Below, one piece after another: positions 1-64,000 of a DNA stretch of 64,000 bases. The position numbers and the translations under genes are program-made. The DNA is taken from positions 62,001 to 126,000 of the forward strand of contig JAPOYR010000004.1 in the NCBI GenBank assembly GCA_026706485.1, read 5' to 3'. Source of the stretch: Chloroflexota bacterium. Its GTDB lineage: Bacteria > Chloroflexota > UBA11872. The notes under the pieces were generated by a model. It saw only the letters and a program-made list of their open reading frames with translations, made no database searches and was not told the origin of the DNA. Position 1 is the first letter of the stretch, and the number at the start of each line of letters is the position of its first letter.

Positions 1-861
1 GACGCGGTCGAAGGGCGAGGGCGGTCCGCCGCGCTGCGTGTACCCCAGGACCACCGCATTAACGCTGCGCCCGAGGACGCGTTCGAGCGCGCCGGCGGCC
101 GCGTACCCTAAGCCGCGCGCCGAGAGTTGCACGTGGCCGAACTCGTCCGAGGCGTGGACCTCAGCCGGGTCGACCTCCAGGTCCACGATCTCGGCGCCTT
201 CGGCCACGACGATCACGCTGAACGGCAAGCCGCGGGCGGCGCGGCTCTCTACGTGCGACACCAGCGTCGAGAGTTCGAGGGACCGCTCCGGCACCGCAAT
301 GTAGTCGGCCCGGCCCGCCAGGCCGCCCGCCGCCGCCAGCCAGCCCGCGTCGCGTCCCATGGTCTCCACCACGACCACGCGCCGATGCGAGACGGCAGTG
401 GTCCGCACTCGTCCCACGGCGTTTGACACCGTGGTGACGGCGGTGTCGAAGCCGATGCAGACGTCCGTTTCCGGCACGTCGTTGTCGATCGTCTTGGGAA
501 TGCCCACCACGGCGTCGCCCTCGGCCGCCATGGCGCCGGCGACGGACAGCGTGTCGTCCCCGCCGATGACCACCAGCCCGCGCAGCTCGAGGTCGTCGAA
601 CACGGCGCGAGCCCTGGCGAACGACTCAGGGTCGCGCAGCGGGTTCGTGCGCGACGAGCCCAGCATCGTGCCGCCCTCGGCCAGCATGGGGTCCGTGGCC
701 TCGATTGTCAGCGGCTCGGCCTCTGCGGCGAGCACGCCGGCCCAGCCTTCGCGAAAGCCGAGCACGGTCCAGCCCTGGCGCTCCGCCTGGCGCACCACGC
801 CGCGAATGGCGGCGTTGAGCCCCGGACAGTCGCCGCCGCCGGTGAGGACGCCGATTCGCAT
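1..861 (-). CDS. pfp: 6-phosphofructokinase, PPi-dependent type (3' end outside window)
   Basis: Phosphorylates fructose 6-phosphate to the 1,6-bisphosphate in glycolysis, and can run reversibly if PPi is the phosphoryl donor. I translated the minus strand from the ATG at 861. The protein opens with MRIGVLTGGGDCPGLNAAIR, the family's N-terminal nucleotide/PPi loop. It continues with GGDDT near residue 100 and PKTIDND near residue 124, then the substrate loop ETMGRDAGW and the late motif GYTQRGGPPSP. In ATP-using enzymes the two donor-site positions are Gly (GGDGS, PGTIDND). Here they are Asp and Lys, the combination known from PPi-dependent enzymes. 287 codons are present and the frame is still open at base 1, so the C-terminus is missing. 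The donor assignment follows from known family residues and is not tested. Confidence 0.93.
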   Translation of the reverse strand, partial: MRIGVLTGGGDCPGLNAAIRGVVRQAERQGWTVLGFREGWAGVLAAEAEPLTIEATDPMLAEGGTMLGSSRTNPLRDPESFARARAVFDDLELRGLVVIGGDDTLSVAGAMAAEGDAVVGIPKTIDNDVPETDVCIGFDTAVTTVSNAVGRVRTTAVSHRRVVVVETMGRDAGWLAAAGGLAGRADYIAVPERSLELSTLVSHVESRAARGLPFSVIVVAEGAEIVDLEVDPAEVHASDEFGHVQLSARGLGYAAAGALERVLGRSVNAVVLGYTQRGGPPSPFDRV

Positions 862-1060
862 TGCGCGCTGCCTCAACCCAGGCCCAAACTCGACATCGCC
901 GCCCAAGAGTACCGCCGCCGAGTTGTGGGTCGCTTTGACCCCTAGGAACTACGGGGGCGTGTTGCAGCCGACTGTCGCACGGCACGCGGCTCCCGCAGAC
1001 CTGTTGACCTTACGACAAGGGTGTCCACGTTTGGCTGCCGGAGTCGCGTCGCCGGCGGTA

Positions 1061-1315
1061 TCAGCCGTGCAAGTCGATGAGTCTGCGGAGCCCGTCTCCC
1101 CCGAGCCCGGTCTGTTTCGGCCCCAGGATTTCGCGTAGGGTGCCACGTGGGATTGGCTTGTTCCGCTTGTGTTTCTTGGTCGAAATGACCGTGACTCGGG
1201 TCTCGGCCCGACCGTCGACAACAAAGGTCTTCCGATATACGACGCCGTGCTTCGACGCTCGACCCTTGTGCCAGCCGTCGCGTTCTAGCAACCGCTCCAG
1301 CTTTGCGCAAGTCAT
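1061..1315 (-). CDS. hicA: HicA-family mRNA interferase toxin
   Basis: An 84-residue basic protein with the HicA (YcfA) layout: a short helix (AKLERLLERDGW), a turn carrying the likely catalytic His (SKHGVVYRKTF, about residue 23), then a beta strand (TRVTVIST) and the C-terminal GTLREILGP helix that resembles the usual GTLRSILKQ ending. HicA toxins are double-stranded-RNA-binding-fold ribonucleases that cleave mRNA. The gene follows the HicB-like antitoxin gene by 39 bases on the same strand, so the order is antitoxin then toxin. The ATG at 1315 is the only sensible start. The usual GSH around the catalytic residue is changed to SKH, so activity is not certain. Confidence 0.85.
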   Translation of the reverse strand: MTCAKLERLLERDGWHKGRASKHGVVYRKTFVVDGRAETRVTVISTKKHKRNKPIPRGTLREILGPKQTGLGGDGLRRLIDLHG

Positions 1316-1354
1316 CGCGGGCAGCCCCGCACGGCTGGAGACGGCTCCCGCCTC

Positions 1355-1696
1355 CTACGCCGTGGCCATGGCTGCCGTCGAGCGAGGTGAGTCGATCTGC
1401 ATTGGGAGTATCTGCGTGAATAGTGGGGCGTCGCGACTGATTGGCACAGGCCGCTCAACCTCCTGCGGCACCGAATCCTCGTAGACCTTGATTCCATGCG
1501 CCTCGAGGAACCGTTCCCGTTCCCCGGCATCCTCCAGCCCATTCAGGTGGAGAACGACTAGATCGATAAGTTCTTCGTGAACCTCGTCAACGGAGTCCCC
1601 GAATGTGGCCGTGCCGAGCTCCACACAGCGGCCAACCCAATGCTCGCCCTCGCGCTGGATTTCCACGGTCAGAATGACAAGCTTGTCTCCTGCCAT
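1355..1696 (-). CDS. hicB: HicB-like antitoxin
   Basis: A 113-residue protein whose first 60 residues match the HicB partial RNase-H fold: a strand VILTVEIQREGEHWVGRCVE, then LGTATFGDSVDEVHEEL leading into a long helix. The C-terminal part has no ribbon-helix-helix or HTH that I can recognise, so DNA binding and autoregulation are unproven. It would neutralise the HicA toxin encoded just downstream. It starts at an ATG at 1696. Its upstream region (1697-1920) is shared with the divergent nitroreductase gene and would carry promoters for both. Confidence 0.82.
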   Translation of the reverse strand: MAGDKLVILTVEIQREGEHWVGRCVELGTATFGDSVDEVHEELIDLVVLHLNGLEDAGERERFLEAHGIKVYEDSVPQEVERPVPISRDAPLFTQILPMQIDSPRSTAAMATA

Positions 1697-1920
1697 GTCG
1701 TTCTCCCAATGACCAGCAGCAGATGCCCCGCCGCTGGGCGGCCAAGCCTACACCACGGGAAATCGAGCGTCTGTGATCAAGGGAACGTCGCCAGGTTGGC
1801 GGCAATGGCTGGCCATCACTGGAATATCGGCGGCCCACCGTACCGGAGCCGACGCGCCGCTGTGCGGTGTGAATCGCTACCATGACCCCGTGACGGCCAG
1901 CCCCAAGCATTCGAGGTGCC

Positions 1921-2502
1921 GTGGATACCCTTACGGCGCTGCGTGATCGCCGCAGCATCAACGCCCTGACGGACGACGTGCCGTCGCAGGCCGCCATTCA
2001 ACGGCTCATCGACGTGGCCGTGTGGGCGCCCAACCATCGCATGACCGAACCCTGGCGGTTTCACGTGCTTGCCGGGGACGCGCGTCGGACGGTCGGCGAG
2101 GCCATCAGCGACGGCCTGCGCGACGAGCTCGACGCCAACGATCCGATCGCCGCCGGCGAGATCAAGGGCGCCCGCGCCAAGCTCACGCGCGCGCCCATCG
2201 TGATCGTCGTGAGCCACCCGCGTGCGGACGACCCGGTGATGGACCTGGAAGACTACGCCGCCTGCTGCTGCGCGGTGCAGAACATGCTGCTGGCGGCCCA
2301 CGCCGAAGGCCTGGCGGCCAAGTGGCGCACCGGCGCGATGTGCGACTACGTCGCCAGCCGGAAGGCACTGGGCATCGGCGACACGGACCGGCTCGTCGGG
2401 TTCATCTACCTCGGCTATCCGTCGCCCAACGCACCGCCCGACACGCGGGAGCGGACGGCGCCCGAGGTCGACTGGCTCGGCTGGGACGACGCGAGTGACT
2501 AA
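1921..2502 (+). CDS. Nitroreductase-family flavoprotein
   Basis: A 193-residue protein of the FMN-dependent nitroreductase fold: N-terminal LRDRRSINALTDD (the Arg-Arg-Ser FMN phosphate contact), VAVWAPNHRMTEPWRF (the typical APNHxxxxPWRF motif), and a hydrophobic core DYAACCCAVQNMLLAAHAEG. The motif is close to that of YdjA-like proteins, which act as NAD(P)H oxidoreductases on nitro compounds or quinones. The substrate here is unknown. It starts at GTG 1921 with a GAGGTG ribosome-binding site about four bases upstream. Its end overlaps the start of the amidase gene by eight bases, so the two are probably translationally coupled. Confidence 0.85.
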   Translation: MDTLTALRDRRSINALTDDVPSQAAIQRLIDVAVWAPNHRMTEPWRFHVLAGDARRTVGEAISDGLRDELDANDPIAAGEIKGARAKLTRAPIVIVVSHPRADDPVMDLEDYAACCCAVQNMLLAAHAEGLAAKWRTGAMCDYVASRKALGIGDTDRLVGFIYLGYPSPNAPPDTRERTAPEVDWLGWDDASD

Positions 2503-3928
2503 CGCCACCGAGCTGTGGCAGTACACCCTGGTCGAGATCGGTGAGCGCATCGCCAATGGCGAGGTCAGCCCGGTCGAGGTGACCCGCGCCTGCCTGGCGC
2601 GCACCGAGCGGCTGGGTCCGGCGCTCAACGCCACGACCACGATCCTCGGCGACCAGGCGCTGGAGGCCGCGCGGCGGGCGGAACGCGAGATCGTCGGCGG
2701 CACCCACCGCGGGCCGTTGCACGGCGTCCCGATCGGCATCAAGGACCTGGCCGACGTGGCCGGAACGCCGACCACGGCTGGCTCCCACGTCTTCGACGGT
2801 CATATCGCCGAACGGGACAGCACCCTCGTGCGCCAGCTCAAGCGCGCCGGCGCGGTCGTCATCGCCAAGCTGAACTGCGACGAGATGGCGCTGCACCCGA
2901 CCGGCGCGATCTCCCAGTTTGGACCGGGCCTCAACCCGTGGAACACGTCGCGGGTCAGCGGCGGCTCGAGCAGCGGGTCCGGAATCGCGGTCGCGGCGGG
3001 CATGATGTTCGCCGCGCTCGGCTCGGACACGGGCGGCTCCATTCGCATGCCGGCCGCCGCCTGCGGCGTGGTCGGCATCAAGCCCACCTACGGCCGCGTC
3101 AGCCTGGACGGCGTGCGCCAACTGGCGCCGACGTTCGACACGCCGGGGCCCATGGCCCGCACCACCCTGGACGCGGCGCTGATGCTGCGCGCCATGGTGG
3201 ACCCGGACGACGAGGCGCGCATCGGCGAGTCCAATAGCCTGACGCACCTCGTGCCCGACGCGGACGCCGGACTCGACGGCCTGCGCCTCGGCGTGCCGTC
3301 CAGCTATTTCTTCGAGGAGATCGACCCCGAGATCGAGCGAATCGTGCGCGGCACCATCGACGCGCTGGCGCGGCTGGGCGCCGAGTTGGTGGCGGTCGAG
3401 CTGTCGTCGCTGCCGCAGGTGATCGAGTCCCATTGGGGCATCATGATTCTCGAATCCCACGCCTCGATCTCGGCGGCGACCGGCGGTGACCTGTCCCGGG
3501 TCGGCGAACCTCTACGTGAGCGCTTGGCGGCGGGACTGGAAGTCCTGGACCTGGATCCCCGGGACACCGCGGTGTCGCTGGGACGCCTGCGGGCCATGCG
3601 CGACGACGCGCTGGCGGACTACCGGCGCGCCACCAGCCAGGTGGACGCTCTCGTGGTGCCCGCCCTCCCGCGCTCGCCCGTGCCCATCGCGCAGGCCCTA
3701 ACCGACTTCACCTGGATGGGTCGCTTCACGCGGTGCTTCAACTGCACGCACGAGCCCGTGGTGTGCCTGCCGTGCGGCCGCGGCTCCGACGGCATGCCCG
3801 TGGGCATGCAGGTCGTGGCTCCCAAATACCGCGAGCGGACGGCCGTGCGTATCGCGCTGGCCTACGAGCGCAGCGGCGACGCGCCTGCACTCGGATGGCC
3901 GCCCGAGCTCGACCTGCCGGCGAACTAG
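2495..3928 (+). CDS. Amidase-signature enzyme (GatA-like)
   Basis: A 477-residue amidase-signature hydrolase. The Ser-cisSer-Lys triad is complete: Lys83 (GVPIGIKDL), Ser158 in the Gly/Ser loop (SGGSSSGSG) and Ser182 (GSDTGGSIRMP), with spacings of 75 and 24 residues as in characterised members. Such enzymes hydrolyse carboxamides or, as GatA, supply ammonia to mischarged tRNA. No gatB or gatC lies nearby and the C-terminal part lacks obvious GatA features, so a catabolic amidase is more likely. It starts at GTG 2495 inside the nitroreductase stop region. Its stop overlaps the convergent YbjQ gene by four bases. Confidence 0.9.
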   Translation: MTNATELWQYTLVEIGERIANGEVSPVEVTRACLARTERLGPALNATTTILGDQALEAARRAEREIVGGTHRGPLHGVPIGIKDLADVAGTPTTAGSHVFDGHIAERDSTLVRQLKRAGAVVIAKLNCDEMALHPTGAISQFGPGLNPWNTSRVSGGSSSGSGIAVAAGMMFAALGSDTGGSIRMPAAACGVVGIKPTYGRVSLDGVRQLAPTFDTPGPMARTTLDAALMLRAMVDPDDEARIGESNSLTHLVPDADAGLDGLRLGVPSSYFFEEIDPEIERIVRGTIDALARLGAELVAVELSSLPQVIESHWGIMILESHASISAATGGDLSRVGEPLRERLAAGLEVLDLDPRDTAVSLGRLRAMRDDALADYRRATSQVDALVVPALPRSPVPIAQALTDFTWMGRFTRCFNCTHEPVVCLPCGRGSDGMPVGMQVVAPKYRERTAVRIALAYERSGDAPALGWPPELDLPAN

Positions 3929-4248
3929 TCCTTGGCCGCCGTGCGGACGGCGGTGCCGTAGGCCAAGAGCTCGGCCACGCCCTGCATCACGTCGGCGGCG
4001 TTGTAGCGCGTGCCCACGACGGCGTCGGCGCCCAGCGACTCGGCGTGGGCCACCATGCGCTCCACCGCCTCGCGTCGGGCCTGCGCCAGCAGCTCGGCAT
4101 ACTCGCGCACCTCGCCGCCCTTGATTGAGCGGAGCCCGGCCATGAGGTCGCGGCCGATGCCGCGCGCTCGCACGCTGTTGCCCTGCACGATTCCCAGGGT
4201 CTCGGTGATCTCCCGCCCGGAAATCTCCAACGTGGTCACCACGATCAT
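3925..4248 (-). CDS. YbjQ/UPF0145 family protein
   Basis: A 107-residue protein with the YbjQ family pattern: MIVVTTLEISGREITETLGIVQGN, then GRDLMAGLRSIKGGEVREY, a helix rich in Arg/Glu, ADAVVGTRYNAAD and AYGTAVR. Members form a pentameric dodecin-like fold and are often labelled heavy-metal-binding, but their role is unknown. The ATG at 4248 overlaps the TGA of the upstream sugar kinase (ATGA), so it is the second gene of a two-gene operon. Function cannot be taken further from sequence. Confidence 0.88.
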   Translation of the reverse strand: MIVVTTLEISGREITETLGIVQGNSVRARGIGRDLMAGLRSIKGGEVREYAELLAQARREAVERMVAHAESLGADAVVGTRYNAADVMQGVAELLAYGTAVRTAAKD

Positions 4249-5261
4249 CCCGTCACCTCCGATGCGTTCCGGTCAGAGTCTGCCTCCAGCACATCGAGCG
4301 TCCGCAGCACGTCGTCCCACCCGAGCTCGGCGGCGCGCGCCACGATCTCGGGGCGCTGGGGCAGGCCGTGCAGCGGTCCCGGTCTTTCGACCTTCAGGCC
4401 CGCGACCAGGGTCCCGAAGCGCGTGCATGTCGCAAGGCCCGCGCCCGCTAGGCGTCCCGCCAGGAATCCGCCCACGAACGCGTCGCCCGCGCCCTGGGGT
4501 CCCTGGATGCGCCGCGCCACGTGCGGCAAGCGCACGGTGTCGTCGGCATCTGCCGCGAACGCGCCGTTCTCGGCCATCGTGACCGCCACAACCTGCGCTC
4601 CGCGGTCCAGGAAGTACCCCGCGGCGTCCTCGGGGTCGCTGAGGCCCGCCACGGCCAGCGACTCATCCGGCGCGCCGCAAAACACGAGGTTCGCGTCCGG
4701 CAGCACCTCGTGCATCGCCTTCGCCGCTTCTTCCCCCGACCAGATTTGCGGGCGGAAGTTGATGTCCAGCGAGACCGGGATGCCGCGCTCGCGGGCGCGC
4801 TCCGCCAGGCGCCGCGTCGCGGCCCGAGACGACGCCGAAATGGCCTGCGAGATGCCGCTCAGATGCACCAGCCGCACGCCGCCCAGGTCCACCCGGTCCA
4901 CGTCGGCGGGCGCGATCGTCGACGCGGCGCTGCCCTTCCGCCAGTACCAGATCTGGTAGCTGGTGTCGGCGGCGTGCTCGGCGACGTAGAGGCCGGTCGG
5001 TCCGCCGCCCCGCGTCACGTAGCGCTGGTCAACGCCGAGGCCGGCCCAGTCCTCGAGCAGATAGTCGCCGAACGGATCGTCGCCGACCTTGGTGAGAATC
5101 GCGCACGGCAGGCCCAGCCGACCCAGCGCGACGGCCACGTTGAGCACGTCGCCGGAGTTCGAGCGCTTGATCGTTTCCACCCGCGCCAGCGGCTTGGGAC
5201 CCGCCAGCTCGACCATGACCTCGCCGGCCGCGATTACGGTCGGTGGTTTCGCCTGGTTCAT
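4245..5261 (-). CDS. kdgK: PfkB-family sugar kinase, probably 2-keto-3-deoxygluconate kinase
   Basis: A 338-residue ribokinase-fold kinase. The catalytic base is Asp260 in GPQGAGDAFVGGF. Features shared with KDG kinases are the YWRKGSAAS strand (about 106-114), SLDINFRPQIWS (164-175) and the early SGDVLNVAVALGRLG substrate loop. It would phosphorylate 2-keto-3-deoxygluconate in Entner-Doudoroff or uronate catabolism. The ATG at 5261 is preferred to an in-frame TTG at 5270. No clear ribosome-binding site precedes either. The upstream gap is filled by repeat DNA. YbjQ follows with a four-base overlap. Assignment to KDG rather than another sugar is moderately secure. Confidence 0.85.
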   Translation of the reverse strand: MNQAKPPTVIAAGEVMVELAGPKPLARVETIKRSNSGDVLNVAVALGRLGLPCAILTKVGDDPFGDYLLEDWAGLGVDQRYVTRGGGPTGLYVAEHAADTSYQIWYWRKGSAASTIAPADVDRVDLGGVRLVHLSGISQAISASSRAATRRLAERARERGIPVSLDINFRPQIWSGEEAAKAMHEVLPDANLVFCGAPDESLAVAGLSDPEDAAGYFLDRGAQVVAVTMAENGAFAADADDTVRLPHVARRIQGPQGAGDAFVGGFLAGRLAGAGLATCTRFGTLVAGLKVERPGPLHGLPQRPEIVARAAELGWDDVLRTLDVLEADSDRNASEVTG

Positions 5262-5276
5262 TCGAGTCAATAACTG

Positions 5277-5340
5277 TAGGGGCAGCCCTTGTGGCTGCCC
5301 TGGTCAGCGGCGCAGCGGGCGCCCACAAGGGGCGCCCCTA
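5277..5340. repeat. Dispersed palindromic repeat, family D (TAGGGGC-type)
   Basis: A 64-base imperfect palindrome. It begins TAGGGGCAGCCC and ends GGGCGCCCCTA, with an inner CTTGTGG/CCACAAGG pair. Half-copies occur near 13481-13506 and 42402-42427. It lies between genes, upstream of the sugar kinase and downstream of lpdA on the same strand. Confidence 0.75.
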
Positions 5341-5365
5341 CAAATCTAGGAAAGGCAGCGCCGCC

Positions 5366-5385
5366 ATTCCCGCGGAAGCGGGAAT
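5366..5385. repeat. Dispersed palindrome, family A
   Basis: A perfect 8-base inverted repeat, ATTCCCGC and GCGGGAAT, with a four-base loop. The same hairpin recurs at 10550-10569 and 17313-17332, with variants at 19425-19444 and 42340-42359. Here it lies six bases beyond the lpdA stop codon and could act as a transcript end. Confidence 0.8.
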
Positions 5386-5390
5386 CGACC

Positions 5391-6809
5391 TCAGGAGGAG
5401 CGCGCACGGGCGCGCCGCTGCGGCAGGTGCAGCGGCTGGTTGATCGCTGCCCAGGCCGCCTCGGCCGAGGCTTCGGGGAAGGTCGGGTGCGCGTGGATCG
5501 TCTCGCGCAGGTCTGTCAGCGTGGCCTCGAGCTGCAGCGCCAGCGCGCCCTCGGCGATGATGTCGCTGGCCGCCGGGCCGATCACGTGCATCCCCAGCAG
5601 CCGTCCATTTGCGCCGTCGGCCACCAGCTTCACGAAGCCGTCGGTATCGCCGTAGGCTCGAGCGCGGCCCAGCGCCTGGAAGGGGAAGCGCCCCACGATC
5701 ACCTCTCCGTGCTGCTCGCGCGCGTCGGCCTCGGTGAGCCCCACGCTGGCGATCTCGGGATGGGTGAACGTGCAGGCCGGCACGGTGTCGTCGTGGTAGA
5801 CCGCCGAGCCGCCCATCACGTTCTCCGCCGCGACCACGCCCTGGTGCGAGGCCACGTGCGCCAGCAGCCGCTGCCCGGTCACGTCGCCGATGGCGTAGAC
5901 GTCGGGCCGGTTGGTGCGCATGGCGCCGTCCACGGGAATCCCCTGGCCGCTGTGCGTCACGCCCATGCGATCGAGCCCAAGATTCATTGCATTGGCCCGT
6001 CGCCCGGTGGCCATCAATACGTGCGTGGCGTCGACCTCTGAAGTCTCGTCGTCTTTTGCCAGGCTCACGCGCAGCCCGCCCTCGCGCTCGGCGATGGACT
6101 CGATGCGGGTGCCGTCGCGCACGGTCACGCCCTGCTGCACAAGAATCTTGCGCAGGGCCGCGCTCACTTCGGCGTCTTCGTTGGGAACCACCGTGGGGAG
6201 CATCTCGACCAGCGTGACCTCGCTCCCCAGCAGCGCGAACAACGTGGCCCACTCAACGCCCACGGCGCCCGCTCCGGCCACAACGATCTGGGCCGGCGGC
6301 TCTTCCAGCTCGAACGCGCCGTCGCTGTCGATCACGCCCGGCAGGTCCGTGCCAGGAACCGGCGGCATCACCGACGACGAGCCGCTGGCGATGATGACCT
6401 TGGGCGCCATGACCAGGTCGCCGCGATCGCCCATATCCACCTCGACGACGCCGGCGCCCGCCAGCGTGCCGTAGCCGCGCACCACTGTGACCCCGGCGGC
6501 GTCCAGCAGGCCGCCCACCCCGCGTACGAGCTGGCGCACGATGCGGTCCTTGCGCGCCCGCATGGCCGCATAGTCGGCTTCGACCCCCGACACGTTGACG
6601 CCGAACGCGCCCGCGTGGAGCGCGAGCTGGTAGACCTCGGCGCTGCGGAGCAGGGCCTTCGAGGGAATGCAGCCGCGCAGCAGGCAGACGCCGCCGACCT
6701 CTTCGGCCTCGACCAGCGCGACATTGGCCCCAAGCGCGGCCGCCCGCAGGGCAGCCACGTAGCCGCCAGGGCCGCCGCCGAGCACGCACACATCCGCCGT
6801 TACCGGCAT
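5391..6809 (-). CDS. lpdA: Dihydrolipoyl dehydrogenase (E3)
   Basis: A 472-residue FAD disulfide oxidoreductase. It has an N-terminal FAD loop (CVLGGGPGGYVAA, 9-20), a redox disulfide Cys42/Cys47 (GGVCLLRGCIPSK), a central NAD loop (VVAGAGAVGVEWATLF), the second FAD motif (VYAIGDVTG) and the C-terminal dimer-interface HAHPT (439-443) with Glu446. It reoxidises dihydrolipoamide in 2-oxoacid dehydrogenase or glycine cleavage complexes in the cytoplasm. The partner E1/E2 genes are not in this window. GGVCLLRGC departs from the usual GGTCLNVGC, but both cysteines keep their spacing. The ATG at 6809 gives the normal N-terminus. Confidence 0.93.
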   Translation of the reverse strand: MPVTADVCVLGGGPGGYVAALRAAALGANVALVEAEEVGGVCLLRGCIPSKALLRSAEVYQLALHAGAFGVNVSGVEADYAAMRARKDRIVRQLVRGVGGLLDAAGVTVVRGYGTLAGAGVVEVDMGDRGDLVMAPKVIIASGSSSVMPPVPGTDLPGVIDSDGAFELEEPPAQIVVAGAGAVGVEWATLFALLGSEVTLVEMLPTVVPNEDAEVSAALRKILVQQGVTVRDGTRIESIAEREGGLRVSLAKDDETSEVDATHVLMATGRRANAMNLGLDRMGVTHSGQGIPVDGAMRTNRPDVYAIGDVTGQRLLAHVASHQGVVAAENVMGGSAVYHDDTVPACTFTHPEIASVGLTEADAREQHGEVIVGRFPFQALGRARAYGDTDGFVKLVADGANGRLLGMHVIGPAASDIIAEGALALQLEATLTDLRETIHAHPTFPEASAEAAWAAINQPLHLPQRRARARSS

Positions 6810-6863
6810 GGCATCGTCAGGGTCTTCCGAGCGGACGGCATTGTAGATCGCGGGCGCGCTCGA

Positions 6864-8009
6864 TCACGCCGCATCGGCAAAGGCCTCGCAGATTCCGCGA
6901 TAGACGCCCACGGCCGCCTCGAGCTCGGCCAACTCGATCCATTCGTCGTTTGTGTGCGCCTGCGCGATGTCGCCGGGACCCAGCACCACGGCGGGCAGCC
7001 CGCCGATGGACGCCAGCATGGAGGCGTCGGTGGCATAGGCCACGGCGGCCAGGGTCGGATCGCGACCGGCCTCAGTCAGCGCCTGCGCGGTTGCCCGCAC
7101 CACGGGCTCGTCGGCGCCGGTCTCCATCGGCGGCACGTGGACGTAGGGCGGCTCGCGCTCGACGCGGAGTCCGGCGTCGGCCTGACGCAACGCGTCCAGC
7201 GCCTGGTCCACCTCGGCGAGCACCGCGTCGGGATCCTCGCCGGGCAGGAGCCGCCGGTCGCAGTCGATCTGGCAGGCGTCCGGCACCACGTTCACCGCCT
7301 CGCCGCCCTCGATCACGCCCACACTCCAGGTCGCGGGGCCCAGGCGGGGGTGCGACGACTTCGCCAGGCCCGGCTCGATGCCCGCGCGCAGCGCGCCGAT
7401 CACCGTCTGCATATCGAAGATGGCGTTGCGACCGCGCTCCGGCGTCGCGCTGTGCGCCGCCACGCCGGTGGTGCGCACGCGCCAGCGCAGCACGCCCTTG
7501 TGCGCCACGATGGGCTGCAGGTTGGTCGGCTCGCCCACGATCACCGCGTCCACGGCGGGCCGGCGCTCGGCCAGCGCCCGAGACCCGCGCATGGTGATCT
7601 CTTCGTCCATGGACCCGGCGAGCCAGACGTTGACCGGAAACGTCGGGTCGGCGGCGGCGCTCTCCAGGACGCTGAGCATGGCGGCCAGCGAGCCCTTCGG
7701 ATCGGCGGAGCCGCGTCCGTAGAGCCGCCCGCCCTCGACGCGCGGATTCAAGGCGTCTGGCATCGGGGCCAGCCCAACGGTGTCTAGGTGGCACTCGAAC
7801 ATCAGCGTGCGGGGGCGTGCGCGGTCGATGCGGGCCAGCAGGTTGGGACGGCCCGGCTCGACCTCGTAAAGCTCCACCTCGGCGCCCATGGCTCGCGCGG
7901 CCTTCGCCACGTAGTCCGCCATCGCCTGCTCGCCAGGTCCGCCTGGCAGGCTGGCGTTGACGCTGTTGATCGCCACCAGATCGGCCAGGCGCGAAACGAG
8001 GGCGGACAT
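6864..8009 (-). CDS. M20-family metallopeptidase/deacylase (ArgE/DapE type)
   Basis: A 381-residue zinc amidohydrolase. It shows the first metal-site motif ECHLDTVG, the bridging Asp in YGRGSADPKGS, the catalytic base pair in SMDEEITMRGS, and a later His ligand region near the C-terminus (GPGDIAQAHTNDEWI). An inserted dimerisation domain lies between. Family members hydrolyse N-acyl amino acids or succinyl-diaminopimelate. Nothing nearby fixes the substrate, so the general call is kept. The ATG at 8009 is well supported. It is codirectional with lpdA, with a 54-base gap. Confidence 0.87.
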   Translation of the reverse strand: MSALVSRLADLVAINSVNASLPGGPGEQAMADYVAKAARAMGAEVELYEVEPGRPNLLARIDRARPRTLMFECHLDTVGLAPMPDALNPRVEGGRLYGRGSADPKGSLAAMLSVLESAAADPTFPVNVWLAGSMDEEITMRGSRALAERRPAVDAVIVGEPTNLQPIVAHKGVLRWRVRTTGVAAHSATPERGRNAIFDMQTVIGALRAGIEPGLAKSSHPRLGPATWSVGVIEGGEAVNVVPDACQIDCDRRLLPGEDPDAVLAEVDQALDALRQADAGLRVEREPPYVHVPPMETGADEPVVRATAQALTEAGRDPTLAAVAYATDASMLASIGGLPAVVLGPGDIAQAHTNDEWIELAELEAAVGVYRGICEAFADAA

Positions 8010-8072
8010 GGACGTTGATCCTCAGTGGATGGGGCGCCGAAGTATAGGCGCGGGGGCGGCCCGGCGTACTAC

Positions 8073-8101
8073 CAGACAAATACCGAACATGCTGCTATAC
8101 T
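8073..8101 (+). promoter_or_regulatory. Sigma70-type promoter of the small zinc-ribbon gene
   Basis: CAGACA at 8073-8078 and TATACT at 8096-8101, with a 17-base spacer. The -10 ends six bases before the ATG at 8108, so transcription would begin at or next to the start codon. This implies a leaderless mRNA. It stands out in very GC-rich surroundings. Confidence 0.55.
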
Positions 8102-8107
8102 GCATCC

Positions 8108-8299
8108 ATGGCTCCCCTCAAAGACCAACAGGCGGCGACGCTTTCTCCTCCACGCATCGGGGATGTCCGGCCGCGTCCGCCGGCGCCGCCGCCCGTCATG
8201 CGGCCACCGGCGCCGACCTGCCCGGACTGCGCCGCGCCGCTGCGCGCGCAGGGGCTTTGCCTCGTCTGCCCGTCCTGCGGCTTCGGCGCCTGCGGCTAG
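8108..8299 (+). CDS. Small zinc-ribbon protein resembling the C-terminal tail of class II ribonucleotide reductase
   Basis: A 63-residue protein. The first 36 residues are Pro/Arg-rich and probably disordered. The rest is a four-cysteine ribbon, CPDCAAPLRAQG then CLVCPSCGFGACG. This closely resembles the CPxCGxxLxxxxGCxxCPxCGxSxC zinc ribbon that ends many adenosylcobalamin-dependent ribonucleotide reductases (NrdJ). No NrdJ body is present. The extra cysteines (C-P-S-C then A-C-G at the very end) match the reductase tail too. It could be a detached NrdJ tail acting in trans or an unrelated zinc ribbon. The gene has a good promoter six bases ahead and no ribosome-binding site. Confidence 0.6.
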   Translation: MAPLKDQQAATLSPPRIGDVRPRPPAPPPVMRPPAPTCPDCAAPLRAQGLCLVCPSCGFGACG

Positions 8300-8317
8300 G
8301 CGGCATCCTCCTCATCA

Positions 8318-8405
8318 GTCATTCCGAGCGCAGCGAGGAATCTCAGATTCACGACCCCGGCCGCGAGGCCAGAGACGCTAGATGCCTCACGTTGTTCGGA
8401 ATGAC
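8318..8405. repeat. 88-base inverted-repeat element, family C
   Basis: Perfect 10-base terminal inverted repeats, GTCATTCCGA and TCGGAATGAC. The body contains the AGCGAGGAATCTCAGATTC sequence. Relatives occur at 15458-15568 and as a half-copy at 18337-18364, where it codes for the end of a protein. No open reading frame lies inside. Confidence 0.78.
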
Positions 8406-8430
8406 AAGAGGTTGGCTCGGCGCCGGGAGC

Positions 8431-9381
8431 TTATCCCTCGGGATCAGCCTCCGGCTCGACTGGCGCCACGTGCCTTGCCAGATAGGCCCCGCCCGCGACC
8501 CCTAGCATGCTGCTGGGGCCGGTGGCCGCGCCGATCGCCGCCCCGAAGCCGGTCGCCATCACCACCACCGCCGCCAGGTTGTCGACGGTCACCGTCATGA
8601 ACATATCCGACACCAGCGGCTCGGAGAATCGCAGCAGGAAGGTCTCGCCCGCGCCCAGAATCTGGGCGAACGACGCCACCACCAGGCCCAGCGCCGCGAT
8701 TCCGAGCAGCGCGGCGGCGGCGGCGCTGGCCATGATGATCACGCCCACCATGGTGCGCAGCACCAGGCCGGGACGCATCCAACACGCGGCGCGCACCCGT
8801 GCGTGCGCTGCGACGGGTCCCGCGCCGCCCATCACGTGCGGCACCACCAGCCACAGCAGGGCGCCGGTGGGGACGATGACCATCACGTTCATGGCAACGA
8901 TCAACGTGTAGACCAGCGCGATCAACGCCAACGGCCGGTCCGGAAGCTCACCCAGCGGCCCGCGGGCGCCCATCTGCGTGAGGGCGAATACGCCCAACTG
9001 CGCCGCGAGCAGTACGCCCACGACCAGCGCGGCGGGAATGGCCGCCGCCACGAGCGCTACGGCTCGCCCGAAGGCTTGTCGCAGGCCCGCCGCGAGCGTG
9101 GCGTCCCGCCGGCTCGACGCCGCCACGGCGCCCGCGGATATGGACCAAGCGACGACGATGAGCGCAGCGGCGATGACGATGAACGGAATGGCCGCCGGCG
9201 AGCGGATGTAGGCCAGCGCGACGGCGCAGCCGCCGAGCGCACCGATCGCCGCTCCCGCCGCCAAACCCAGCCCGAGCACTCCGGGACGAGCGGCAACGGC
9301 AAAGGCCGCGGCAATGGGGGCCAGCAGGCCGTCCGTCGCTCCGGCTGCGGAAGGCGTCCCGGTGGTGTCTGTGGATGTCAT
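8431..9381 (-). CDS. Polytopic membrane protein of unknown function
   Basis: A 316-residue Ala/Gly/Val-rich protein with about seven hydrophobic segments, for example PGVLGLGLAAGAAIGALGG, IPFIVIAAALIVVAWSI, an ALVVGVLLAAQLGVF stretch and LRTMVGVIIMASAAAAALLG. No catalytic motif was seen. The start is placed at the ATG at 9381 (MTSTDTTG). The longer frame from 9525 would add a non-hydrophobic segment that overlaps the divergent gene's leader. It is divergent from the hydroxyacyl-CoA dehydrogenase gene across an 82-base gap. I do not recognise the family. Confidence 0.7.
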   Translation of the reverse strand: MTSTDTTGTPSAAGATDGLLAPIAAAFAVAARPGVLGLGLAAGAAIGALGGCAVALAYIRSPAAIPFIVIAAALIVVAWSISAGAVAASSRRDATLAAGLRQAFGRAVALVAAAIPAALVVGVLLAAQLGVFALTQMGARGPLGELPDRPLALIALVYTLIVAMNVMVIVPTGALLWLVVPHVMGGAGPVAAHARVRAACWMRPGLVLRTMVGVIIMASAAAAALLGIAALGLVVASFAQILGAGETFLLRFSEPLVSDMFMTVTVDNLAAVVVMATGFGAAIGAATGPSSMLGVAGGAYLARHVAPVEPEADPEG

Positions 9382-9463
9382 GCGGCCAACGCCGGCAGTG
9401 TATCTCTCCGGCCCGTGGGACTTATGCTCATAGTGCCGGTGGAACGCAGCGGGGGATGGAACC

Positions 9464-10423
9464 GTGACTTCTGATTCAACGGCAGGCAATGGGCGCAGGG
9501 CCGTGGTGGTGGGCGCCGGACGCATGGGTCATGGGATCGCGCTCGAGCTGGCGCGCGGCGGCTTCGAGGTGTCGCTGTACGACGCTGCCCCCGGCCGCGC
9601 CGAAGCGGCCATTGCCGAGGCGCGGGAGGACGCGCAGGACCTGGTGCGCGCCGGCGTGATCGCCGCCGCCGACGTGGACGTGATCGTGGGACGGCTGCGC
9701 GCTGCGGAGACTCTCGCCGACGCCACGGCCGGGGCCGAGTTCGGCGCGGAAGCCGTGGCCGAGGACCTGGAAGTCAAGCAGGACGTCTTCGCGGAGCTGG
9801 ACCGGCTCTGCCCACCGCCCGCCATCCTCACCAGCAACACGTCCAGCATCAGCATCACTGAAATCGCCAGCGGCTGCGCGCACCCCGAGCGCGTGGCGCT
9901 GGCCCACTGGATGCTCCCGCCGCACCTGCTCCCGATCGTTGAGATTGCTCCAGGTGAAGCGACCGACGCGGCCACGATTAACGGCCTGCGCGAGGTGCTC
10001 GAATCGCTCGGCAAGCAGCCGGTGCACATCCGCAGAGAGCTGCCGGGCTACCTGATGAACCGGTTGCAGTTCGCCCTCGCGCGCGAAGCCCTGAGCCTGA
10101 TCGACAAGGGCGTCACCACCGCCGAGGAGATCGACGTGCTCATCAAGGGCGTGCTGGCGCGGCGCATTCCGGTGCTCGGCATCATGCGCCAGGCCGACAT
10201 GGCCGGGCTGGACGTGTATCGCCAGATCTTCACCTACCTGGGGCCGGACCTCGACGCCAGCGACGAGCCGCCCGCGTTCCTGGAGAAAGCCGTGGCCGCC
10301 GGCCACACCGGGGCGCGCGAGGGCCGGGGGCTCTTCACCTGGGAACCGGGCGAGTTCGAGCGCTTCGTTGCCGCCCGCAACGATGCGCTCATCGAAGCGC
10401 TGCGGAAGGATCGCGGGGACTGA
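9464..10423 (+). CDS. 3-hydroxyacyl-CoA dehydrogenase family protein
   Basis: A 319-residue NAD-dependent dehydrogenase. It has an N-terminal Rossmann loop VVVGAGRMGHGIALELA, the conserved SNTSSISITEIA strand, and ALAHWMLPPHLLPIVEI, where the His is the catalytic base (HFFNPP in canonical FadB-type enzymes, here HWMLPP). The C-terminal helical domain follows (PGYLMNRLQFALAREALSLI). It may oxidise a 3-hydroxyacyl-CoA, or a hydroxy-acid such as L-gulonate as in short family members. The HWMLPP variant makes a non-CoA substrate possible. GTG 9464 is preceded by a purine-rich GGGGGATGGA. Confidence 0.85.
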   Translation: MTSDSTAGNGRRAVVVGAGRMGHGIALELARGGFEVSLYDAAPGRAEAAIAEAREDAQDLVRAGVIAAADVDVIVGRLRAAETLADATAGAEFGAEAVAEDLEVKQDVFAELDRLCPPPAILTSNTSSISITEIASGCAHPERVALAHWMLPPHLLPIVEIAPGEATDAATINGLREVLESLGKQPVHIRRELPGYLMNRLQFALAREALSLIDKGVTTAEEIDVLIKGVLARRIPVLGIMRQADMAGLDVYRQIFTYLGPDLDASDEPPAFLEKAVAAGHTGAREGRGLFTWEPGEFERFVAARNDALIEALRKDRGD

Positions 10424-10434
10424 TCGCTTAACAC

Positions 10435-10610
10435 CCTCTCCGTGCTGGAGTCCTGCTCCCTCCCCTTAACCGGAGACCCGAGCAATACCCGACCAAGCTT
10501 GACGATGACCGGGCGAACTTCATCCGCCCCGAGGTTCAATGAGGGGTGGATTCCCGCCTTCGCGGGAATGACGAAGGACTACGCAAAGGTCTCTTAACAG
10601 GGGGAGGGGG
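10435..10610. repeat. Composite repeat element (family B ends around a family A hairpin)
   Basis: The region starts with a CCCTCTCC-type stretch and ends with AACAGGGGGAGGGGG. At 10550-10569 it carries the perfect ATTCCCGC/GCGGGAAT hairpin. Flanking words (GACGATGA, TCCGCCCCG, GGGTGG before the hairpin, ACGCAAAG after it) are shared with the element at 17165-17372, so the two are copies of one non-coding element about 180-200 bases long. Confidence 0.65.
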
Positions 10611-10635
10611 TCATCCGCGACCTCGACGCGGGGAG

Positions 10636-11967
10636 CTACCCAACCGCCCGGCCGACGTAGCGCCGGCCAATCGCGTAGGCCGCCGCCGACTCGCTGGCCA
10701 TGCTCACCGTGCGCGCCATGGCTCCCACCCAGGCGCCGGCAAGCGCGGCGGCGGGCGCGAGGACGAACAGCAAGGCGGCCATGAGCACCAGCCGTCCGAG
10801 GGCGGCTGCCGCCACCAGGGACGTGCGGCGCTGGTGCATGGTGAGGCCGGAGTAGAACTGCCGCAGCCCCATCACGGCGGGCACCGCGACGAAGATCTGC
10901 AGCGCCGGCAGCGCCCCCTCGGCCACGTGCGGCGGCGCGCCGATCACGCCCTCCAGCGCAAACCGTCCCACGGGCGTGAAGGCGATGAGCGCCATGAGCG
11001 CGGTCAGACCAGCCGAAATGCCGACCACGAAGGTGCGCACGCGCACGTGATCGACAGGATCTTGCGCCATCACCAGGACCACCTGCCGCAGCGTGGCCAG
11101 CGCGGCCATGCTGACCATGATGAGGCTCATGGCCACGCGCAGGGCCGCCACGGAGGTCTCCGGATCGTCCAGCCGCAGCAGTCCGGCGTTGGTGAGCGGC
11201 AGGCCCGCCGCGAGCGAGAACTGGGTGGCGATGAGGGGCAGCACGAACCAGGTCACCTGGCGTACGTCGAGGGGCGGCTGTCCGCCCGGGTCGTCGCCGT
11301 AGGGCGCGCGTTGCGAGGCGCGGTGGGCGAGCCACCCGAGCACCACCGCCTCCACGGCGGCGATCGCCAGCCAGACCGTCGCGCCCGCCACGCTCGCCGC
11401 CACCGGCACATTGGGGATGACGCCCAGCGCCAGGACGGTCAGCAAGGCGATGCTGACCGCCGGCGCCACCCACACCACGCGCGTCTGCCGCAGATGGGCC
11501 AGCTGCGCCACATAGAAGAGCCGTGCCAGATTGAAGACCGGCACCAGCGCGGCGATCTGCATCATCTGAACCACGCGGGGCGTCAGCGCCGGGGGCGTGC
11601 CCATCAGCTGCTCGAAGAACCACGGCCCGCTGCCCGGCAGCGCCGTCACCAGCGTCAGGCCCACGATGCCCAGGGTGTAGACAGCCGTGTAGCGGCGCAT
11701 GAAGTGATACGACTGGCGTCCGCGCACCAGCACCAAGTAGGCGCTCTGCACCGCGATGCCCGCCGCGCCCAGAATCTGCACCACGCCGCTGACGACGCCA
11801 AAGGCCGCCAGCGACGCCGCCGGCTCGAGTCCGCGCGCGATGCCCGCATCGAGCAGCGGGTGCCGCACCTGCTGCAGCACCTGCGAGGCCGCCAACGGCA
11901 CGAAGAACGCCCACATCGCGCTGTAGGTCACGGCCTTGACGGACGCAGGGCGCATGGGCGCAGCCAT
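10636..11967 (-). CDS. MOP-superfamily-like multidrug/flippase membrane protein
   Basis: A polytopic protein of about 443 residues with roughly 12 hydrophobic helices arranged as two similar halves (FFVPLAASQVLQQ in the first and WFVLPLIATQFSLAAGLP in the second). That is the layout of the MATE/MVF/ANK exporter superfamily. No MATE cation-site residues could be assigned with confidence. The opening FVPLAASQVLQQVRHPLLDAG, read only in part, recalls ANKH-type proteins. The start is chosen at ATG 11967. A GTG-type extension to 12009 adds an Arg/His-rich stretch with no support. Flippase or exporter is inference. Confidence 0.65.
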   Translation of the reverse strand: MAAPMRPASVKAVTYSAMWAFFVPLAASQVLQQVRHPLLDAGIARGLEPAASLAAFGVVSGVVQILGAAGIAVQSAYLVLVRGRQSYHFMRRYTAVYTLGIVGLTLVTALPGSGPWFFEQLMGTPPALTPRVVQMMQIAALVPVFNLARLFYVAQLAHLRQTRVVWVAPAVSIALLTVLALGVIPNVPVAASVAGATVWLAIAAVEAVVLGWLAHRASQRAPYGDDPGGQPPLDVRQVTWFVLPLIATQFSLAAGLPLTNAGLLRLDDPETSVAALRVAMSLIMVSMAALATLRQVVLVMAQDPVDHVRVRTFVVGISAGLTALMALIAFTPVGRFALEGVIGAPPHVAEGALPALQIFVAVPAVMGLRQFYSGLTMHQRRTSLVAAAALGRLVLMAALLFVLAPAAALAGAWVGAMARTVSMASESAAAYAIGRRYVGRAVG

Positions 11968-12176
11968 CCCTGGGCTTGGGTGGACGGCCCGATTATGACG
12001 GGCGCGCACGCGCCGGTTGCGCTACAACCGGCGGCTTCGTGACCCGACCGGGCGCCTGCGTATACTCACAGCGTCGGGCCTGGCGGCCGCGCCGATCGCT
12101 TCGGCGGGCCCTACGATCCGCCCGACGCCATCGCGCGTCCACACGCCGCGGCTACCACACCCACAGGACCAATCGA

Positions 12177-12794
12177 ATGACCGCATCCACCAACGGCGCC
12201 CAGGCGCCGCTTCCCACTCGCGAGGAGCTCGCCGCGCGCCACAAGCGCATCGAGGCCGCCGTGCGCGAAATCCTCACCGCCGTCGGCGAGGACCCGGACC
12301 GCGACGGCCTGCTCGACACGCCGGCCCGCGTCGCGCGGATGTACGACGAGCTGCTCAACGGGCATCGGACCGACCCCGACGAGCATCTCGAGGTCACCTT
12401 CGAGCATGGGCACGATGAGATGGTGGTGGTTCGGGACATCCAATTCCACTCGCTCTGCGAGCACCACCTGCTGCCGTTCTTCGGCACGGTTGCCGTGGGG
12501 TATCTGCCCCACGACCGCATCGTCGGCCTCAGCAAGCTGGCGCGCGTGGTCGAGCACCTGGCCCGGCGGCTTCAGGTGCAGGAGCGGTTGGCCAGCCAGA
12601 TTGCCGACGCGATCGAGCGCGTGCTCGACACCGGCGGCGTGGCGGTGATGGTGGAGGCCGAGCACCTGTGCATGACCATGCGCGGCGTGCGCAAGCCCGG
12701 CAGCCGCATGGTGACGACCGTGACCCGCGGAGCCTTCCGCGACAACCCCGCCACGCGCGCGGAATTTCTCCACGCCATTGGCCAGCCGGCTTAG
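12177..12794 (+). CDS. folE: GTP cyclohydrolase I
   Basis: A 205-residue enzyme converting GTP to 7,8-dihydroneopterin triphosphate for folate, and possibly queuosine or pterin, synthesis in the cytoplasm. Zinc ligands are all present: Cys94 and His97 in SLCEHHLLPF and Cys165 in EHLCMTMRGV. The DRDGLLDTPARVARMYDELL and GLSKLARVVEHLARRLQVQE blocks are typical. The start is set at the ATG at 12177, with an AGGA about eight bases upstream. A longer open frame to 11976 gives an unrelated Arg-rich extension. Other folate genes are not in the window. Confidence 0.95.
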   Translation: MTASTNGAQAPLPTREELAARHKRIEAAVREILTAVGEDPDRDGLLDTPARVARMYDELLNGHRTDPDEHLEVTFEHGHDEMVVVRDIQFHSLCEHHLLPFFGTVAVGYLPHDRIVGLSKLARVVEHLARRLQVQERLASQIADAIERVLDTGGVAVMVEAEHLCMTMRGVRKPGSRMVTTVTRGAFRDNPATRAEFLHAIGQPA

Positions 12795-12832
12795 AGCACT
12801 AAACAAGCTTCGGCGCGCAGGGTCGGGTCCGG

Positions 12833-12871
12833 TCCCTTCTCCCCTCGCGGGAGAAGGTGAGGTTGAGGGGG
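12833..12871. repeat. Dispersed repeat, family B (CTCCC...GGGAG)
   Basis: CCCTTCTCCCCTCGCGGGAGAAGG palindrome followed by TGAGGTTGAGGGGG; only its ends are quoted as the identifying part. The same arrangement is found at 15599-15715 and three times inside the open frame at 19455-19637. With 12872-13005, which otherwise contains only a CCCCTCACCCC partner of the repeat, this fills the gap after folE. Confidence 0.7.
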
Positions 12872-13005
12872 ATTCACTGACGGCGCGGCTAGTGGCGCCG
12901 CCGACCCCTCACCCCAATCCCATCCGTCAGAAGCGCGCGGGAATTCGAGGCCTTTCCGTCACGACCAACGGTCACTCCGCAACAACACCGCCACTCACGC
13001 CAGCC

Positions 13006-13033
13006 TTGCGCCGAGCCCGATAGTTCGTATACG
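13006..13033 (+). promoter_or_regulatory. Candidate promoter of the structured RNA
   Basis: TTGCGC at 13006-13011 and TATACG at 13028-13033, with a 16-base spacer. An alternative -10, TACGAT, lies at 13030-13035. A transcript would begin near 13040, immediately before a series of hairpins that ends at a strong terminator. Confidence 0.4.
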
Positions 13034-13039
13034 ATGTAC

Positions 13040-13376
13040 ACGCAGCGTTAACAGCGCTGCTCGGGTCGTCCCTGGCCCGCGGATCAGCGGTTGATCGACG
13101 GGCCAGCACCGCCAAAGGTGGCGTGATGCGAAACATTCGCGTCGAGATGGGACGCTGGCAAATTGACAGGTTGCGCCCCGCGGCGTGACGGGCGAGTCGT
13201 CGCGGGGCAGCAGGTCACGCCGGACCCGGATGCCTGCTTCCGACACCTGAGATCCCGCACTCGCGAGTTCGCTCGCTTGGGACTCTAGTCCCCGGGTCCG
13301 CCAGACGACCGGGCGCGATCACGGACACGTATCGCGCTGTGGGCTCGCATCGAAGGATGCGAGCCCACGTCTTTTC
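13040..13376 (+). ncRNA. Candidate structured non-coding RNA, family unknown
   Basis: No credible reading frame lies here, but the strand is packed with perfect stems. They are GCAGCG/CGCTGC (13042-13060), CTGGCCCG/CGGGCCAG (13072-13106) enclosing GATCA/TGATC, GCGAA/TTCGC (13128-13140), GCCCCGCG/CGCGGGGC (13175-13208), an alternative GGCGTGAC/GTCACGCC (13182-13221), GCGAG-UUCG-CTCGC (13263-13276) and GGGAC/GTCCC (13279-13292). It ends in a 13-bp terminator hairpin. Length is about 335 nucleotides. I looked for RNase P, tmRNA, SRP, 6S, cobalamin and TPP signatures and found none that fit. Alternatively it is a long structured leader of the radical SAM gene, although the terminator argues for an independent transcript. 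Folding was done by eye. Confidence 0.5.
13339..13376 (+). terminator. Rho-independent terminator
   Basis: A perfect 13-bp stem GTGGGCTCGCATC / GATGCGAGCCCAC with a GAAG loop, followed by GTCTTTTC. It is the strongest intrinsic terminator seen in the window and ends the candidate RNA rather than any protein gene. Confidence 0.85.
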
Positions 13377-13395
13377 TCCCCGCCGGGCAACCTCG

Positions 13396-13507
13396 GATGA
13401 CCCTCTCCCTAGCCCTCTCCCTTCCAGGGCGAGGGGACCGGATTGGGCGCCAAGGAGGGGCGTCCCTCCACGAATTCGGCTGTAGGGGCAGCCCTTGCGG
13501 CTGCCCG
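13396..13507. repeat. Repeat cluster between terminator and radical SAM gene
   Basis: It contains a family B segment (ACCCTCTCCC...AGGGCGAGGGGAC, 13396-13440), a GGAGGG/CCCTCC hairpin (13454-13469) and a family D half-copy (TAGGGGCAGCCCTTGCGGCTG, 13482 onward; one of several). From 13508 to 13598 nothing recognisable was seen apart from the presumed leader of the next gene. Confidence 0.6.
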
Positions 13508-13598
13508 CACACGTTCTACCGAAACATCCAGCGACCCACGGCCGAGGGCGCATGCTAAGGTGCCGGACCAGGTGTCGGCAGTCCTTGGCCATCGTCAT

Positions 13599-15398
13599 AT
13601 GAACCCCGTCGTCGACATCGCGCCTCTCCTTGATCGCGTCGCCAAGCCCGCGCAATACACGGGCGGCGAGTTGAACGCCCGACGCAAACCCTGGGACGAG
13701 GCCGCGACGCGCTTCGCGCTGTGCTTCCCCGATGCGTACGAGATCGGGATGTCGAACCTCGCCATGGGGGTGCTGTACGAGCAGGTCAACGACCGCACGC
13801 CGCACCTCTGCGACCGCGCCTTCACGCCGTTTCCGGACATGGCGGACCTGATGCGCGAGGCGGGCTTGCCGCTGTTCGGCTGGGAGACGCGTCGACCGCT
13901 GGCGGACTTCGACATGCTCGGGTTCTCGCTCAGCTACGAGAGCGGGAACACCAACGTGCTGGAGATGCTGGATCTGGCGGACCTTCCGCTGGAGAGCCAC
14001 GAGCGCGGACCCGGCGACCCGCTGATCCTGGGCGGCGGTTCGGCGCTGATGAATCCCGAGCCGATGGCGGACTTCTTCGACCTGATCGCGATCGGCGAGG
14101 GTGAGGAGCTGCTGCCGCGCCTGCTCGACGCCCTGGCGGATGTCGATCGCGAGCGCCCGGACTGGCGCCGCGCGTTCCTGGTCCACTGCGCCACGGAGAT
14201 TCCAGGCATCTACGTGCCATCGCTCTACCGGCCGCGCTTCGACGGCCAGCGATTCATCGAATACGACCGGCTGCACCCGGACGCTCCGGCGCAGATCGAG
14301 CGGCAGTTCGTGGACCTGGACGCCGTGCCCGCGCCGTCTCAACCGGTCGTGCCGCTCACGGAAGTGGTGCACGACCGCGTGGCCGTCGAGCTGGACCGCG
14401 GTTGCGCGCGGGCCTGCAGATTCTGTCAGGCCGGCTATATCTACCGACCGGTGCGCCGGCGATCGGCGGAGGGCGTGGCGGCGGCCATCGACCAATGCCT
14501 GGCGGCGACGGGGCAGAGCGACGTGTCGTTGCTCTCGCTCAATGCCGTGGACTACGACGGCCTGGACGAGCTGATTGGCGAGGTGCAGGACTCCACGCCC
14601 GACTACCTGCAGGTGAGCATTCCGTCCACTCGCGTCGAGAGCTTCAACGTCGACATCGCGCGGGCGCTGCAGCGCGGCGGCAAGCGAGGCGGCAGCCTGA
14701 CATTCGCGCCCGAGGCGGCGACGCCGCGCATGCGCCAGGTCATCAACAAGGAGATCTCGGACGAGGACCTGCTGGACACCTGCGACATGGCGTTCGCGCA
14801 GGGGTTCCGCACGATCAAGCTGTATTTCATGATCGGCCAGCCCACCGAGACGCTGGACGACGCCCGCGCGATCGCCCACCTGGCCAACCGGGTGATGGCC
14901 GTGGGGCGGGGGCATCACGGGGCCAAAGCGAAGGTGAATGTGACGGTGTCGACCTTCATCCCCAAGCCGTTCACGCCATTCCAATGGCATCCGCAGGACC
15001 GTCCGGAAGCGATCCGCGCCAAGCAGCGGGCCTGCTTCGAGATCGTGCGCGACCGCAACGTGCACTTGATGTGGCACGACACCGAGGAGAGCCAGGTCGA
15101 GGCGCTGCTGGCGCTGGGCGACCGGCGCGTGGGGCGCGTGATTCGCCGCGCCTGGGACCGCGGCTGCCGCTTCGACGGCTGGATGGAGCACTTCAAGGCG
15201 GAGGCGTGGTTCGCCGGCGTCGCGGACGCCGGGGTGGACCTGGACGAGATGATCTACCGCCACCGCGATCCCGCCGAGCCGCTGCCCTGGGACCAAATCG
15301 GCATCCACGTGAGCAAGCGGATGCTGCAACGGGAATACGCCCGCGCGTTGGCCGCGGCGGAGCCGTCGGAGGCCAGGCTGGCGGCTGCGCCGGCTTGA
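13599..15398 (+). CDS. Radical SAM protein, TIGR03960/YgiQ-like family
   Basis: A 599-residue protein with an N-terminal cobalamin-binding-like Rossmann region (RFALCFPDAYEIGMSNLAMG, then FSLSYESGNTNVLEMLDL and a GGGSALMNPEP stretch) and a central radical SAM barrel. The cluster motif is CARACRFC at Cys269, Cys273 and Cys276. Later come SLTFAPEAATPRMRQVINK and KLYFMIGQPTETLDD, which are family hallmarks. The B12-like region lacks a clear DxHxxG. Proteins of this family are often next to a TIGR03936 partner, absent here. The reaction is unknown. The start is set at ATG 13599. The frame is open back to 13443, but that part is repeat DNA. Confidence 0.9.
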   Translation: MNPVVDIAPLLDRVAKPAQYTGGELNARRKPWDEAATRFALCFPDAYEIGMSNLAMGVLYEQVNDRTPHLCDRAFTPFPDMADLMREAGLPLFGWETRRPLADFDMLGFSLSYESGNTNVLEMLDLADLPLESHERGPGDPLILGGGSALMNPEPMADFFDLIAIGEGEELLPRLLDALADVDRERPDWRRAFLVHCATEIPGIYVPSLYRPRFDGQRFIEYDRLHPDAPAQIERQFVDLDAVPAPSQPVVPLTEVVHDRVAVELDRGCARACRFCQAGYIYRPVRRRSAEGVAAAIDQCLAATGQSDVSLLSLNAVDYDGLDELIGEVQDSTPDYLQVSIPSTRVESFNVDIARALQRGGKRGGSLTFAPEAATPRMRQVINKEISDEDLLDTCDMAFAQGFRTIKLYFMIGQPTETLDDARAIAHLANRVMAVGRGHHGAKAKVNVTVSTFIPKPFTPFQWHPQDRPEAIRAKQRACFEIVRDRNVHLMWHDTEESQVEALLALGDRRVGRVIRRAWDRGCRFDGWMEHFKAEAWFAGVADAGVDLDEMIYRHRDPAEPLPWDQIGIHVSKRMLQREYARALAAAEPSEARLAAAPA

Positions 15399-15457
15399 GG
15401 CGGGGCTGGGCGTTGGCGGTCGGAATTCGTGCCTCCGGAAATGCCGAACATTGATTG

Positions 15458-15568
15458 TCATTTCGAACGAAGTGAGAAATCTGGAGTTGCCGATCTGGCA
15501 GCCGAGGTGGGGCATCTGAGATTCCTCGCCTGCGGCTCGGAGTGACCGATGGGTGCGGCTCGAATGAC
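15458..15568. repeat. Inverted-repeat element, family C (two units)
   Basis: It starts GTCATTTCGA and ends TCGAATGAC, with an internal GAGATTCCTCGCCTGCGGCTC unit (part of the sequence shared with 8318-8405). It fills most of the 338-base gap between the radical SAM gene and mnmE together with the family B element that follows. Confidence 0.7.
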
Positions 15569-15598
15569 AGAAGAGAGCAGAGCGCGAGCCGTCGAGTC

Positions 15599-15715
15599 CC
15601 TTCTCCCCTTGTGGGAGAAGGACAGGATGAGGGGGGAATCCGTGGCGGAGCGTGAGAAGGCGTTCCGGGCCTGCACCCTCACCCTAACCCTCTCCCGTCA
15701 AGGGAGAGGGGACCG
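15599..15715. repeat. Paired family B repeat
   Basis: The left end CCCTTCTCCCCTTGTGGGAG with GATGAGGGG and the right end CACCCTCACCCTAACCCTC with CAAGGGAGAGGGG form a large inverted repeat. A 22-base gap separates it from the mnmE start codon, so it sits in the 5' leader. Confidence 0.7.
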
Positions 15716-15736
15716 GACATCGGCCACGGTGCGGCG

Positions 15737-17122
15737 GTGACGCGCGCGCTGACCGACACGATTGCGGCCATTGCCACGGCGCCGGGGCCGGGTGGCATCG
15801 GCATCGTGCGCGCCAGCGGACCCGAGGCGCGCGGGGTCGCCGAGCGGGTCGTGCGGTTTCGCGAGGGGATCGAGCATCCGCGTCCTCGCTATGCGCATCG
15901 CGTGGACGTGATCGATCCGGCTCCGCCGCACGCGGTGATCGACGATGGCTTGCTGCTCTTCATGCCGGGGCCGAACTCCTATACCGGCGAGGACGTTGTG
16001 GAGTTTCAGGGCCACGGTGGACTGTTGGTTACGTCCCGCGTGCTCGACGCCGTGCTCCGGGCCGGGGCCCGTCCCGCCGAGCCGGGCGAGTTCACCTTGC
16101 GGGCGTTTCTGAACGGTCGCCTGGACCTGGCGCAGGCGGAGGCCGTGGCCGACCTGGTGGCGGCGCCGACGGCCGAGGCGCTGGCCGCGGCGGCGGATCA
16201 GCTCGGCGGTCGCCTTTCCAGCTCCGTGCGGGAGTTGCGGCGGGCCTGCCTGGATCTGATGGCGCGGTTGGAGGCCGAGATTGACTTTGCCGAAGAGGAC
16301 GTGCCGGCGGTCCCGCGCGACGACCTGCGGCGCACGCTCGAGCGAATCGACGGGACGCTGGAGGCGATCCTGGCGGGCGCGGATCGCGGAATGCTGCAGC
16401 GGCATGGATTCCGCGTGGTGCTGGTCGGCAGCCCGAACGTAGGCAAGTCGTCGCTGATGAACGCCCTGCTCGCCACGGAGCGCGCCATTGTGACGGAGGT
16501 CCCGGGCACCACGCGCGATGTGGTCGAGGAGTCGTTCAACCTGGACGGCATCCCGGTGCGGCTCAGCGACACGGCGGGACTGCGACCGACCGACGATCCG
16601 GTGGAGCGCATCGGCGTGGACCGCAGCGGGGCGGCGCTGGCCGCCGCGGACGTGGCGGCGCTGGTGCTGGACGGATCCCGCGCCCTGGTGGATGCCGACC
16701 TTGACGCGGCGCGGCAGGTGGCGGCGGCGGGGAAGCAGTCCATCGTCGTCCTCAACAAGACCGACCTGCCGTCAGCGACCACCACCAACGACGCTGCCGG
16801 GCTTATCGAGGCGCCGGTGTGCCGCACGAGCGCGATCAACGGCGACGTGGCCGGGGTGCGCGCGGCGTTGCGCACGCTCATCGGCGACGGCTCGCCCAAT
16901 CCCGACCTCGGAACCGTGGCCAGCTTGCGCCACAAGCAGGCGCTGGAGCGCGCGCGGGAGGAGCTGGCAAGCGCGCGCGAGGCGGTGGCCGGCGGGCTGC
17001 CCGCGGACTTCATCGCCATCGGCCTGCGCGGCGCGGTGCAGGCGCTGGGCGAGGTCACCGGCGAATCGGCGACGGAGGACCTGTTGGATACCATCTTCGC
17101 CAAGTTCTGCATCGGCAAGTGA
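15737..17122 (+). CDS. mnmE: tRNA modification GTPase MnmE
   Basis: A 461-residue protein that, with MnmG, installs the 5-carboxymethylaminomethyl group on wobble uridine 34. It has an N-terminal tetrahydrofolate-binding domain (DTIAAIATAPGPGGIGIVRA; GPNSYTGEDVVEFQGHGG), a helical region (FTLRAFLNGRLDLAQAEAV) and an inserted G domain with P-loop GSPNVGKSS (231-239), VPGTTRD, DTAG and NKTD. It ends in the diagnostic FCIGK, whose Cys is required for modification. GTG 15737 gives the standard N-terminus. mnmG is not in the window. Confidence 0.97.
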   Translation: MTRALTDTIAAIATAPGPGGIGIVRASGPEARGVAERVVRFREGIEHPRPRYAHRVDVIDPAPPHAVIDDGLLLFMPGPNSYTGEDVVEFQGHGGLLVTSRVLDAVLRAGARPAEPGEFTLRAFLNGRLDLAQAEAVADLVAAPTAEALAAAADQLGGRLSSSVRELRRACLDLMARLEAEIDFAEEDVPAVPRDDLRRTLERIDGTLEAILAGADRGMLQRHGFRVVLVGSPNVGKSSLMNALLATERAIVTEVPGTTRDVVEESFNLDGIPVRLSDTAGLRPTDDPVERIGVDRSGAALAAADVAALVLDGSRALVDADLDAARQVAAAGKQSIVVLNKTDLPSATTTNDAAGLIEAPVCRTSAINGDVAGVRAALRTLIGDGSPNPDLGTVASLRHKQALERAREELASAREAVAGGLPADFIAIGLRGAVQALGEVTGESATEDLLDTIFAKFCIGK

Positions 17123-17164
17123 GGGTGCGGGCGCAAGAGGTGCGAGCCGACGAGACCCGTGAGA

Positions 17165-17372
17165 AGCGGGGTGGCCGGGGACTTCACCCTCACCCTCGTA
17201 TCGAGTACGGGGCAAGCTTTATCCCTCTCGCGTCAAGAGGCCCTTGCGAAACTCAGCCAAGCGCGACGATGATCCCGCGAATCCTCTCCGCCCCGGATGC
17301 ACTGAAGGGTGGATTCCCGCCTCCGCGGGAATGACGGTGGTTTACGCAAAGCGCTCATTGAGGGACAGGGGA
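17165..17372. repeat. Composite repeat element, second copy
   Basis: CACCCTCACCCTC at the left, a perfect ATTCCCGC/GCGGGAAT hairpin at 17313-17332 and a GGGACAGGGG end. It shares GACGATGA, TCCGCCCCG, GGGTGG and ACGCAAAG with 10435-10610. It fills the gap before the methyltransferase gene. Confidence 0.65.
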
Positions 17373-17401
17373 TCGGACCGCGTCGACCGGCGAGGCTGGC
17401 A

Positions 17402-18283
17402 ATGAACCGCGTGTACTTCGGCGACAACCTGCCGATCCTGCAGGACATGCCGTCGGGCGGCATCGACCTGATCTACGTCGATCCGCCGTTCAACACGGGC
17501 CGCGCCCAGTCGCGCACGCAACTGCGAACCGTGCGCGACCCGGAAGGCGACCGGACGGGCTTTCAGGGCAAGCGTTACCGCACCGAGCGGCTCGGGACGC
17601 GGGCCTTCGACGACGCGTTCGACGACTACCTCGGCTTTCTCGAGCCGCGGCTGCTCGAGGCGCATCGCGTGCTGGCGCCGACCGGGTCGCTGTATCTGCA
17701 TCTCGACTACCGCGAGGTGCACTACGCCAAGGTGCTGCTGGACGGCATCTTCGGGCGGGAGGGCTTTCTCAACGAGATCATCTGGGCCTACGACTACGGC
17801 GGCCGCACCAAGAAGAAATGGCCGCCGAAGCACGACAACATCCTCGTCTACGCCAAGGACCCGGAGCAGTACTACTTCGACACGGACGAAGTCGAGCGAA
17901 TTCCCTACATGGCGCCGGGCCTGGTCGGTCCGGAGAAAGCGGCGCGGGGGAAGCTGCCCACGGACACCTGGTGGCACACCATCGTGCCCACGAACGGTAA
18001 GGAGCGCACCGGCTATCCGACGCAGAAGCCGGTGGGCATCGCGCGGCGCATCATCCAGGCTTCATGTCCGCCCGGCGGCACGGTGATGGACTTCTTCGCC
18101 GGCAGCGGCACGGTGGGCGAGGCGGCCCTGGAGCTGGGCCGGCGGTTCGTGCTGATCGACAACAACCCGGAGGCGCTGACGGTGATGGCGCGGCGCTTCG
18201 CGGACTACGCCGAGGTGGAGTTCGTTGGGTTTGATCGTGCGCCGGATCGAGGCAAGGAGCGGGAGGCAGCCGTCACGGGCTGA
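17402..18283 (+). CDS. Site-specific DNA methyltransferase (N6-adenine/N4-cytosine, beta-type order)
   Basis: A 293-residue amino-methyltransferase. The catalytic motif IV DPPF (27-30, in YVDPPFNTG) comes before the SAM-binding motif I (DFFAGSGTVGEAAL, in the C-terminal third), the permuted beta-class order. GYPTQKPVGIARRII precedes motif I as in other members. A region around residues 35-70 (RTVRDPEGDR to GTRAFDD) probably contacts the target. No restriction endonuclease lies beside it, so it is an orphan methyltransferase, possibly epigenetic rather than defensive. The start is ATG 17402. The upstream open frame is repeat DNA. Confidence 0.88.
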   Translation: MNRVYFGDNLPILQDMPSGGIDLIYVDPPFNTGRAQSRTQLRTVRDPEGDRTGFQGKRYRTERLGTRAFDDAFDDYLGFLEPRLLEAHRVLAPTGSLYLHLDYREVHYAKVLLDGIFGREGFLNEIIWAYDYGGRTKKKWPPKHDNILVYAKDPEQYYFDTDEVERIPYMAPGLVGPEKAARGKLPTDTWWHTIVPTNGKERTGYPTQKPVGIARRIIQASCPPGGTVMDFFAGSGTVGEAALELGRRFVLIDNNPEALTVMARRFADYAEVEFVGFDRAPDRGKEREAAVTG

Positions 18284-18304
18284 GGGGCTGTGTACCGCCG
18301 GAAG

Positions 18305-21300
18305 CTAAGTGGTCTGAGGCGTGGGAGACGAGGGCTCTAGATTCCTCGCTGTGCTCGGAATGACGGCGGGCGGCGTGGCCAGGATGACGGTGGCCGCGAC
18401 GACGACCCAGAAGGTGGCGGCGAGCTCGGGGAGATAGAGACTGCTGTCCACGACGCCGTGCATGAGCGTCGCGAGCATGGCGCCGCCGAGGCCGTAGACG
18501 AGCGCCCGGCTTCCGCCGGCGCTGCGCCGCAGCGCGGTGCGCCAGGTGCGGGCGTAGGCGGCCAGCACGCCGACCAGGACCACGAGACCGGGAATGCCCA
18601 GCGTGAGCCAGGTGTCGAGGGCGATGTTGTGCGCATGCGAGATGTTGGGCTCGGCCCAGGCTTCGGGGCGGATGTAGTCCGGGTAGTGGTAGAGGAAGTT
18701 GTCCGGGCCGACGCCGAGGACGGGGTTGTCGGCGATCATGCGCCAGGCGGAGTCCCAGAGCAGCGGCCGCGCGGCTGTGGCCGCGTCGGAGGGGCGCAGG
18801 AGTCGCGCGAGGTTGTCGCCGCCGGTGGTGATGACGACCGCCACTATCAGGCCGACCCCGATGAGCGGTGCGGCGATGCGGGCAAGGCGTGGCGCGCGGC
18901 GCCACACGGGGTACAGGGCGAACGCGAGGCCGGCCAGCGCGCCGATCCAGGCGCCGCGGCTGAAGGTGAGCACCAGCACCGCCAGCACCAGCGCCGCGGC
19001 TGCCCAGGCGGCGGCGCGAACACGCGGGCGTGACGCGAAGGCGAGCGCCAGTCCAACCGTCACGGGCAGGGCGCGCTCCAGAATGAGCGCGAGGTTGTTG
19101 GGCGAACCGAACAGGCCGCGCAGCCGCGGCGGTCCGGCATCGGTGACGACGGCGCCGGTTGGGATGAGCGCCAGGGCCACGACTGCCGACACCACGGCCC
19201 CGAGCACCAGCGCCACGCCGAGCCGCTGCGCGTCGGCGCGGTCGCGCATCACGCTGAGCAGGACGAGAAAGAGCAGCGCGGGCTCGACGATGACGGTGCG
19301 CAGGTCGCGCCAGGCGACCCGCGGAAAGTCCGCGGCGAGCGTGGTGGCGACGCCGGCGGCGATGACGGCGAGCGCAAGCCAGAGCCACGCGCTCTGGCTT
19401 GCTAGCCAGCGGTAAACGACGGTGGATTCCCACCTTCGCGGGAGAGACGAGGGGGCGGACCCCTCACCCCTGCCCTCTCCCTCAGGGGAAGAGGGCGCCG
19501 GACGCCGGAATGCCGGTGGGGCTAACCCCTCACCCCCGCCCTCTCCCACAAGGGGAGAGGGCGCCGGACGCCGGAACAGCCGGGAGATGAACCCTGCACG
19601 TCCGCCCGCTCCCTCGAGGGGCGAGAGGGTCGGACGCGGCGATGACGCGGCTTGCTCTGGTCCGTCGGAGTCTCCGCGGCGATGCAGCGGCCAGTGGCGC
19701 TGCGCCAGCGCGCGCGCGGCCCAGGCGATGACCAGAATCACGATGAGCGTCTCGCCGACCGGACGGTCGTAGATGCCGGTGCGCGCGATCACGCCGACGA
19801 AGGGGATTGCCGCGACGGCAGCGATGGCGATGTGACGCGGGCGCGCCAATGCCAGCGCGCCCAGCGCCGCGGCCAGCACCAGCCGAGCCAGGGTCCAGGC
19901 GGATGCCGGCGTGCCGTCGGGCAGCAGGGCGAACACCACAGCGAGCGCAACGGCGGCCACCTCGCCGACGTGCAGACCGAGCGGCAGACGCCGATCCAAT
20001 ATGTCGATTCGCGGGATGCGCGCGGCGACCCGCGCGGCGCGACCGCCAATCGCCCAGACCAGCGCGGCCAGCGCCAGCGCCCAGGTGACGGCGACGGCGG
20101 CGTAGGGCCAGAGCGGCCGCGAGTTGCCCACCAGCGCGCCGTCGACGATGACCAGCCCGCCCGACGCTTGCGGGTCGCGCTCGGCCATCACCGTCAGTTC
20201 GAGCACATGCGGGCCTTGGGACAGCCCGCGGGCGATGGGAATGCGCGCCAGGCGCTCCACCTCAGGGGCGTAGAGGTTCAGAATCGCCTCGCCGGCGGCG
20301 TTGCGCGGGAGGGCGTCGGCCAGGGCGCTGTGGCCGTCGATGCGTACGCGCACCTGTCCCATGTCGGGACCGCGCCGAGTGAGCAGGCCGACGGAGTCGC
20401 CCTCGAATCGCAGCTCCAGCCGTGCGTCGGGCTGCCCGGTCTGGCGGTGGAATCCGAGCGAGGCCCAGTCGCTGGGCACGCGCGGCCAGGGTCCATCGAA
20501 GCTGAAGGCGGCGTGCGTTTCCTGATGCAGGCCGATGCCGGCGCCGGGCGCGGCGGCGTAAGCCTGTTCCAGGGCCAGCATGTGGTCGCGCGGCTGCAAG
20601 TCCTTGGTGAGCAGCCCGAAGAACGGCGTGGGGTCGTCCGGGTGGGTGTCGTGCGGCCAGCGCGAGGCCCAAATGGTGATGGTGGGCAGCCAGGGCCATT
20701 GCTCACGCGCCCGCCGGATGCCGTCCACGGTCCAGGCCGCTTGGTCCGCCGCCGGGTGATTGCCCCAGATGCCCTGATCCCCCTGCCAGCCGGGAGGCAG
20801 CGACATCCAGCCGTATTCGGAGGCCCAGATCGGCGTGCCGGCGTCGCCGTGGGCTTCCATGATTTCGCGCCAGAGCACGGCGCGAGGGAAGTTCGTCCGC
20901 GGCGCCTCGATGCGCGGATCGCGCGGACCGGTGAACAGGCCGTAGGACATGCTGGACGCCACGTCGAACGCCCCCTTGGCGCCCAGCTGATAGAGCCGCT
21001 CCATGAACAGTAGGTCGCTGAGGTTGTCGGGCCCGGTTTCGATGGTTGGTGCCAGTCCGGCCAGGACGATGACGGCGTCGGGATTGGCGGCCCGTACGGC
21101 CGCACCCACCTCGCGCAGCATGTCGAGGTAGGCGGCGGGGTCCGGCGGCTGCCCGCCCCACTCGCCGAAGAGGTTGGGCTCGTTCCAGATTTGGAAATAC
21201 TTCACCTTGCCCCGGTATCGCGCCGCGACCGCGGCGGCAAAGTCGGCGAAGTCGGTGAAGTCCGCGGGGGGCATCTGGATTGACGTATTTTCCTGCGGGT

Positions 21301-21874
21301 CGAAGCCGGGCGTAGCCCAGGCCGGGGGGCGGTCGAGCCGGGCGAGCACCTCGATGCCGAAGCCCTGCGCCAACTCGACGATGCGGTCGTATTTGGCCCA
21401 GGAATCTTCGCCGTGGTTGTCGATGTAGACACCCTTGGCGTGAGGCTCGATCTCGACCCACGGGATCTCCTGCCGGATGAGGCCGATGCCGGCGCGGGCC
21501 AGGATCTCCAGCTCGCGCTCGACCTTGGCCGGGTCCGCTTCGCGATGCAGGAAGGTGTTGGCGCCGATGGCGGGAGCGTCCGCGTGGCGCAGCTCGGGCA
21601 GGTCGGCGAGGCCAAAGGTCACACCGCGCTCGGTGAGGATGGCCCAGCCCAGAAGAGCGGCCGTAACCACGCCCACCAGCCCGAGGCCGACGGCGGCGAG
21701 GACGGCCCGCGTGATTCTGGACCTCTGGCGGCCGCGGAGTCGATGACCGAGCCCGGGCAGGCTTAGGCGCGGAATAGACCAGCGGTGCGGCAAGCGTCGT
21801 CTCGTGCGGGTGGCGCCCCCAGCATGCCAGCGTTGGCGGTGTGTGCGCGCCCGACGGAGGGCGGAACCGGCCAA
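18305..21874 (-). CDS. Fusion of clan GH-A glycoside hydrolase and O-antigen ligase-like membrane domain
   Basis: A 1189-residue protein. An Arg-rich cytoplasmic head (1-56) is followed by a membrane helix (about 57-80). Then comes a GH39/GH5-like domain with acid/base Glu232 (FQIWNEPNLFGEW) and nucleophile Glu353 (IWASEYGWM), a beta-rich region to about 570, and some 12 membrane helices. The C-terminal part has Wzy_C/O-antigen ligase features: SPNNLALILERALP, FSRGAWIGALAG and GVGPDNFLYHYPDY, then a HAHNIALDTWLTLGIPG motif. Residues about 744-818 are encoded by repeat DNA (19425-19637) and the last about 15 by a family C half-repeat. It could polymerise, ligate or trim a surface glycan. TTG 21874 is a weak start; TTG 21793 is an alternative. 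Confidence 0.8.
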   Translation of the reverse strand: MAGSALRRARTHRQRWHAGGATRTRRRLPHRWSIPRLSLPGLGHRLRGRQRSRITRAVLAAVGLGLVGVVTAALLGWAILTERGVTFGLADLPELRHADAPAIGANTFLHREADPAKVERELEILARAGIGLIRQEIPWVEIEPHAKGVYIDNHGEDSWAKYDRIVELAQGFGIEVLARLDRPPAWATPGFDPQENTSIQMPPADFTDFADFAAAVAARYRGKVKYFQIWNEPNLFGEWGGQPPDPAAYLDMLREVGAAVRAANPDAVIVLAGLAPTIETGPDNLSDLLFMERLYQLGAKGAFDVASSMSYGLFTGPRDPRIEAPRTNFPRAVLWREIMEAHGDAGTPIWASEYGWMSLPPGWQGDQGIWGNHPAADQAAWTVDGIRRAREQWPWLPTITIWASRWPHDTHPDDPTPFFGLLTKDLQPRDHMLALEQAYAAAPGAGIGLHQETHAAFSFDGPWPRVPSDWASLGFHRQTGQPDARLELRFEGDSVGLLTRRGPDMGQVRVRIDGHSALADALPRNAAGEAILNLYAPEVERLARIPIARGLSQGPHVLELTVMAERDPQASGGLVIVDGALVGNSRPLWPYAAVAVTWALALAALVWAIGGRAARVAARIPRIDILDRRLPLGLHVGEVAAVALAVVFALLPDGTPASAWTLARLVLAAALGALALARPRHIAIAAVAAIPFVGVIARTGIYDRPVGETLIVILVIAWAARALAQRHWPLHRRGDSDGPEQAASSPRPTLSPLEGAGGRAGFISRLFRRPAPSPLVGEGGGEGLAPPAFRRPAPSSPEGEGRGEGSAPSSLPRRWESTVVYRWLASQSAWLWLALAVIAAGVATTLAADFPRVAWRDLRTVIVEPALLFLVLLSVMRDRADAQRLGVALVLGAVVSAVVALALIPTGAVVTDAGPPRLRGLFGSPNNLALILERALPVTVGLALAFASRPRVRAAAWAAAALVLAVLVLTFSRGAWIGALAGLAFALYPVWRRAPRLARIAAPLIGVGLIVAVVITTGGDNLARLLRPSDAATAARPLLWDSAWRMIADNPVLGVGPDNFLYHYPDYIRPEAWAEPNISHAHNIALDTWLTLGIPGLVVLVGVLAAYARTWRTALRRSAGGSRALVYGLGGAMLATLMHGVVDSSLYLPELAATFWVVVAATVILATPPAVIPSTARNLEPSSPTPQTT
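18337..18364. repeat. Family C half-repeat forming the 3' end of a gene
   Basis: AGATTCCTCGCTGTGCTCGG followed by AATGAC matches the dispersed family C ends. On the minus strand it is read as VIPSTARNLE, so the repeat supplies almost the last coding segment of the fusion protein. Confidence 0.75.
19425..19637. repeat. Tandem array of intergenic repeats inside an open reading frame
   Basis: A degenerate family A hairpin (ATTCCCACCTTCGCGGGA) is followed by three family B copies of the CCCTCACCCCTGCCCTCTCCC type with GCCGGACGCCGGAA linkers. On the minus strand they read through as PSPLVGEGGGEG and PSSPEGEGRGEG, with no stop codon. The frame of the fusion gene is preserved. Confidence 0.85.
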
Positions 21875-22024
21875 TCGTTGGGAGCGAGCCGCGCGGTCGG
21901 GCGCCCGTGTGGATTGTCCCCGCGCGAGCGAGGTCTGGTTGCCCGGCGAGTGGGAGCGTGGACGGCGATGCGCCCGCGCGGACGGAGGCGACGGGGATTG
22001 AGGCCTGCGGCTGTGGGCGCCGCC

Positions 22025-22052
22025 TTGACAACTCCGGGCGTTCGCCTATCCT
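22025..22052 (+). promoter_or_regulatory. Promoter of the imelysin operon
   Basis: A consensus -35 TTGACA (22025-22030) with TATCCT (22047-22052) and a 16-base spacer. Transcription would start near 22060, about 77 bases before the GTG of the first imelysin gene. Confidence 0.6.
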
Positions 22053-22061
22053 ACGGCCGTC

Positions 22062-22079
22062 TCTTAGTAGAGGCTAAGA
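22062..22079 (+). promoter_or_regulatory. Palindrome at the predicted transcription start; possible operator
   Basis: TCTTAG-TAGAGG-CTAAGA, a perfect 6-base inverted repeat just downstream of the -10. The TTAG...CTAA half-sites recall DtxR/IdeR-type metal-regulator boxes, which would suit genes of a putative iron-handling operon. The match is partial and the idea is inference. It could also be a 5' mRNA hairpin. Confidence 0.35.
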
Positions 22080-22136
22080 ACTTTAGGCGTCGGCGCTAAC
22101 CCCAGCGGTGGACGCGACGCGGATGGGAGAGGGGCC

Positions 22137-23291
22137 GTGCGAAGAATCGTTCTCGTCGTGGTGGCGGGTCTCATGGCCGGGCTGTTGGCAGCCTGCGGCG
22201 AAAGCGGACCCTCCACCGAGTTGAAGCAGGACGTGGTGGCGAACTACGCCAACGGCGTCCACCACCTCTATGCGCAAAGCTTGAGCTCAGCGCAGGCCAT
22301 GGACCGGGCCATTGACCGGTTCCTGACCGAGCCCACGCCGGCGCATCTCGAGGCCGCCAAGCGCATGTGGCTGATCGCCCGTGACGACTACGGGCCGACC
22401 GAAGCCTTCCGCTTCTACGACGGCCCCATCGACCATCCAGAGGATGGTCCTGAAGGGCTGATCAACGCCTGGCCGCTGGACGAGGCGTACATCGACTACG
22501 TGGTCGACAACCCGAGCGCCGGCATCATCAACGACGCCGAGACCTTCCCGGTCATCAACGCCGACCTGTTGGTGTCGCTGAATGAAGAGGGCGGCGAGGA
22601 AAACGTGTCGACCGGCTGGCACGCCATCGAATTCCTGCTGTGGGGCCAGGACCTCAGCGCGGCCGGACCGGGTGAACGGTCCGTCGAGGACTTCACCACG
22701 GCCGCGAATGCCGACCGCCGCGCCACCTACCTGGCCGTGGCGTCGGACTTGCTGCTGCAGCATCTGCAGGACATGGTGGACGCGTGGGCGCCGGGCCGCG
22801 GAGACAACTATCGCGCGGAGTTCACCGCGGTCGACACCGACGAAGCGTTGCGACGGATCATCACCGGTATCGGTGAGTTGAGCCGCGGCGAGCTGGCGGG
22901 CGAGCGCATGACCGTGGCCTACGAGGCGCGGTCGCAGGAGGACGAGCACTCCTGCTTCTCCGACAACACCACGGCCGACATCGTCGGGAACGCCCTGGGA
23001 ATTCAGATGGTGTTTCTGGGCAACTTCGGCCAGGTGTCCGGTCCCGGGGTCCTTGATTTGATCGAGGCCCAGGACGCGGAGATCGCCGAGCAGCTGGCGG
23101 CGGAGATCGAGCTGAGCGTGAACCTGACCAAGGCGATCGACGCCCCGTTCGATCAGCATCTGCTCGAGGGCGTGTCCGACGCGGACGCCGGGCGGAAGGC
23201 CGTGCTTGACGCCATCGTCGCTCTGGAAGAGCAGACGGACACGATCGTCAGCGCGGCGCAGGCGCTCGGCATCACCATCAGCGTGAGCTAA
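22137..23291 (+). CDS. Imelysin/EfeO-like lipoprotein (M75 family)
   Basis: A 384-residue exported lipoprotein. Its signal peptide ends at a LAAC lipobox (Cys20). The family GxHxxE motif is intact at 160-165 (GWHAIEFLLWG), and the NAWPLDEAYIDYVVD segment is typical. Imelysins are two-domain helical proteins linked to iron uptake, and the motif is thought to bind metal rather than to act as a protease. It is the first gene of an operon with a membrane protein, a di-haem cytochrome and a second imelysin. GTG 22137 follows a GGGAGAGGGG ribosome-binding site. Confidence 0.92.
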   Translation: MRRIVLVVVAGLMAGLLAACGESGPSTELKQDVVANYANGVHHLYAQSLSSAQAMDRAIDRFLTEPTPAHLEAAKRMWLIARDDYGPTEAFRFYDGPIDHPEDGPEGLINAWPLDEAYIDYVVDNPSAGIINDAETFPVINADLLVSLNEEGGEENVSTGWHAIEFLLWGQDLSAAGPGERSVEDFTTAANADRRATYLAVASDLLLQHLQDMVDAWAPGRGDNYRAEFTAVDTDEALRRIITGIGELSRGELAGERMTVAYEARSQEDEHSCFSDNTTADIVGNALGIQMVFLGNFGQVSGPGVLDLIEAQDAEIAEQLAAEIELSVNLTKAIDAPFDQHLLEGVSDADAGRKAVLDAIVALEEQTDTIVSAAQALGITISVS

Positions 23292-23300
23292 TGGCGGGAC

Positions 23301-24083
23301 GTGGTCCGCGACCCGGCACTGCGGCTGCAACGGTGCGGCCCGGTGCCTGAGGTCGTGGACCGCGCGCCCTTGCCGACGGGGGCTGCGGCCGGTTCAGTTC
23401 CGGCCGCGGCTGCGCGCTACGCGGGCGGGCTGCTCGTGTTTGCGGCGGTGGCCCTGGCCGTCTCGGTGATCGGACGGGTGTCGGCGGCCGCGGACCACGA
23501 CACCCTGGCCGAGACGCTGGCCGCCATCGCCGATCAGCGCGGCGCCTATGGCTTGGGCGGCGCCGGACGTGTGGTGGCGGGAATTGCGCTCGTGGCCGGG
23601 GCTTGGTTTCTGCTGCGGACGTGGATCATTCGCCAGCGTCTGGGCACGCCGCTGGTGCCGTATCTCCTCGCCGTCGCCGGGCTCGGCTTGGGCGTTTCGG
23701 GCGCAAGCGCGATCGCCCTGGCGGTCGGGGCGCCCGCGGCGCCGGCCACGGGCGGCGCCGCGGCGGAGGCGCTCGACGCCTTGCACTGGATCGCCGGCAA
23801 GATCGGCTTCGTGGCGGCCGGATTGGCCCTGCTCATCGCCGCCCGGTATCAGTGGAAGGTCGGTGGACAGCTCCGGCGCATCGCGCCCGTCTCGGCCGTG
23901 GTCGGATTGGCTATGCAATTCATCTGGATCGATGCCGCGACGATCATTCACCCCATTGTGGGAACCGGCTTTTTCGTCTGGCTTCTGGCCGTCGGCGCCA
24001 TGCTGACGACCGGCCGGGTGGAACGGCACTTCACAGCCATGGTCACCGCATCCGCCACTCGCGGCAGGTCGCATGTGGGGTAG
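23301..24083 (+). CDS. Membrane protein of the imelysin operon
   Basis: About 260 residues with six to seven hydrophobic helices after a proline-rich N-terminus. Examples are GGLLVFAAVALAVSVIGRV, VVAGIALVAGAWFLLRTW, YLLAVAGLGLGVSGASAIA and VVGLAMQFIWIDAATIIHP. No cofactor motif was recognised with confidence. Single His residues in or near helices (ALHWIAGKIG, IIHPIVG) could be haem ligands, but the pattern is not that of a known cytochrome b. It starts nine bases after the first imelysin stop at GTG 23301, or possibly GTG 23343. Position suggests a membrane step for the periplasmic partners. Confidence 0.7.
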   Translation: MVRDPALRLQRCGPVPEVVDRAPLPTGAAAGSVPAAAARYAGGLLVFAAVALAVSVIGRVSAAADHDTLAETLAAIADQRGAYGLGGAGRVVAGIALVAGAWFLLRTWIIRQRLGTPLVPYLLAVAGLGLGVSGASAIALAVGAPAAPATGGAAAEALDALHWIAGKIGFVAAGLALLIAARYQWKVGGQLRRIAPVSAVVGLAMQFIWIDAATIIHPIVGTGFFVWLLAVGAMLTTGRVERHFTAMVTASATRGRSHVG

Positions 24084-24136
24084 GACGGCGCGGGCGGCGC
24101 CGCCACGTGCGACCTGGGTGCGGTGACCCCGGGCCA

Positions 24137-25546
24137 GTGGTTCTGGTCGGAGCGCGGCGCGCCTTCGGGCGGCTGGCGGCCGTCGTATTCACGGGCGCAT
24201 TGCTCGCCTCGTGCGGACCCGACCGACCGGGCATTGACCTCGATTTGGTTTTCGACGAGCGGTTGGGCGGGGCGACGACGGCGTTCAGCGCCGGCAGCAA
24301 CGCGTTCGAGCTCTCCGCGCGCAACCTGGCCAACGAGGAGCGGCGCATCTTCGAGGTGGGCGACAGCTTCTTCACGCAAAACTGGGTCACGGCCCCGGCG
24401 TCGACTGAAGCGCGCGACGGCCTGGGCCCGACGTTCAATGCGCTGTCGTGCTCGTCCTGCCACGACCGCGATGGCCGGGCCAAGCCTCCGGACCATGACG
24501 AAGATCCCGAGCGCGGACTGCTGCTGCGGCTCAGCGTTGCGGGGCCGAACGGCCCGGTTGACGACGCGGTCTACGGCGGCCAACTGCAGGATCGCGCCGT
24601 CATCGGCATCGCGCCGGAGGGGCGGATCGAGATTCGCTACGAGATCATCGGCGGCGCCTACCCGGACGGCACGCCGTTCACGCTGCGCAAGCCCACGTAC
24701 ATCATCGTGGACCTTGCATTCGGTCCGCACGATCCGGCGATCATGATCTCGCCGCGCATCGCCTCCGCCGTCATCGGCATGGGCTTGCTGGAGGCCATTC
24801 CGGCGGAACGCATCCTGGAGCTCGCGGACCCCGACGACGCCGACGCCGACGGAATCTCAGGCCGTCCGAACATGGTTCGGGACATCCGGCGCGGGGAGGA
24901 TGTGCTGGGGCGATTCGGGTGGAAGGCCAACCAGCCCACGGTGGAGCAGCAAGCCGCCGGCGCGTTCCTGGGTGACATTGGGATCACGTCGACCCTGTTC
25001 CCGCAGGAAAACTGTCCGGCGGCGCAAGACGCGTGCGCGGCGGCGCCCAACGGCGGTGCGCCCGAGATTCCGGACGAACGGCTCGCCCAAGTGGCGTTCT
25101 ACGTGCAGACCCTGGCCGTGCCGGCGATGCGCAACGTTGACGATCCTCGCGTGCGACAGGGCGCGGAGCTCTTCGTCCAGACCGGCTGCGCCGCGTGCCA
25201 CACGCCCAGGCACGTCACCGGGAACGATCACCCGGTCGAGCCCCTGCGCAACCAGACCATCTTTCCATTCACCGACTTGCTGCTCCACGACATGGGCGAG
25301 GGGCTGGCGGACGGGCGGCCCGACGGTCTGGCCACCGGACGCGAATGGCGCACGCCGCCGCTGTGGGGCATTGGCCTGGTGAGCGTCGTCAACGGTCACA
25401 CCATGTTCCTGCATGACGGGCGGGCGCGGAGCATCGAGGAGGCGATTCTCTGGCACGGCGGCGAAGGGCAAGCCTCCCGCGATCGGTTCATGGCCCTGAC
25501 GCGGGACGAGCGCGTCGCGCTGCTCCAGTTTCTGAGGTCACTGTAG
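24137..25546 (+). CDS. Di-haem c-type cytochrome lipoprotein (COG3488 thiol-oxidoreductase-like)
   Basis: 469 residues. The signal peptide has lipobox LASC (Cys26). Two haem c sites are present: Cys105-Cys108-His109 (CSSCH) and Cys351-Cys354-His355 (CAACH). The DGLGPTFNALSCSSCHDRDG opening and the late HDGRARSIEEAILWHGGEG are characteristic of this group, which is related to di-haem peroxidases. It is known to travel with imelysin genes and probably passes electrons in the periplasm, perhaps for iron redox chemistry. The start is GTG 24137. The longer frame from 23603 overlaps the previous gene. It overlaps nothing downstream but sits three bases from the next ATG. Confidence 0.9.
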   Translation: MVLVGARRAFGRLAAVVFTGALLASCGPDRPGIDLDLVFDERLGGATTAFSAGSNAFELSARNLANEERRIFEVGDSFFTQNWVTAPASTEARDGLGPTFNALSCSSCHDRDGRAKPPDHDEDPERGLLLRLSVAGPNGPVDDAVYGGQLQDRAVIGIAPEGRIEIRYEIIGGAYPDGTPFTLRKPTYIIVDLAFGPHDPAIMISPRIASAVIGMGLLEAIPAERILELADPDDADADGISGRPNMVRDIRRGEDVLGRFGWKANQPTVEQQAAGAFLGDIGITSTLFPQENCPAAQDACAAAPNGGAPEIPDERLAQVAFYVQTLAVPAMRNVDDPRVRQGAELFVQTGCAACHTPRHVTGNDHPVEPLRNQTIFPFTDLLLHDMGEGLADGRPDGLATGREWRTPPLWGIGLVSVVNGHTMFLHDGRARSIEEAILWHGGEGQASRDRFMALTRDERVALLQFLRSL

Positions 25547-25548
25547 TG

Positions 25549-26634
25549 ATGAACCCATGGCGCCGGCTCTTGACGGCGGGATTGCTGGTGGTGGCGGTCG
25601 GATGCGGCGAGGGCGCTCCCGACGACTCCGAGGTCTTGATCAGTCTCGCGGACCAGGTGATCGTGCCCACGTACCAGGCGGCGGCCGCGGCGGCCGGCGA
25701 CCTCGAGGCGGCGCTTGATGCCCTGTGCGCGGTGCCCTCGGACAGCACGCTGCAATCCGCGCACCAGGCGTGGCGGGACGCGCGCGGCGCGTGGCTGCGA
25801 TCGGCGGCGATGGCGTTCGGTCCGGTTGCGGACCGACGCTCCGGCGGGCTGATCGACTGGTCGCCAATCGATCCCGAGCGAATTGAACGAATGCTGGCAC
25901 AGAATCCCGCAGCGACCGAGGACGCGGTGCGGAACACCCTGGCGTCGACGCAGCGGGGCTTTGGGGCGATCGAGTACGTCGTGTTCGACCCGGACGCGGT
26001 GTCCCGCCTGTCCGCCTCCGCCTCTCCGCGCTGTGACTACGTACGCGCGCTCGGCGGGTTGATTGCGTCCGAAACCGGCGCCATCGTCGATGAGTGGACG
26101 GTGTCGCGGAATGGCGGCCCCGCCTACCAGGACTTCCTCACCGGACGGTCGTCGAGCTCGATGCTTGAGAGCGCGGCGGTCGCCGAGGTGGTGCGGACGC
26201 AGGTTTTCCTCATCCGCGCACTGACGGACTTGCAGTTGGCGGCGGCCTTGGGGCTGCGGGGCGACGGTCCCGACCTTGCGGCCATTCCCGGTGGGGCGGG
26301 CGGCAATGGTCTGGCCGACTTGCGCGCGACGGTGCTGGGCATGCGCGACGTGTACCTGGGAGACGCCGGCAACGACGGGCTCGGGGTCTCGCACCTGGTC
26401 ACTCCGCTGTCGACCGCGGCGGACGAGCGCATGCGCAGCCAATTCGAAGACGCGTTGGCGGCGGTAGACGCCGTGGAGGGTCCGCTGCGCGCCGCCGTGG
26501 TGGACCGGCCGGCACAGGTGCGGGCGGTCTATGACCGGGTGATGGACCTTCGCCGCACGCTCAACACGGAGGTGGTGAGCCTGCTGGGGGTCGCGGTCGG
26601 TTTCAGCGACACCGACGGCGACAGCATGCGCTAG
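25549..26634 (+). CDS. Second imelysin-family lipoprotein (COG3489-like)
   Basis: 361 residues. The signal peptide ends AVGC (lipobox). A helical imelysin body follows, with a motif region QRGFGAIEYVVFD in which the His of GxHxxE is replaced. This is usual for the second, COG3489-type imelysin that accompanies COG3488 cytochromes. The C-terminal half has LRDVYLGDAGN-like and SHLVTPLSTAADE segments of the second domain. A GTG at 25546 overlaps the previous stop, but ATG 25549 is preferred. The gene ends the operon and overlaps the convergent HTTM gene by four bases. Confidence 0.88.
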   Translation: MNPWRRLLTAGLLVVAVGCGEGAPDDSEVLISLADQVIVPTYQAAAAAAGDLEAALDALCAVPSDSTLQSAHQAWRDARGAWLRSAAMAFGPVADRRSGGLIDWSPIDPERIERMLAQNPAATEDAVRNTLASTQRGFGAIEYVVFDPDAVSRLSASASPRCDYVRALGGLIASETGAIVDEWTVSRNGGPAYQDFLTGRSSSSMLESAAVAEVVRTQVFLIRALTDLQLAAALGLRGDGPDLAAIPGGAGGNGLADLRATVLGMRDVYLGDAGNDGLGVSHLVTPLSTAADERMRSQFEDALAAVDAVEGPLRAAVVDRPAQVRAVYDRVMDLRRTLNTEVVSLLGVAVGFSDTDGDSMR

Positions 26635-28022
26635 GACACGGGCGGTGTATTGGGGCCGTCCGGCGCGGGCAGGATCCACGGCTTCGGCGCCAGGCCCGGC
26701 GAAACTCCCGCCAGGTTGACTTCGGGGTCAATGAAGCGCACGGCGGGACGGCCGTTGAACGTGACGAACACGTCGGCGCGTACCTCGACGTCGCGGCCCC
26801 GGCGCTTGAAGTCGTCGGCGATGAAGTGCGCCGTTTCCAGGATCATGTCCGGCTGGTAGGCCATGCGCTCGGCCTGGAGAGGCGTGAGGTAGTCCTCGGG
26901 ATACGCCAGCCACTCCTGCCCGGTGAGGGGATCGGTGACGCGGAATTGGGCGTGACCGGTCTTCTCCGTCAGCATGACGCGCCAGGCAAAGCGGTAGCCC
27001 TCCTCGTTGAATCGGACCTCGCCGGGATAGGCCCAGTGACGCAAGGGCACGATGACTTGCGCCAAGGCAAACAGGCCAAGGACAAGAACGGCCGCGCGGG
27101 CCGTCCAGCCGGGGGGCGCGGCGGATCGCAGCGTGAAGGCCTCTTTGGGCGGTGGGCGGCGGCGGAGCCTCGCCAGCAGCCGCCGGGGCCAGTCGGGTGA
27201 GAAGAAGATGAGCGTCCCCAAGATCATGACCCACGGGAATATGCCGATGGGAAAGAGCACCCACGTTGCCAGGTGAAACGCGATGACCACGAGGTACGCG
27301 AATGGGCGGCTGCGGCGCCACAACAGCCAGCCCACGATGGTGAGGTCGAATGCGGCCCCGGCCCAACTCATGGCGTAGGCCACCCAGGCCTCCTTGAGCA
27401 GCGGGCCGACTAGGAATAGGTCGCCGTTGTTGTAGAGCCAGATCCGCAGCGGCTGCGCGTGCAGCAGCCAGTCGGGATTCAGCTTGGCGATGCCCGAAAA
27501 CAGATACACGACGCCCAGCTGCGCGCGGAGGGTCCAGAGCACCCACACGGGGATCGTGTCCCGGCGCCACGCTGGCCTTCGCCGGGCGTCCAGCGACGCC
27601 GTTCGGTGCAAGGGCATGAAGATCATCAGGAAACTGACCAGGCTTACCCAGTAGTAGTGGTTGAGATAGGTCGTCTTGTCGATGAGCTCGACGTAGGTGA
27701 AGAGGACAAAGAAGGCCGCGATGCAGAGGCGGTAGCGGTAGCCGAGCGCCACGCCCAGGCTGGCCACACCCAGCAGCGCGAAGTGGAGATACATGCCCCA
27801 GGCCGGCCAGGGCTGCACCCACTCGAAGCCGAGGTATTTGAAGTGACGCTCGGGCTCGATATAGAGCTCGGCGATCCAGCCGTGGGCGGCGAAGCGGCCG
27901 ACGGCGAACAGCCCAAGGAGCCCGAAGGCGATGCGAAAGGCCGCGGCCGAGGAGGCGCTCACCGGGTGGGCGGCGGCCAACGCGACGCGGTCGAAGCCGG
28001 CCGGCCATGACGCCGGGCGCAC
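26631..28022 (-). CDS. HTTM-domain membrane protein (vitamin K-dependent gamma-carboxylase-like)
   Basis: 463 residues. The N-terminal half has several membrane helices, and the C-terminal half is a soluble beta-rich region, as in bacterial gamma-carboxylase homologues. The signature FRIAFGLLGLFAVGRF starts the domain. VELIDKTTYLNHYYW (112-125) matches the segment of the human enzyme that carries its catalytic Lys, here Lys116. Activity on glutamate or vitamin K in this organism is unknown. GTG 28022 is chosen, eight bases after the previous stop. The longer frame from 28196 overlaps that gene and adds an Arg/Pro-rich sequence. HTTM genes often lie near imelysins in marine bacteria (from memory). 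Confidence 0.82.
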   Translation of the reverse strand: MRPASWPAGFDRVALAAAHPVSASSAAAFRIAFGLLGLFAVGRFAAHGWIAELYIEPERHFKYLGFEWVQPWPAWGMYLHFALLGVASLGVALGYRYRLCIAAFFVLFTYVELIDKTTYLNHYYWVSLVSFLMIFMPLHRTASLDARRRPAWRRDTIPVWVLWTLRAQLGVVYLFSGIAKLNPDWLLHAQPLRIWLYNNGDLFLVGPLLKEAWVAYAMSWAGAAFDLTIVGWLLWRRSRPFAYLVVIAFHLATWVLFPIGIFPWVMILGTLIFFSPDWPRRLLARLRRRPPPKEAFTLRSAAPPGWTARAAVLVLGLFALAQVIVPLRHWAYPGEVRFNEEGYRFAWRVMLTEKTGHAQFRVTDPLTGQEWLAYPEDYLTPLQAERMAYQPDMILETAHFIADDFKRRGRDVEVRADVFVTFNGRPAVRFIDPEVNLAGVSPGLAPKPWILPAPDGPNTPPVS

Positions 28023-28030
28023 GAGCCCCG

Positions 28031-29188
28031 CTAGAGGTCCGTGTGGCCGGTGGCCGCTTCCTGGACGGCGCGGTAGACCGGGCGCGGCGTGAAATCCGGG
28101 TCGACCATGCGGAAGTAGTAGGAGGCGTCGTCGGGTCCCAGGGCGGCGAAGGACTGGCGGAAGAACCAGATGCCGAAGACGCCGATCCAGGGCCATTCAC
28201 TCAGGCCGTAGCGCACGCCGTCGATGGTCCAGGCGGCCTGCTGCGCCTCCTCGACGCGCCGCCAGACGGGCTGCGAGACCTCGAGGTCGGGCGGTGCGGC
28301 GTTCCAGCCGTAGGCGCTGAGCCAGACGGCGGCGTCGCTGCGGCCGTATTCCACCATGAGGTTGCGGAGCAGCTCGACGCGGCGGAAGTTGAGCACGCGC
28401 GGGTCCGCCGGCGTATTTGGGGAGTACTGCATGCCAAAGGCCGCCGCCGCCTGGATGTCCAGGGTCTCCGCGGCGCCGTGGTCGTAAGTCTGCCGCAGAA
28501 AGGCAAGGTCGCTGATGGCGCGCGGGTTGTTTTCCAGCGTGGGGGCCAGCTGCGCGGCGGCGACGACGAGGCGGTCGTCGACCGACTTCAGGGCGTCATG
28601 GGCCACGCGCAGCAGCTCGGCATAGCCCGCCGGATCCGGCGCGGCGCCGCCCCAGTTGGCGGCGAGGTTGGGCTCGTGCCAAATCTGGTAGTGCTGGATG
28701 CGGTCTTGGTAGTGCTCGGCGAGGGTGCCCAGAAAGGTTGCGAAATCGGCAAGGTCCTCGGGCGGTGCGGTGGGGCTTTCGCGACCGGGCCGCGCCCACG
28801 GCGGTGAGCGGTCGATGCGGGCCACGACCGAAATGCCCTGCTCCAGGGCGCGGTCGACAATGTCGTCGAACCGGTCCCAACTGCTCTCGCGCCGCTGGGG
28901 ATTGACGAACAGTCCCTGGCCAACCGACTCGACCGCGTCCCAGCCGATGCGCTGAAAGATCCAGCGGACGCCGGCGTCGCGCAATAGCTCCAGGCTGTGG
29001 CGGCGTTTCCAGGCTTCGTTCTCTTCATCCAGGAAGACGTTGGCGCCCCAGGGCTCGACATTGGCCAGGGGAAGGGGCCTCGGGGCGGTTCGGCGCACCG
29101 GCTCCGCGCCGCACGCCGCCAGCAGGCCGGCGCCCATCAAGCCGGCGGCGCCGCGCACGACCGAGCGGCGGTCAAGCGCGCGCGTCAT
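28031..29188 (-). CDS. Lipoprotein paralogue of the hydrolase domain, lacking the nucleophile Glu
   Basis: 385 residues. A twin-arginine-like signal (ALDRRSVVRGAAGLMG) ends in the LAAC lipobox (Cys26). The rest aligns along its length with the N-terminal hydrolase domain of the 18-22 kb fusion, for example YQIWHEPNLAANWGG against FQIWNEPNLFGEWGG. The acid/base Glu172 is kept. The nucleophile position reads VWLSAYGWN, so Ala292 stands where the fusion has Glu353. It is therefore probably a glycan-binding or inactive hydrolase. ATG 29188 overlaps the upstream stop (ATGA). It is followed by the HTTM gene. Confidence 0.82.
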   Translation of the reverse strand: MTRALDRRSVVRGAAGLMGAGLLAACGAEPVRRTAPRPLPLANVEPWGANVFLDEENEAWKRRHSLELLRDAGVRWIFQRIGWDAVESVGQGLFVNPQRRESSWDRFDDIVDRALEQGISVVARIDRSPPWARPGRESPTAPPEDLADFATFLGTLAEHYQDRIQHYQIWHEPNLAANWGGAAPDPAGYAELLRVAHDALKSVDDRLVVAAAQLAPTLENNPRAISDLAFLRQTYDHGAAETLDIQAAAAFGMQYSPNTPADPRVLNFRRVELLRNLMVEYGRSDAAVWLSAYGWNAAPPDLEVSQPVWRRVEEAQQAAWTIDGVRYGLSEWPWIGVFGIWFFRQSFAALGPDDASYYFRMVDPDFTPRPVYRAVQEAATGHTDL

Positions 29189-30045
29189 GATTCGGGCTCG
29201 AGCCCCAGGTGCACGAGACATTCTCGGCTGATTTGGGCGCTGGCGGCGGGATCGCGGAGCGTAAGGTCCTGATCCACCACGAGCCATCCGTCATAGTCGC
29301 TGTTCCCGAGAATCTCCAGGATGCCTTCCAGGTCGACGTGGCCGCCGCCAAGCTCCGGGAAGCCGCCCTGGTGGACGAAGGCGGGCAGCGTGCCGCCCAG
29401 CGCCAGGTGGCGGTCGCGGAGATCGGCGTCCACGTCTTTGAGGATGACGTAGGCTACCCGCTCGATGCGGTCGCGGATGAAGGCGCGCGGGTCGGAGCCC
29501 AGATAAAACAGGTAGCCGACGTCGACGGCGAGCATCAGCGACGTGGGGTCGGTGAGCGACAGCAGGCGATCGAGCTCCGCGCTGGTCTCCACGTGCGAGC
29601 CGAGCTGGTTGCGAACGACGACCTGGAGCTCGAACTCCTGGGCGCAGATGTCGGCGGCGCGGGCGAGGCACTCGGCGAGGTGGCCCCACTGGTCCGGCTG
29701 CAGCTCCTCGGCGGGATCGCCGTGGCCCGCGGCCGCCCAGCGTTCGGGCACCGCGTGGGCCGCCGCGACGACGTAGGAGGCGTCGAGGTCGGCCAGGAAC
29801 TCGGCCACGCGCCGGAGTTGATCCAGCTCAACGTCGTGGTACTCGGGGGCGAACCAGTTGGCCGCGAAGCGTCCGCCAATGAGCGGAAGGCCGTCGTCCG
29901 AGACGATGCGGCGCGCGAGCGGGGCGTCGCCAACCAGGTCGGTCACGCCGCCTTCGAGCCCGGCATATCCGGCGTCGCGGGCCTCCTCGGCGACGGTGCG
30001 AAACGGCGCATCACCCCACATGGTGGCTGCGATGCCTACGCGCAC
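29185..30045 (-). CDS. Xylose isomerase-like TIM-barrel protein (sugar isomerase/epimerase family)
   Basis: 286 residues of the AP-endonuclease-2/sugar isomerase fold: an opening strand MRVGIAATMWG, the AGYAGLEGG strand, and metal-binding candidates in RNQLGSHVETSAELD (Glu), LMLAVDVGYLFYLG (Asp) and VILKDVDADLRDRH (Asp/His). The layout resembles IolE-type inosose dehydratases and many epimerases of unknown substrate. It is translationally coupled to the downstream hydrolase-like lipoprotein, which suggests a common carbohydrate substrate. Sequence alone does not reveal the reaction. Confidence 0.8.
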   Translation of the reverse strand: MRVGIAATMWGDAPFRTVAEEARDAGYAGLEGGVTDLVGDAPLARRIVSDDGLPLIGGRFAANWFAPEYHDVELDQLRRVAEFLADLDASYVVAAAHAVPERWAAAGHGDPAEELQPDQWGHLAECLARAADICAQEFELQVVVRNQLGSHVETSAELDRLLSLTDPTSLMLAVDVGYLFYLGSDPRAFIRDRIERVAYVILKDVDADLRDRHLALGGTLPAFVHQGGFPELGGGHVDLEGILEILGNSDYDGWLVVDQDLTLRDPAASAQISRECLVHLGLEPES

Positions 30046-30057
30046 GGCGCCACGGGG

Positions 30058-30891
30058 CTAGTCCGGGGCGTCGGGATTAGGCCCGGCGCGCCCGCTCAAC
30101 CGCTCTCCGGGCAGGGCGGTGAGGCGTTCTCGTCGTTTGGGAGGGTCCGCTGCCGGCGTTGCCGCCGCGGGTTCAGGCGCGGCAGTGGGCGGAGGCGGGG
30201 GAGGCGACTCGGGCGGCGGAGGCGGCGGCGGGGGCGCCGCGCGGCGCGGCCGGGGTTCCTCATCAGGTCGATTGGGCGGTCGCGGCGGGGCGCGGCGCGA
30301 CCGGGGTTCCTCGTCGGGTCGATCGGGTACCCGCGCCCGCGCCGTCTCGCCGGGGGCGGCGCGCGGTGGCGTGGGACGCCGGCGATCCCGGCGCGGGCGT
30401 TCGCGGCGCACCACGTCGGACAGCAAGTCGTCCAACTCCAGCGTCTCGTCGGCCGCGGCGGCCAGCGGCTGGCTGCGCCCCGCGCCGCTGGCGACGACCT
30501 GCACCCGCACCCCCCGGCGCTGCACGGCTTCGATGAGCGGCACGAAGTCCGGGTCGGTGGTCACCAGCGTAAGGCGGTCGATATAGGGCGTGAGGTCGAG
30601 GGCGTCGACGGTCATTTCGACGTGCACGCTGGCGTAGAGCGTGCCGTCGTCGCGGCGTCGCAGCCGTTTGGTCACGAGCTTGTAGCCGGCCCGAGACAGG
30701 CTGCCGAGGTCCAGGTGCGGGGTGGGCTGGCCCTCGTGCTCGGTGCCGTAGGCCGTGGCGCGCACGAGGGTGGCGTCGCCCGTGAGCCGGTCGCGCAGCT
30801 GCTGGAAGTCGATCGTCCCGCCGCCGTTTGCGGCGAGGGCCTGCAACGAGGCCAGATCAATCAAGACGGCGGATTTGTTCGCTGCGGCCAC
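30058..30891 (-). CDS. NYN-domain protein with long proline/arginine-rich tail
   Basis: 277 residues. Residues 1-150 form a NYN (PIN-like) nuclease domain: SAVLIDLASL with the first Asp, an SVHVEMTVDAL strand carrying an acidic residue, and LTLVTTDPDFVPLIEAVQRRG with the last Asp. Residues about 165-277 are low-complexity Pro/Arg/Glu with repeated RPDEEPR and a run of prolines, probably disordered and perhaps RNA- or partner-binding. LabA/DUF88 proteins are thought to be RNases. A second NYN protein lies 1.5 kb upstream in the same run. Target unknown. Confidence 0.82.
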   Translation of the reverse strand: MAAANKSAVLIDLASLQALAANGGGTIDFQQLRDRLTGDATLVRATAYGTEHEGQPTPHLDLGSLSRAGYKLVTKRLRRRDDGTLYASVHVEMTVDALDLTPYIDRLTLVTTDPDFVPLIEAVQRRGVRVQVVASGAGRSQPLAAAADETLELDDLLSDVVRRERPRRDRRRPTPPRAAPGETARARVPDRPDEEPRSRRAPPRPPNRPDEEPRPRRAAPPPPPPPPESPPPPPPTAAPEPAAATPAADPPKRRERLTALPGERLSGRAGPNPDAPD

Positions 30892-30961
30892 GCCATGCTC
30901 CCAGTGCCGATTCAGGACTGCCTAGATGATAGTGGACCGCGGCAGACGCTCGGCGGGCCGG

Positions 30962-32023
30962 TTAGGTCTTCTGGCGTCCGGCGCGGAGCAGGTCGCCGAC
31001 GTAGACCCAGCCAACGACCCGGCCGCCGGCGTTGACCACGTAGTAGCCGCGATGGCGACGCTGGGCGTCCTGGAGCACGCCGTCGAGCGACGTCTCCGGT
31101 TCGAGCACGTCGGCGGGATCGATCTCCCGCGCGACATCGCCCACGCGGGTCGTCTCTCGCAGAAACGGCGGTACGGCGGCGATGTCGCGCGTGGCGACCA
31201 TGGCGTAGACGTCGCCGGCGGCATCGGCCACGGGCCAGACCGGAGGAGCATTCTCGGCGCTGATGCGTGACTCGACCTCGGCGATGACCGCGTCAAGAGG
31301 AAACGGCGCTTGGGTGAAGGCCCGCGTCACGTCGCGCACCACCATGGAGCTGAGCCGTCGCCGAATGTCGCCCTCGCGCAGCGCCGAGCGCGCGGCCGAC
31401 CAGAGAAACCAGCCGATGAACACGGCCCACAGCGCCTGCACGCCAAGGCCGCGAAAGGCGATGAACTGCACCACGCCGAAGAGGATCAGTAGGATGCCGA
31501 ACCCGGCGCCGGCCAGGCTGGCGACGCGCGTGGCCGTGTGCACGTTCTGCGTGATGCCCCAGACGATGGCCCGCAGCACGCGTCCGCCGTCGAGCGGAAA
31601 TCCCGGCAGCAGGTTGAAGGCGGCCAGAAAGAGGTTGATCTCGCCGAGCCACTGCGCCGTCACGCGCGGCACGGTGGCCGGCGGCAGCACCTGGGCCAGG
31701 GCCAGGAACACGCCGCCGATGGCGGCGCTGGTGAGCGGGCCGACAATGGCGATGGCAAACTCCTGGCCAGCGGCGCGCGGCTCCTGGGAGATCTCGGCCA
31801 CGCCGCCGAACACGAAAAGCCGAATCCGGGGCACGGCGATGCCGCGGCGAACGGCCATCAGGGCGTGGGCCGCCTCGTGGGCCACGATCGAGCCGAAGAA
31901 GACGACGCTGGCCAGCAGCCCGCCGGCCCAGTAGCTCGCCTGCGATCCCGGCGGTGGCGGCGCGAGGCCCGCTTGGTCGGCGGATTCGAAGAGCCGCACC
32001 GGGATCACGGACTCCGAGGTCAT
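30962..32023 (-). CDS. Site-2 protease (M50) with CBS domains; N-terminus longer than any standard start allows
   Basis: 353 residues from ATG 32023. The zinc site is complete: HEAAH in SIVAHEAAHALMAVRRG, and the distal NLLPGFPLDGGRVLRA. Two CBS-like domains follow (RDVTRAFTQAPFPLDAVIAE; PPFLRETTRVGDVARE). Rip3-type proteases of this kind cleave membrane-anchored regulators. The frame continues upstream of the ATG as ITLDPSWLIIFVIIAW, which is the normal first membrane helix with its conserved PSW. No ATG, GTG or TTG is available there, so ATT near 32095 or a CTG near 32182 may be the real start. The ATG given here probably truncates the protein. Confidence 0.85.
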   Translation of the reverse strand: MTSESVIPVRLFESADQAGLAPPPPGSQASYWAGGLLASVVFFGSIVAHEAAHALMAVRRGIAVPRIRLFVFGGVAEISQEPRAAGQEFAIAIVGPLTSAAIGGVFLALAQVLPPATVPRVTAQWLGEINLFLAAFNLLPGFPLDGGRVLRAIVWGITQNVHTATRVASLAGAGFGILLILFGVVQFIAFRGLGVQALWAVFIGWFLWSAARSALREGDIRRRLSSMVVRDVTRAFTQAPFPLDAVIAEVESRISAENAPPVWPVADAAGDVYAMVATRDIAAVPPFLRETTRVGDVAREIDPADVLEPETSLDGVLQDAQRRHRGYYVVNAGGRVVGWVYVGDLLRAGRQKT

Positions 32024-32171
32024 CCAGGCGATGATGACGAAGATGATGAGCCAGCTTGGGTCGAGCGTGATGGCAGTGCCGCCGATGCGGAGAATGGTCC
32101 AGCCGCGCGAGCGGGCGGCGCGCGCCCCGCGTCTCCGCCGCGGCGAAACCTCGCCCGGGGGCGACGGTGGG

Positions 32172-32357
32172 CTAGTTCCCAGAGGTGAGACCCGGCGTGA
32201 TGATGAGCGAGGCGACCAGCAGGATCACGGCGATTACCGAGATGACGGCCCAGATGCGGGCTACCGTGAACCAGCGACGCATGCGGCGCCAGGGACGGCG
32301 CCACGCGCCCGACGATTCTCGGCGCGACCGGCGTCGGCGCCGGCGGCGACCGCTCAT
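32172..32357 (-). CDS. Small single-span membrane protein
   Basis: 61 residues. A very basic N-terminus (about 14 Arg in the first 35) is followed by one hydrophobic helix, WAVISVIAVILLVASLIITP, and a short tail. By charge the N-terminus would be cytoplasmic. It has an ATG start at 32357 and sits between the NYN gene and the site-2 protease, overlapping the likely extended start of the latter. It could be a substrate or partner of the protease, but that is only positional. No family was recognised. Confidence 0.5.
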   Translation of the reverse strand: MSGRRRRRRRSRRESSGAWRRPWRRMRRWFTVARIWAVISVIAVILLVASLIITPGLTSGN

Positions 32358-32386
32358 ATCGTGTCCGGTGGGGGCGCCATGGCCGG

Positions 32387-33142
32387 TCAGGCGCTGGAGG
32401 CCGACGCGCCGGCGCGGCTGCGGCTCCGCTTGGGGGCAGGGGCGCCCACGTGCACGGAGGTCAGGGCGCTGATGTCGTGCCAGGCATTGGCGGCCAGGCG
32501 CAGCTCTTCGGCAATCGCATCGGCGAAGGAGTACACCTCGACGCGCACGCCGTGCTCCCGCAGGTATTCAACCATCGGTACGTAGTCGCCGTCGCCGGAC
32601 ATGAGCGCCACGACGTCCATGGTCGGCAAGCGGCGGATCACGTCGACGACTAGGACCAGGTCGAGGTCGGCCTTGCGGGTGCCGTCGGCAAACACCTTGA
32701 TGGGCTTGGTGACGATGTCGTAGCCCATGTCCCAGACGGGCGCGACCGAGCGCTGGTGCTCGAGCCGGCCGTTGAAGTCGGCGTAGATGGGGCAATAGGC
32801 GCGCGCGTGGACCGTGCGGCGGCCCTCGGTGACATGGGCCAAGAGCTTGGCGAAGTCCACGCGAATGGGATCGTCCGAGCCCCGATCCGTCAGGTTGGCC
32901 GTGTCCAGAAAGACGCCCAGGCGCAGTTTGGGGCCGTAGTCGGAGGCGCCATTCGATGTGTGCAGGGCGCCGGCGGCCCGGGAAAGGGCCTTGGCCGCGG
33001 CGGCCAGGTCGCGCTCGGCGGCGCGCGGCGCCGACACGGCGTCTTTCAACTCATCCATCAGGGCCCGCAGGTCGTCTTCCGGGCTGCCTGCGGATTCGGC
33101 ATCGGGCGCGAAGTCTTCTGGGATGGGTGACAGTCGTTTCAT
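32387..33142 (-). CDS. NYN-domain protein (LabA/DUF88-like)
   Basis: 251 residues. A helical N-terminus (1-65) precedes a complete NYN nuclease fold: LRLGVFLDTANLTD with the first Asp, ARAYCPIYADFNGR, ADLDLVLVVDVIRR with acidic residues, and VALMSGDGDYVPMVEYLREHG, the most conserved LabA segment. A basic C-terminal tail (APKRSRSRAG) follows. Such proteins are candidate endoribonucleases. ATG 33142 overlaps the stop of the coiled-coil gene by four bases, so the two are coupled and may work together. Confidence 0.88.
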   Translation of the reverse strand: MKRLSPIPEDFAPDAESAGSPEDDLRALMDELKDAVSAPRAAERDLAAAAKALSRAAGALHTSNGASDYGPKLRLGVFLDTANLTDRGSDDPIRVDFAKLLAHVTEGRRTVHARAYCPIYADFNGRLEHQRSVAPVWDMGYDIVTKPIKVFADGTRKADLDLVLVVDVIRRLPTMDVVALMSGDGDYVPMVEYLREHGVRVEVYSFADAIAEELRLAANAWHDISALTSVHVGAPAPKRSRSRAGASASSA

Positions 33143-33711
33143 GTTGCTTTCGTGACCTTTCGTCGTCGGGGCGTCGGCTTGGTTTGGCGTTTCTGGTCGA
33201 GCATCTCCTGGAGCTGCTTTTCGATGCCTTCCTGACGCGCCTCTTCGCGCTCCGCGGCCTCGCGCCGGCGCTTGGCGACGGCCTTGGCGCCCCCGCCGGC
33301 CTCCAGCGCGTCCCAGAGGGCTTCGATGGCGTCACTGTTGCCGCGGATCTTCAGGTTGGATTCAAAGGTGACGCTGATCATCTCTTGATCGAAGTTGTTG
33401 AGCTTCTTCTCCAGCGCGTCCAGGCGCGTGGTGAGCTGAAAGATGCGGGCGTCGAGGTCCTTGTCGCCGCGCTTGTAGGTGCGCTCGATCTGGACGACCT
33501 GGCGCCGCAACTCGCCGTAGTTTTCGAGCAGACCGTTGAGGTTGCGGGCAATGCGGCGATGGTGCGTGAGATGCGAGGGCAACTTGCCGTTGGCCTTGTC
33601 GGCGGACTCGTCGGCGTTCGCCTCGGCCGCGGCGGCCTCGCCCTCGGCGGGCGCTGGATTGGCGGGTTTGCTACTGCGTGAGCGACGGGCTCGGGATGTG
33701 CGTGTTGCCAT
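33139..33711 (-). CDS. Coiled-coil protein of unknown function
   Basis: 190 residues, highly charged. An Ala/Lys/Arg-rich head (1-45) precedes helices with heptad patterning (NGLLENYGELRRQVVQIERT and ARIFQLTTRLDALEKKLNNF), then a basic Glu/Arg-rich tail ending in PRRRKVTKAT. No enzymatic motif. It overlaps the CobW gene before it by 41 bases and the NYN gene after it by four, so it belongs to the same transcript. It may be a scaffold or nucleic-acid-binding partner of the NYN protein, which is inference from position. Confidence 0.7.
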   Translation of the reverse strand: MATRTSRARRSRSSKPANPAPAEGEAAAAEANADESADKANGKLPSHLTHHRRIARNLNGLLENYGELRRQVVQIERTYKRGDKDLDARIFQLTTRLDALEKKLNNFDQEMISVTFESNLKIRGNSDAIEALWDALEAGGGAKAVAKRRREAAEREEARQEGIEKQLQEMLDQKRQTKPTPRRRKVTKAT

Positions 33712-34624
33712 TGGCGAGAAACTTCTCCATGGATCGAGGATCGAGATTGCGGCCGATGATTTCGAAGCGTGCCGGCGTCGGCCTGAACGTCCGGACCTCC
33801 ACGCCCCCCATTACAACGTCGACGAGCAACGTGGCGTTGTCCACGCGCACGATGCCCTTGGCGCGAACCACGTCACCGAAATCGCCGCGGGCGAGAGCGG
33901 CAAGCCAGCGGTCGAGGTGGTCGCGCGCGAGCGACTCGGGCTGGAAGGTGGCGCGCTCGAGCCCGAGCGTGGAGAGCTCGGGTTGCTCTCCGTGGCCGTG
34001 GGCGCCGTTGGCCTCAGCGGGGGCAGGGCGGGGCGCGGCAATGGCGGCGAGGACGAGATCAAGGTCGACGTCCGCATAGCTGGTGACGGCCAGGGCGGCG
34101 TCGGGATTGAGTTGGCGGGCGGCATCGCGCGCGGTCTCGATCTGCTCCGGCGTCGCGATGTCGGCCTTGTTGATCGCCAACACGTCGGCCACGCGCATCT
34201 GGTCCACGTAGAAATCGCCGAAGGCCTGGTGGGCGGCTTCATGTCTGGCAGCATCGACGACCGTGACCACCGAGTCGACCTGGGCGATCTCGCGCACCTC
34301 GGCCTGGGTGAACACCTGGCCCAGCATGTAGGGTGCGGCGAGGCCGGTGGGCTCGACGACCAGCCGCTCCGGCGCCACCTCGCGGCCGATCTGGACCAGC
34401 GCCGCGAGCAGGTCGCCGCGCACCTCGCAACAGATGCAGCCGCCGGTGAGCTCGCGGACCCTCACGTCGGCGGTGCGCAGCACGTGCTGATCAATGCCCT
34501 CCCGGCCGAACTCGTTGACGAGCACGGCGATGCGGCCCAGGGGCTGGAGACGCGGGATCAACCGGCGCAGCAACGTGGTCTTGCCGGCGCCGAGGAATCC
34601 GTAGACGAGCGTGACTTTCACGAA
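33671..34624 (-). CDS. CobW/P47K-family G3E GTPase
   Basis: About 317 residues. P-loop YGFLGAGKTTLLRR, the metal-binding GGCICCEVRGDL (CxCC), VEPTGLAAPYML, VDAARHEAAHQ and the NKAD base motif are all present. A short C-terminal CobW domain follows (IVRVDNATLLVDVV). Such GTPases deliver zinc, cobalt or other metals to client enzymes. A His-rich linker is only modest here (NGAHGHGE). GTG 34624 gives the conventional start just before the P-loop; the frame opens at GTG 34660. It lies downstream of polA and overlaps the coiled-coil gene. Confidence 0.9.
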   Translation of the reverse strand, partial: FVKVTLVYGFLGAGKTTLLRRLIPRLQPLGRIAVLVNEFGREGIDQHVLRTADVRVRELTGGCICCEVRGDLLAALVQIGREVAPERLVVEPTGLAAPYMLGQVFTQAEVREIAQVDSVVTVVDAARHEAAHQAFGDFYVDQMRVADVLAINKADIATPEQIETARDAARQLNPDAALAVTSYADVDLDLVLAAIAAPRPAPAEANGAHGHGEQPELSTLGLERATFQPESLARDHLDRWLAALARGDFGDVVRAKGIVRVDNATLLVDVVMGGVEVRTFRPTPARFEIIGRNLDPRSMEKFLANGNTHIPSPSLTQ

Positions 34625-34767
34625 GGAACTGGTGCGGATATACCAACTCGGGAACGCCACGGTGACCGGTGGTGGGACTCATGGCCGTCCATGAGCAGCC
34701 GCTGGCAGCGAGGCGTCAATCCCACACCCCAGTATCGCACGACGGGTGGATGCCTCACCGGCCCCGG

Positions 34768-37455
<2,688 letters not shown>

Positions 37456-37506
37456 GGGCGGCAGTGTACGCAGGGGCCGTCGTCGGTCCGTGGTTGCGCG
37501 ATCGTT

Positions 37507-38325
37507 CTAGGCGGGGTCGCCTTCGGCTCGGAAAAGCTCCAGCGAGAGATGCGAAGCGCGGCCGCCGCGGCGCAGGTTGACGATCTCGGCCATGATGGCG
37601 AGGGCGATTTCGGCGGGCGTGCGACTGCCGATGTCCAGGCCGATCGGGGCGTAGACGCGCCGGAACTTGTCGGGTGAAATCCCCTCCGCCAGCAACGTCT
37701 GGTGGACGATGTGCACGCGGCGGCGGCTGCCGATCATGCCGATGTAGGGCGCGGGCGTGTCGAGCAGTTGGCGCAGCGACTCCTCGTCGTAGCGATGCGC
37801 GCGGGTGACGAGCACGACGTAGGTGGCCGGATCGACGCGCAACTCGGAGAAGAATTCGTGCATCGGGTCCACCACGACGCGGTCGGCGGTGGGAAAGCGC
37901 TCGCGGTTGGCGTAGTCGGCGCGATCGTCCACGACCCAGGTCTCGAACTCCAGCAGATCCGCGCAGAGGGCCAGCGGCTGGGCGATGTGCCCGGCGCCGG
38001 CAATGACGAGCCGCGGCGTGGGGACGATGGGGTCGAAGAACACCTTGACGTAGGCCGCGGCGCGGCGCGAGGCCGGGCTGCCGTCAGCGGCATAGGTGTG
38101 GGTGATGGGCTCGCCGGTCCTGAGGGCGTCAGCCGCGTCTCGGGCGACGGCGCCGTCCAGCGCCTCGGACCCGAGCGAGCCGATGAGGCGATCATCGGTT
38201 TCAAACCGCAGCTTGAGGCCGAGGTCGACGCCCGGCACGCGGCGCACGCCGGCGACGTAGACGAAGACTTGGGGTGTGCGCGAGGCGATGGCGCCGAGCG
38301 CCGCCGCCGCCGCGTCCGTGATCAT
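37507..38325 (-). CDS. XdhC/CoxI-family protein, Rossmann (C-terminal) part
   Basis: 272 residues. It contains the XdhC Rossmann domain: PRLVIAGAGHIAQPLALCAD, FETWVVDDRADYANRERFP, VLVTRAHRYDEESLRQLL and YIGMIGSRRR, then an APIGLDIGSRTPAEIALAI end. XdhC proteins insert or sulfurate the molybdenum cofactor of xanthine/CO dehydrogenases. Here the N-terminal XdhC/CoxI domain is encoded by the preceding gene, with an ATGA overlap at 38322-38325. No molybdenum hydroxylase subunit gene lies in the window. The start is ATG 38325. Confidence 0.88.
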   Translation of the reverse strand: MITDAAAAALGAIASRTPQVFVYVAGVRRVPGVDLGLKLRFETDDRLIGSLGSEALDGAVARDAADALRTGEPITHTYAADGSPASRRAAAYVKVFFDPIVPTPRLVIAGAGHIAQPLALCADLLEFETWVVDDRADYANRERFPTADRVVVDPMHEFFSELRVDPATYVVLVTRAHRYDEESLRQLLDTPAPYIGMIGSRRRVHIVHQTLLAEGISPDKFRRVYAPIGLDIGSRTPAEIALAIMAEIVNLRRGGRASHLSLELFRAEGDPA

Positions 38326-38651
38326 GCCGCCGCCGCGGCAGAGGCCTCCCATGGCTCGATCAGCACGTCGAGCGTGCCGCCGCACACATCGCCTTCACCG
38401 CGCACGTCGTCGACGAGATCGATTTCGATGTTGCGCGCGCGGCCGTCGGCCAGGGTGCGACGGGCGTTGGCCCGCACGTCGGATTCGACGCAGCCGCCGC
38501 CGACGGTGCCCCAGCTCGATCCGTCCTCGAAGAACAACATGCGCGCGCCGATGCGCTGCGGGGTCGAGCCGCGGCTGCCGACGACCAGCGCGGCGACGAC
38601 GCGCTCGCCGCGGCCGGTGCGCTCGAGGATGTGGCGGAAGAACGGCTCCAT
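38322..38651 (-). CDS. XdhC/CoxI-family protein, N-terminal domain only
   Basis: 109 residues matching the XdhC_CoxI N-terminal domain: VVAALVVGSRGSTPQRIGAR, SSWGTVGGGCVESDV and GDVCGGTLDVLIEPW. The two Cys-containing motifs (GGGCVE and VCGGTLDVL) are those thought to hold the cofactor sulfur or cofactor itself. It is coupled to the Rossmann-domain gene downstream, so the two should form one functional XdhC. ATG 38651 is chosen; the longer frame to 39164 is antisense to pyrD. A cloverleaf palindrome lies upstream. Confidence 0.86.
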   Translation of the reverse strand: MEPFFRHILERTGRGERVVAALVVGSRGSTPQRIGARMLFFEDGSSWGTVGGGCVESDVRANARRTLADGRARNIEIDLVDDVRGEGDVCGGTLDVLIEPWEASAAAAA

Positions 38652-38689
38652 GGCCTGCAAGTTTAGCCGAGGGCGATCACGCGGGCTTG

Positions 38690-38766
38690 CCGGTGGCCCA
38701 GGCTGCGCGCAGCCTGGGAGATTCAACCGTGGCCAATCCCGCGCTGCACGCAGCGCGGGCCACCGG
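38690..38766. repeat. Cloverleaf-like palindromic element
   Basis: The outer arms CCGGTGGCCC (38690-38699) and GGGCCACCGG (38757-38766) are perfect complements. Inside are two hairpins: a perfect palindrome CCCAGGCTGCGCGCAGCC plus TGGG (38697-38718) and CCCGCGCTGCACGCAGCG plus CGGG (38738-38759, one mismatch pair in the centre). It lies between divergent xdhC and pyrD genes. Confidence 0.8.
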
Positions 38767-38816
38767 AGGTGGGGTTCGGCCGCGCGTGTGCTAGCGTCGC
38801 GTGGTCGACTGATTCG

Positions 38817-39860
38817 GTGTGGAAGGCCCTGGCTGGGATCGCGCCCGCGCTGACGGTGAATCTCGCGCCGTCCCATCGCGACGGTCTGGTGTTGCGCTCC
38901 CCGGTGCTGACGGCCTCGGGCACCTTTGGGTTCGGGGACGAGTACCGCGACCTGGTCGACCTGAGCCGGATCGGTGCCATTGTCACCAAGACGGTCACGC
39001 CGGAGGCCCGTGAGGGCAACCCGACGCCGCGCACGGTCGAGACGCCCGCCGGCATGCTCAACTCCATCGGATTGCCGAATCCGGGAGTCGCGGGCGTGCT
39101 GCGCGAGAAGGCGCCGATCTGGCCCGAGCTGCCGTGTCCGGTCGTCGTGAGCGTGTCGGCGCACGACTCGACAAGCTGGACCGCTCTAGCGGGAGCGTTC
39201 GACGGCCTGCCGAACGTCTGCGCCATCGAGGCGAACCTGTCGTGCCCCAACGTGGCTGGCGGGCTGGACTTCTCGGCGACGCCCGAGGCCGCGGCGGCGA
39301 CGGTGGCGGCGGTGCTCGCCGGCACGGAGTTGCCGGTGATCGCGAAGCTGTCGCCCAATGCCGGCGACATCCGGCCTATCGCGCGGGCGGTTGAGGATGC
39401 GGGGGCGCACGCCATTTCGCTCATCAACACGATCGTGGGACTGGTGGTCGACGTGGAGCGACGGCGGGCGTTCCTGGGCGCCGGCAGCGGCGGCGTCTCG
39501 GGACCGGCGATTCGTCCGGTGGCGTTGCGCTTCGTCTATGAGGCGCGGCAGGTGGTGGACGTGCCGATCGTGGGCATCGGCGGGATCGCCTCGACCGATG
39601 ACGCGCTGCAATTCCTGCTGGCCGGGGCGGCGGCGGTGCAGGTGGGCACGGCGACGTTTCGCGAGCCGCGCACGGCGGAGACCATCACCGACGGCCTGGC
39701 GGCATACGCCCGCGATCACGGCCTGGACTCGCTGCAGGAAATCGTGGGAACCGTGCAGCCGGCGCCCGCGGCGTCAGCGACTGAAGTGGATCTGAAGGAC
39801 GTCGCGGTCGGCGAGCACGTGGTCGCGCCCGACGCGCTGGAGACGGCCGGCGGCGCGTAG
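38817..39860 (+). CDS. pyrD: Dihydroorotate dehydrogenase, class 1
   Basis: 347 residues. The FMN barrel shows VLTASGTFGFGDEY, GAIVTKTVTPEAREGN, MLNSIGLPNPGV, then NLSCPNV with the catalytic Cys of class 1 enzymes (class 2 uses Ser), INTIVG, GGVSGPAIRP and VGIGGIASTDDALQFLLAGA. It oxidises dihydroorotate in pyrimidine synthesis. Class 1B enzymes need a PyrK partner, not present here. GTG 38817 matches the usual N-terminus; the frame extends to GTG 38769. The last 87 bases overlap the convergent YchF-like gene. Confidence 0.93.
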   Translation: MWKALAGIAPALTVNLAPSHRDGLVLRSPVLTASGTFGFGDEYRDLVDLSRIGAIVTKTVTPEAREGNPTPRTVETPAGMLNSIGLPNPGVAGVLREKAPIWPELPCPVVVSVSAHDSTSWTALAGAFDGLPNVCAIEANLSCPNVAGGLDFSATPEAAAATVAAVLAGTELPVIAKLSPNAGDIRPIARAVEDAGAHAISLINTIVGLVVDVERRRAFLGAGSGGVSGPAIRPVALRFVYEARQVVDVPIVGIGGIASTDDALQFLLAGAAAVQVGTATFREPRTAETITDGLAAYARDHGLDSLQEIVGTVQPAPAASATEVDLKDVAVGEHVVAPDALETAGGA

Positions 39861-40826
39861 CGGCGCAAGTCCGCCGGAAGCGACGACCTCATCGCACGGC
39901 GCGACGTCCGCGCCGATGAAGCGCTGGGCAAAGTCGCTGTGAATCGTGGCCGCGGCCTCGAGCGCCGTGCCGCCGACGGGCAAGAGCCAGGTCGTGGCGG
40001 CGGCGCGGTTGGCGGTATAGAAGACGTGCAGCCCGGCCGCCTGCGTGACGGCGGCTCCGACTCGGTCGGCGGCGGTGCCGGGGAGGCCAAGATCGGCCCG
40101 GAAATCCTCGGCGTCATCGGGCTCCAGGGACCAGATCTCGGCCTCGGTCTCACCGGCGACGACGGCGACGGCGGGTAGATTGGCGGTCGCGCGGGCCGCG
40201 GCGGGCGCGTCGGGGTCGGGAACGTTGGCAATCACCGCGCGGGTCTTGGCGGCGAACAGCCCAAAGCCGCGCAGCGCGCGCTGGTCGTCGGGCGTTAGGG
40301 CCTCAAGATCAAGCACTGCCGTGGCGGCAAGCTGCTCGCGCGTGCGGTTCAGTAGCTCGAAGGAATGCTGCGCCTCGCGCCGTTCGAGGCGCGGGCCTTT
40401 GGTGGCCCGTTCGTGGGCGCGCGCGGCTGCTCCGTCGAGGACCTCGAGATCCCACAGCGCAAGCTCGGCCGCCAGGTCGTCTGTACTGGTGCGCAGGGCT
40501 GACTCCACGTCGGCCCCCGATTCAGGTCGAACGACGAACCCGAGGACGTCGGCGGTGCGCAGCTCTCCCAGCCAGGCGGGGTTGACATCAGCGCCGAGTC
40601 CCAGCCCGTGTCCCGGAAAGTGCCACAGGGTGAACTGAGCCTGAACCACCGATTGCGAACCCATGACCTCGGCCAGGCGCTCCAATCGGCGGTCGTGCAG
40701 CCCCAAGGCGCCGATGCGGCGCGGCATGCGGTCGCGTGAATCGACGACCTGCGAGCCGACGGCGGCGTCGAACACCTGGTCGATGCCGCTATCCGGGCGG
40801 CCGATGAGCGCCACGGTGGGCTGCAC
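39774..40826 (-). CDS. YchF-like protein with a destroyed P-loop
   Basis: 350 residues. The C-terminal part is a clear YchF TGS-like domain (GLHVFYTANRAAATTWLL; AAATIHSDFAQRFIGADV; HVLADRDVLQIHF). The N-terminal G domain can be followed, but its nucleotide motifs are gone: GRPDSGID stands where YchF has GLPNVGKS, and the switch DxAG is WHFPGHG. The coiled-coil insertion is shortened but recognisable. Active YchF is an ATPase that binds ribosomes. This form should not bind nucleotide in the normal way. It overlaps pyrD's 3' end and is divergent from rpsT, a ribosomal gene, which may be meaningful. Confidence 0.82.
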   Translation of the reverse strand: MQPTVALIGRPDSGIDQVFDAAVGSQVVDSRDRMPRRIGALGLHDRRLERLAEVMGSQSVVQAQFTLWHFPGHGLGLGADVNPAWLGELRTADVLGFVVRPESGADVESALRTSTDDLAAELALWDLEVLDGAAARAHERATKGPRLERREAQHSFELLNRTREQLAATAVLDLEALTPDDQRALRGFGLFAAKTRAVIANVPDPDAPAAARATANLPAVAVVAGETEAEIWSLEPDDAEDFRADLGLPGTAADRVGAAVTQAAGLHVFYTANRAAATTWLLPVGGTALEAAATIHSDFAQRFIGADVAPCDEVVASGGLAPLRAAGRLQRVGRDHVLADRDVLQIHFSR

Positions 40827-40870
40827 GAAGTTTCTCCCAACCGACGCGGCCGGATGTCCTGGTCCGTTGG

Positions 40871-40876
40871 TATATT
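40871..40876 (+). promoter_or_regulatory. Probable -10 element between ychF-like and rpsT
   Basis: TATATT in a GC-rich 100-base divergent gap. On the other strand the overlapping TAATAT could serve the YchF-like gene. No clear -35 was found for either direction, so a bidirectional promoter is only suggested. Confidence 0.35.
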
Positions 40877-40929
40877 AGGGCGGCAGGCGATCGCAGCCTG
40901 CCTCGTCTTTTCTCTCGCCAGGTTGGGCC

Positions 40930-41217
40930 ATGCCCTCACCCAAAGAACTGAAACGTCAGCACGCGCGCGCGAAGAACGTGCGGCGCGAGCAATTCAAGCG
41001 CGCGCGCAACGCCAGCGTGCGCTCGACGGTGCGGCGACTGGTCCGGCGCGCGCGAACGGCCATCGACGAGGGCGACGCGGCGGCCGGGGAGGCCGTGCGG
41101 GCCGCGCAGGCGGCGCTGGACAGCGCGGCGCGGCGCGGGATCATTCCGCGGAACGCGGCGGCGCGTCGGCTCGGACGGCTGGTGAAGCGCCAGCGCGCGA
41201 CGGAGGAAGCCGCCTAG
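40930..41217 (+). CDS. rpsT: 30S ribosomal protein S20
   Basis: 95 residues, very basic, all-helical. MPSPKELKRQHARAKNVRRE, then RNASVRSTVRRLVRRART, and GIIPRNAAARRLGRLVKR near the end, which matches the family's GxIhkNxAaRkkSRL segment. It binds 16S rRNA early in assembly of the small subunit. ATG 40930. Its stop overlaps the convergent holA stop by four bases. Confidence 0.95.
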   Translation: MPSPKELKRQHARAKNVRREQFKRARNASVRSTVRRLVRRARTAIDEGDAAAGEAVRAAQAALDSAARRGIIPRNAAARRLGRLVKRQRATEEAA

Positions 41218-42197
41218 CGCCGACCCGGCGGGGTCGCCAACCGGGCCGTCAGGATTTCGAGCAGCGCGTCTTCCTCGCTGCCGGTCGATTTGAGCGCGCG
41301 ATCCGTGCGCACCACCTCGCCGTACATGCGCTCCAATAGCCGAGGCGAGGTGCGCCGAGCCTGCGCGTGCAACTCGCGCGCCCGAAACGGCGGCACGCCC
41401 GCGCGGCGCGCCACTTCCTTGGTGTCGCCCCCCGCGTCGTCCACGGCCTTGGCCGTGGCCAGGCGCCGCATGGCCGTGCCGATATCGGCCAGGATCATTT
41501 GCTTGGGCGCTCGCAGTCCCAGCAGGTCGTGGAGCACGCCCAGCGCCCGGCGCGGGTGCTGCGCCGAGACGGCGTTGATGTAGTCCCAGCGCCGGTGCTC
41601 GCCGATGGTGGCCGAGGCCGCGTCGACGTCGTCCACGGTGAGCGTGCCGGTGAAGCCGGCGTAGGCGGCCAGCTTGTCGACCTCGCGGGCCAGCAGCCCG
41701 GCGTCGGGCGTGACGATCTCGACCAGACGCTCGGCGGCCGCGTCATCGAGACGCACGCCCTGGCGCTGGGCCAGCCGCCGCGCGAACTGCGCCGCCCGGC
41801 GCTCGTCCAGCGGCCGCACCTGCCGCACCTGCGCGCCGGCGTCTTCCAGCTTGGAGAACGCATTGACACGCGAGCGGCTGCGGCGGTCGCCCAGGTCCAC
41901 GTAGGCCAGCGCCGCAAGATCGCACGGCGCGGCGGAGCCGGCGCCGGCAAACTCGGCCAGCCAGGGCAGGACCTTCTTGTCGCTCGTGACCAGCGCCTGG
42001 GCGTTGGTCACGAGCACCTTGCGGCGGCCGCCGAACATGTCGATGGCGCCGCAGGCCTGGGCCACATCCACGAGCGACGTTTCGGCGCCGTCGAGGCGGG
42101 TGAGCGAGAGGTCGTCGTCGGCGTCGCTGAGGCCGAGCGCGATGCGCGCCTCGTCGTGGATGCGGGGCTCGCGCGCACCGAGGAAGACGAAGAGCAT
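41214..42197 (-). CDS. holA: DNA polymerase III delta subunit
   Basis: 327 residues. The HolA clamp-loader layout is seen: an N-terminal degenerate AAA+ domain (MLFVFLGAREPRIHDEARIA; FGGRRKVLVTNAQAL), a lid region with GVRLDDAAAERLVEIVTPDAGLLAREVDKLA, and the C-terminal collar (RRALGVLHDLLGLRAPKQMI; AGVPPFRARELHAQAR). The subunit opens the beta clamp. ATG 42197 follows a GGGGAGG ribosome-binding site at good spacing and is preferred to a TTG at 42221. rpsT next to holA is a common bacterial neighbourhood. Confidence 0.93.
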   Translation of the reverse strand: MLFVFLGAREPRIHDEARIALGLSDADDDLSLTRLDGAETSLVDVAQACGAIDMFGGRRKVLVTNAQALVTSDKKVLPWLAEFAGAGSAAPCDLAALAYVDLGDRRSRSRVNAFSKLEDAGAQVRQVRPLDERRAAQFARRLAQRQGVRLDDAAAERLVEIVTPDAGLLAREVDKLAAYAGFTGTLTVDDVDAASATIGEHRRWDYINAVSAQHPRRALGVLHDLLGLRAPKQMILADIGTAMRRLATAKAVDDAGGDTKEVARRAGVPPFRARELHAQARRTSPRLLERMYGEVVRTDRALKSTGSEEDALLEILTARLATPPGRR

Positions 42198-42339
42198 CCG
42201 CGCGGCCTCCCCACTTGCCAACGCTCAAGGGTACGGCGCGGCCGCGCCGTGCCGCGAGCTTGGCGCGGTTTGGCGGAGAGTGAGCCTGGGCTGGATTCCC
42301 CCACCCCGCCTGCGGAGACGCGTGCATAGCCCCTCCGTC

Positions 42340-42427
42340 ATTCCGGCGGAGGCCGGAATCCAGTCCGGCCGAATCTGAAGGCGCGACGGATGCTTGGAGT
42401 CGGGCGGATCTTAGACCCGCCCCTACC
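42340..42427. repeat. Repeat-bearing gap before the aminotransferase gene
   Basis: It holds a family A variant hairpin, ATTCCGGC/GCCGGAAT (42340-42359), and a family D half, GGGCGG...CCGCCC with CCCCTACC (42402-42427). The rest of the 330-base gap 42198-42527 shows nothing else I can identify apart from a short leader to the next gene. Confidence 0.65.
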
Positions 42428-42527
42428 GGATCTTGCAACGGTCTCCCTGCGCGGGGACAGGCGCTAAGGGATTGGCGGACTTGACCTAGCCCACACTCGG
42501 ACGTTGACACCAGCACGCGGCGCGCCC

Positions 42528-43904
42528 ATGCTGGCACGCCTACAGCAGTTTGTGGCGGTGGTTAGCGAGGGGGCAGTCGTGGCGACGCAGGCGACGGGCG
42601 GCCGCATCGATCAGGTATTCGTGGACGGGAATCCGGGATCGCAGGAGCTTTACGCCCGTGCTCGCCGGGTGATCGCCGGCGGTGTGACCCACGACGTGCG
42701 CGTGCACTCGCCATTCCCGGTGATGGTCGACCGCGCCGAGGGCTCCCGGAAGTGGGACGTCGACGGCAACGAGTACATCGACTACACCATGGGGCACGGC
42801 GCGCTGATTCTGGGCCACGCGCATCCCATCCCCACCCAGGCCGCCATTGCGCAGCTGAGCCGCGGCACCCACTACGGCGCCAGCCACGAGATCGAGACTG
42901 CGTGGGCCGAGCAAATCTGCGAACTGATGCCGAGCGTGGAGCGTGTGCGCTTCACCGGCTCGGGCACCGAGGCCACGCTGATGGCCATGCGGCTGGCGCG
43001 GGCGCACACCGGGCGCGAGCGCATCGTGAAGTTCCACTACCACTTTCACGGCTGGCACGACTTCGCGCACGTGGCGCAGTCCGACCCCCTGGAGGTGCCG
43101 ATGTCGGCTGGCATTCCCCAAGCCGTGCAGGACACGGTGACGGGCATTCCAACCGACCTGGACCGCGTGCGGGAAGAGCTGGCCAAGGGCGACGTGGCCG
43201 GGTTGATCGTCGAGCCCACGGGCGCGGGCTGGGGCGCGGTGCCCCTCGACCCGGCGTTCGTCAAGGCCCTGCCGGGTCTGTGCCGCGAGCACGGCACGGT
43301 GTTCATCCTGGACGAGGTGGTCACTGGGTTCCGGCTGTCGCCGGGCGGATATCAGGCGCTGCACGACGTGACGCCGGACCTGACGACGATGGCGAAGGTC
43401 CTGGCCGGCGGGCTGCCGGGCGGTTGTGTGGGCGGTCGCGCGGACATCCTGCAGCGGCTGGAGCTGCGCGGCGATCCGCGCTGGGACCGCGGTCAGCGCA
43501 TGGCGCATCCGGGCACGTTCAACGGCAACCCGCTTTCGGCGGCCACGGGCGTCGCGGTGCTGCGGCACATCGCCGACGGCGCCGTGCACGCGCAGATCGA
43601 CGCCCAAACCGAGCGGCTGCGGCGGGGAATTCAGGACGTGTTCGACCGGCACGACCTGGGGGCCATTGCCTACGGCGAGTCGTCCTACTTTCACGTGGCC
43701 ATGAACGGGACGCCCTCGCGCAGCGGCATGTCCGGCGACGACGGCGCCGCGCTGCGCCGCGCGCTGCACAGCCACGGGGTGCACATCATGACCAGTGGCG
43801 GCCTGCTGTCGACGGCGCACACCGACGACGACATCGACCGGACGATCGAGGCCTTCGACGCCAGCGTGCGGGACCTGGAGGCGGACGGGCTGGTCGGAAG
43901 CTAG
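42528..43904 (+). CDS. Class III aminotransferase (glutamate-1-semialdehyde aminomutase-like)
   Basis: 458 residues, PLP-dependent fold type I. VMVDRAEGSRKWDVDGNEYI, FTGSGTEATLMAMRLARAHT, KFHYHFHGWHD, DEVVTGFRLSPGG and the lysine loop TTMAKVLAGGLPGG are all as in GSA aminomutase relatives. True HemL has a tighter motif set and usually about 430 residues. The long N-terminus and the lack of other haem genes nearby favour another amine acceptor. ATG 42528 is chosen over TTG 42504. A GTG further in is possible. Confidence 0.85.
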   Translation: MLARLQQFVAVVSEGAVVATQATGGRIDQVFVDGNPGSQELYARARRVIAGGVTHDVRVHSPFPVMVDRAEGSRKWDVDGNEYIDYTMGHGALILGHAHPIPTQAAIAQLSRGTHYGASHEIETAWAEQICELMPSVERVRFTGSGTEATLMAMRLARAHTGRERIVKFHYHFHGWHDFAHVAQSDPLEVPMSAGIPQAVQDTVTGIPTDLDRVREELAKGDVAGLIVEPTGAGWGAVPLDPAFVKALPGLCREHGTVFILDEVVTGFRLSPGGYQALHDVTPDLTTMAKVLAGGLPGGCVGGRADILQRLELRGDPRWDRGQRMAHPGTFNGNPLSAATGVAVLRHIADGAVHAQIDAQTERLRRGIQDVFDRHDLGAIAYGESSYFHVAMNGTPSRSGMSGDDGAALRRALHSHGVHIMTSGGLLSTAHTDDDIDRTIEAFDASVRDLEADGLVGS

Positions 43905-43925
43905 CGGAGACCGGCTCGGGTCACC

Positions 43926-44762
43926 TCAATAGGTGACGGCGGTGGGGTCGCCGGGGAAGCCTGCCGACGGGGCGCTGCGGTTGCCGGGCAGGGGCCAGCC
44001 CTGGCCGCCCATGGTGCGGTATTCGTCCGCTTTGCCGCAGAGCCAGAAGAACATTTCCGCCGCGTCCAGGCATTCCTGGAACTGCTGCCGAGGAGTGGTG
44101 ATCGGGAAGGTGTAGTCGGCCATCCGAAAGTCGAATTCGGGCTCGATGATCCAGTCGCGGACGGGCGGCGCGGTGCGCCAGTAGTTGTATTTGAGGAGAT
44201 TGCGGACACCCTGCGCGGTGGACGCGGATCGGCGGTGCCAGATCGAGTAGACGGTGAGAAAGATCGAGCCGGCGGAGGCGGCGGTCTTGACGCTGTGGCG
44301 CATACCGCCGTAGTGCCCCATGAAGCTGGCGTGCTGGAACAGGTAGTGCGAGCCCGGGATCACCTCGGTCGGGCCCATTTCGGGCGTGCAGGCCTCCGGG
44401 TAGTAGAAGACCTGGAGGTAGTGCAGCGAGGGGCCGTAGCGCGACTGGCCGTCGCGATGCCAGTGCTGCGCCTCGCGGGGCATGTGGACGCGGTGATTGC
44501 TCATGAGCACGGGCGTGGTGAACTCCGCTCCCAGCAGCGTGCGAATGGCGCCGGCGGCGGCCGGGTTGAGGATCACGCCTTCCATGAACCAGTCCTCGGC
44601 CAGGATGGCGGTCGGCTCGAAGTAGGTGTCGTTGTCGAGGAACTCCACCGCGCGGCGATTGACCTCGTCCGGCACCACGCCGTCGAGCAGGAGGTAGCCG
44701 TTCTTGCAGAAGTCGAGGACTTCGGAATCGGTCAACGTCGGCTGGATGTGCGAGGTGTCCAT
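43926..44762 (-). CDS. Phytanoyl-CoA dioxygenase family protein
   Basis: 278 residues, Fe(II)/2-oxoglutarate oxygenase. The HxD pair lies in AQHWHRDGQSRYG and a distal His is likely in WHRRSAST or GSHYLFQHAS. The start MDTSHIQPTLTDSEVLDFCK and the NGYLLLDGVVP strand are typical of PhyH proteins, which hydroxylate lipids, sugars or natural products. ATG 44762 shares its first base with the end of the upstream small gene (TGATG), so the two are coupled. The longer frame into 44903 is antisense to nothing useful and Arg-rich. Substrate unknown. Confidence 0.87.
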   Translation of the reverse strand: MDTSHIQPTLTDSEVLDFCKNGYLLLDGVVPDEVNRRAVEFLDNDTYFEPTAILAEDWFMEGVILNPAAAGAIRTLLGAEFTTPVLMSNHRVHMPREAQHWHRDGQSRYGPSLHYLQVFYYPEACTPEMGPTEVIPGSHYLFQHASFMGHYGGMRHSVKTAASAGSIFLTVYSIWHRRSASTAQGVRNLLKYNYWRTAPPVRDWIIEPEFDFRMADYTFPITTPRQQFQECLDAAEMFFWLCGKADEYRTMGGQGWPLPGNRSAPSAGFPGDPTAVTY

Positions 44763-45136
44763 CAGGCGCTCCGGATCTTTTCGAGGACGAACTCGGCGCC
44801 GTAGGCGTAGGTGCGCGACTCGTCGAGCAGCAGGGCGAGGTTGGGAAAGTCGATGATGCGCCAGCCGTCGCGGACGGCTTCCAAGACGGTCTGATAGGGC
44901 CAATCGTCGGGATCGCCCGGGCCGTCGGACACCTCGCCGTCGAGGACGATGCGCATGCCGATTACCTCGGAATTCAAATCGGTGCCTGAGGCTTGCAGGT
45001 AGAGCAGGTCCTGTGTCGCCGCCTCCGCCGCCGCCACCTCGTCCCGAATGGCGGCGAGCGTGGACTCCTGCAACGTTCCGGCGCGAAGCTCGGCGAGGGC
45101 CAGATCGAGCTTGGCGGCGATCGCTTCACGCGACAT
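44762..45136 (-). CDS. Conserved-looking small protein coupled to the PhyH gene
   Basis: 124 residues. The N-terminal half is a charged helical pair (AAKLDLALAELRAGTLQEST, then AAIRDEVAAAEAATQDLLYL). The C-terminal half is mixed (IGMRIVLDGEVSDG; DGWRIIDFPNLALLLDESRT). No known motif. ATG 45136 follows GGAGGT with a four-base spacer, which decides the start over an upstream GTG. The one-base overlap with the dioxygenase start suggests a joint function. I do not recognise the family. Confidence 0.72.
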   Translation of the reverse strand: MSREAIAAKLDLALAELRAGTLQESTLAAIRDEVAAAEAATQDLLYLQASGTDLNSEVIGMRIVLDGEVSDGPGDPDDWPYQTVLEAVRDGWRIIDFPNLALLLDESRTYAYGAEFVLEKIRSA

Positions 45137-45165
45137 CGCGACCTCCACGGGTGCCCGTCACTCGA

Positions 45166-46881
45166 TTATCCCCCAAACGGTACCGGTTCCGGAACTTGCG
45201 CTTCGGCGGGCACCAGACCGACTTCCTTGGCTAGGTCGCCGGCCAGCACGATGGTGACGGTACCCGGGGCAGCCCACGGCACGTCCACTTTCCAAAGCTG
45301 GAACGCGGCGCGCTGACCGCGCACGACGACGACCGAGTCCAGCTCGTGCACGCCCATCGGCAGGCCGTAGCGATTGATCCAGTCCGGCACGGCGCGGAAG
45401 CGCGCCAGGAGCGGTGGGTAGGGCTCGAGGATCGCCAAATGCCGCGCCACGATGGCGGGCCAGGCGAGCCCCCGGTCCCCCTCCCACTCGCGGCTGAGCG
45501 GAATCTGCCGGAAGGCGTCGAGCCAGGCGTCGAATCCCGCGGCGCTGAGCATGTCGAACACGTTGGCCAGCCGCACCTCGCCCGTCACTGGATGGCGCTG
45601 CAAAAGGCTGGCCTGCGTGGCCTGGTAGAGGAACCCGTTGAGCTCGAACCGGTGGGAGGCGGGATAGCCCAGCGCCTCGACGCCGCCGAAGTCTTGGTAC
45701 GCGGTCCAAAACGCGGCGTCGGCGTCGTCGACGATGGCGAACCCGCCCCGCCCGCTGCCGGCCTGGCTGTAGAAGCGTCCGCCGTCCACGGCGAAGTCGG
45801 CGGCGGCGACGACACGGCTGATCGAGCCGGCGTCGGTCACGTAGAGCGCGCCGTCGGGACCGGGCGCGACGTCGACCTGACAGGGGACGCCGTTCCAGGA
45901 TTCGACCGCGGTCAGTTCGCGATAGGTGGGGTCGGCGGCCTCGAAGCGCATGAGCTCGCCGGTGTTCCAGGCGCACATGAACAGGCTGCCGCGATGGAAG
46001 GCAATGCCCGTGGGCGCGATGGTGTCGCTAAAGCGCCAGAGCGGGGCCGTGAACCCGAGGTGGGGATCGTCGCAAACGTACTCGGGCCGCCAGCCAAGGT
46101 TGCCGCCGCGCTCGATGCGGTTGAGCTCGTCGTCGCAGTGGGGACCGTTTTCCGTGGCGAACATCTCGCCGGTGTCCGGATGGAAGGTGAAGTCGAAGCT
46201 GTTGCGCAGTCCCAGCGCCCAGATTCGGTCGTCATTGGCCGACGCCGGGTCGCCGTCGTCATAGAAGGGGTTGTCCGGGGGTGCCCGCCCATCGGCCTTG
46301 TCGATGCGCAGGATCTTGCCCAGCGGGGTGTCGAGCCGCTGCGACAGGCCGGAGTCGTGGTTCTCGCCGAGCGTGACGTAGAGGTAGCCGTCCGGGCCGA
46401 AATGCAGGTTGCCGCCGTTGTGGAACGCGGCGCCGGTGGGGTTGGGCTCGTCCAGCAGGATGGTGGGTTCGACGCCGCGTCCGTCGACCTCGCGCAGGCG
46501 CACGATGCGATGCCCGGCAGTGTCGGCGCGCGTGTAGTAGACGTAGATGTAGCCGTTGGCGGCGAAATCCGGATCGACGGCGAGGCCGAGTAGACCGCGC
46601 TCGAAAAAGGCGTCGACTTCGAAGACGGCGAACGGCTCGTCGCGCAGTTGCCCGTCTTCCACCACGCGCAGGGCCCCGGACTTTTCGGTGTAGAGGAGGC
46701 GTCCGTCGGGGGTCCAGGCCAGCGCGACCGGAAAGTTAGCCTCGGCCACCACGGACTCGACGCGAAGGTGCGCGGGCACCTCGACCGCGCGCGCGTTCGG
46801 CAGGGCGACGAGCGCCGTCGCGGCCAGCAGCACGACGCCGACGAGCGTCTGGACGGCGCGCTTGAGCCAGGTGCACGGCAT
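45166..46881 (-). CDS. PQQ-type soluble sugar dehydrogenase with an extra C-terminal domain
   Basis: 571 residues. The signal peptide ends near PNARA (cleavage about residue 31). A six-bladed glucose/sorbosone-dehydrogenase propeller follows: VALAWTPDGRLLYTEKSG, RGLLGLAVDPDF, FHNGGNLHFGPDGYLYVTLG, LGLRNSFDFTFHPDTGEMF and ENGPHCDDELNRIERGGNLG. It would oxidise sugars in the periplasm with PQQ. The last about 190 residues form a separate domain (ALGYPASHRFELNGFLY; PDWINRYGLPMGVHE) that also occurs at the N-terminus of the LRR protein at the end of the window. ATG 46881 is preferred; ATG 46911 is possible. Confidence 0.87.
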   Translation of the reverse strand: MPCTWLKRAVQTLVGVVLLAATALVALPNARAVEVPAHLRVESVVAEANFPVALAWTPDGRLLYTEKSGALRVVEDGQLRDEPFAVFEVDAFFERGLLGLAVDPDFAANGYIYVYYTRADTAGHRIVRLREVDGRGVEPTILLDEPNPTGAAFHNGGNLHFGPDGYLYVTLGENHDSGLSQRLDTPLGKILRIDKADGRAPPDNPFYDDGDPASANDDRIWALGLRNSFDFTFHPDTGEMFATENGPHCDDELNRIERGGNLGWRPEYVCDDPHLGFTAPLWRFSDTIAPTGIAFHRGSLFMCAWNTGELMRFEAADPTYRELTAVESWNGVPCQVDVAPGPDGALYVTDAGSISRVVAAADFAVDGGRFYSQAGSGRGGFAIVDDADAAFWTAYQDFGGVEALGYPASHRFELNGFLYQATQASLLQRHPVTGEVRLANVFDMLSAAGFDAWLDAFRQIPLSREWEGDRGLAWPAIVARHLAILEPYPPLLARFRAVPDWINRYGLPMGVHELDSVVVVRGQRAAFQLWKVDVPWAAPGTVTIVLAGDLAKEVGLVPAEAQVPEPVPFGG

Positions 46882-47027
46882 CGGTTGCGACTCGGAGGCG
46901 ACCCGGGGCATCGGGCCGGATGCTAGCACCGACAGGCCGCGACTCGGGCACCGGACTGGGCGGCTGATGCCCGGGCGGACGGCGCTCCCCCGTATGGCAT
47001 TCTCCGAGCGCTCGCCGACCTCTCGAA

Positions 47028-48587
47028 GTGCCCGTGTTTCGCCGCGTGCTGCGATCGCCGCTGACCGTTCCGTCGGTGCTCCTGGGCGGCGTGCTGACGG
47101 TGTTCTACGGCCTCAGCGCCGCGACCCGGGTCGCCGGGGGTGACTGGGGCCAGTTTCAGACGTTCGGCTACCTGGGCGGGATTCCGCATCCGCCGGGCTA
47201 TCCGTTGCTGACCGGCAGCATTCACCTCGCGAACCACGCCGCCCTTCCCGTGAGACGCCTCGCCCACCGTCTGACCGGCGTCGAGGACTTTGCCGATCCC
47301 GCCCACGTGGCGAATGTCGTCAACGCCGGCTACGCCGTCGCCGCGGGTGTGGCGCTGTTTGTGGTGACGGCCGTGCTCGCGCGCTCGCGGCTGGCCGGTT
47401 TGCTGGCCACGGTTGTCTTCACCACCGGGTTCAGCATTTGGGCCCATGCCGCGCAGGCGGGGGCCATGAGCCTGCAAACGCTGATCGTCGTCGTGCTGGT
47501 TGGCGCGCTCGTCGCCTACGACGACCGGCCGTCGGTCGTGCGGCTGGCCGCGGTGGGGTTCGCGACGGGGCTCTCGCTGACGAACCATGGCGTCAGCCTC
47601 TTCATGCTGCCGGCCACGGCCGCGTTCGTCGCGAGCCGGCGCTTTCCGGGGGTCGCCCGCCCGCGGACGCTGGCGACGGTAGCGGGAGCCATCGGGGTTG
47701 GGTTGCTTCCCTGGATCTACGTGATTCGGGGGCTCTTCGTGCCCGTTGCTACGAGATACCCCGACAACGTTGCCCGGCTCGGCGTCGACGAGATCGTGCA
47801 CATGGTCGTTGGCCGACCGTTCGAGCGTGTAAGCGACGTTCGCACGATCAATACGCCGATCGACGACGGCGGATTCGCATTCCTGCAGCAGTGGACCGTG
47901 CTGGCCGACCACGCGCTGCGCGAGTTTGGCTGGGGCTGGCTGGCGCTGGCGGTGCTCGGGTGGGTGGTGCTGGCGCGACAACGGGCGCGCCTGGCCGTCT
48001 GGGTTGCCTGGACCGGACTGGTGACCATCTGGTTCGCCTTGGCCTCCATGCCGATGTTCGATGGCGTGCGGTATTTCGCGGTGATCTATGCGCTGCTGGC
48101 GATCTGTCTGGCGGTGGCCGTCGGCTGGTTGCTGCGATGGGTGGAGCCGACCGTCAAGCGCTTCGCGCCGGCATTTGCGCGCTCTGCCGTGCTTGCCGCC
48201 GGCCTTCTGGTCGTCCTTGCCGCCGGCTTGCGGGTCCAGCAGCAGTTCGCCGGCGAGGCGCGCAGCCATATCGTGGAGTTGCGCGAAGAAGCTGAGAAGC
48301 AGTCCGACGTCGGCCTTGGCCTCATGCGCCGGATGGCGCCGGGCAGTGTCTATATGACCGACTGGACATCGTCCTGGTATACGCGATACGCGGCCATTCG
48401 CGAGGACGACCGCGGCATCCGCATCCAGACGGCGGACTACTGGCGGATGGGATTCGACGACGCGGCTGAGATTCTGGCCAGCGGTCGACGTCTCTATCTG
48501 CAGCGCACGTCGCCGGAATATGAGGCTGCCTACACGGTGGAGCCGCGCTGGGGCGTGATCTACGAGGTGCTGCCGGCGAAATCCTAA
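47028..48587 (+). CDS. DUF2723-like polytopic membrane protein, copy 1
   Basis: 519 residues with about 10-12 membrane helices. The first extracytoplasmic loop has GGDWGQFQTFGYLGGIPHPP then GYPLL, matching the DxGEF...GIAHPPGYPL signature of DUF2723 (TMEM260-like, GT-C glycosyltransferase fold). A soluble C-terminal part ends in YEAAYTVEPRWGVIYEVLP. Such proteins may transfer sugars from lipid carriers to surface polymers; in this organism this is inference. GTG 47028 is used. The leader TGGCATTCTCCGAGCGCT ahead of it is repeated before copy 2. Confidence 0.85.
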   Translation: MPVFRRVLRSPLTVPSVLLGGVLTVFYGLSAATRVAGGDWGQFQTFGYLGGIPHPPGYPLLTGSIHLANHAALPVRRLAHRLTGVEDFADPAHVANVVNAGYAVAAGVALFVVTAVLARSRLAGLLATVVFTTGFSIWAHAAQAGAMSLQTLIVVVLVGALVAYDDRPSVVRLAAVGFATGLSLTNHGVSLFMLPATAAFVASRRFPGVARPRTLATVAGAIGVGLLPWIYVIRGLFVPVATRYPDNVARLGVDEIVHMVVGRPFERVSDVRTINTPIDDGGFAFLQQWTVLADHALREFGWGWLALAVLGWVVLARQRARLAVWVAWTGLVTIWFALASMPMFDGVRYFAVIYALLAICLAVAVGWLLRWVEPTVKRFAPAFARSAVLAAGLLVVLAAGLRVQQQFAGEARSHIVELREEAEKQSDVGLGLMRRMAPGSVYMTDWTSSWYTRYAAIREDDRGIRIQTADYWRMGFDDAAEILASGRRLYLQRTSPEYEAAYTVEPRWGVIYEVLPAKS

Positions 48588-48653
48588 GATGCCAGCGGGC
48601 GGCGTCGTTCCGTGTGGCATTCTCCGAGCGCTTGGCCGGCGACGGGGGAGACG

Positions 48654-50177
48654 GTGTTTCGGCGACTGCTGCGAACGCCGCTTTTCGTTCCGGCGGTCAT
48701 CCTGGGCGGGGTGCTGACGGCGTTCTATGGGCTCAGTGCCGTCACCAATGTGGCCGGGGGTGACTGGGGCCAGTTCCAGACCTTCGGCTATATCGGCGGC
48801 ATCCCGCACCCGCCGGGCTATCCGCTGCTGACGGGCAGTATTAATGCCGCGGTCCGGGTCGCGCGGTTTGCCGAGCCGGCCCACGTGGCCAACATCGTCA
48901 ATGCCCTGTACGCCATCGCCGCGGGCGTGACGCTGTTCGTGGCGACGGCGGTTCTCACTCGCTCGCGGTTGGCCGGCCTGCTGGCCACGGTCGTCTTCAC
49001 GACTGGCTACAGCGTCTGGGCGCAGGCGACGCAGGCGGGGACGATGAGCCTGCAAACGCTGATCGTGGTCCTGCTCATCGGCGCGTTGATCGCATATGAC
49101 GAGCGGCCCTCGGTGATGCGCCTGGCCGCCGTGGGATTCGTGACGGGACTGTCGTTCACCAATCACGGCGTCAGCGTTTTCATGCTGCCGGCCACGGTCG
49201 CATTCGTGGCCTTCCGGCGCTTTCCGGGCATCGCCCGCCCGCGGTCGCTGGCGGCGCTTGCGGGCGCCGTGGCCGTTGGGCTGCTCCCGTGGCTCTACGT
49301 CTTGCGGGCGTTGGTCACTCCAGTTCCCATGAGGTATCCCAGAAACATCGAGCGCCTCTCCGTCGAAGACTTCTTGCGCTTGGTCTTTGACCAGCCGCTC
49401 AGGCTGGTGGGCGAGGCCGAGACGGTGAACACCCCCATCGACGGCGGGTTCGTGACCTTCCTGGAGAATTGGCCTCTGCTGGCGAACGACATGATGCGCG
49501 AGCTGGGTTGGGGGTGGCTGGCGCTGGCGGCGGTGGGGTGGGCGGTGCTGGCCCGCCAGCGCGCGCGCTTGGCCGCCTGGATTGCCTGGACCGGCCTGAC
49601 GACGATCTGGTTCATCTTGGCCTCATACCCGTTCTTTGACAGCGCCCGGTACTTCGCGGTGATCTATGCCCTGCTGGCGGTGTGTCTGGCGGTGGCCGCC
49701 GGCTGGCTGCTGCGACGGGCTGAACCGACGGTGCGACGCTTCGCGCCGTCATGGGCGCGTTATGCCGTGCTGGCCGCTGGAGTGGTGGTGCTTGCCGCCG
49801 GTCTGCGGGTGCAGCAGCAATTCACCGGTGAGGCGCGCGACAACATCGTGCAGCTGCGTGAGAACGCGGCGGAGCAGGCCATGATCGGCATCGGCATCAT
49901 GCGGCAGATGGCGCCCGACAGCATCTATCTGACGAACTGGACCTCGTCCTGGTATGCACGCTACGCGGCCTTCCGCGAGGGCCACCGAGGCATTCGCATC
50001 CGAACGGCGGACTACTACACGATGGGATTCGATCAGGCGGCCGACATCCTGGCCAGCGGTCGGCGCCTTTATATCCAGCGCTCGACGCCCGAATACGAGG
50101 CCGCCTACACCGTCGAGCCGCGCTGGGGCGTGATCTACGAGGTGCTGCCGGCGGAGCCGTCGAAGAGCGGGGGCTGA
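48654..50177 (+). CDS. DUF2723-like polytopic membrane protein, copy 2
   Basis: 507 residues, a close tandem paralogue of the gene ending at 48587. The same loop GGDWGQFQTFGYIGGIPHPP and the same ending (VEPRWGVIYEVLPAEP) are seen. It lacks a segment of about 14 residues present in copy 1 after the first loop (HAALPVRRLAHRLTG). GTG 48654 follows GGGGGAGA and matches the copy 1 start by alignment. The frame opens at 48612 within the duplicated leader. Having two diverged copies side by side suggests different substrates or a heterodimer. Confidence 0.85.
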   Translation: MFRRLLRTPLFVPAVILGGVLTAFYGLSAVTNVAGGDWGQFQTFGYIGGIPHPPGYPLLTGSINAAVRVARFAEPAHVANIVNALYAIAAGVTLFVATAVLTRSRLAGLLATVVFTTGYSVWAQATQAGTMSLQTLIVVLLIGALIAYDERPSVMRLAAVGFVTGLSFTNHGVSVFMLPATVAFVAFRRFPGIARPRSLAALAGAVAVGLLPWLYVLRALVTPVPMRYPRNIERLSVEDFLRLVFDQPLRLVGEAETVNTPIDGGFVTFLENWPLLANDMMRELGWGWLALAAVGWAVLARQRARLAAWIAWTGLTTIWFILASYPFFDSARYFAVIYALLAVCLAVAAGWLLRRAEPTVRRFAPSWARYAVLAAGVVVLAAGLRVQQQFTGEARDNIVQLRENAAEQAMIGIGIMRQMAPDSIYLTNWTSSWYARYAAFREGHRGIRIRTADYYTMGFDQAADILASGRRLYIQRSTPEYEAAYTVEPRWGVIYEVLPAEPSKSGG

Positions 50178-50242
50178 GGCTCGACTTGCCGTTGGCGCCT
50201 GCGCATACTCGTTCGCGATAGCGTGGCGGACGAGAGGAACCG

Positions 50243-52828
50243 ATGCATCCAGCGACGCCGCCGGAGTTGCGTTCGGTGCGGCAGTGGACCGGGCGCTGGA
50301 TATGGGTGGAGGGCGAGCGCAAGCCGTTCCACTTCTTCCTCTATGCGCGGCGCTCGTTCGATCTCGCCGAGGCCCCCACGACGGCACAGCTGCGCATCAC
50401 CGCCTCGGACCGCTACGCACTCTGGGTCAACGGGACGTACATCGCTCGCGGCCCGGCGCGCAGCGACCCGCGCCGCAAGAGCTATGACATCCACGACGTC
50501 GCGGCGCACCTGCGGTCCGGCGCCAACACCATCGCCGTGCGGGCCTATCACTACGCCACGCCTCGCCAAGGCGACGGCTGGGCGAGCTGGAGCGGCAACG
50601 CCTATGGCGTGGGCGAGCGCGCGGGCCTTTGGGCGCAGCTGGAGACCGAGAATGCGGACGGCGCAACCTCGACGATAGGCACCGACGCTGCCTGGCGGGT
50701 GCATGAGGCCAAGGCCTGGGACCGGACGATCAAGGTCATCCACTCGCTGGTGGGTCCGCCGGAGGTCTTTGACGCGGCCGCCGACCCGCCCGACTGGATG
50801 CAGCCGGAGTTCGACGACGGCGACTGGGACTCGGCCTGGGAAGTCCCCACCCGAGACTACGACTGGGTGCTGCTGGAGGCCCGGGAAACGGCGCTGCTGG
50901 ACGAGCGGGAGGTGTTTCCCGCGCGGGTGGCGGCCACGGGCGAGGTGATCGAGGAGAGCCGCGGGGCCGTCCGCGATCTGCCGGAGCGCCTGGTGCAGGA
51001 AGTGCACTTTCCGCTGGAGCACGCGGCGATCGAGAACGCCGACGCTCTGATGAGGTCGGACGGCGTGACCCAGATGCAGGGCGTGTTCGCCCGTGGGCAC
51101 GGCATCCGGTCGCCGTTCATCGTGCTGGACTTTGGGCGACAGCTCTTCGGGTTCCCCCGCGTGCGGCTGACGGCGTCCGCCGGGGCCATCGTGGACATGA
51201 CCTACGGCCAGCAAATCATCGACAACCGCATCCCGCCCGGCGCGCCCTACGGCGATCGCTATCTGGCCCGCGAGGGCCGGCAGGTGTGGGAGCCGGCGGA
51301 ATACAAGCAGTTTCGCTATCTGCACCTGTGCGTGCGCAGCAACTACGCCCCTGTGCACATCGAGTCGATCTCGGTGGACGAATACGTGTATCCGGCGGAG
51401 CGGCGCGGCGCCTTCGAGTGCGGCGAACCGCTGCTCGGCGCGCTGTGGACCGCCTGCGCCGACACGGCCTACCTCAACTTCGAAGACACGCTGGTGCACG
51501 AGGGCTTCCGCGAGCGGGCGATCTTCAACACCGGCGACGGCAGCCACGTGATGCACATGTGCTTCGCGGCCTATGGCGATCTGACGCTCACCGACCGCTT
51601 CATGCGGCTGGTACCGCTGAGCAATCGCGGCGACGGGATGCTGCAGATGGTCTATCCGCCCGAGAACCCACAGCGCTACGTGGTGGCCAACTTCCTGTTC
51701 CAGTGGAGCATGCGCGTTCGCGAGCACTACCTGCACACCGGGCGGCGCTGGGTGCTGGAGGAGCTGTATCGCAGCGTGCCGCCCCAGATCGACTGGTATG
51801 AGCCGCACCGCGACGCCGACGGCCTGCTGCGCAATCTGCCGCTGCAGAACACGCTGGACTGGACGGCCAACGACCTGCGCGGGGCCAGCTTCATCACCAA
51901 CGCGCTCTACGTGGGCGGGTTGGAGGACGCGGCCTGGCTGGCGGATCGGGTGGGCGTGCCGCGCGACGCCAAGCGCTGGCGGCGCATCGCCGCCGACGTG
52001 CGCGAGACGCTGCGCCGCCGGTTTTGGGACGAGGATCGCGGGCTGTTCTACGACAGCGACCGGGCGACCGGGGCGGACGGCGTCTACAGCGATATCTCCA
52101 ATGCCTACGCCATCCTCTACGGCATCGCGCCGCCGGAGCGCCGCGCGGCGGTGGCGCGCGCGATCGTGGAGCAATACGACGACCTGGTGCAGGCCACGCC
52201 GCTGTTCTTCGGCTACGTGGCCGACGCGATCCTGGGCGCGGGGCTGATCGACGAGGGACTCGATCTCATCAAGCGGCGGTATCGCCCGATGCTGGAGTCC
52301 ACCGACAACCCGATGATCTGGGAGCTGTGGGACCCGTTCACCGGCGGCCACCGCATCGTCGAGGACTCCGACTACGCCCAGCGTCATGACGAAAACCTCG
52401 TGCGACCGATGTCCACGCGCAGCTTGGCGCATACCGGCGGCATCCTGGTGGGCTACGTGCTTTCGACGCGAGTGCTGGGGGTCACGCCGACCAGTCCGGG
52501 ATTCGACACCTGCCGCATCGCCCCGCGGACCGGGTCACTGCCGCGAGTGGAGGGGACGTTCCCAACGCCTCACGGAGACATCGCGGTGCGCTGGCGGCGG
52601 ACGGCTGGCGGGCAGGCGCTGGACGTGGAGGTGCCGCGAGGGGTTGAAGCCGAAGTCGTGCTCGAGCGCTCGGCTGATCCAGGCGGGACGCTGGTCTACC
52701 GGGACTCCGAGACGACGCTGGACGACGCCGAGGCGGTGGCCGCGGCTGGCTTCGTGGTCACGGACGGCGAGGTGCGCACGACCGTGCGCACGGGGACGCA
52801 CGCCTTCGAGCTGCGAGCGGGGGGCTAG
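50243..52828 (+). CDS. Alpha-L-rhamnosidase (GH78-like)
   Basis: 861 residues. N-terminal beta-sandwich modules (RITASDRYALWVNGTYIARGP) lead into the helical barrel. LVHEGFRERAIFNTGDGSH stands where GH78 enzymes have the DxPxRxE catalytic loop. WTANDLRGASFITNALYVGGLEDAA, IWELWDPFTGGH and the C-terminal beta domain fit the family. No signal peptide is seen, so it would act on imported rhamnosides. ATG 50243 follows GAGGA. It converges on two Gfo/Idh oxidoreductases, which could handle the released sugar. Some catalytic acids differ from the classic motif, so family membership is surer than activity. Confidence 0.85.
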   Translation: MHPATPPELRSVRQWTGRWIWVEGERKPFHFFLYARRSFDLAEAPTTAQLRITASDRYALWVNGTYIARGPARSDPRRKSYDIHDVAAHLRSGANTIAVRAYHYATPRQGDGWASWSGNAYGVGERAGLWAQLETENADGATSTIGTDAAWRVHEAKAWDRTIKVIHSLVGPPEVFDAAADPPDWMQPEFDDGDWDSAWEVPTRDYDWVLLEARETALLDEREVFPARVAATGEVIEESRGAVRDLPERLVQEVHFPLEHAAIENADALMRSDGVTQMQGVFARGHGIRSPFIVLDFGRQLFGFPRVRLTASAGAIVDMTYGQQIIDNRIPPGAPYGDRYLAREGRQVWEPAEYKQFRYLHLCVRSNYAPVHIESISVDEYVYPAERRGAFECGEPLLGALWTACADTAYLNFEDTLVHEGFRERAIFNTGDGSHVMHMCFAAYGDLTLTDRFMRLVPLSNRGDGMLQMVYPPENPQRYVVANFLFQWSMRVREHYLHTGRRWVLEELYRSVPPQIDWYEPHRDADGLLRNLPLQNTLDWTANDLRGASFITNALYVGGLEDAAWLADRVGVPRDAKRWRRIAADVRETLRRRFWDEDRGLFYDSDRATGADGVYSDISNAYAILYGIAPPERRAAVARAIVEQYDDLVQATPLFFGYVADAILGAGLIDEGLDLIKRRYRPMLESTDNPMIWELWDPFTGGHRIVEDSDYAQRHDENLVRPMSTRSLAHTGGILVGYVLSTRVLGVTPTSPGFDTCRIAPRTGSLPRVEGTFPTPHGDIAVRWRRTAGGQALDVEVPRGVEAEVVLERSADPGGTLVYRDSETTLDDAEAVAAAGFVVTDGEVRTTVRTGTHAFELRAGG

Positions 52829-53931
52829 CTCCGGTAGCCCGCCGTGTGGTGGCGGATGTCGTAGCGGCCGGGGTAGCGCACGGGGAGCTCGCCGGACTCG
52901 ATCATCTGGATGAGCGGCGAGGCCATGGTCTTGAGCGGCAGGCGCACGAGGCCGCGGATGCGGGCCGACTCGTAGATGGCCATGAGGCCTTCCTGGGTCT
53001 TGATGGCGAGGTGGGCGTCGCCGCGATGCTCGTCGACCTCGCCTGCGGCCCAGGCCGCGAGGGCGTCGGTTTCGCGTAGGCGGGCGTCGTCGTAGTAGCC
53101 GCCGCCGGCGGGGATGTCGCGGGTGTGTCCGTCGCGGCCCACGATGCGCACGGCATAGTCGGTACCGCGGCCGTCCCGGGACACGATCAATAGACCGTCC
53201 GTGCCCACGATGAGGTGGGTGTGGGCCTCCAGACCCGGCGCGTCGGGCGTTTCGCTTTCCAGGCCCAGCCGCATGCCGCCGGCCAGCCCGACGACCGCCA
53301 CGGCCATTTCCTCGCTAGGCCAGCCGCGCTCCCAGCGGTCGGTCTCGCGCTGGACGTTGCCCAACACCCATTCGATCTCGGGCTCTCCCAGCATGAAGAG
53401 CATGCGGTCTAGGGCATGGGTGAGGTGATTGGTGATGCCGCCGACGGTGCAGCCCACGCGGGCGAAGACCGGGGCGCCGATATCACCGGCGGCCACTGCG
53501 TCCCGTGCCTCCTCGAAGGCCGGCAGCCAGCGGCCCTGGTGCCCGATGGCGAGCTTCACGCCGTTCCTGTCACAGGTCTCCAGCATGGCGCGCGCCTCGC
53601 CCAGATTGCCGGCCATGGCCTTCTCGCACAGGATGGCGGCGGGCTTGTAGCGGCTGGCGGCGAGGATGGTGAGCGGCGCGTGGGTGGCCTGCGGGGTGGC
53701 GATGCTGAGGACCTCGGGCCGCTGCTCGCGCAGCATGGTCTCGAAGTCGGTGTAGCGGGCCTGCACGTCGTGCGCGTCGGCCAGCGCGTGGCAGCGCGAC
53801 TCGATGGCGTCGCAGATCGCCACCAGATCGGCGCGCTCGCTGGCGGCGTAGCCGGCGGCATGCGTGCGTCCGATGCGGGCGCCGACGACGGCGGCGCGCA
53901 GGGGTCGGTCCTGGGCAGATGCGGCGGACAC
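52825..53931 (-). CDS. Gfo/Idh/MocA-family oxidoreductase
   Basis: 368 residues. The Rossmann start RAAVVGARIGRTHAAGYAAS and ILCEKAMAGNLGEAR (the EKP motif is EKA here, removing the usual Pro) mark the NAD(P) domain. VGGITNHLTHALDRMLFMLG lies where the substrate His is expected. Typical members oxidise or epimerise sugars or inositols. Its 3' end overlaps the rhamnosidase by four bases. GTG 53931 is three bases from the stop of the homologous upstream gene, so the pair is one operon. Confidence 0.87.
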   Translation of the reverse strand: MSAASAQDRPLRAAVVGARIGRTHAAGYAASERADLVAICDAIESRCHALADAHDVQARYTDFETMLREQRPEVLSIATPQATHAPLTILAASRYKPAAILCEKAMAGNLGEARAMLETCDRNGVKLAIGHQGRWLPAFEEARDAVAAGDIGAPVFARVGCTVGGITNHLTHALDRMLFMLGEPEIEWVLGNVQRETDRWERGWPSEEMAVAVVGLAGGMRLGLESETPDAPGLEAHTHLIVGTDGLLIVSRDGRGTDYAVRIVGRDGHTRDIPAGGGYYDDARLRETDALAAWAAGEVDEHRGDAHLAIKTQEGLMAIYESARIRGLVRLPLKTMASPLIQMIESGELPVRYPGRYDIRHHTAGYRS

Positions 53932-53934
53932 GGC

Positions 53935-55020
53935 TCAGGCCTCCACCGGGGGATAGACCCCGGCATGGCGGATGTCGTAGGCGCCCGGATAGCGAACGGT
54001 CAGTTGGCCGTCCTCGATCATGGCCTCGAGAGGCGAGCGGCGGGTCGAGAGCGGCAAGGTTACGCGTGAGCGGGTGCGCGCGGACTCGTAGATGGCCATG
54101 AGGGCTTGGTGCGACGGCAGGGTGCGCGCGATGGACTGCACGTGCTCCGGGCCGCCGTCGATCCAGGTGGCCAGCTTGTCGACTTGGGCGACCCAGGGAT
54201 CGACCTCCGGGAACTCCGTTGACGCAAGATCCATCTCGCCGTGGGCGGACGACGTTAGATGCAGGTCGAAAGCCTCGCGGCCATGCGCCGAGTGGGTGGA
54301 GATGCGGAGCACTCCTTCATCGCCCGCCAGCACGAAGCCCCAGTTGCCGATGGTGGGGTTGGCGCCGATGTCCACGTCGAGCACGAGACGCGTACCGCCT
54401 TCGAAGGCGATGACGCCCCCGCAGAGGTCCTCGACGGGTAGGGCGCGCTCGTAGCGGTCGGTTTCGCGCTGCACCTGACCCACGGCCCACTCGACCGCCG
54501 GGTCAGCGAGCATGAAGCGCACCAGGTCGACGACGTGGGAGCCCTGGTTCAGCAGACCGCCTTCCTGGGCGCTCACGGTGCAGGCGAGGGGCCGGCCGAT
54601 GGCGCCCTCGGCGATTAGCCGACGCGCATGAGCGAATTGGGGGAGCTGCCGGCGCATGTGGCTGATGACGAGCTTGACGCCGTGCTCGTCGCAGGCCGCG
54701 ATCATGGCTTCGACGCCGCCCATGTCGGGCGCCATGGGCTTCTCGCAGATGATGGCCTTGGGGCGGGCCTCGGCGGCGGCGATGACCATGGGCGCATGGT
54801 GCTGGCAGGGGGTGGCGACGCTGACAATGTCGAGCGTCTCGTGCTCCAGCATGGCCTCGAGGCTGGTGTAGCGGTGCGGCACCTCGAAGGTGCGGCCGAC
54901 CTCGTCCAAGAGCGCGGCGTCGAGGTCGGCGATGGCGACGAGATCGGTCGCGTCGCTACCCGTGTAGGCGCCGGCGTGCCGCTTGCCGACGCCAAGCCCT
55001 ACGATGCCGGCGCGATACAT
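53935..55020 (-). CDS. Gfo/Idh/MocA-family oxidoreductase, second member
   Basis: 361 residues. MYRAGIVGLGVGKRHAGAYT gives the nucleotide loop, AIICEKPMAPDMGG the EKP motif, and EGGLLNQGSHVVDLVRFML the substrate-site GxxxxxHxxD. It is homologous to the next gene throughout (both end with a YPGxYDIRHxxxY segment), so the pair arose by duplication. The canonical motifs here suggest this is the catalytic member. ATG 55020 is chosen, with GAGG eight bases upstream; ATG 55026 is also possible. Confidence 0.9.
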   Translation of the reverse strand: MYRAGIVGLGVGKRHAGAYTGSDATDLVAIADLDAALLDEVGRTFEVPHRYTSLEAMLEHETLDIVSVATPCQHHAPMVIAAAEARPKAIICEKPMAPDMGGVEAMIAACDEHGVKLVISHMRRQLPQFAHARRLIAEGAIGRPLACTVSAQEGGLLNQGSHVVDLVRFMLADPAVEWAVGQVQRETDRYERALPVEDLCGGVIAFEGGTRLVLDVDIGANPTIGNWGFVLAGDEGVLRISTHSAHGREAFDLHLTSSAHGEMDLASTEFPEVDPWVAQVDKLATWIDGGPEHVQSIARTLPSHQALMAIYESARTRSRVTLPLSTRRSPLEAMIEDGQLTVRYPGAYDIRHAGVYPPVEA

Positions 55021-55331
55021 CGTCATCGCCTCTGGTGAAGCCGCCGTCCGGCGGTCATGGGCCGCGGCCGCAGGGTAGCGTGAGGGCGCGCCGCTGACTA
55101 CCGGCGAGCCGTCGGTCGGGCCGTGTCGTTGCGTCACGCCCAGGGCCGGCGGTGCGCTGGGATGAGCGGTGGGCGTTGCGCAGCGTGAGGGAGCGCGTGT
55201 TTCGGAGGCTGGGCTGCCGGGGACCGCTGCTATCCTGCGTCAGGGCGCTAGGTCTGGCGCACGTCGGGCGGTCCCTGATCTCAAGCAGCGGCGCGCCTTC
55301 GCCTGTCGGGCGGCCCCGAGGCTTCCAGCAC
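55021..55331. other. Divergent gap, nothing recognised
   Basis: The 311 bases between the second oxidoreductase and the solute-binding gene hold no repeat family, hairpin or RNA gene that I can identify. The frame of the solute-binding gene is open through much of it (from 55152), so its true start could lie here, for example at GTG 55197. Confidence 0.5.
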
Positions 55332-56909
55332 GTGGCGAACCCATCCCCATCGCCGGGCGCTCGGCGCCCGCTCAATCCGCCGCCGCGCACAGCCGCCGGC
55401 CGCTGTTCGCGGCGCGCCATCCTGCGCGCCCTGCCGCTGGCCGTGGCAGCCGGAATCACGGGTTGCGATCTAGGTCCGGCGGACACGGAACTGCCGCCGT
55501 TGACTCCGCTCCCGGTCGAAGTCGTCAACGTGCCACGGTATACGCCAACGCCGAGCCCGACGCAGTCCGCGCCCACGACCCTCGCCGCGGCGGAAGCCAC
55601 GCCGCTTCCGGCCGGCACGACGATCCAATTCGCCGGCTGGGGGACGCCCGCCGAGCTGAACGCGCTGCGCCAATCGCTGGCGGCGTTTGAGCAGGCGCAG
55701 CCCGAGGTCGATCTCGACGTGCGGCTGGACAACGCCTTGGCCGGGGATGGCATGCGCGCCGGGCTGGTCGACGGCATTGACGCGGACGTGGTCCGGGTGG
55801 CGGCGGACGACGTGTTCGACCTTTCGGCCGGCGGCTACCTGGCGCCACTGGACGAGTTCGTGGCGCGCGACCTCGAGCTGGACGATCTGGCGCCGGCTGC
55901 CATCGAGGCGCGGACAGGGCCAGGCGGGGAGATGACCGCTCTCAGCATCGGCGCGGCGTACCTCGGCGTGTTTTACAACGAGGCTCACCTCGCGTTGGCC
56001 GGGGTCGAGCCGCCGTCGAGCTGGGAGGACCCATGGTCGATCGCCGAGTTCGAGTTTGCGGCGCGACGACTCACGGCGGCGGATGAAGACCGCGTGGATC
56101 GCTATGGCCTCGCCGCCGTGCCCTGGGTGACGCGAGCCGCGATGGCCGGTGCGGCAGGGCTTGGTGGGGCGGACGCGTTCTTCACTCCGGATCAGACCCG
56201 ATCCACGATGCAGTCGGCCGTGCACGCGCGCACCTTAGGGCGCATGGCGCGCTGGCGGAGCCAGTCGCAGATTGAGCTTGGCATCGAGGAGCGCTTTGGG
56301 ACGCCGTTCAACGGCGGGCAGGTGGCGCTGTACGTCGACGCCAGCGACTTCGCACCGCTGGTGCGGCCGACGATTCCGTGGGGCGTGGCGCCGCTGCCCG
56401 CGTGGACGGACGGATCTCCGGTGACGGAAGGGCTGGAGATCTGCGTTGGCGTCAATGGCGCCGGCGAAGACCTCGAGCCGGCCTGGCGGCTGGCCCAGTT
56501 CTTTCTGGAGTCCGAGGCTCAGCGGGCGCTGGCGCGCACCGACGCCGCCGTCCCGTTTCGGCGCTCGGTGCTGCGCGAGCCGGCCTTTCGCGACCCCAAC
56601 CGCCTGCCCACGGACCGCACCGCCTGGAGCGGCGCCATTGCGCACGACTTGCAGACGCCCTCGAATCCTGGATCGAAGGCGTGGCATGTGTTGACCGGAG
56701 CCCCGATCGAAGCCGTACGCCGCGGCGACGTCGAGGTCGAGGCATATCTCGAACAGGCGGACGACCTGATTACCCGCCAGCTGGAGGCGCATGAGTGGTC
56801 GCTGGCGAAGGATGTGGCGGGCTACCGCCGACCGCCGTCGCTGGGCAACGTGATGCTGCGCGAGTTCGACGAGCGCCGGGAGGAAAAGCGCCGGGGCTCG
56901 GCTCCCTAG
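55332..56909 (+). CDS. Extracellular solute-binding lipoprotein (family 1, ABC sugar type)
   Basis: 525 residues. A twin-arginine-like export signal (CSRRAILRALPLAVAAG) ends at ITGC (lipobox-like). A Pro/Thr linker precedes a maltose-binding-protein-like fold: TIQFAGWGTPAELNALRQSL, GAAYLGVFYNEAHLALAGVE, PPSSWEDPW and FVPxR-like FRRSVLREPAF. It would capture oligosaccharides for an ABC importer, but no permease genes are next to it. The start is uncertain: GTG 55332 is chosen. The last 35 codons have a decayed copy at 61757-61864. It converges on LRR gene 1 with a 12-base gap. Confidence 0.82.
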   Translation: MANPSPSPGARRPLNPPPRTAAGRCSRRAILRALPLAVAAGITGCDLGPADTELPPLTPLPVEVVNVPRYTPTPSPTQSAPTTLAAAEATPLPAGTTIQFAGWGTPAELNALRQSLAAFEQAQPEVDLDVRLDNALAGDGMRAGLVDGIDADVVRVAADDVFDLSAGGYLAPLDEFVARDLELDDLAPAAIEARTGPGGEMTALSIGAAYLGVFYNEAHLALAGVEPPSSWEDPWSIAEFEFAARRLTAADEDRVDRYGLAAVPWVTRAAMAGAAGLGGADAFFTPDQTRSTMQSAVHARTLGRMARWRSQSQIELGIEERFGTPFNGGQVALYVDASDFAPLVRPTIPWGVAPLPAWTDGSPVTEGLEICVGVNGAGEDLEPAWRLAQFFLESEAQRALARTDAAVPFRRSVLREPAFRDPNRLPTDRTAWSGAIAHDLQTPSNPGSKAWHVLTGAPIEAVRRGDVEVEAYLEQADDLITRQLEAHEWSLAKDVAGYRRPPSLGNVMLREFDERREEKRRGSAP

Positions 56910-56921
56910 GATGAGACGGGG

Positions 56922-59900
56922 TTAGCTGGCCTCGCAGTAGGGCAGACCAAGCTCGGCAAGATCGCTGTCCGGCACCTCGCGCAACCCCGCGGGAACGCAA
57001 CCGGTGAATTGGTTGCTTCCACCGAGATAGAGCCCTTGCAGATTGGCCAGGTGGGCCAACTCGGGCGGGATCTCCCCGGTGAGCTGGTTCCCATCGAGAT
57101 ACAGCCCATGTAGGTTGGTTAGGCTGCCCAACTCGGCTGGGATCGTTCCCCGCAGGTGGTTGTTCCAGAGGGATAGCTGCACGAGGTTGGCGAGGCGGCC
57201 CAGCTCGGGCGGGATCGATTCACTCAGTTGGTTCCCGGCGAGCGAAAGGCCCCCCAGGTTCGTGAGGCTGCCGAGCTCGGCGGGGATCGGGCCGGTTAGC
57301 CGGTTGAAGTCGAGATACAACGACTCCAAGTTGGCGAGACGACCCAATGCGGGTGGAATGCCACCACGCAGCTGGTTCCCCGAGAGGAAGAGTCCTCCCA
57401 GGTTTGTGAGGGTGCCCAATTCGGCGGGGATGGGACCGCCCAGTTGGTTGTCGCTGAGGTCCAGCAATTCCAGGTTGCCGAGACGGCCCAGTGTGGTTGG
57501 GATCGTCCCGCGCAGGTGGTTGCCAGCGAGATTCAGCACGCGGAGGTTGGTGAGGCTCGGGAGGTCGGGCGCAGACTCCTCACGGAGCCGGTCCCCCGCG
57601 AGCCCCGTTCGGTCCTGGACTAGGAGCCGGCCCAATTCCGGCGGGATGGCGCCACGCAACCGGTTGCCGCTGAGATTCAAGACCTCCAGGTTGCCGAGGC
57701 GGCCGAGGGCGGGTGGGATGGTTCCGGTCAACTGGTTGTGATTGAGGTCGAGCGCCTGCAGCTTGGCGAGGAGGCCCAGTTCCGGCGGGATGCTGCCTGC
57801 GAGTGCGTTCTGCGGAAGCTGCAACCCCGTCACCCGGCCGGCGTCGTTGGTTGTGACGCCGTGCCATTCGCCGAGCGGCGCGTCCGTGAGCCAGTTGGTG
57901 TTGGTGGTCCAATTCGGGCCGTCGGTGGCGTTGTAGAGCGCCACGAGGGCGGCTGTGTCGGCAGCTATCCCGACCTCGGCGCAGAACAGAAGCCCGGTGT
58001 CGTCGAGATCGCCGCTTGACACGAGCCGCAACTCGTCGGGGATGCATCCGCTGAAGCGATTGCCTCCGCGGAGTTTCAGTTCGTTCAGGTGGTCAAGTCG
58101 ACCCAATGCGGCCGGGACCCTTCCGCTTAACAGGTTTTGCCGGAGCGACAGGTAGGTCAGCTTGGCGAGATTCCCCAACTGGATCGGGATCGTCCCGGTT
58201 AGCTGGTTGTCGGCCAGCCACAGCACCTCCAGGTTGGCCAGGCGCCCCAACTCGTGCGGGATCGGCCCTGTGAGCTGGTTGGATCCGAGCCGGAGATCTT
58301 TCAGATTGGCGAGGCGGCCAAGGTCAGGCGAAATGTTCCCGCGCAATTGATTCTTCGAAAGCTCCAGAACCTCCAGGTGCGCAAGGTCGCCCAACTCGGA
58401 CGGCAGTTCGCCCGATAGCTCGTTGCTTTGCAGGCGCAGGGCCGTCACATGGCCGGCGGGATTCGTCGTCACGCCGTGCCATACCCCGATGGGAGCCTCG
58501 CCGAGCCAGTGGCGATTGTTCGTCCAACCCGGACCGTTGGTGGCGTGGTAGAAGGCGATCAGCGCCGCCCGGTCCTCGGCGACTTCGCTGATCCCGCACG
58601 GCCAGAGCTCGAGATCCTGGAAATCGTTGGACTCGATCGCACGCACTGCGTTGGGTATGCACCCGGTGAATTCATTGCCGCCACTGAGCCGCACGAAGCT
58701 TAGGTTGGGGATGCGGCCCAACTCGACTGGGATGGGCCCATGCAGTCGGTTCCCGTCGAGATGCAGCCCTAACAGGTTGGTGAGATTGCCCAGTTCGGGA
58801 GGGATCGTGCCCTGCAACTGGTTGTTGTCGAGCTTTAGGTCTCGCAGTTCGGCGAGACTTCCCAATACGGGAGGGATCGGTCCCTGCAGCTGGTTCTGAC
58901 GAAGCGACAGCCATTCCAGATTGGTGAGGAGAGCCAATTGGGGCGGAATCTGACCTGTGAGTTGGTTGTGGCTGAGCTCGAGTGTTTTCAGACGGCGGAG
59001 GTGAGCTAGCTCCGGCGGAATCTGCCCAGTGAGCTGATTCTCGTCCAGAAGGAGGCCATCCAGGAGGACCAGGTTTCCTAGTTCGGGTGGAATCTCCCCG
59101 GACAGCCGGTTGGTCCGGAGATGCAGCAACGTGAGGTTTGAGAGATTCCCGAGCTCCGGCGGGATACTTCCTGTGAGCTCGTTGAATCCGAGCCAGAGCA
59201 ATACCAGGTTGGCGAGGCGACCAAGCTCGGGTGGAATCGCCCCACTCAGCTGGTTCATGGAAAGCGCCAGCCTTTCAAGGCTCGAGAGACCGCCGAACTC
59301 CGAAGGGATCGCCCCACGCAGGTGGTTTTCTGCGAGAGAGAGATCCACGAGCCTGGTGAGACGGCCCAGTTCGGCAGGGATGACGCCACCGAGCTGGTTG
59401 CGACTGAGTGTGAGGTATTGCAGCTCGGTGAGATTCCCCAACTCCAACGGAATCGTTCCAAGCAGCTGGTTGCTGAAGAGATCCAACTCTCGCAGGTTGA
59501 TCAGGCGGCCAAGCTCGGAGGGGATGCGGCCATGCAGGTTGTTGAGGGACAGGCTCAGCACTCTCAAGTTAGAGAGATCGCCGAGCTCGGGCGGCAATTC
59601 GCCGCGCAATCCGTTCTCTCGGAGGTCCAATATGGTCGCGCGGCCGTCGTCGTCCGTGGTGACGCCGTGCCATTCGCCGACGGGCGCGTCGCTGAGCCAA
59701 TTGGTGTTGGTAGTCCAATTCGGTCCGTCCGTCGCGTGGTAGAGCGCAACCAGGGCGGCTCGCTCAGCGGCGGCGGTCGGATCGCAAACCGGCAGCTCAA
59801 GCCAGGCGAGGTCGCTCTGCGGCACGTCTTCCAACGACGCGGGGATGCACCCGGTGAGTTGGTTGCCATCAGCTAGCCAGAGCGCCTGGAGATTGGCGAG

Positions 59901-61616
59901 GTTGCCCAGCTCCGGCGGAATGGGCCCCGACAACTGGTTGCCGGAGAGGATCAGCCATTCCAGGTTGGCGAGCCCGACTATTTCAGGCGGTATTGCGCCC
60001 TGCAGGTGGTTGTCGTTGAGATACAGCGATTGCAGCTTGAACAGGCTGCCGAGCTCGGGTGGGATCTCTCCCTCTAGTTGGTTTCCCGTGAGCCAAAGCG
60101 ACTCGAGGTTGGCGAGCCGGCCCAACTCGGATGGGATGGGCCCGCTCAACTCGTTGTTGGTGATGTCCAGCCATACCAGTTTGGCGATGTTTCCCAGTTC
60201 AGGTGGAATGGGCCCGCTGAGCTGGTTCCCACGCAGTCCGAGCGATGTCAGGTTGACGAGGCGGCCAAGCTCGGGCGGGATCTGCCCGTGGAAGTGATTC
60301 CCGCTGAGAATCAACCGCTCCAGGTTGGTGAGGCGACCCAACCTGGCCGGGATCTCTCCACGCAGCCCGTTCTCACCCAGCCATAGGGCGACGACACGGC
60401 CGCTCTCGTCCGTGTCGACGCCATGCCACTTGTCGAGAGTCGCCTCGCTGAGCCAGCCGCTGTTGTTGATCCAGTTCGGTCCGTCGCTGAGGCGATAGAG
60501 CGCGACCAGCGCGGCCCGGTCCGTGGTAACGGAGGGCGTCACGGTCGCCTCGGGATCGGCGGCGCAGAACGCCAGGCCGAGGTCGTCGAGATCGTTGATC
60601 GCGATCTCCCCCAACTCAGCCGGGATGCAGCCGGTGAATTGGTCGTTGCCGCCGAGCTGCAGCACTTCGAGGTTGACGAGGCGCACCAACTCGGGCGGGA
60701 TCGCGCCTGTGAGCCGGTTCTGGTGCACCTGGAGTTCGCGCAGATTCTCCAGGCCCCCGAATTCAGCGGGGATCGCGCCGGTCAACTGGTTGTGGTCGAG
60801 GAGGAGCAGGCGCAAGTTGGCAAGACGACTCAGCTCGGGCGGGATGGCACCGCTTAGCTGATTGTCCGAAAGTGCGAGCGTTTCCAGCTCGGAAAGGTTG
60901 CCGAGCTCGGACGGTATGGCGCCGGTCAACTTGTTGGCGTTGAGCCTTAGCGCTTGCAGGTTGCTGAGGCGGCCCAACGCTGGCGGAATCTCCTCGGTTA
61001 ATTGATTCCCCGAGAGGTTCAGCCCGCGAAGGTCCGTGAGGCGCCCGAGGTCGGGCGGAATCTCACCAGCCAACTGGTTTTCCCGGAGCGACAGCTGGCG
61101 TAGATTGGAGAGGTTGCCTAGTTCGGCGGGGATGTCCCCGCTCAGCCGGTTGCCGCCAAGCCCCAAGAGGGTCAGGTTGGCCAGGCTGCCGAGTTCGGGC
61201 GGCAGCTCCCCGCTGAGCTGGTTGTCGTTGAACCACAGCTGCCGCAGGCTGGCCAGGCGCCCCAGCTCGCGTGGCAGCGCTCCGCCCAGCTGGTTCCCAC
61301 TGAGGTCCGCCGCGCGCAGATTGGCGAGACTGCCGAGCGCGGGCGGGAGCTCTCCGGACAGCCCGTTCTCAGGCAGGCGCAGCTCCGTGACCCGGCCGGC
61401 GTCGTCGGTGGTGACGCCGTGCCATTCGCCGAGGGGCGCGTCGGTCAGCCAGTTGGCGGTGCGGGTCCAGTTCGGCCCGTCGGTCGCGTGGTAGAGCGCG
61501 ACCAGCGCATCCCGATCAGCTGACGGCGTTTGCGCGGATGCCGTCGTCGGCGCTCGTCCCGTCGCGGCGAACGCGGCGAGGAGCAGGAGCGTCAACGCGG
61601 CGGCACGAACGGTCAT
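56922..61616 (-). CDS. Giant secreted leucine-rich-repeat protein with five modules
   Basis: 1564 residues. The signal peptide ends near TASAQT (about 30). The rest consists of five modules of the same design, about 33-351, 364-611, 617-1007, 1013-1212 and 1218-1561. Each begins with an ALVALYxATDGPNWTxxxxW cap, continues with 7 to 15 plant-type 24-residue repeats (LxxLxLxxNxLxGxIPxELG), and ends in FTGCIPxxLxxxxxxDLxxLxLxxC. Residues 1329-1357 (LLVQDRTGLAGDRLREESAP) are a decayed repeat. There is no membrane anchor, so it is secreted or non-covalently attached. Likely roles are adhesion or host interaction. ATG 61616 follows GGGAGG. Confidence 0.92.
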   Translation of the reverse strand: MTVRAAALTLLLLAAFAATGRAPTTASAQTPSADRDALVALYHATDGPNWTRTANWLTDAPLGEWHGVTTDDAGRVTELRLPENGLSGELPPALGSLANLRAADLSGNQLGGALPRELGRLASLRQLWFNDNQLSGELPPELGSLANLTLLGLGGNRLSGDIPAELGNLSNLRQLSLRENQLAGEIPPDLGRLTDLRGLNLSGNQLTEEIPPALGRLSNLQALRLNANKLTGAIPSELGNLSELETLALSDNQLSGAIPPELSRLANLRLLLLDHNQLTGAIPAEFGGLENLRELQVHQNRLTGAIPPELVRLVNLEVLQLGGNDQFTGCIPAELGEIAINDLDDLGLAFCAADPEATVTPSVTTDRAALVALYRLSDGPNWINNSGWLSEATLDKWHGVDTDESGRVVALWLGENGLRGEIPARLGRLTNLERLILSGNHFHGQIPPELGRLVNLTSLGLRGNQLSGPIPPELGNIAKLVWLDITNNELSGPIPSELGRLANLESLWLTGNQLEGEIPPELGSLFKLQSLYLNDNHLQGAIPPEIVGLANLEWLILSGNQLSGPIPPELGNLANLQALWLADGNQLTGCIPASLEDVPQSDLAWLELPVCDPTAAAERAALVALYHATDGPNWTTNTNWLSDAPVGEWHGVTTDDDGRATILDLRENGLRGELPPELGDLSNLRVLSLSLNNLHGRIPSELGRLINLRELDLFSNQLLGTIPLELGNLTELQYLTLSRNQLGGVIPAELGRLTRLVDLSLAENHLRGAIPSEFGGLSSLERLALSMNQLSGAIPPELGRLANLVLLWLGFNELTGSIPPELGNLSNLTLLHLRTNRLSGEIPPELGNLVLLDGLLLDENQLTGQIPPELAHLRRLKTLELSHNQLTGQIPPQLALLTNLEWLSLRQNQLQGPIPPVLGSLAELRDLKLDNNQLQGTIPPELGNLTNLLGLHLDGNRLHGPIPVELGRIPNLSFVRLSGGNEFTGCIPNAVRAIESNDFQDLELWPCGISEVAEDRAALIAFYHATNGPGWTNNRHWLGEAPIGVWHGVTTNPAGHVTALRLQSNELSGELPSELGDLAHLEVLELSKNQLRGNISPDLGRLANLKDLRLGSNQLTGPIPHELGRLANLEVLWLADNQLTGTIPIQLGNLAKLTYLSLRQNLLSGRVPAALGRLDHLNELKLRGGNRFSGCIPDELRLVSSGDLDDTGLLFCAEVGIAADTAALVALYNATDGPNWTTNTNWLTDAPLGEWHGVTTNDAGRVTGLQLPQNALAGSIPPELGLLAKLQALDLNHNQLTGTIPPALGRLGNLEVLNLSGNRLRGAIPPELGRLLVQDRTGLAGDRLREESAPDLPSLTNLRVLNLAGNHLRGTIPTTLGRLGNLELLDLSDNQLGGPIPAELGTLTNLGGLFLSGNQLRGGIPPALGRLANLESLYLDFNRLTGPIPAELGSLTNLGGLSLAGNQLSESIPPELGRLANLVQLSLWNNHLRGTIPAELGSLTNLHGLYLDGNQLTGEIPPELAHLANLQGLYLGGSNQFTGCVPAGLREVPDSDLAELGLPYCEAS

Positions 61617-61756
61617 GGGCGCTGCCTCCCACGGAGGCGTTGTGCGGGAATTTCACTAGTTGTTGGACTGCGGCAAGCATTGCCGAAGCCCCGGCGCGCG
61701 GCAACCACCGGCGCGGTGGCTCGCGACCTCAACGCCACCAACTTTGCGGGTCGGCG

Positions 61757-61864
61757 GCGAAGGATGTTTCTCCCATACGGCGCTGGCTGTCGCCGGGCAA
61801 AGTGCTCCCCTACAAGTTCGACAAGCGCCGGGATGAAGAGCGCCGCAGCGGCTCGGCGCCTTAG
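61757..61864 (+). pseudogene. Relic of the 3' end of the solute-binding lipoprotein gene
   Basis: The frame ending at 61864 encodes AKDVSPIRRW...GKVLPYKFDKRRDEERRSGSAP. It aligns with the last 34 residues of the solute-binding protein (AKDVAGYRRP...GNVMLREFDERREEKRRGSAP) with one extra codon. In both places the stop is followed by a 12-base spacer and then the 3' end of an LRR gene on the other strand. The rest of the solute-binding gene is absent upstream. It lies just before the LRR gene 1 start and is almost certainly not translated. Confidence 0.72.
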
Positions 61865-61876
61865 GTTGATGCGGGG

Positions 61877-64000
61877 TCAGCCGGTCTCACAGAACGGCAG
61901 ACCAAGCTCGGCAAGATCACTGCCCGGCACGCCGCGCAATCCCGCGGGAACGCACCCGGAGAATTCGTTGCTTCCGCCTAGCTTCAGCACCTCCAGGTTT
62001 GAAAGATTTCCCAACTCGGACGGGATGACCCCGCTGAGCTGGTTGTCATCGAGCAGCAGAAGTCCCAGGTTGACAAGGCTGCCCAAGTCGGACGGAATCG
62101 CGCCGCTCAGCTCGTTGTGTTGCAAGTCCAGCCATTCCAGGTTGACGAGGTTCCCGAGATGGGGCGGGATCTCGCCGCTTAACCGGTTCGCGTCGAGACT
62201 CAACGCAGCCAAGCTCACAAGGTTGCCTAATTCGGACGGAATCGCGCCGCTCAACTGATTCTCACCTAGAAACAGAAAATTCAGATTGGTGAGGTTGCCA
62301 AGGGCGGGAGGAATCGAGCCGCTGAGCTGATTTGCTTCGAGCGCCAGGACTCTCAGGTTGGCGAGATTGCCAAGCACGGGGGGTATCGCCCCTGTCAGCT
62401 CGTTATCACTAAGGTTCAGCCACGCTAGGTTGACGAGGCGGCCCAGTGCGAGCGGGACCGCCCCACGCAACTCGTTTTCGTGGAGGAACAGCCCCAACAG
62501 ACTCGGCAGTCTGCCCAACTCCGACGGAATCTCCCCGCTCAGTCGGTTCTCACCGAGCTCAAGGAAGGTGAGATTGGCGAGGCGACCTAACTCGGGCGGA
62601 ATCGCCCCAGTCAAATGGTTTGCACCGAGATTCAGCTCTTCGAGATTGGCGAGGCGACCCAACTCTGGCGGGATCGCCCCCCGGAATAGGTTCGAGCTGA
62701 GATCGAGTCGTGCCAGGTTAGAGAGGCGGCCTAGCCCGGGCGGTATCTCCCCGGTCAACTGGTTCGCATCGAGCCGAAGCTCCCGCAGGCTGGCCACGTC
62801 GCCCAATTCAGGCGGGATCGTCCCAGTCAACCGATTGTCAAAAAGGTACAGCGCGTGCAGGCTGCTCAGACGGCCGAGCTCGGCGGGTATCACTCCACTC
62901 AGCCGGTTGCGATCGAGGTATAGCGCTCGCAGGTTGGTGAGGAGGCTCAGCTCTGCCGGAATCGTCCCCCGCAACTGGTTGTCCCAGAGGGATAGCTGGA
63001 CGAGGTTGGAGAGGCGGCCGAGTTCCGCGGGTATCGCTCCACTCAACTGGTTAGACGCGAGCGACAGTCCTCCCAGTGCAGTGAGGTTGCCCAACTCAAC
63101 CGGGATTGTCCCCCGCAACTGGTTCGACTCGAGGTAGAGCGCCTGCAGGTTGGTCAGGCGGCCCAGCGCCGCGGGGATCGTCCCTTCCAGCCGGTTCCCC
63201 GTGAGGTGAAGCTCGCGGAGGTTGGTGAGGCTGCCTAACTCCAGCGGAATCGCTCCGCCTAATCCGTTCTCCTGTAGCCGCAGTTCGGTGACGTGGCCGG
63301 CGGGATCGGTAGTGACGCCATGCCATACATCGAGCGACGCCTCGCTCAGCCAGTTGGCGCTGTTTGTCCAGTTCGGCCCGTCGGTCGCGTTGTAGAGCGC
63401 AACCAGCGCGGCCCGTTCCGAGACGGGTACGAGAAGGGGGGCCGGCGTGGGAGTCTCCAGCGAGAACGTTGGTAACTCGGCCACCTGGCTTGCCAGCACC
63501 GGCGCCTTGGCCGCGTCCGGGATGATGACGTTGCTCAGCTTCTTCACCTTGTCGGGCACGTTTTGCAGGTTCACCCGGCCCACGGTCGTCCCTGGCGCCG
63601 GCACGTTCCAGATCACGAACACGGTGCGCTGCGCCCGCAGCATCTGCAGGCCCTGGGGGTTGCTGTTGACTTCCCGCTCCTCGTAGCGGATGGGCAGGCC
63701 GTAGAGATTGAGCCAGTCGGGCTCGCTCAGGAACCGGTCCTTGATGGGCGCGTTTTGGTCCAAGAGCGCCAGGTGGTTCCGCGTGATGGTGGCGAAATCG
63801 GCGCCCTGGTCGGCTTCGAGCACCTGGTGCGGGGGCACGTTGGGCAGCTCGACGTCGGGATAGCGATTCGCGAGCACGTCGAGGGTGTTGTAGTAGTTCA
63901 TCCGCTGCTTGCCGGGGTCCCACTGGAGGATGACCTTCTGGAAGGCCTGGAGGGTGAAGGGGCCGCGCGCCCAGCGCTGGCTGATGGGGTAGCCGATGGC
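61877..64000 (-). CDS. Second leucine-rich-repeat protein (N-terminus outside window)
   Basis: The frame is open to the window edge: before the ATG at 63901 it reads AIGYPISQRWARGPFTLQAF, so that ATG is internal. 707 residues are visible. First comes a domain shared with the C-terminus of the PQQ-type dehydrogenase (EPDWLNLYGLPIRYEE; RTVFVIWNVPAPGTT). A short linker leads to one LRR module with the ALVALYNATDGPNWTNSANW cap, about 20 repeats and the terminal cap FSGCVPAGLRGVPGSDLAEL ending in PFCETG. It is tandem with, and homologous to, the five-module gene. Secreted, probably adhesive. Confidence 0.9.
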   Translation of the reverse strand, partial: AIGYPISQRWARGPFTLQAFQKVILQWDPGKQRMNYYNTLDVLANRYPDVELPNVPPHQVLEADQGADFATITRNHLALLDQNAPIKDRFLSEPDWLNLYGLPIRYEEREVNSNPQGLQMLRAQRTVFVIWNVPAPGTTVGRVNLQNVPDKVKKLSNVIIPDAAKAPVLASQVAELPTFSLETPTPAPLLVPVSERAALVALYNATDGPNWTNSANWLSEASLDVWHGVTTDPAGHVTELRLQENGLGGAIPLELGSLTNLRELHLTGNRLEGTIPAALGRLTNLQALYLESNQLRGTIPVELGNLTALGGLSLASNQLSGAIPAELGRLSNLVQLSLWDNQLRGTIPAELSLLTNLRALYLDRNRLSGVIPAELGRLSSLHALYLFDNRLTGTIPPELGDVASLRELRLDANQLTGEIPPGLGRLSNLARLDLSSNLFRGAIPPELGRLANLEELNLGANHLTGAIPPELGRLANLTFLELGENRLSGEIPSELGRLPSLLGLFLHENELRGAVPLALGRLVNLAWLNLSDNELTGAIPPVLGNLANLRVLALEANQLSGSIPPALGNLTNLNFLFLGENQLSGAIPSELGNLVSLAALSLDANRLSGEIPPHLGNLVNLEWLDLQHNELSGAIPSDLGSLVNLGLLLLDDNQLSGVIPSELGNLSNLEVLKLGGSNEFSGCVPAGLRGVPGSDLAELGLPFCETG

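Follow-up and report, generated by a model that had tools for sequence, protein, structure and literature searches.

A Chloroflexota-wide family of stand-alone structured RNAs with a short open reading frame and a candidate ribosome-arrest peptide

The DNA analyzed here is a stretch of 64,000 nucleotides from a Chloroflexota genome assembly (the window). Between folE, which encodes GTP cyclohydrolase I, and a radical-SAM gene, it carries a free-standing, strongly folded predicted transcription unit (positions 13042-13376) with its own promoter and terminator. The plus strand of positions 13040-13376 (337 nucleotides) has a predicted folding energy of -181.6 kcal/mol, compared to -148.9 +/- 4.8 kcal/mol for shuffled sequences (z = -6.8, 0 of 100 shuffles), and the stems noticed in an earlier sequence-only reading are therefore real beyond chance. 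Because the opposite strand also folds well (z = -5.5), the fold by itself leaves the strand undecided. We assigned the plus strand because the promoter, Shine-Dalgarno site, open reading frame (ORF), and terminator all point that way.

The predicted promoter (13006-13035, plus strand) consists of TTGCGC (-35), an 18-nucleotide spacer, and TACGAT (-10), and places the start of transcription at about 13042. It is kept throughout the genus, and the sister genus has the form TTGACG...TAGGAT. The promoter proposed earlier is thus plausible, though it scores under the threshold of a consensus scanner. A predicted 5' hairpin (GCAGCGTT-AAC-AGCGCTGC, 13042-13060) is invariant in sequence across the genus and hence offers no covariation evidence. 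A Shine-Dalgarno site, AAAGGTGG (13114-13121), is followed 4 nucleotides further on by the ATG of a conserved 20-codon ORF (13126-13188) with the translation MRNIRVEMGRWQIDRLRPAA and then a stop codon. The region had previously been described as lacking a gene, which is incorrect. The peptide core G-R-W-Q-I-D (13150-13167, with the Asp codon at 13165-13167) corresponds to the family consensus G-V-W-Q-V-D described below.

A hairpin formed by GCCCCGCG...CGCGGGGC (13175-13208) begins 7 nucleotides past the Asp codon, and the stop codon of the ORF falls within it. Further downstream, the fold prediction pairs CGGACCCGG (13221-13229) with CCGGGTCCG (13292-13300) in a long helix that encloses the UUCG hairpin GCGAG-UUCG-CUCGC (13263-13276), and it places another hairpin, GCGCGATCACG...CGTATCGCGC, at 13313-13337. 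Within the genus, the long helix has two double-change and two broken cells, and the latter hairpin has two and three, respectively. The unit ends in an intrinsic terminator (13339-13376), which is composed of a 13-bp stem (13339-13368) followed by GTCTTTTC. The UUCG hairpin, the nested hairpin of at least 8 bp at 13175-13208, and the 13-bp terminator with its T-run all match their earlier description. Elsewhere in the window, two listed ORFs (10546-10590 and 17309-17350) share the translation MDSRLRGND.GLRK at their start and are probably copies of a dispersed intergenic repeat rather than genes. Similar repeats, GTCATTCC, flank the RNA in related genomes.

We found no match between the RNA locus in the window and Rfam at either gathering or relaxed thresholds (score above gathering or E < 0.1), and the lowest E-value in the window (0.15) lies outside the RNA. 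Likewise, none of 20 relatives matched Rfam. A highly diverged housekeeping RNA had been suggested as one identity for this element, and its size and single copy would fit 6S, SRP, RNase P, or transfer-messenger RNA (tmRNA). Furthermore, 6S RNA (RF00013) went undetected in the window's family (f1, including genome G000), yet is present in sister family f2. However, RNase P RNA, tmRNA, and SRP RNA were each detected elsewhere in the same genome and gave no match at the locus, and 6S RNA gave no signal at the locus or in any family f1 genome searched. Not even a weak Rfam signal was seen, and what is conserved is a coding sequence that appears to be translated (see below). We therefore regard this explanation as very improbable and already largely refuted. 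The peptide gave nothing significant against Pfam or NCBIfam, a literature search with its motif returned only chance, unrelated matches, and no relatives of the RNA family were found in virus contigs, plasmids, or phages.

Within the window's family, 18 of 19 genomes share the locus. Every one of the six genomes in the genus has it, with 89-96% identity between the window sequence and the remaining five. Of the 13 sister-genus genomes, 12 have it as well, the exception being an assembly that is 76% complete. The window genome holds a single copy. In the sister genus (L070), folE is still upstream, a GntR-type gene intervenes, and the next gene is convergent. The sister-genus ORF, M...NIRVLIGRWQVDRSRPAA, is 35-37 codons long and rich in Arg, and has the same end as the window-genus ORF. 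Both genera have their own Shine-Dalgarno site, stop codons of all three types (TGA, TAA, and TAG) occur, and changes in the ORF fall mostly at third codon positions. At one locus (L067, genome G004), the stop codon has changed from TGA to TCA, which makes the peptide 15 residues longer, and the core and hairpin base are unaltered.

Relatives beyond this family were sought in 400 Chloroflexota genomes. A profile built solely from the window-family peptide gave weak matches that reached other families, and these were short ORFs ending in RVLxGVWQVDR, followed by a stop codon and a GCCC hairpin. An exact DNA pattern was found in 20 genomes versus 2 for the reversed pattern, and about 14 were judged real by context. 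Six of the matches (L132, L133, L135, L138, L139, and L140) were dropped after visual inspection, in which they were judged to be chance matches or ordinary coding DNA. A covariance model of the ORF end plus hairpin (R1) then yielded strong matches (E <= 1e-6) in about 52 of the 400 genomes and 23 families, counts that are approximate since members were accepted on context plus score. Weak R1 matches to the hairpin alone (e.g., 15 in G236) were treated as noise or repeats.

For an independent model (R2), we used 26 members, none of which came from the window's family. This model matches the window at 13138-13209 with 36.3 bits (E = 4.8e-9 in 214 kb) and also recovers every other window-family locus searched. 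In a genome-wide search with stricter filters, the window site has an E-value of 3e-4 with a shortened hairpin match. The same model gave zero matches among 396 Actinomycetota genomes, which doubles as a false-positive control; these and the Chloroflexota were the two phyla searched. Because automatic full-length alignment across families failed, the pieces on which both models rest were aligned manually; their hairpin loops were shortened to six bases. A scan of genome contigs for the long RPAA form of the pattern found only the window's family and four unrelated contigs. For three of the latter (L087, L091, and L095), R2 found nothing over noise in the corresponding genomes.

Copy number is mostly one per genome, and some relatives are single copies in incomplete metagenome-assembled genomes. 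Several genomes have two or three copies with differing peptide N-termini (L183/L184/L210 in G308, L186/L187 in G218, L146/L189 in G127, and L116/L137 in G052). Diverged forms at L207, L212, and L213 suggest that the RNA family extends beyond these counts. They include GMVYQIDR-stop, from an 11-Mb genome, and VLYCVWQVDR-stop, from family f4, which belongs to the same class.

Members typically have a promoter, a Shine-Dalgarno start, an ORF of 13-37 codons that ends with G-V-W-Q-V-D-(x)-stop, a GCCC...GGGC hairpin, and a terminator, often with a second long helix before the terminator. Examples of the ORF are MTRIDFGVWQVDR and MNNRIRWGIWQVDR, in addition to that of the window. Sigma-70 promoters were found 87-165 nucleotides ahead of the Trp codon in 30 of 45 members versus 1.2% of background windows, and terminators 131-275 nucleotides past this codon in 35 of 45 versus 4.5%. 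A start preceded by a Shine-Dalgarno sequence occurs in the frame of the ORF in 47 of 50 members, compared to 2 and 1 in the other frames, and the third codon positions are the most variable (by entropy) within G-V-W-Q-V-D. By every sequence test, the ORF is translated. At locus L196 (G134), the motif is tandemly doubled in the ORF (GAWQVDQAFLGVWQVD-stop).

Only the last six to seven residues of the peptide are conserved. Among 45 representatives, the core residues are kept in nearly all cases (Gly in 44, Trp in 41, Gln in 44, Val or Ile in 44, and Asp in 43), and the preceding part ranges from about 6 to 25 residues and varies in sequence. Asp is followed most often by Arg or Lys (23 of 45), and S, W, C, F, G, V, T, M, or a stop codon also occur at this variable position. 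The stop codon also floats: it directly follows Asp in 6 of 45 members, lies one codon on in 33, and comes later in 6, including the window, whose stop is five codons later than in most relatives. An early stop is missing in about one in seven members. The gap between the Asp codon and the hairpin is 6-7 nucleotides in 38 of 45 members and 3-5 nucleotides in the other seven, for which the automatic measure counts extra pairs under the usual stem.

The hairpin after the core is paired in 100% of cells and has 15 double-change cells versus 3.9 in shuffled alignments (0 of 500). A second helix, CUCAGG-CUA-YRCCC with GGGYR-GAYGU-CCUGA, likewise covaries (12 double-change cells versus 3.8, 0 of 500) on the eight members where it was aligned. 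Judging from position, the window's 13221-13229/13292-13300 helix is its probable counterpart. Chance hairpins or a dispersed repeat might have been suspected, given that the intergenic DNA is GC-rich and REP-like repeats lie nearby. However, the covariation of both helices, the single copy in the window genome, the spread over 23 families, the folding z-score, and the blank result in Actinomycetota have already refuted this reading, to which we assign almost no probability.

By sequence criteria, these analyses show that the locus belongs to an unlisted, Chloroflexota-wide family of stand-alone RNAs with a short ORF. The window's membership follows from its R2 match together with its Shine-Dalgarno-led ORF, 7-nucleotide hairpin gap, promoter, and terminator. 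The sequence-only reading had raised the options of a new class and of a housekeeping RNA. Conservation, covariation, and the zero Rfam matches support the former and not the latter, whereas the best-conserved element, the short coding sequence, had been missed.

The order of ORF, hairpin, and terminator is the one seen in leaders that respond to drugs or amino acids. This raises the question of whether the RNA is a cis transcription attenuator, in which a pause on the ORF would allow RNA polymerase to pass the terminator and transcribe the gene that follows. A same-strand gene does follow soon after the RNA at some loci: the radical-SAM gene in the window, a Sir2 gene in G320, and an NAD(P)-type oxidoreductase gene in G091/G075. 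A phosphoribosyltransferase-like gene (no Pfam match) also follows on the same strand at L134, L191, L192, L184, and L194, which represent three families (genomes G284, G296, G349, G308, and G355). However, there is no common downstream gene, and across the examined loci no regulated gene lies directly downstream as it does for arrest leaders. At many loci, those of the sister genus included, a convergent gene comes next. Moreover, if the 3' arm of the hairpin were freed, the downstream part of the RNA would offer it no pairing partner beyond chance expectation (1 of 45 members at p <= 0.05), and thus a simple switch through this arm is unsupported. Because downstream genes are unrelated or convergent, we consider cis attenuation improbable as a general explanation. 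A separate case is L206 (about 1340-1610, G320), a compact variant in which a short ORF (MRKLNIHLVFGVLQVDRPGSH), a hairpin, and a T-run terminator precede the Sir2 start codon by about 30 nucleotides. This arrangement resembles a cis attenuator built of these same components. The antibiotic-responsive attenuators of the vmlR type (PMC9226507) similarly have a short ORF, RNA structure, and a terminator in succession within a leader RNA. They are followed by one regulated gene, unlike the Chloroflexota RNAs.

Another reading is a dual-function small RNA or small-protein mRNA, in which the peptide or a base-pairing RNA does the work and the hairpin and terminator protect the 3' end. SgrS/SgrT is a dual-function small RNA with a short ORF, and like it the Chloroflexota unit appears to be a stand-alone RNA with a promoter, a terminator, and a short ORF preceded by a good Shine-Dalgarno site. 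The mostly single copy per genome, the unrelated neighbors, and the Arg-rich peptide of the sister genus also agree with such a role. Yet in the Chloroflexota family, in contrast to SgrS/SgrT, sequence conservation is highest in a motif at the C-terminus of the peptide, which is coupled to a hairpin. A mature peptide would not be expected to hold a near-constant distance to a downstream hairpin, or to vary so widely before its last residues. We therefore view this reading as possible but rather unlikely. A trans role for a leader-type ORF has a precedent in peTrpL, a leader peptide that derives from the trp attenuator and acts in trans, although no sequence relation to the Chloroflexota peptide was seen (PMC7298713).

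The reading we favor, to which we give about an even chance, is a stand-alone RNA carrying a ribosome-arrest peptide, which would serve as a sensor acting in trans or through its own abundance. A variable N-terminus with a conserved C-terminus is the usual mark of arrest peptides. Conservation of the C-terminus alone, together with the near-fixed distance to the hairpin, fits an arrest in which Asp lies in the P site or close to it. We propose that the last residues arrest the ribosome from within the exit tunnel, with Asp in or adjoining the P site. Ribosomes cover about 15 nucleotides beyond the first P-site base, and given these dimensions the 5' arm of the hairpin would fall within the footprint of a ribosome halted at Asp. 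The structure, stability, or binding partners of the RNA would then depend on whether a ribosome occupies it, and the RNA could report the state of translation as set by a drug, a metabolite, or amino acid supply. Since a target gene is generally absent downstream, the output would be exerted in trans or through the abundance of the RNA itself. The unrelated or convergent downstream genes and the lack of a second partner for the hairpin arm lead us to prefer, with moderate confidence, a trans or ribosome-bound-RNA role.

Two known arrest peptides offer partial parallels. TnaC has a Trp 12 residues before its end and arrests at termination to control tnaAB in cis. It resembles the Chloroflexota peptides in its conserved Trp and Asp and in arrest, which for the Chloroflexota peptides is predicted, at or near the stop codon, and differs in its spacing, its cis regulation of tnaAB, and the lack of a hairpin at a fixed gap. 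ErmBL, the macrolide-dependent arrest leader peptide of Streptococcus ermB, stalls at V9-D10, when Asp10 occupies the P site and K11 the A site. Its arrest needs R7, V9, D10, and K11, and these critical residues lie at its C-terminal end (PMC4935803). The Chloroflexota peptides are likewise short, with V-D at positions -1/0, commonly a basic residue next, and their conserved residues at the C-terminus. However, ErmBL precedes ermB and controls it in cis, whereas no resistance gene follows the Chloroflexota RNA. Furthermore, position -3 is Arg in ErmBL and Trp in the Chloroflexota family, in which the presumed A-site residue varies. We interpret the ErmBL parallel as partial, and as a likeness rather than homology.

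Regulation in Chloroflexota is little known, and this work adds to the phylum an RNA and peptide family with no Rfam, Pfam, or NCBIfam match. To our knowledge, arrest peptides are known almost exclusively as leaders that control the next gene. More tentatively, and at somewhat less than even likelihood, these could be phylum-wide ribosome-sensing stand-alone RNAs in which a ribosome stalled against the hairpin forms a trans-acting switch or scaffold that needs no downstream gene. A widespread family whose free-standing, structured RNA encodes an arrest-like peptide would represent a new use of nascent-chain sensing.
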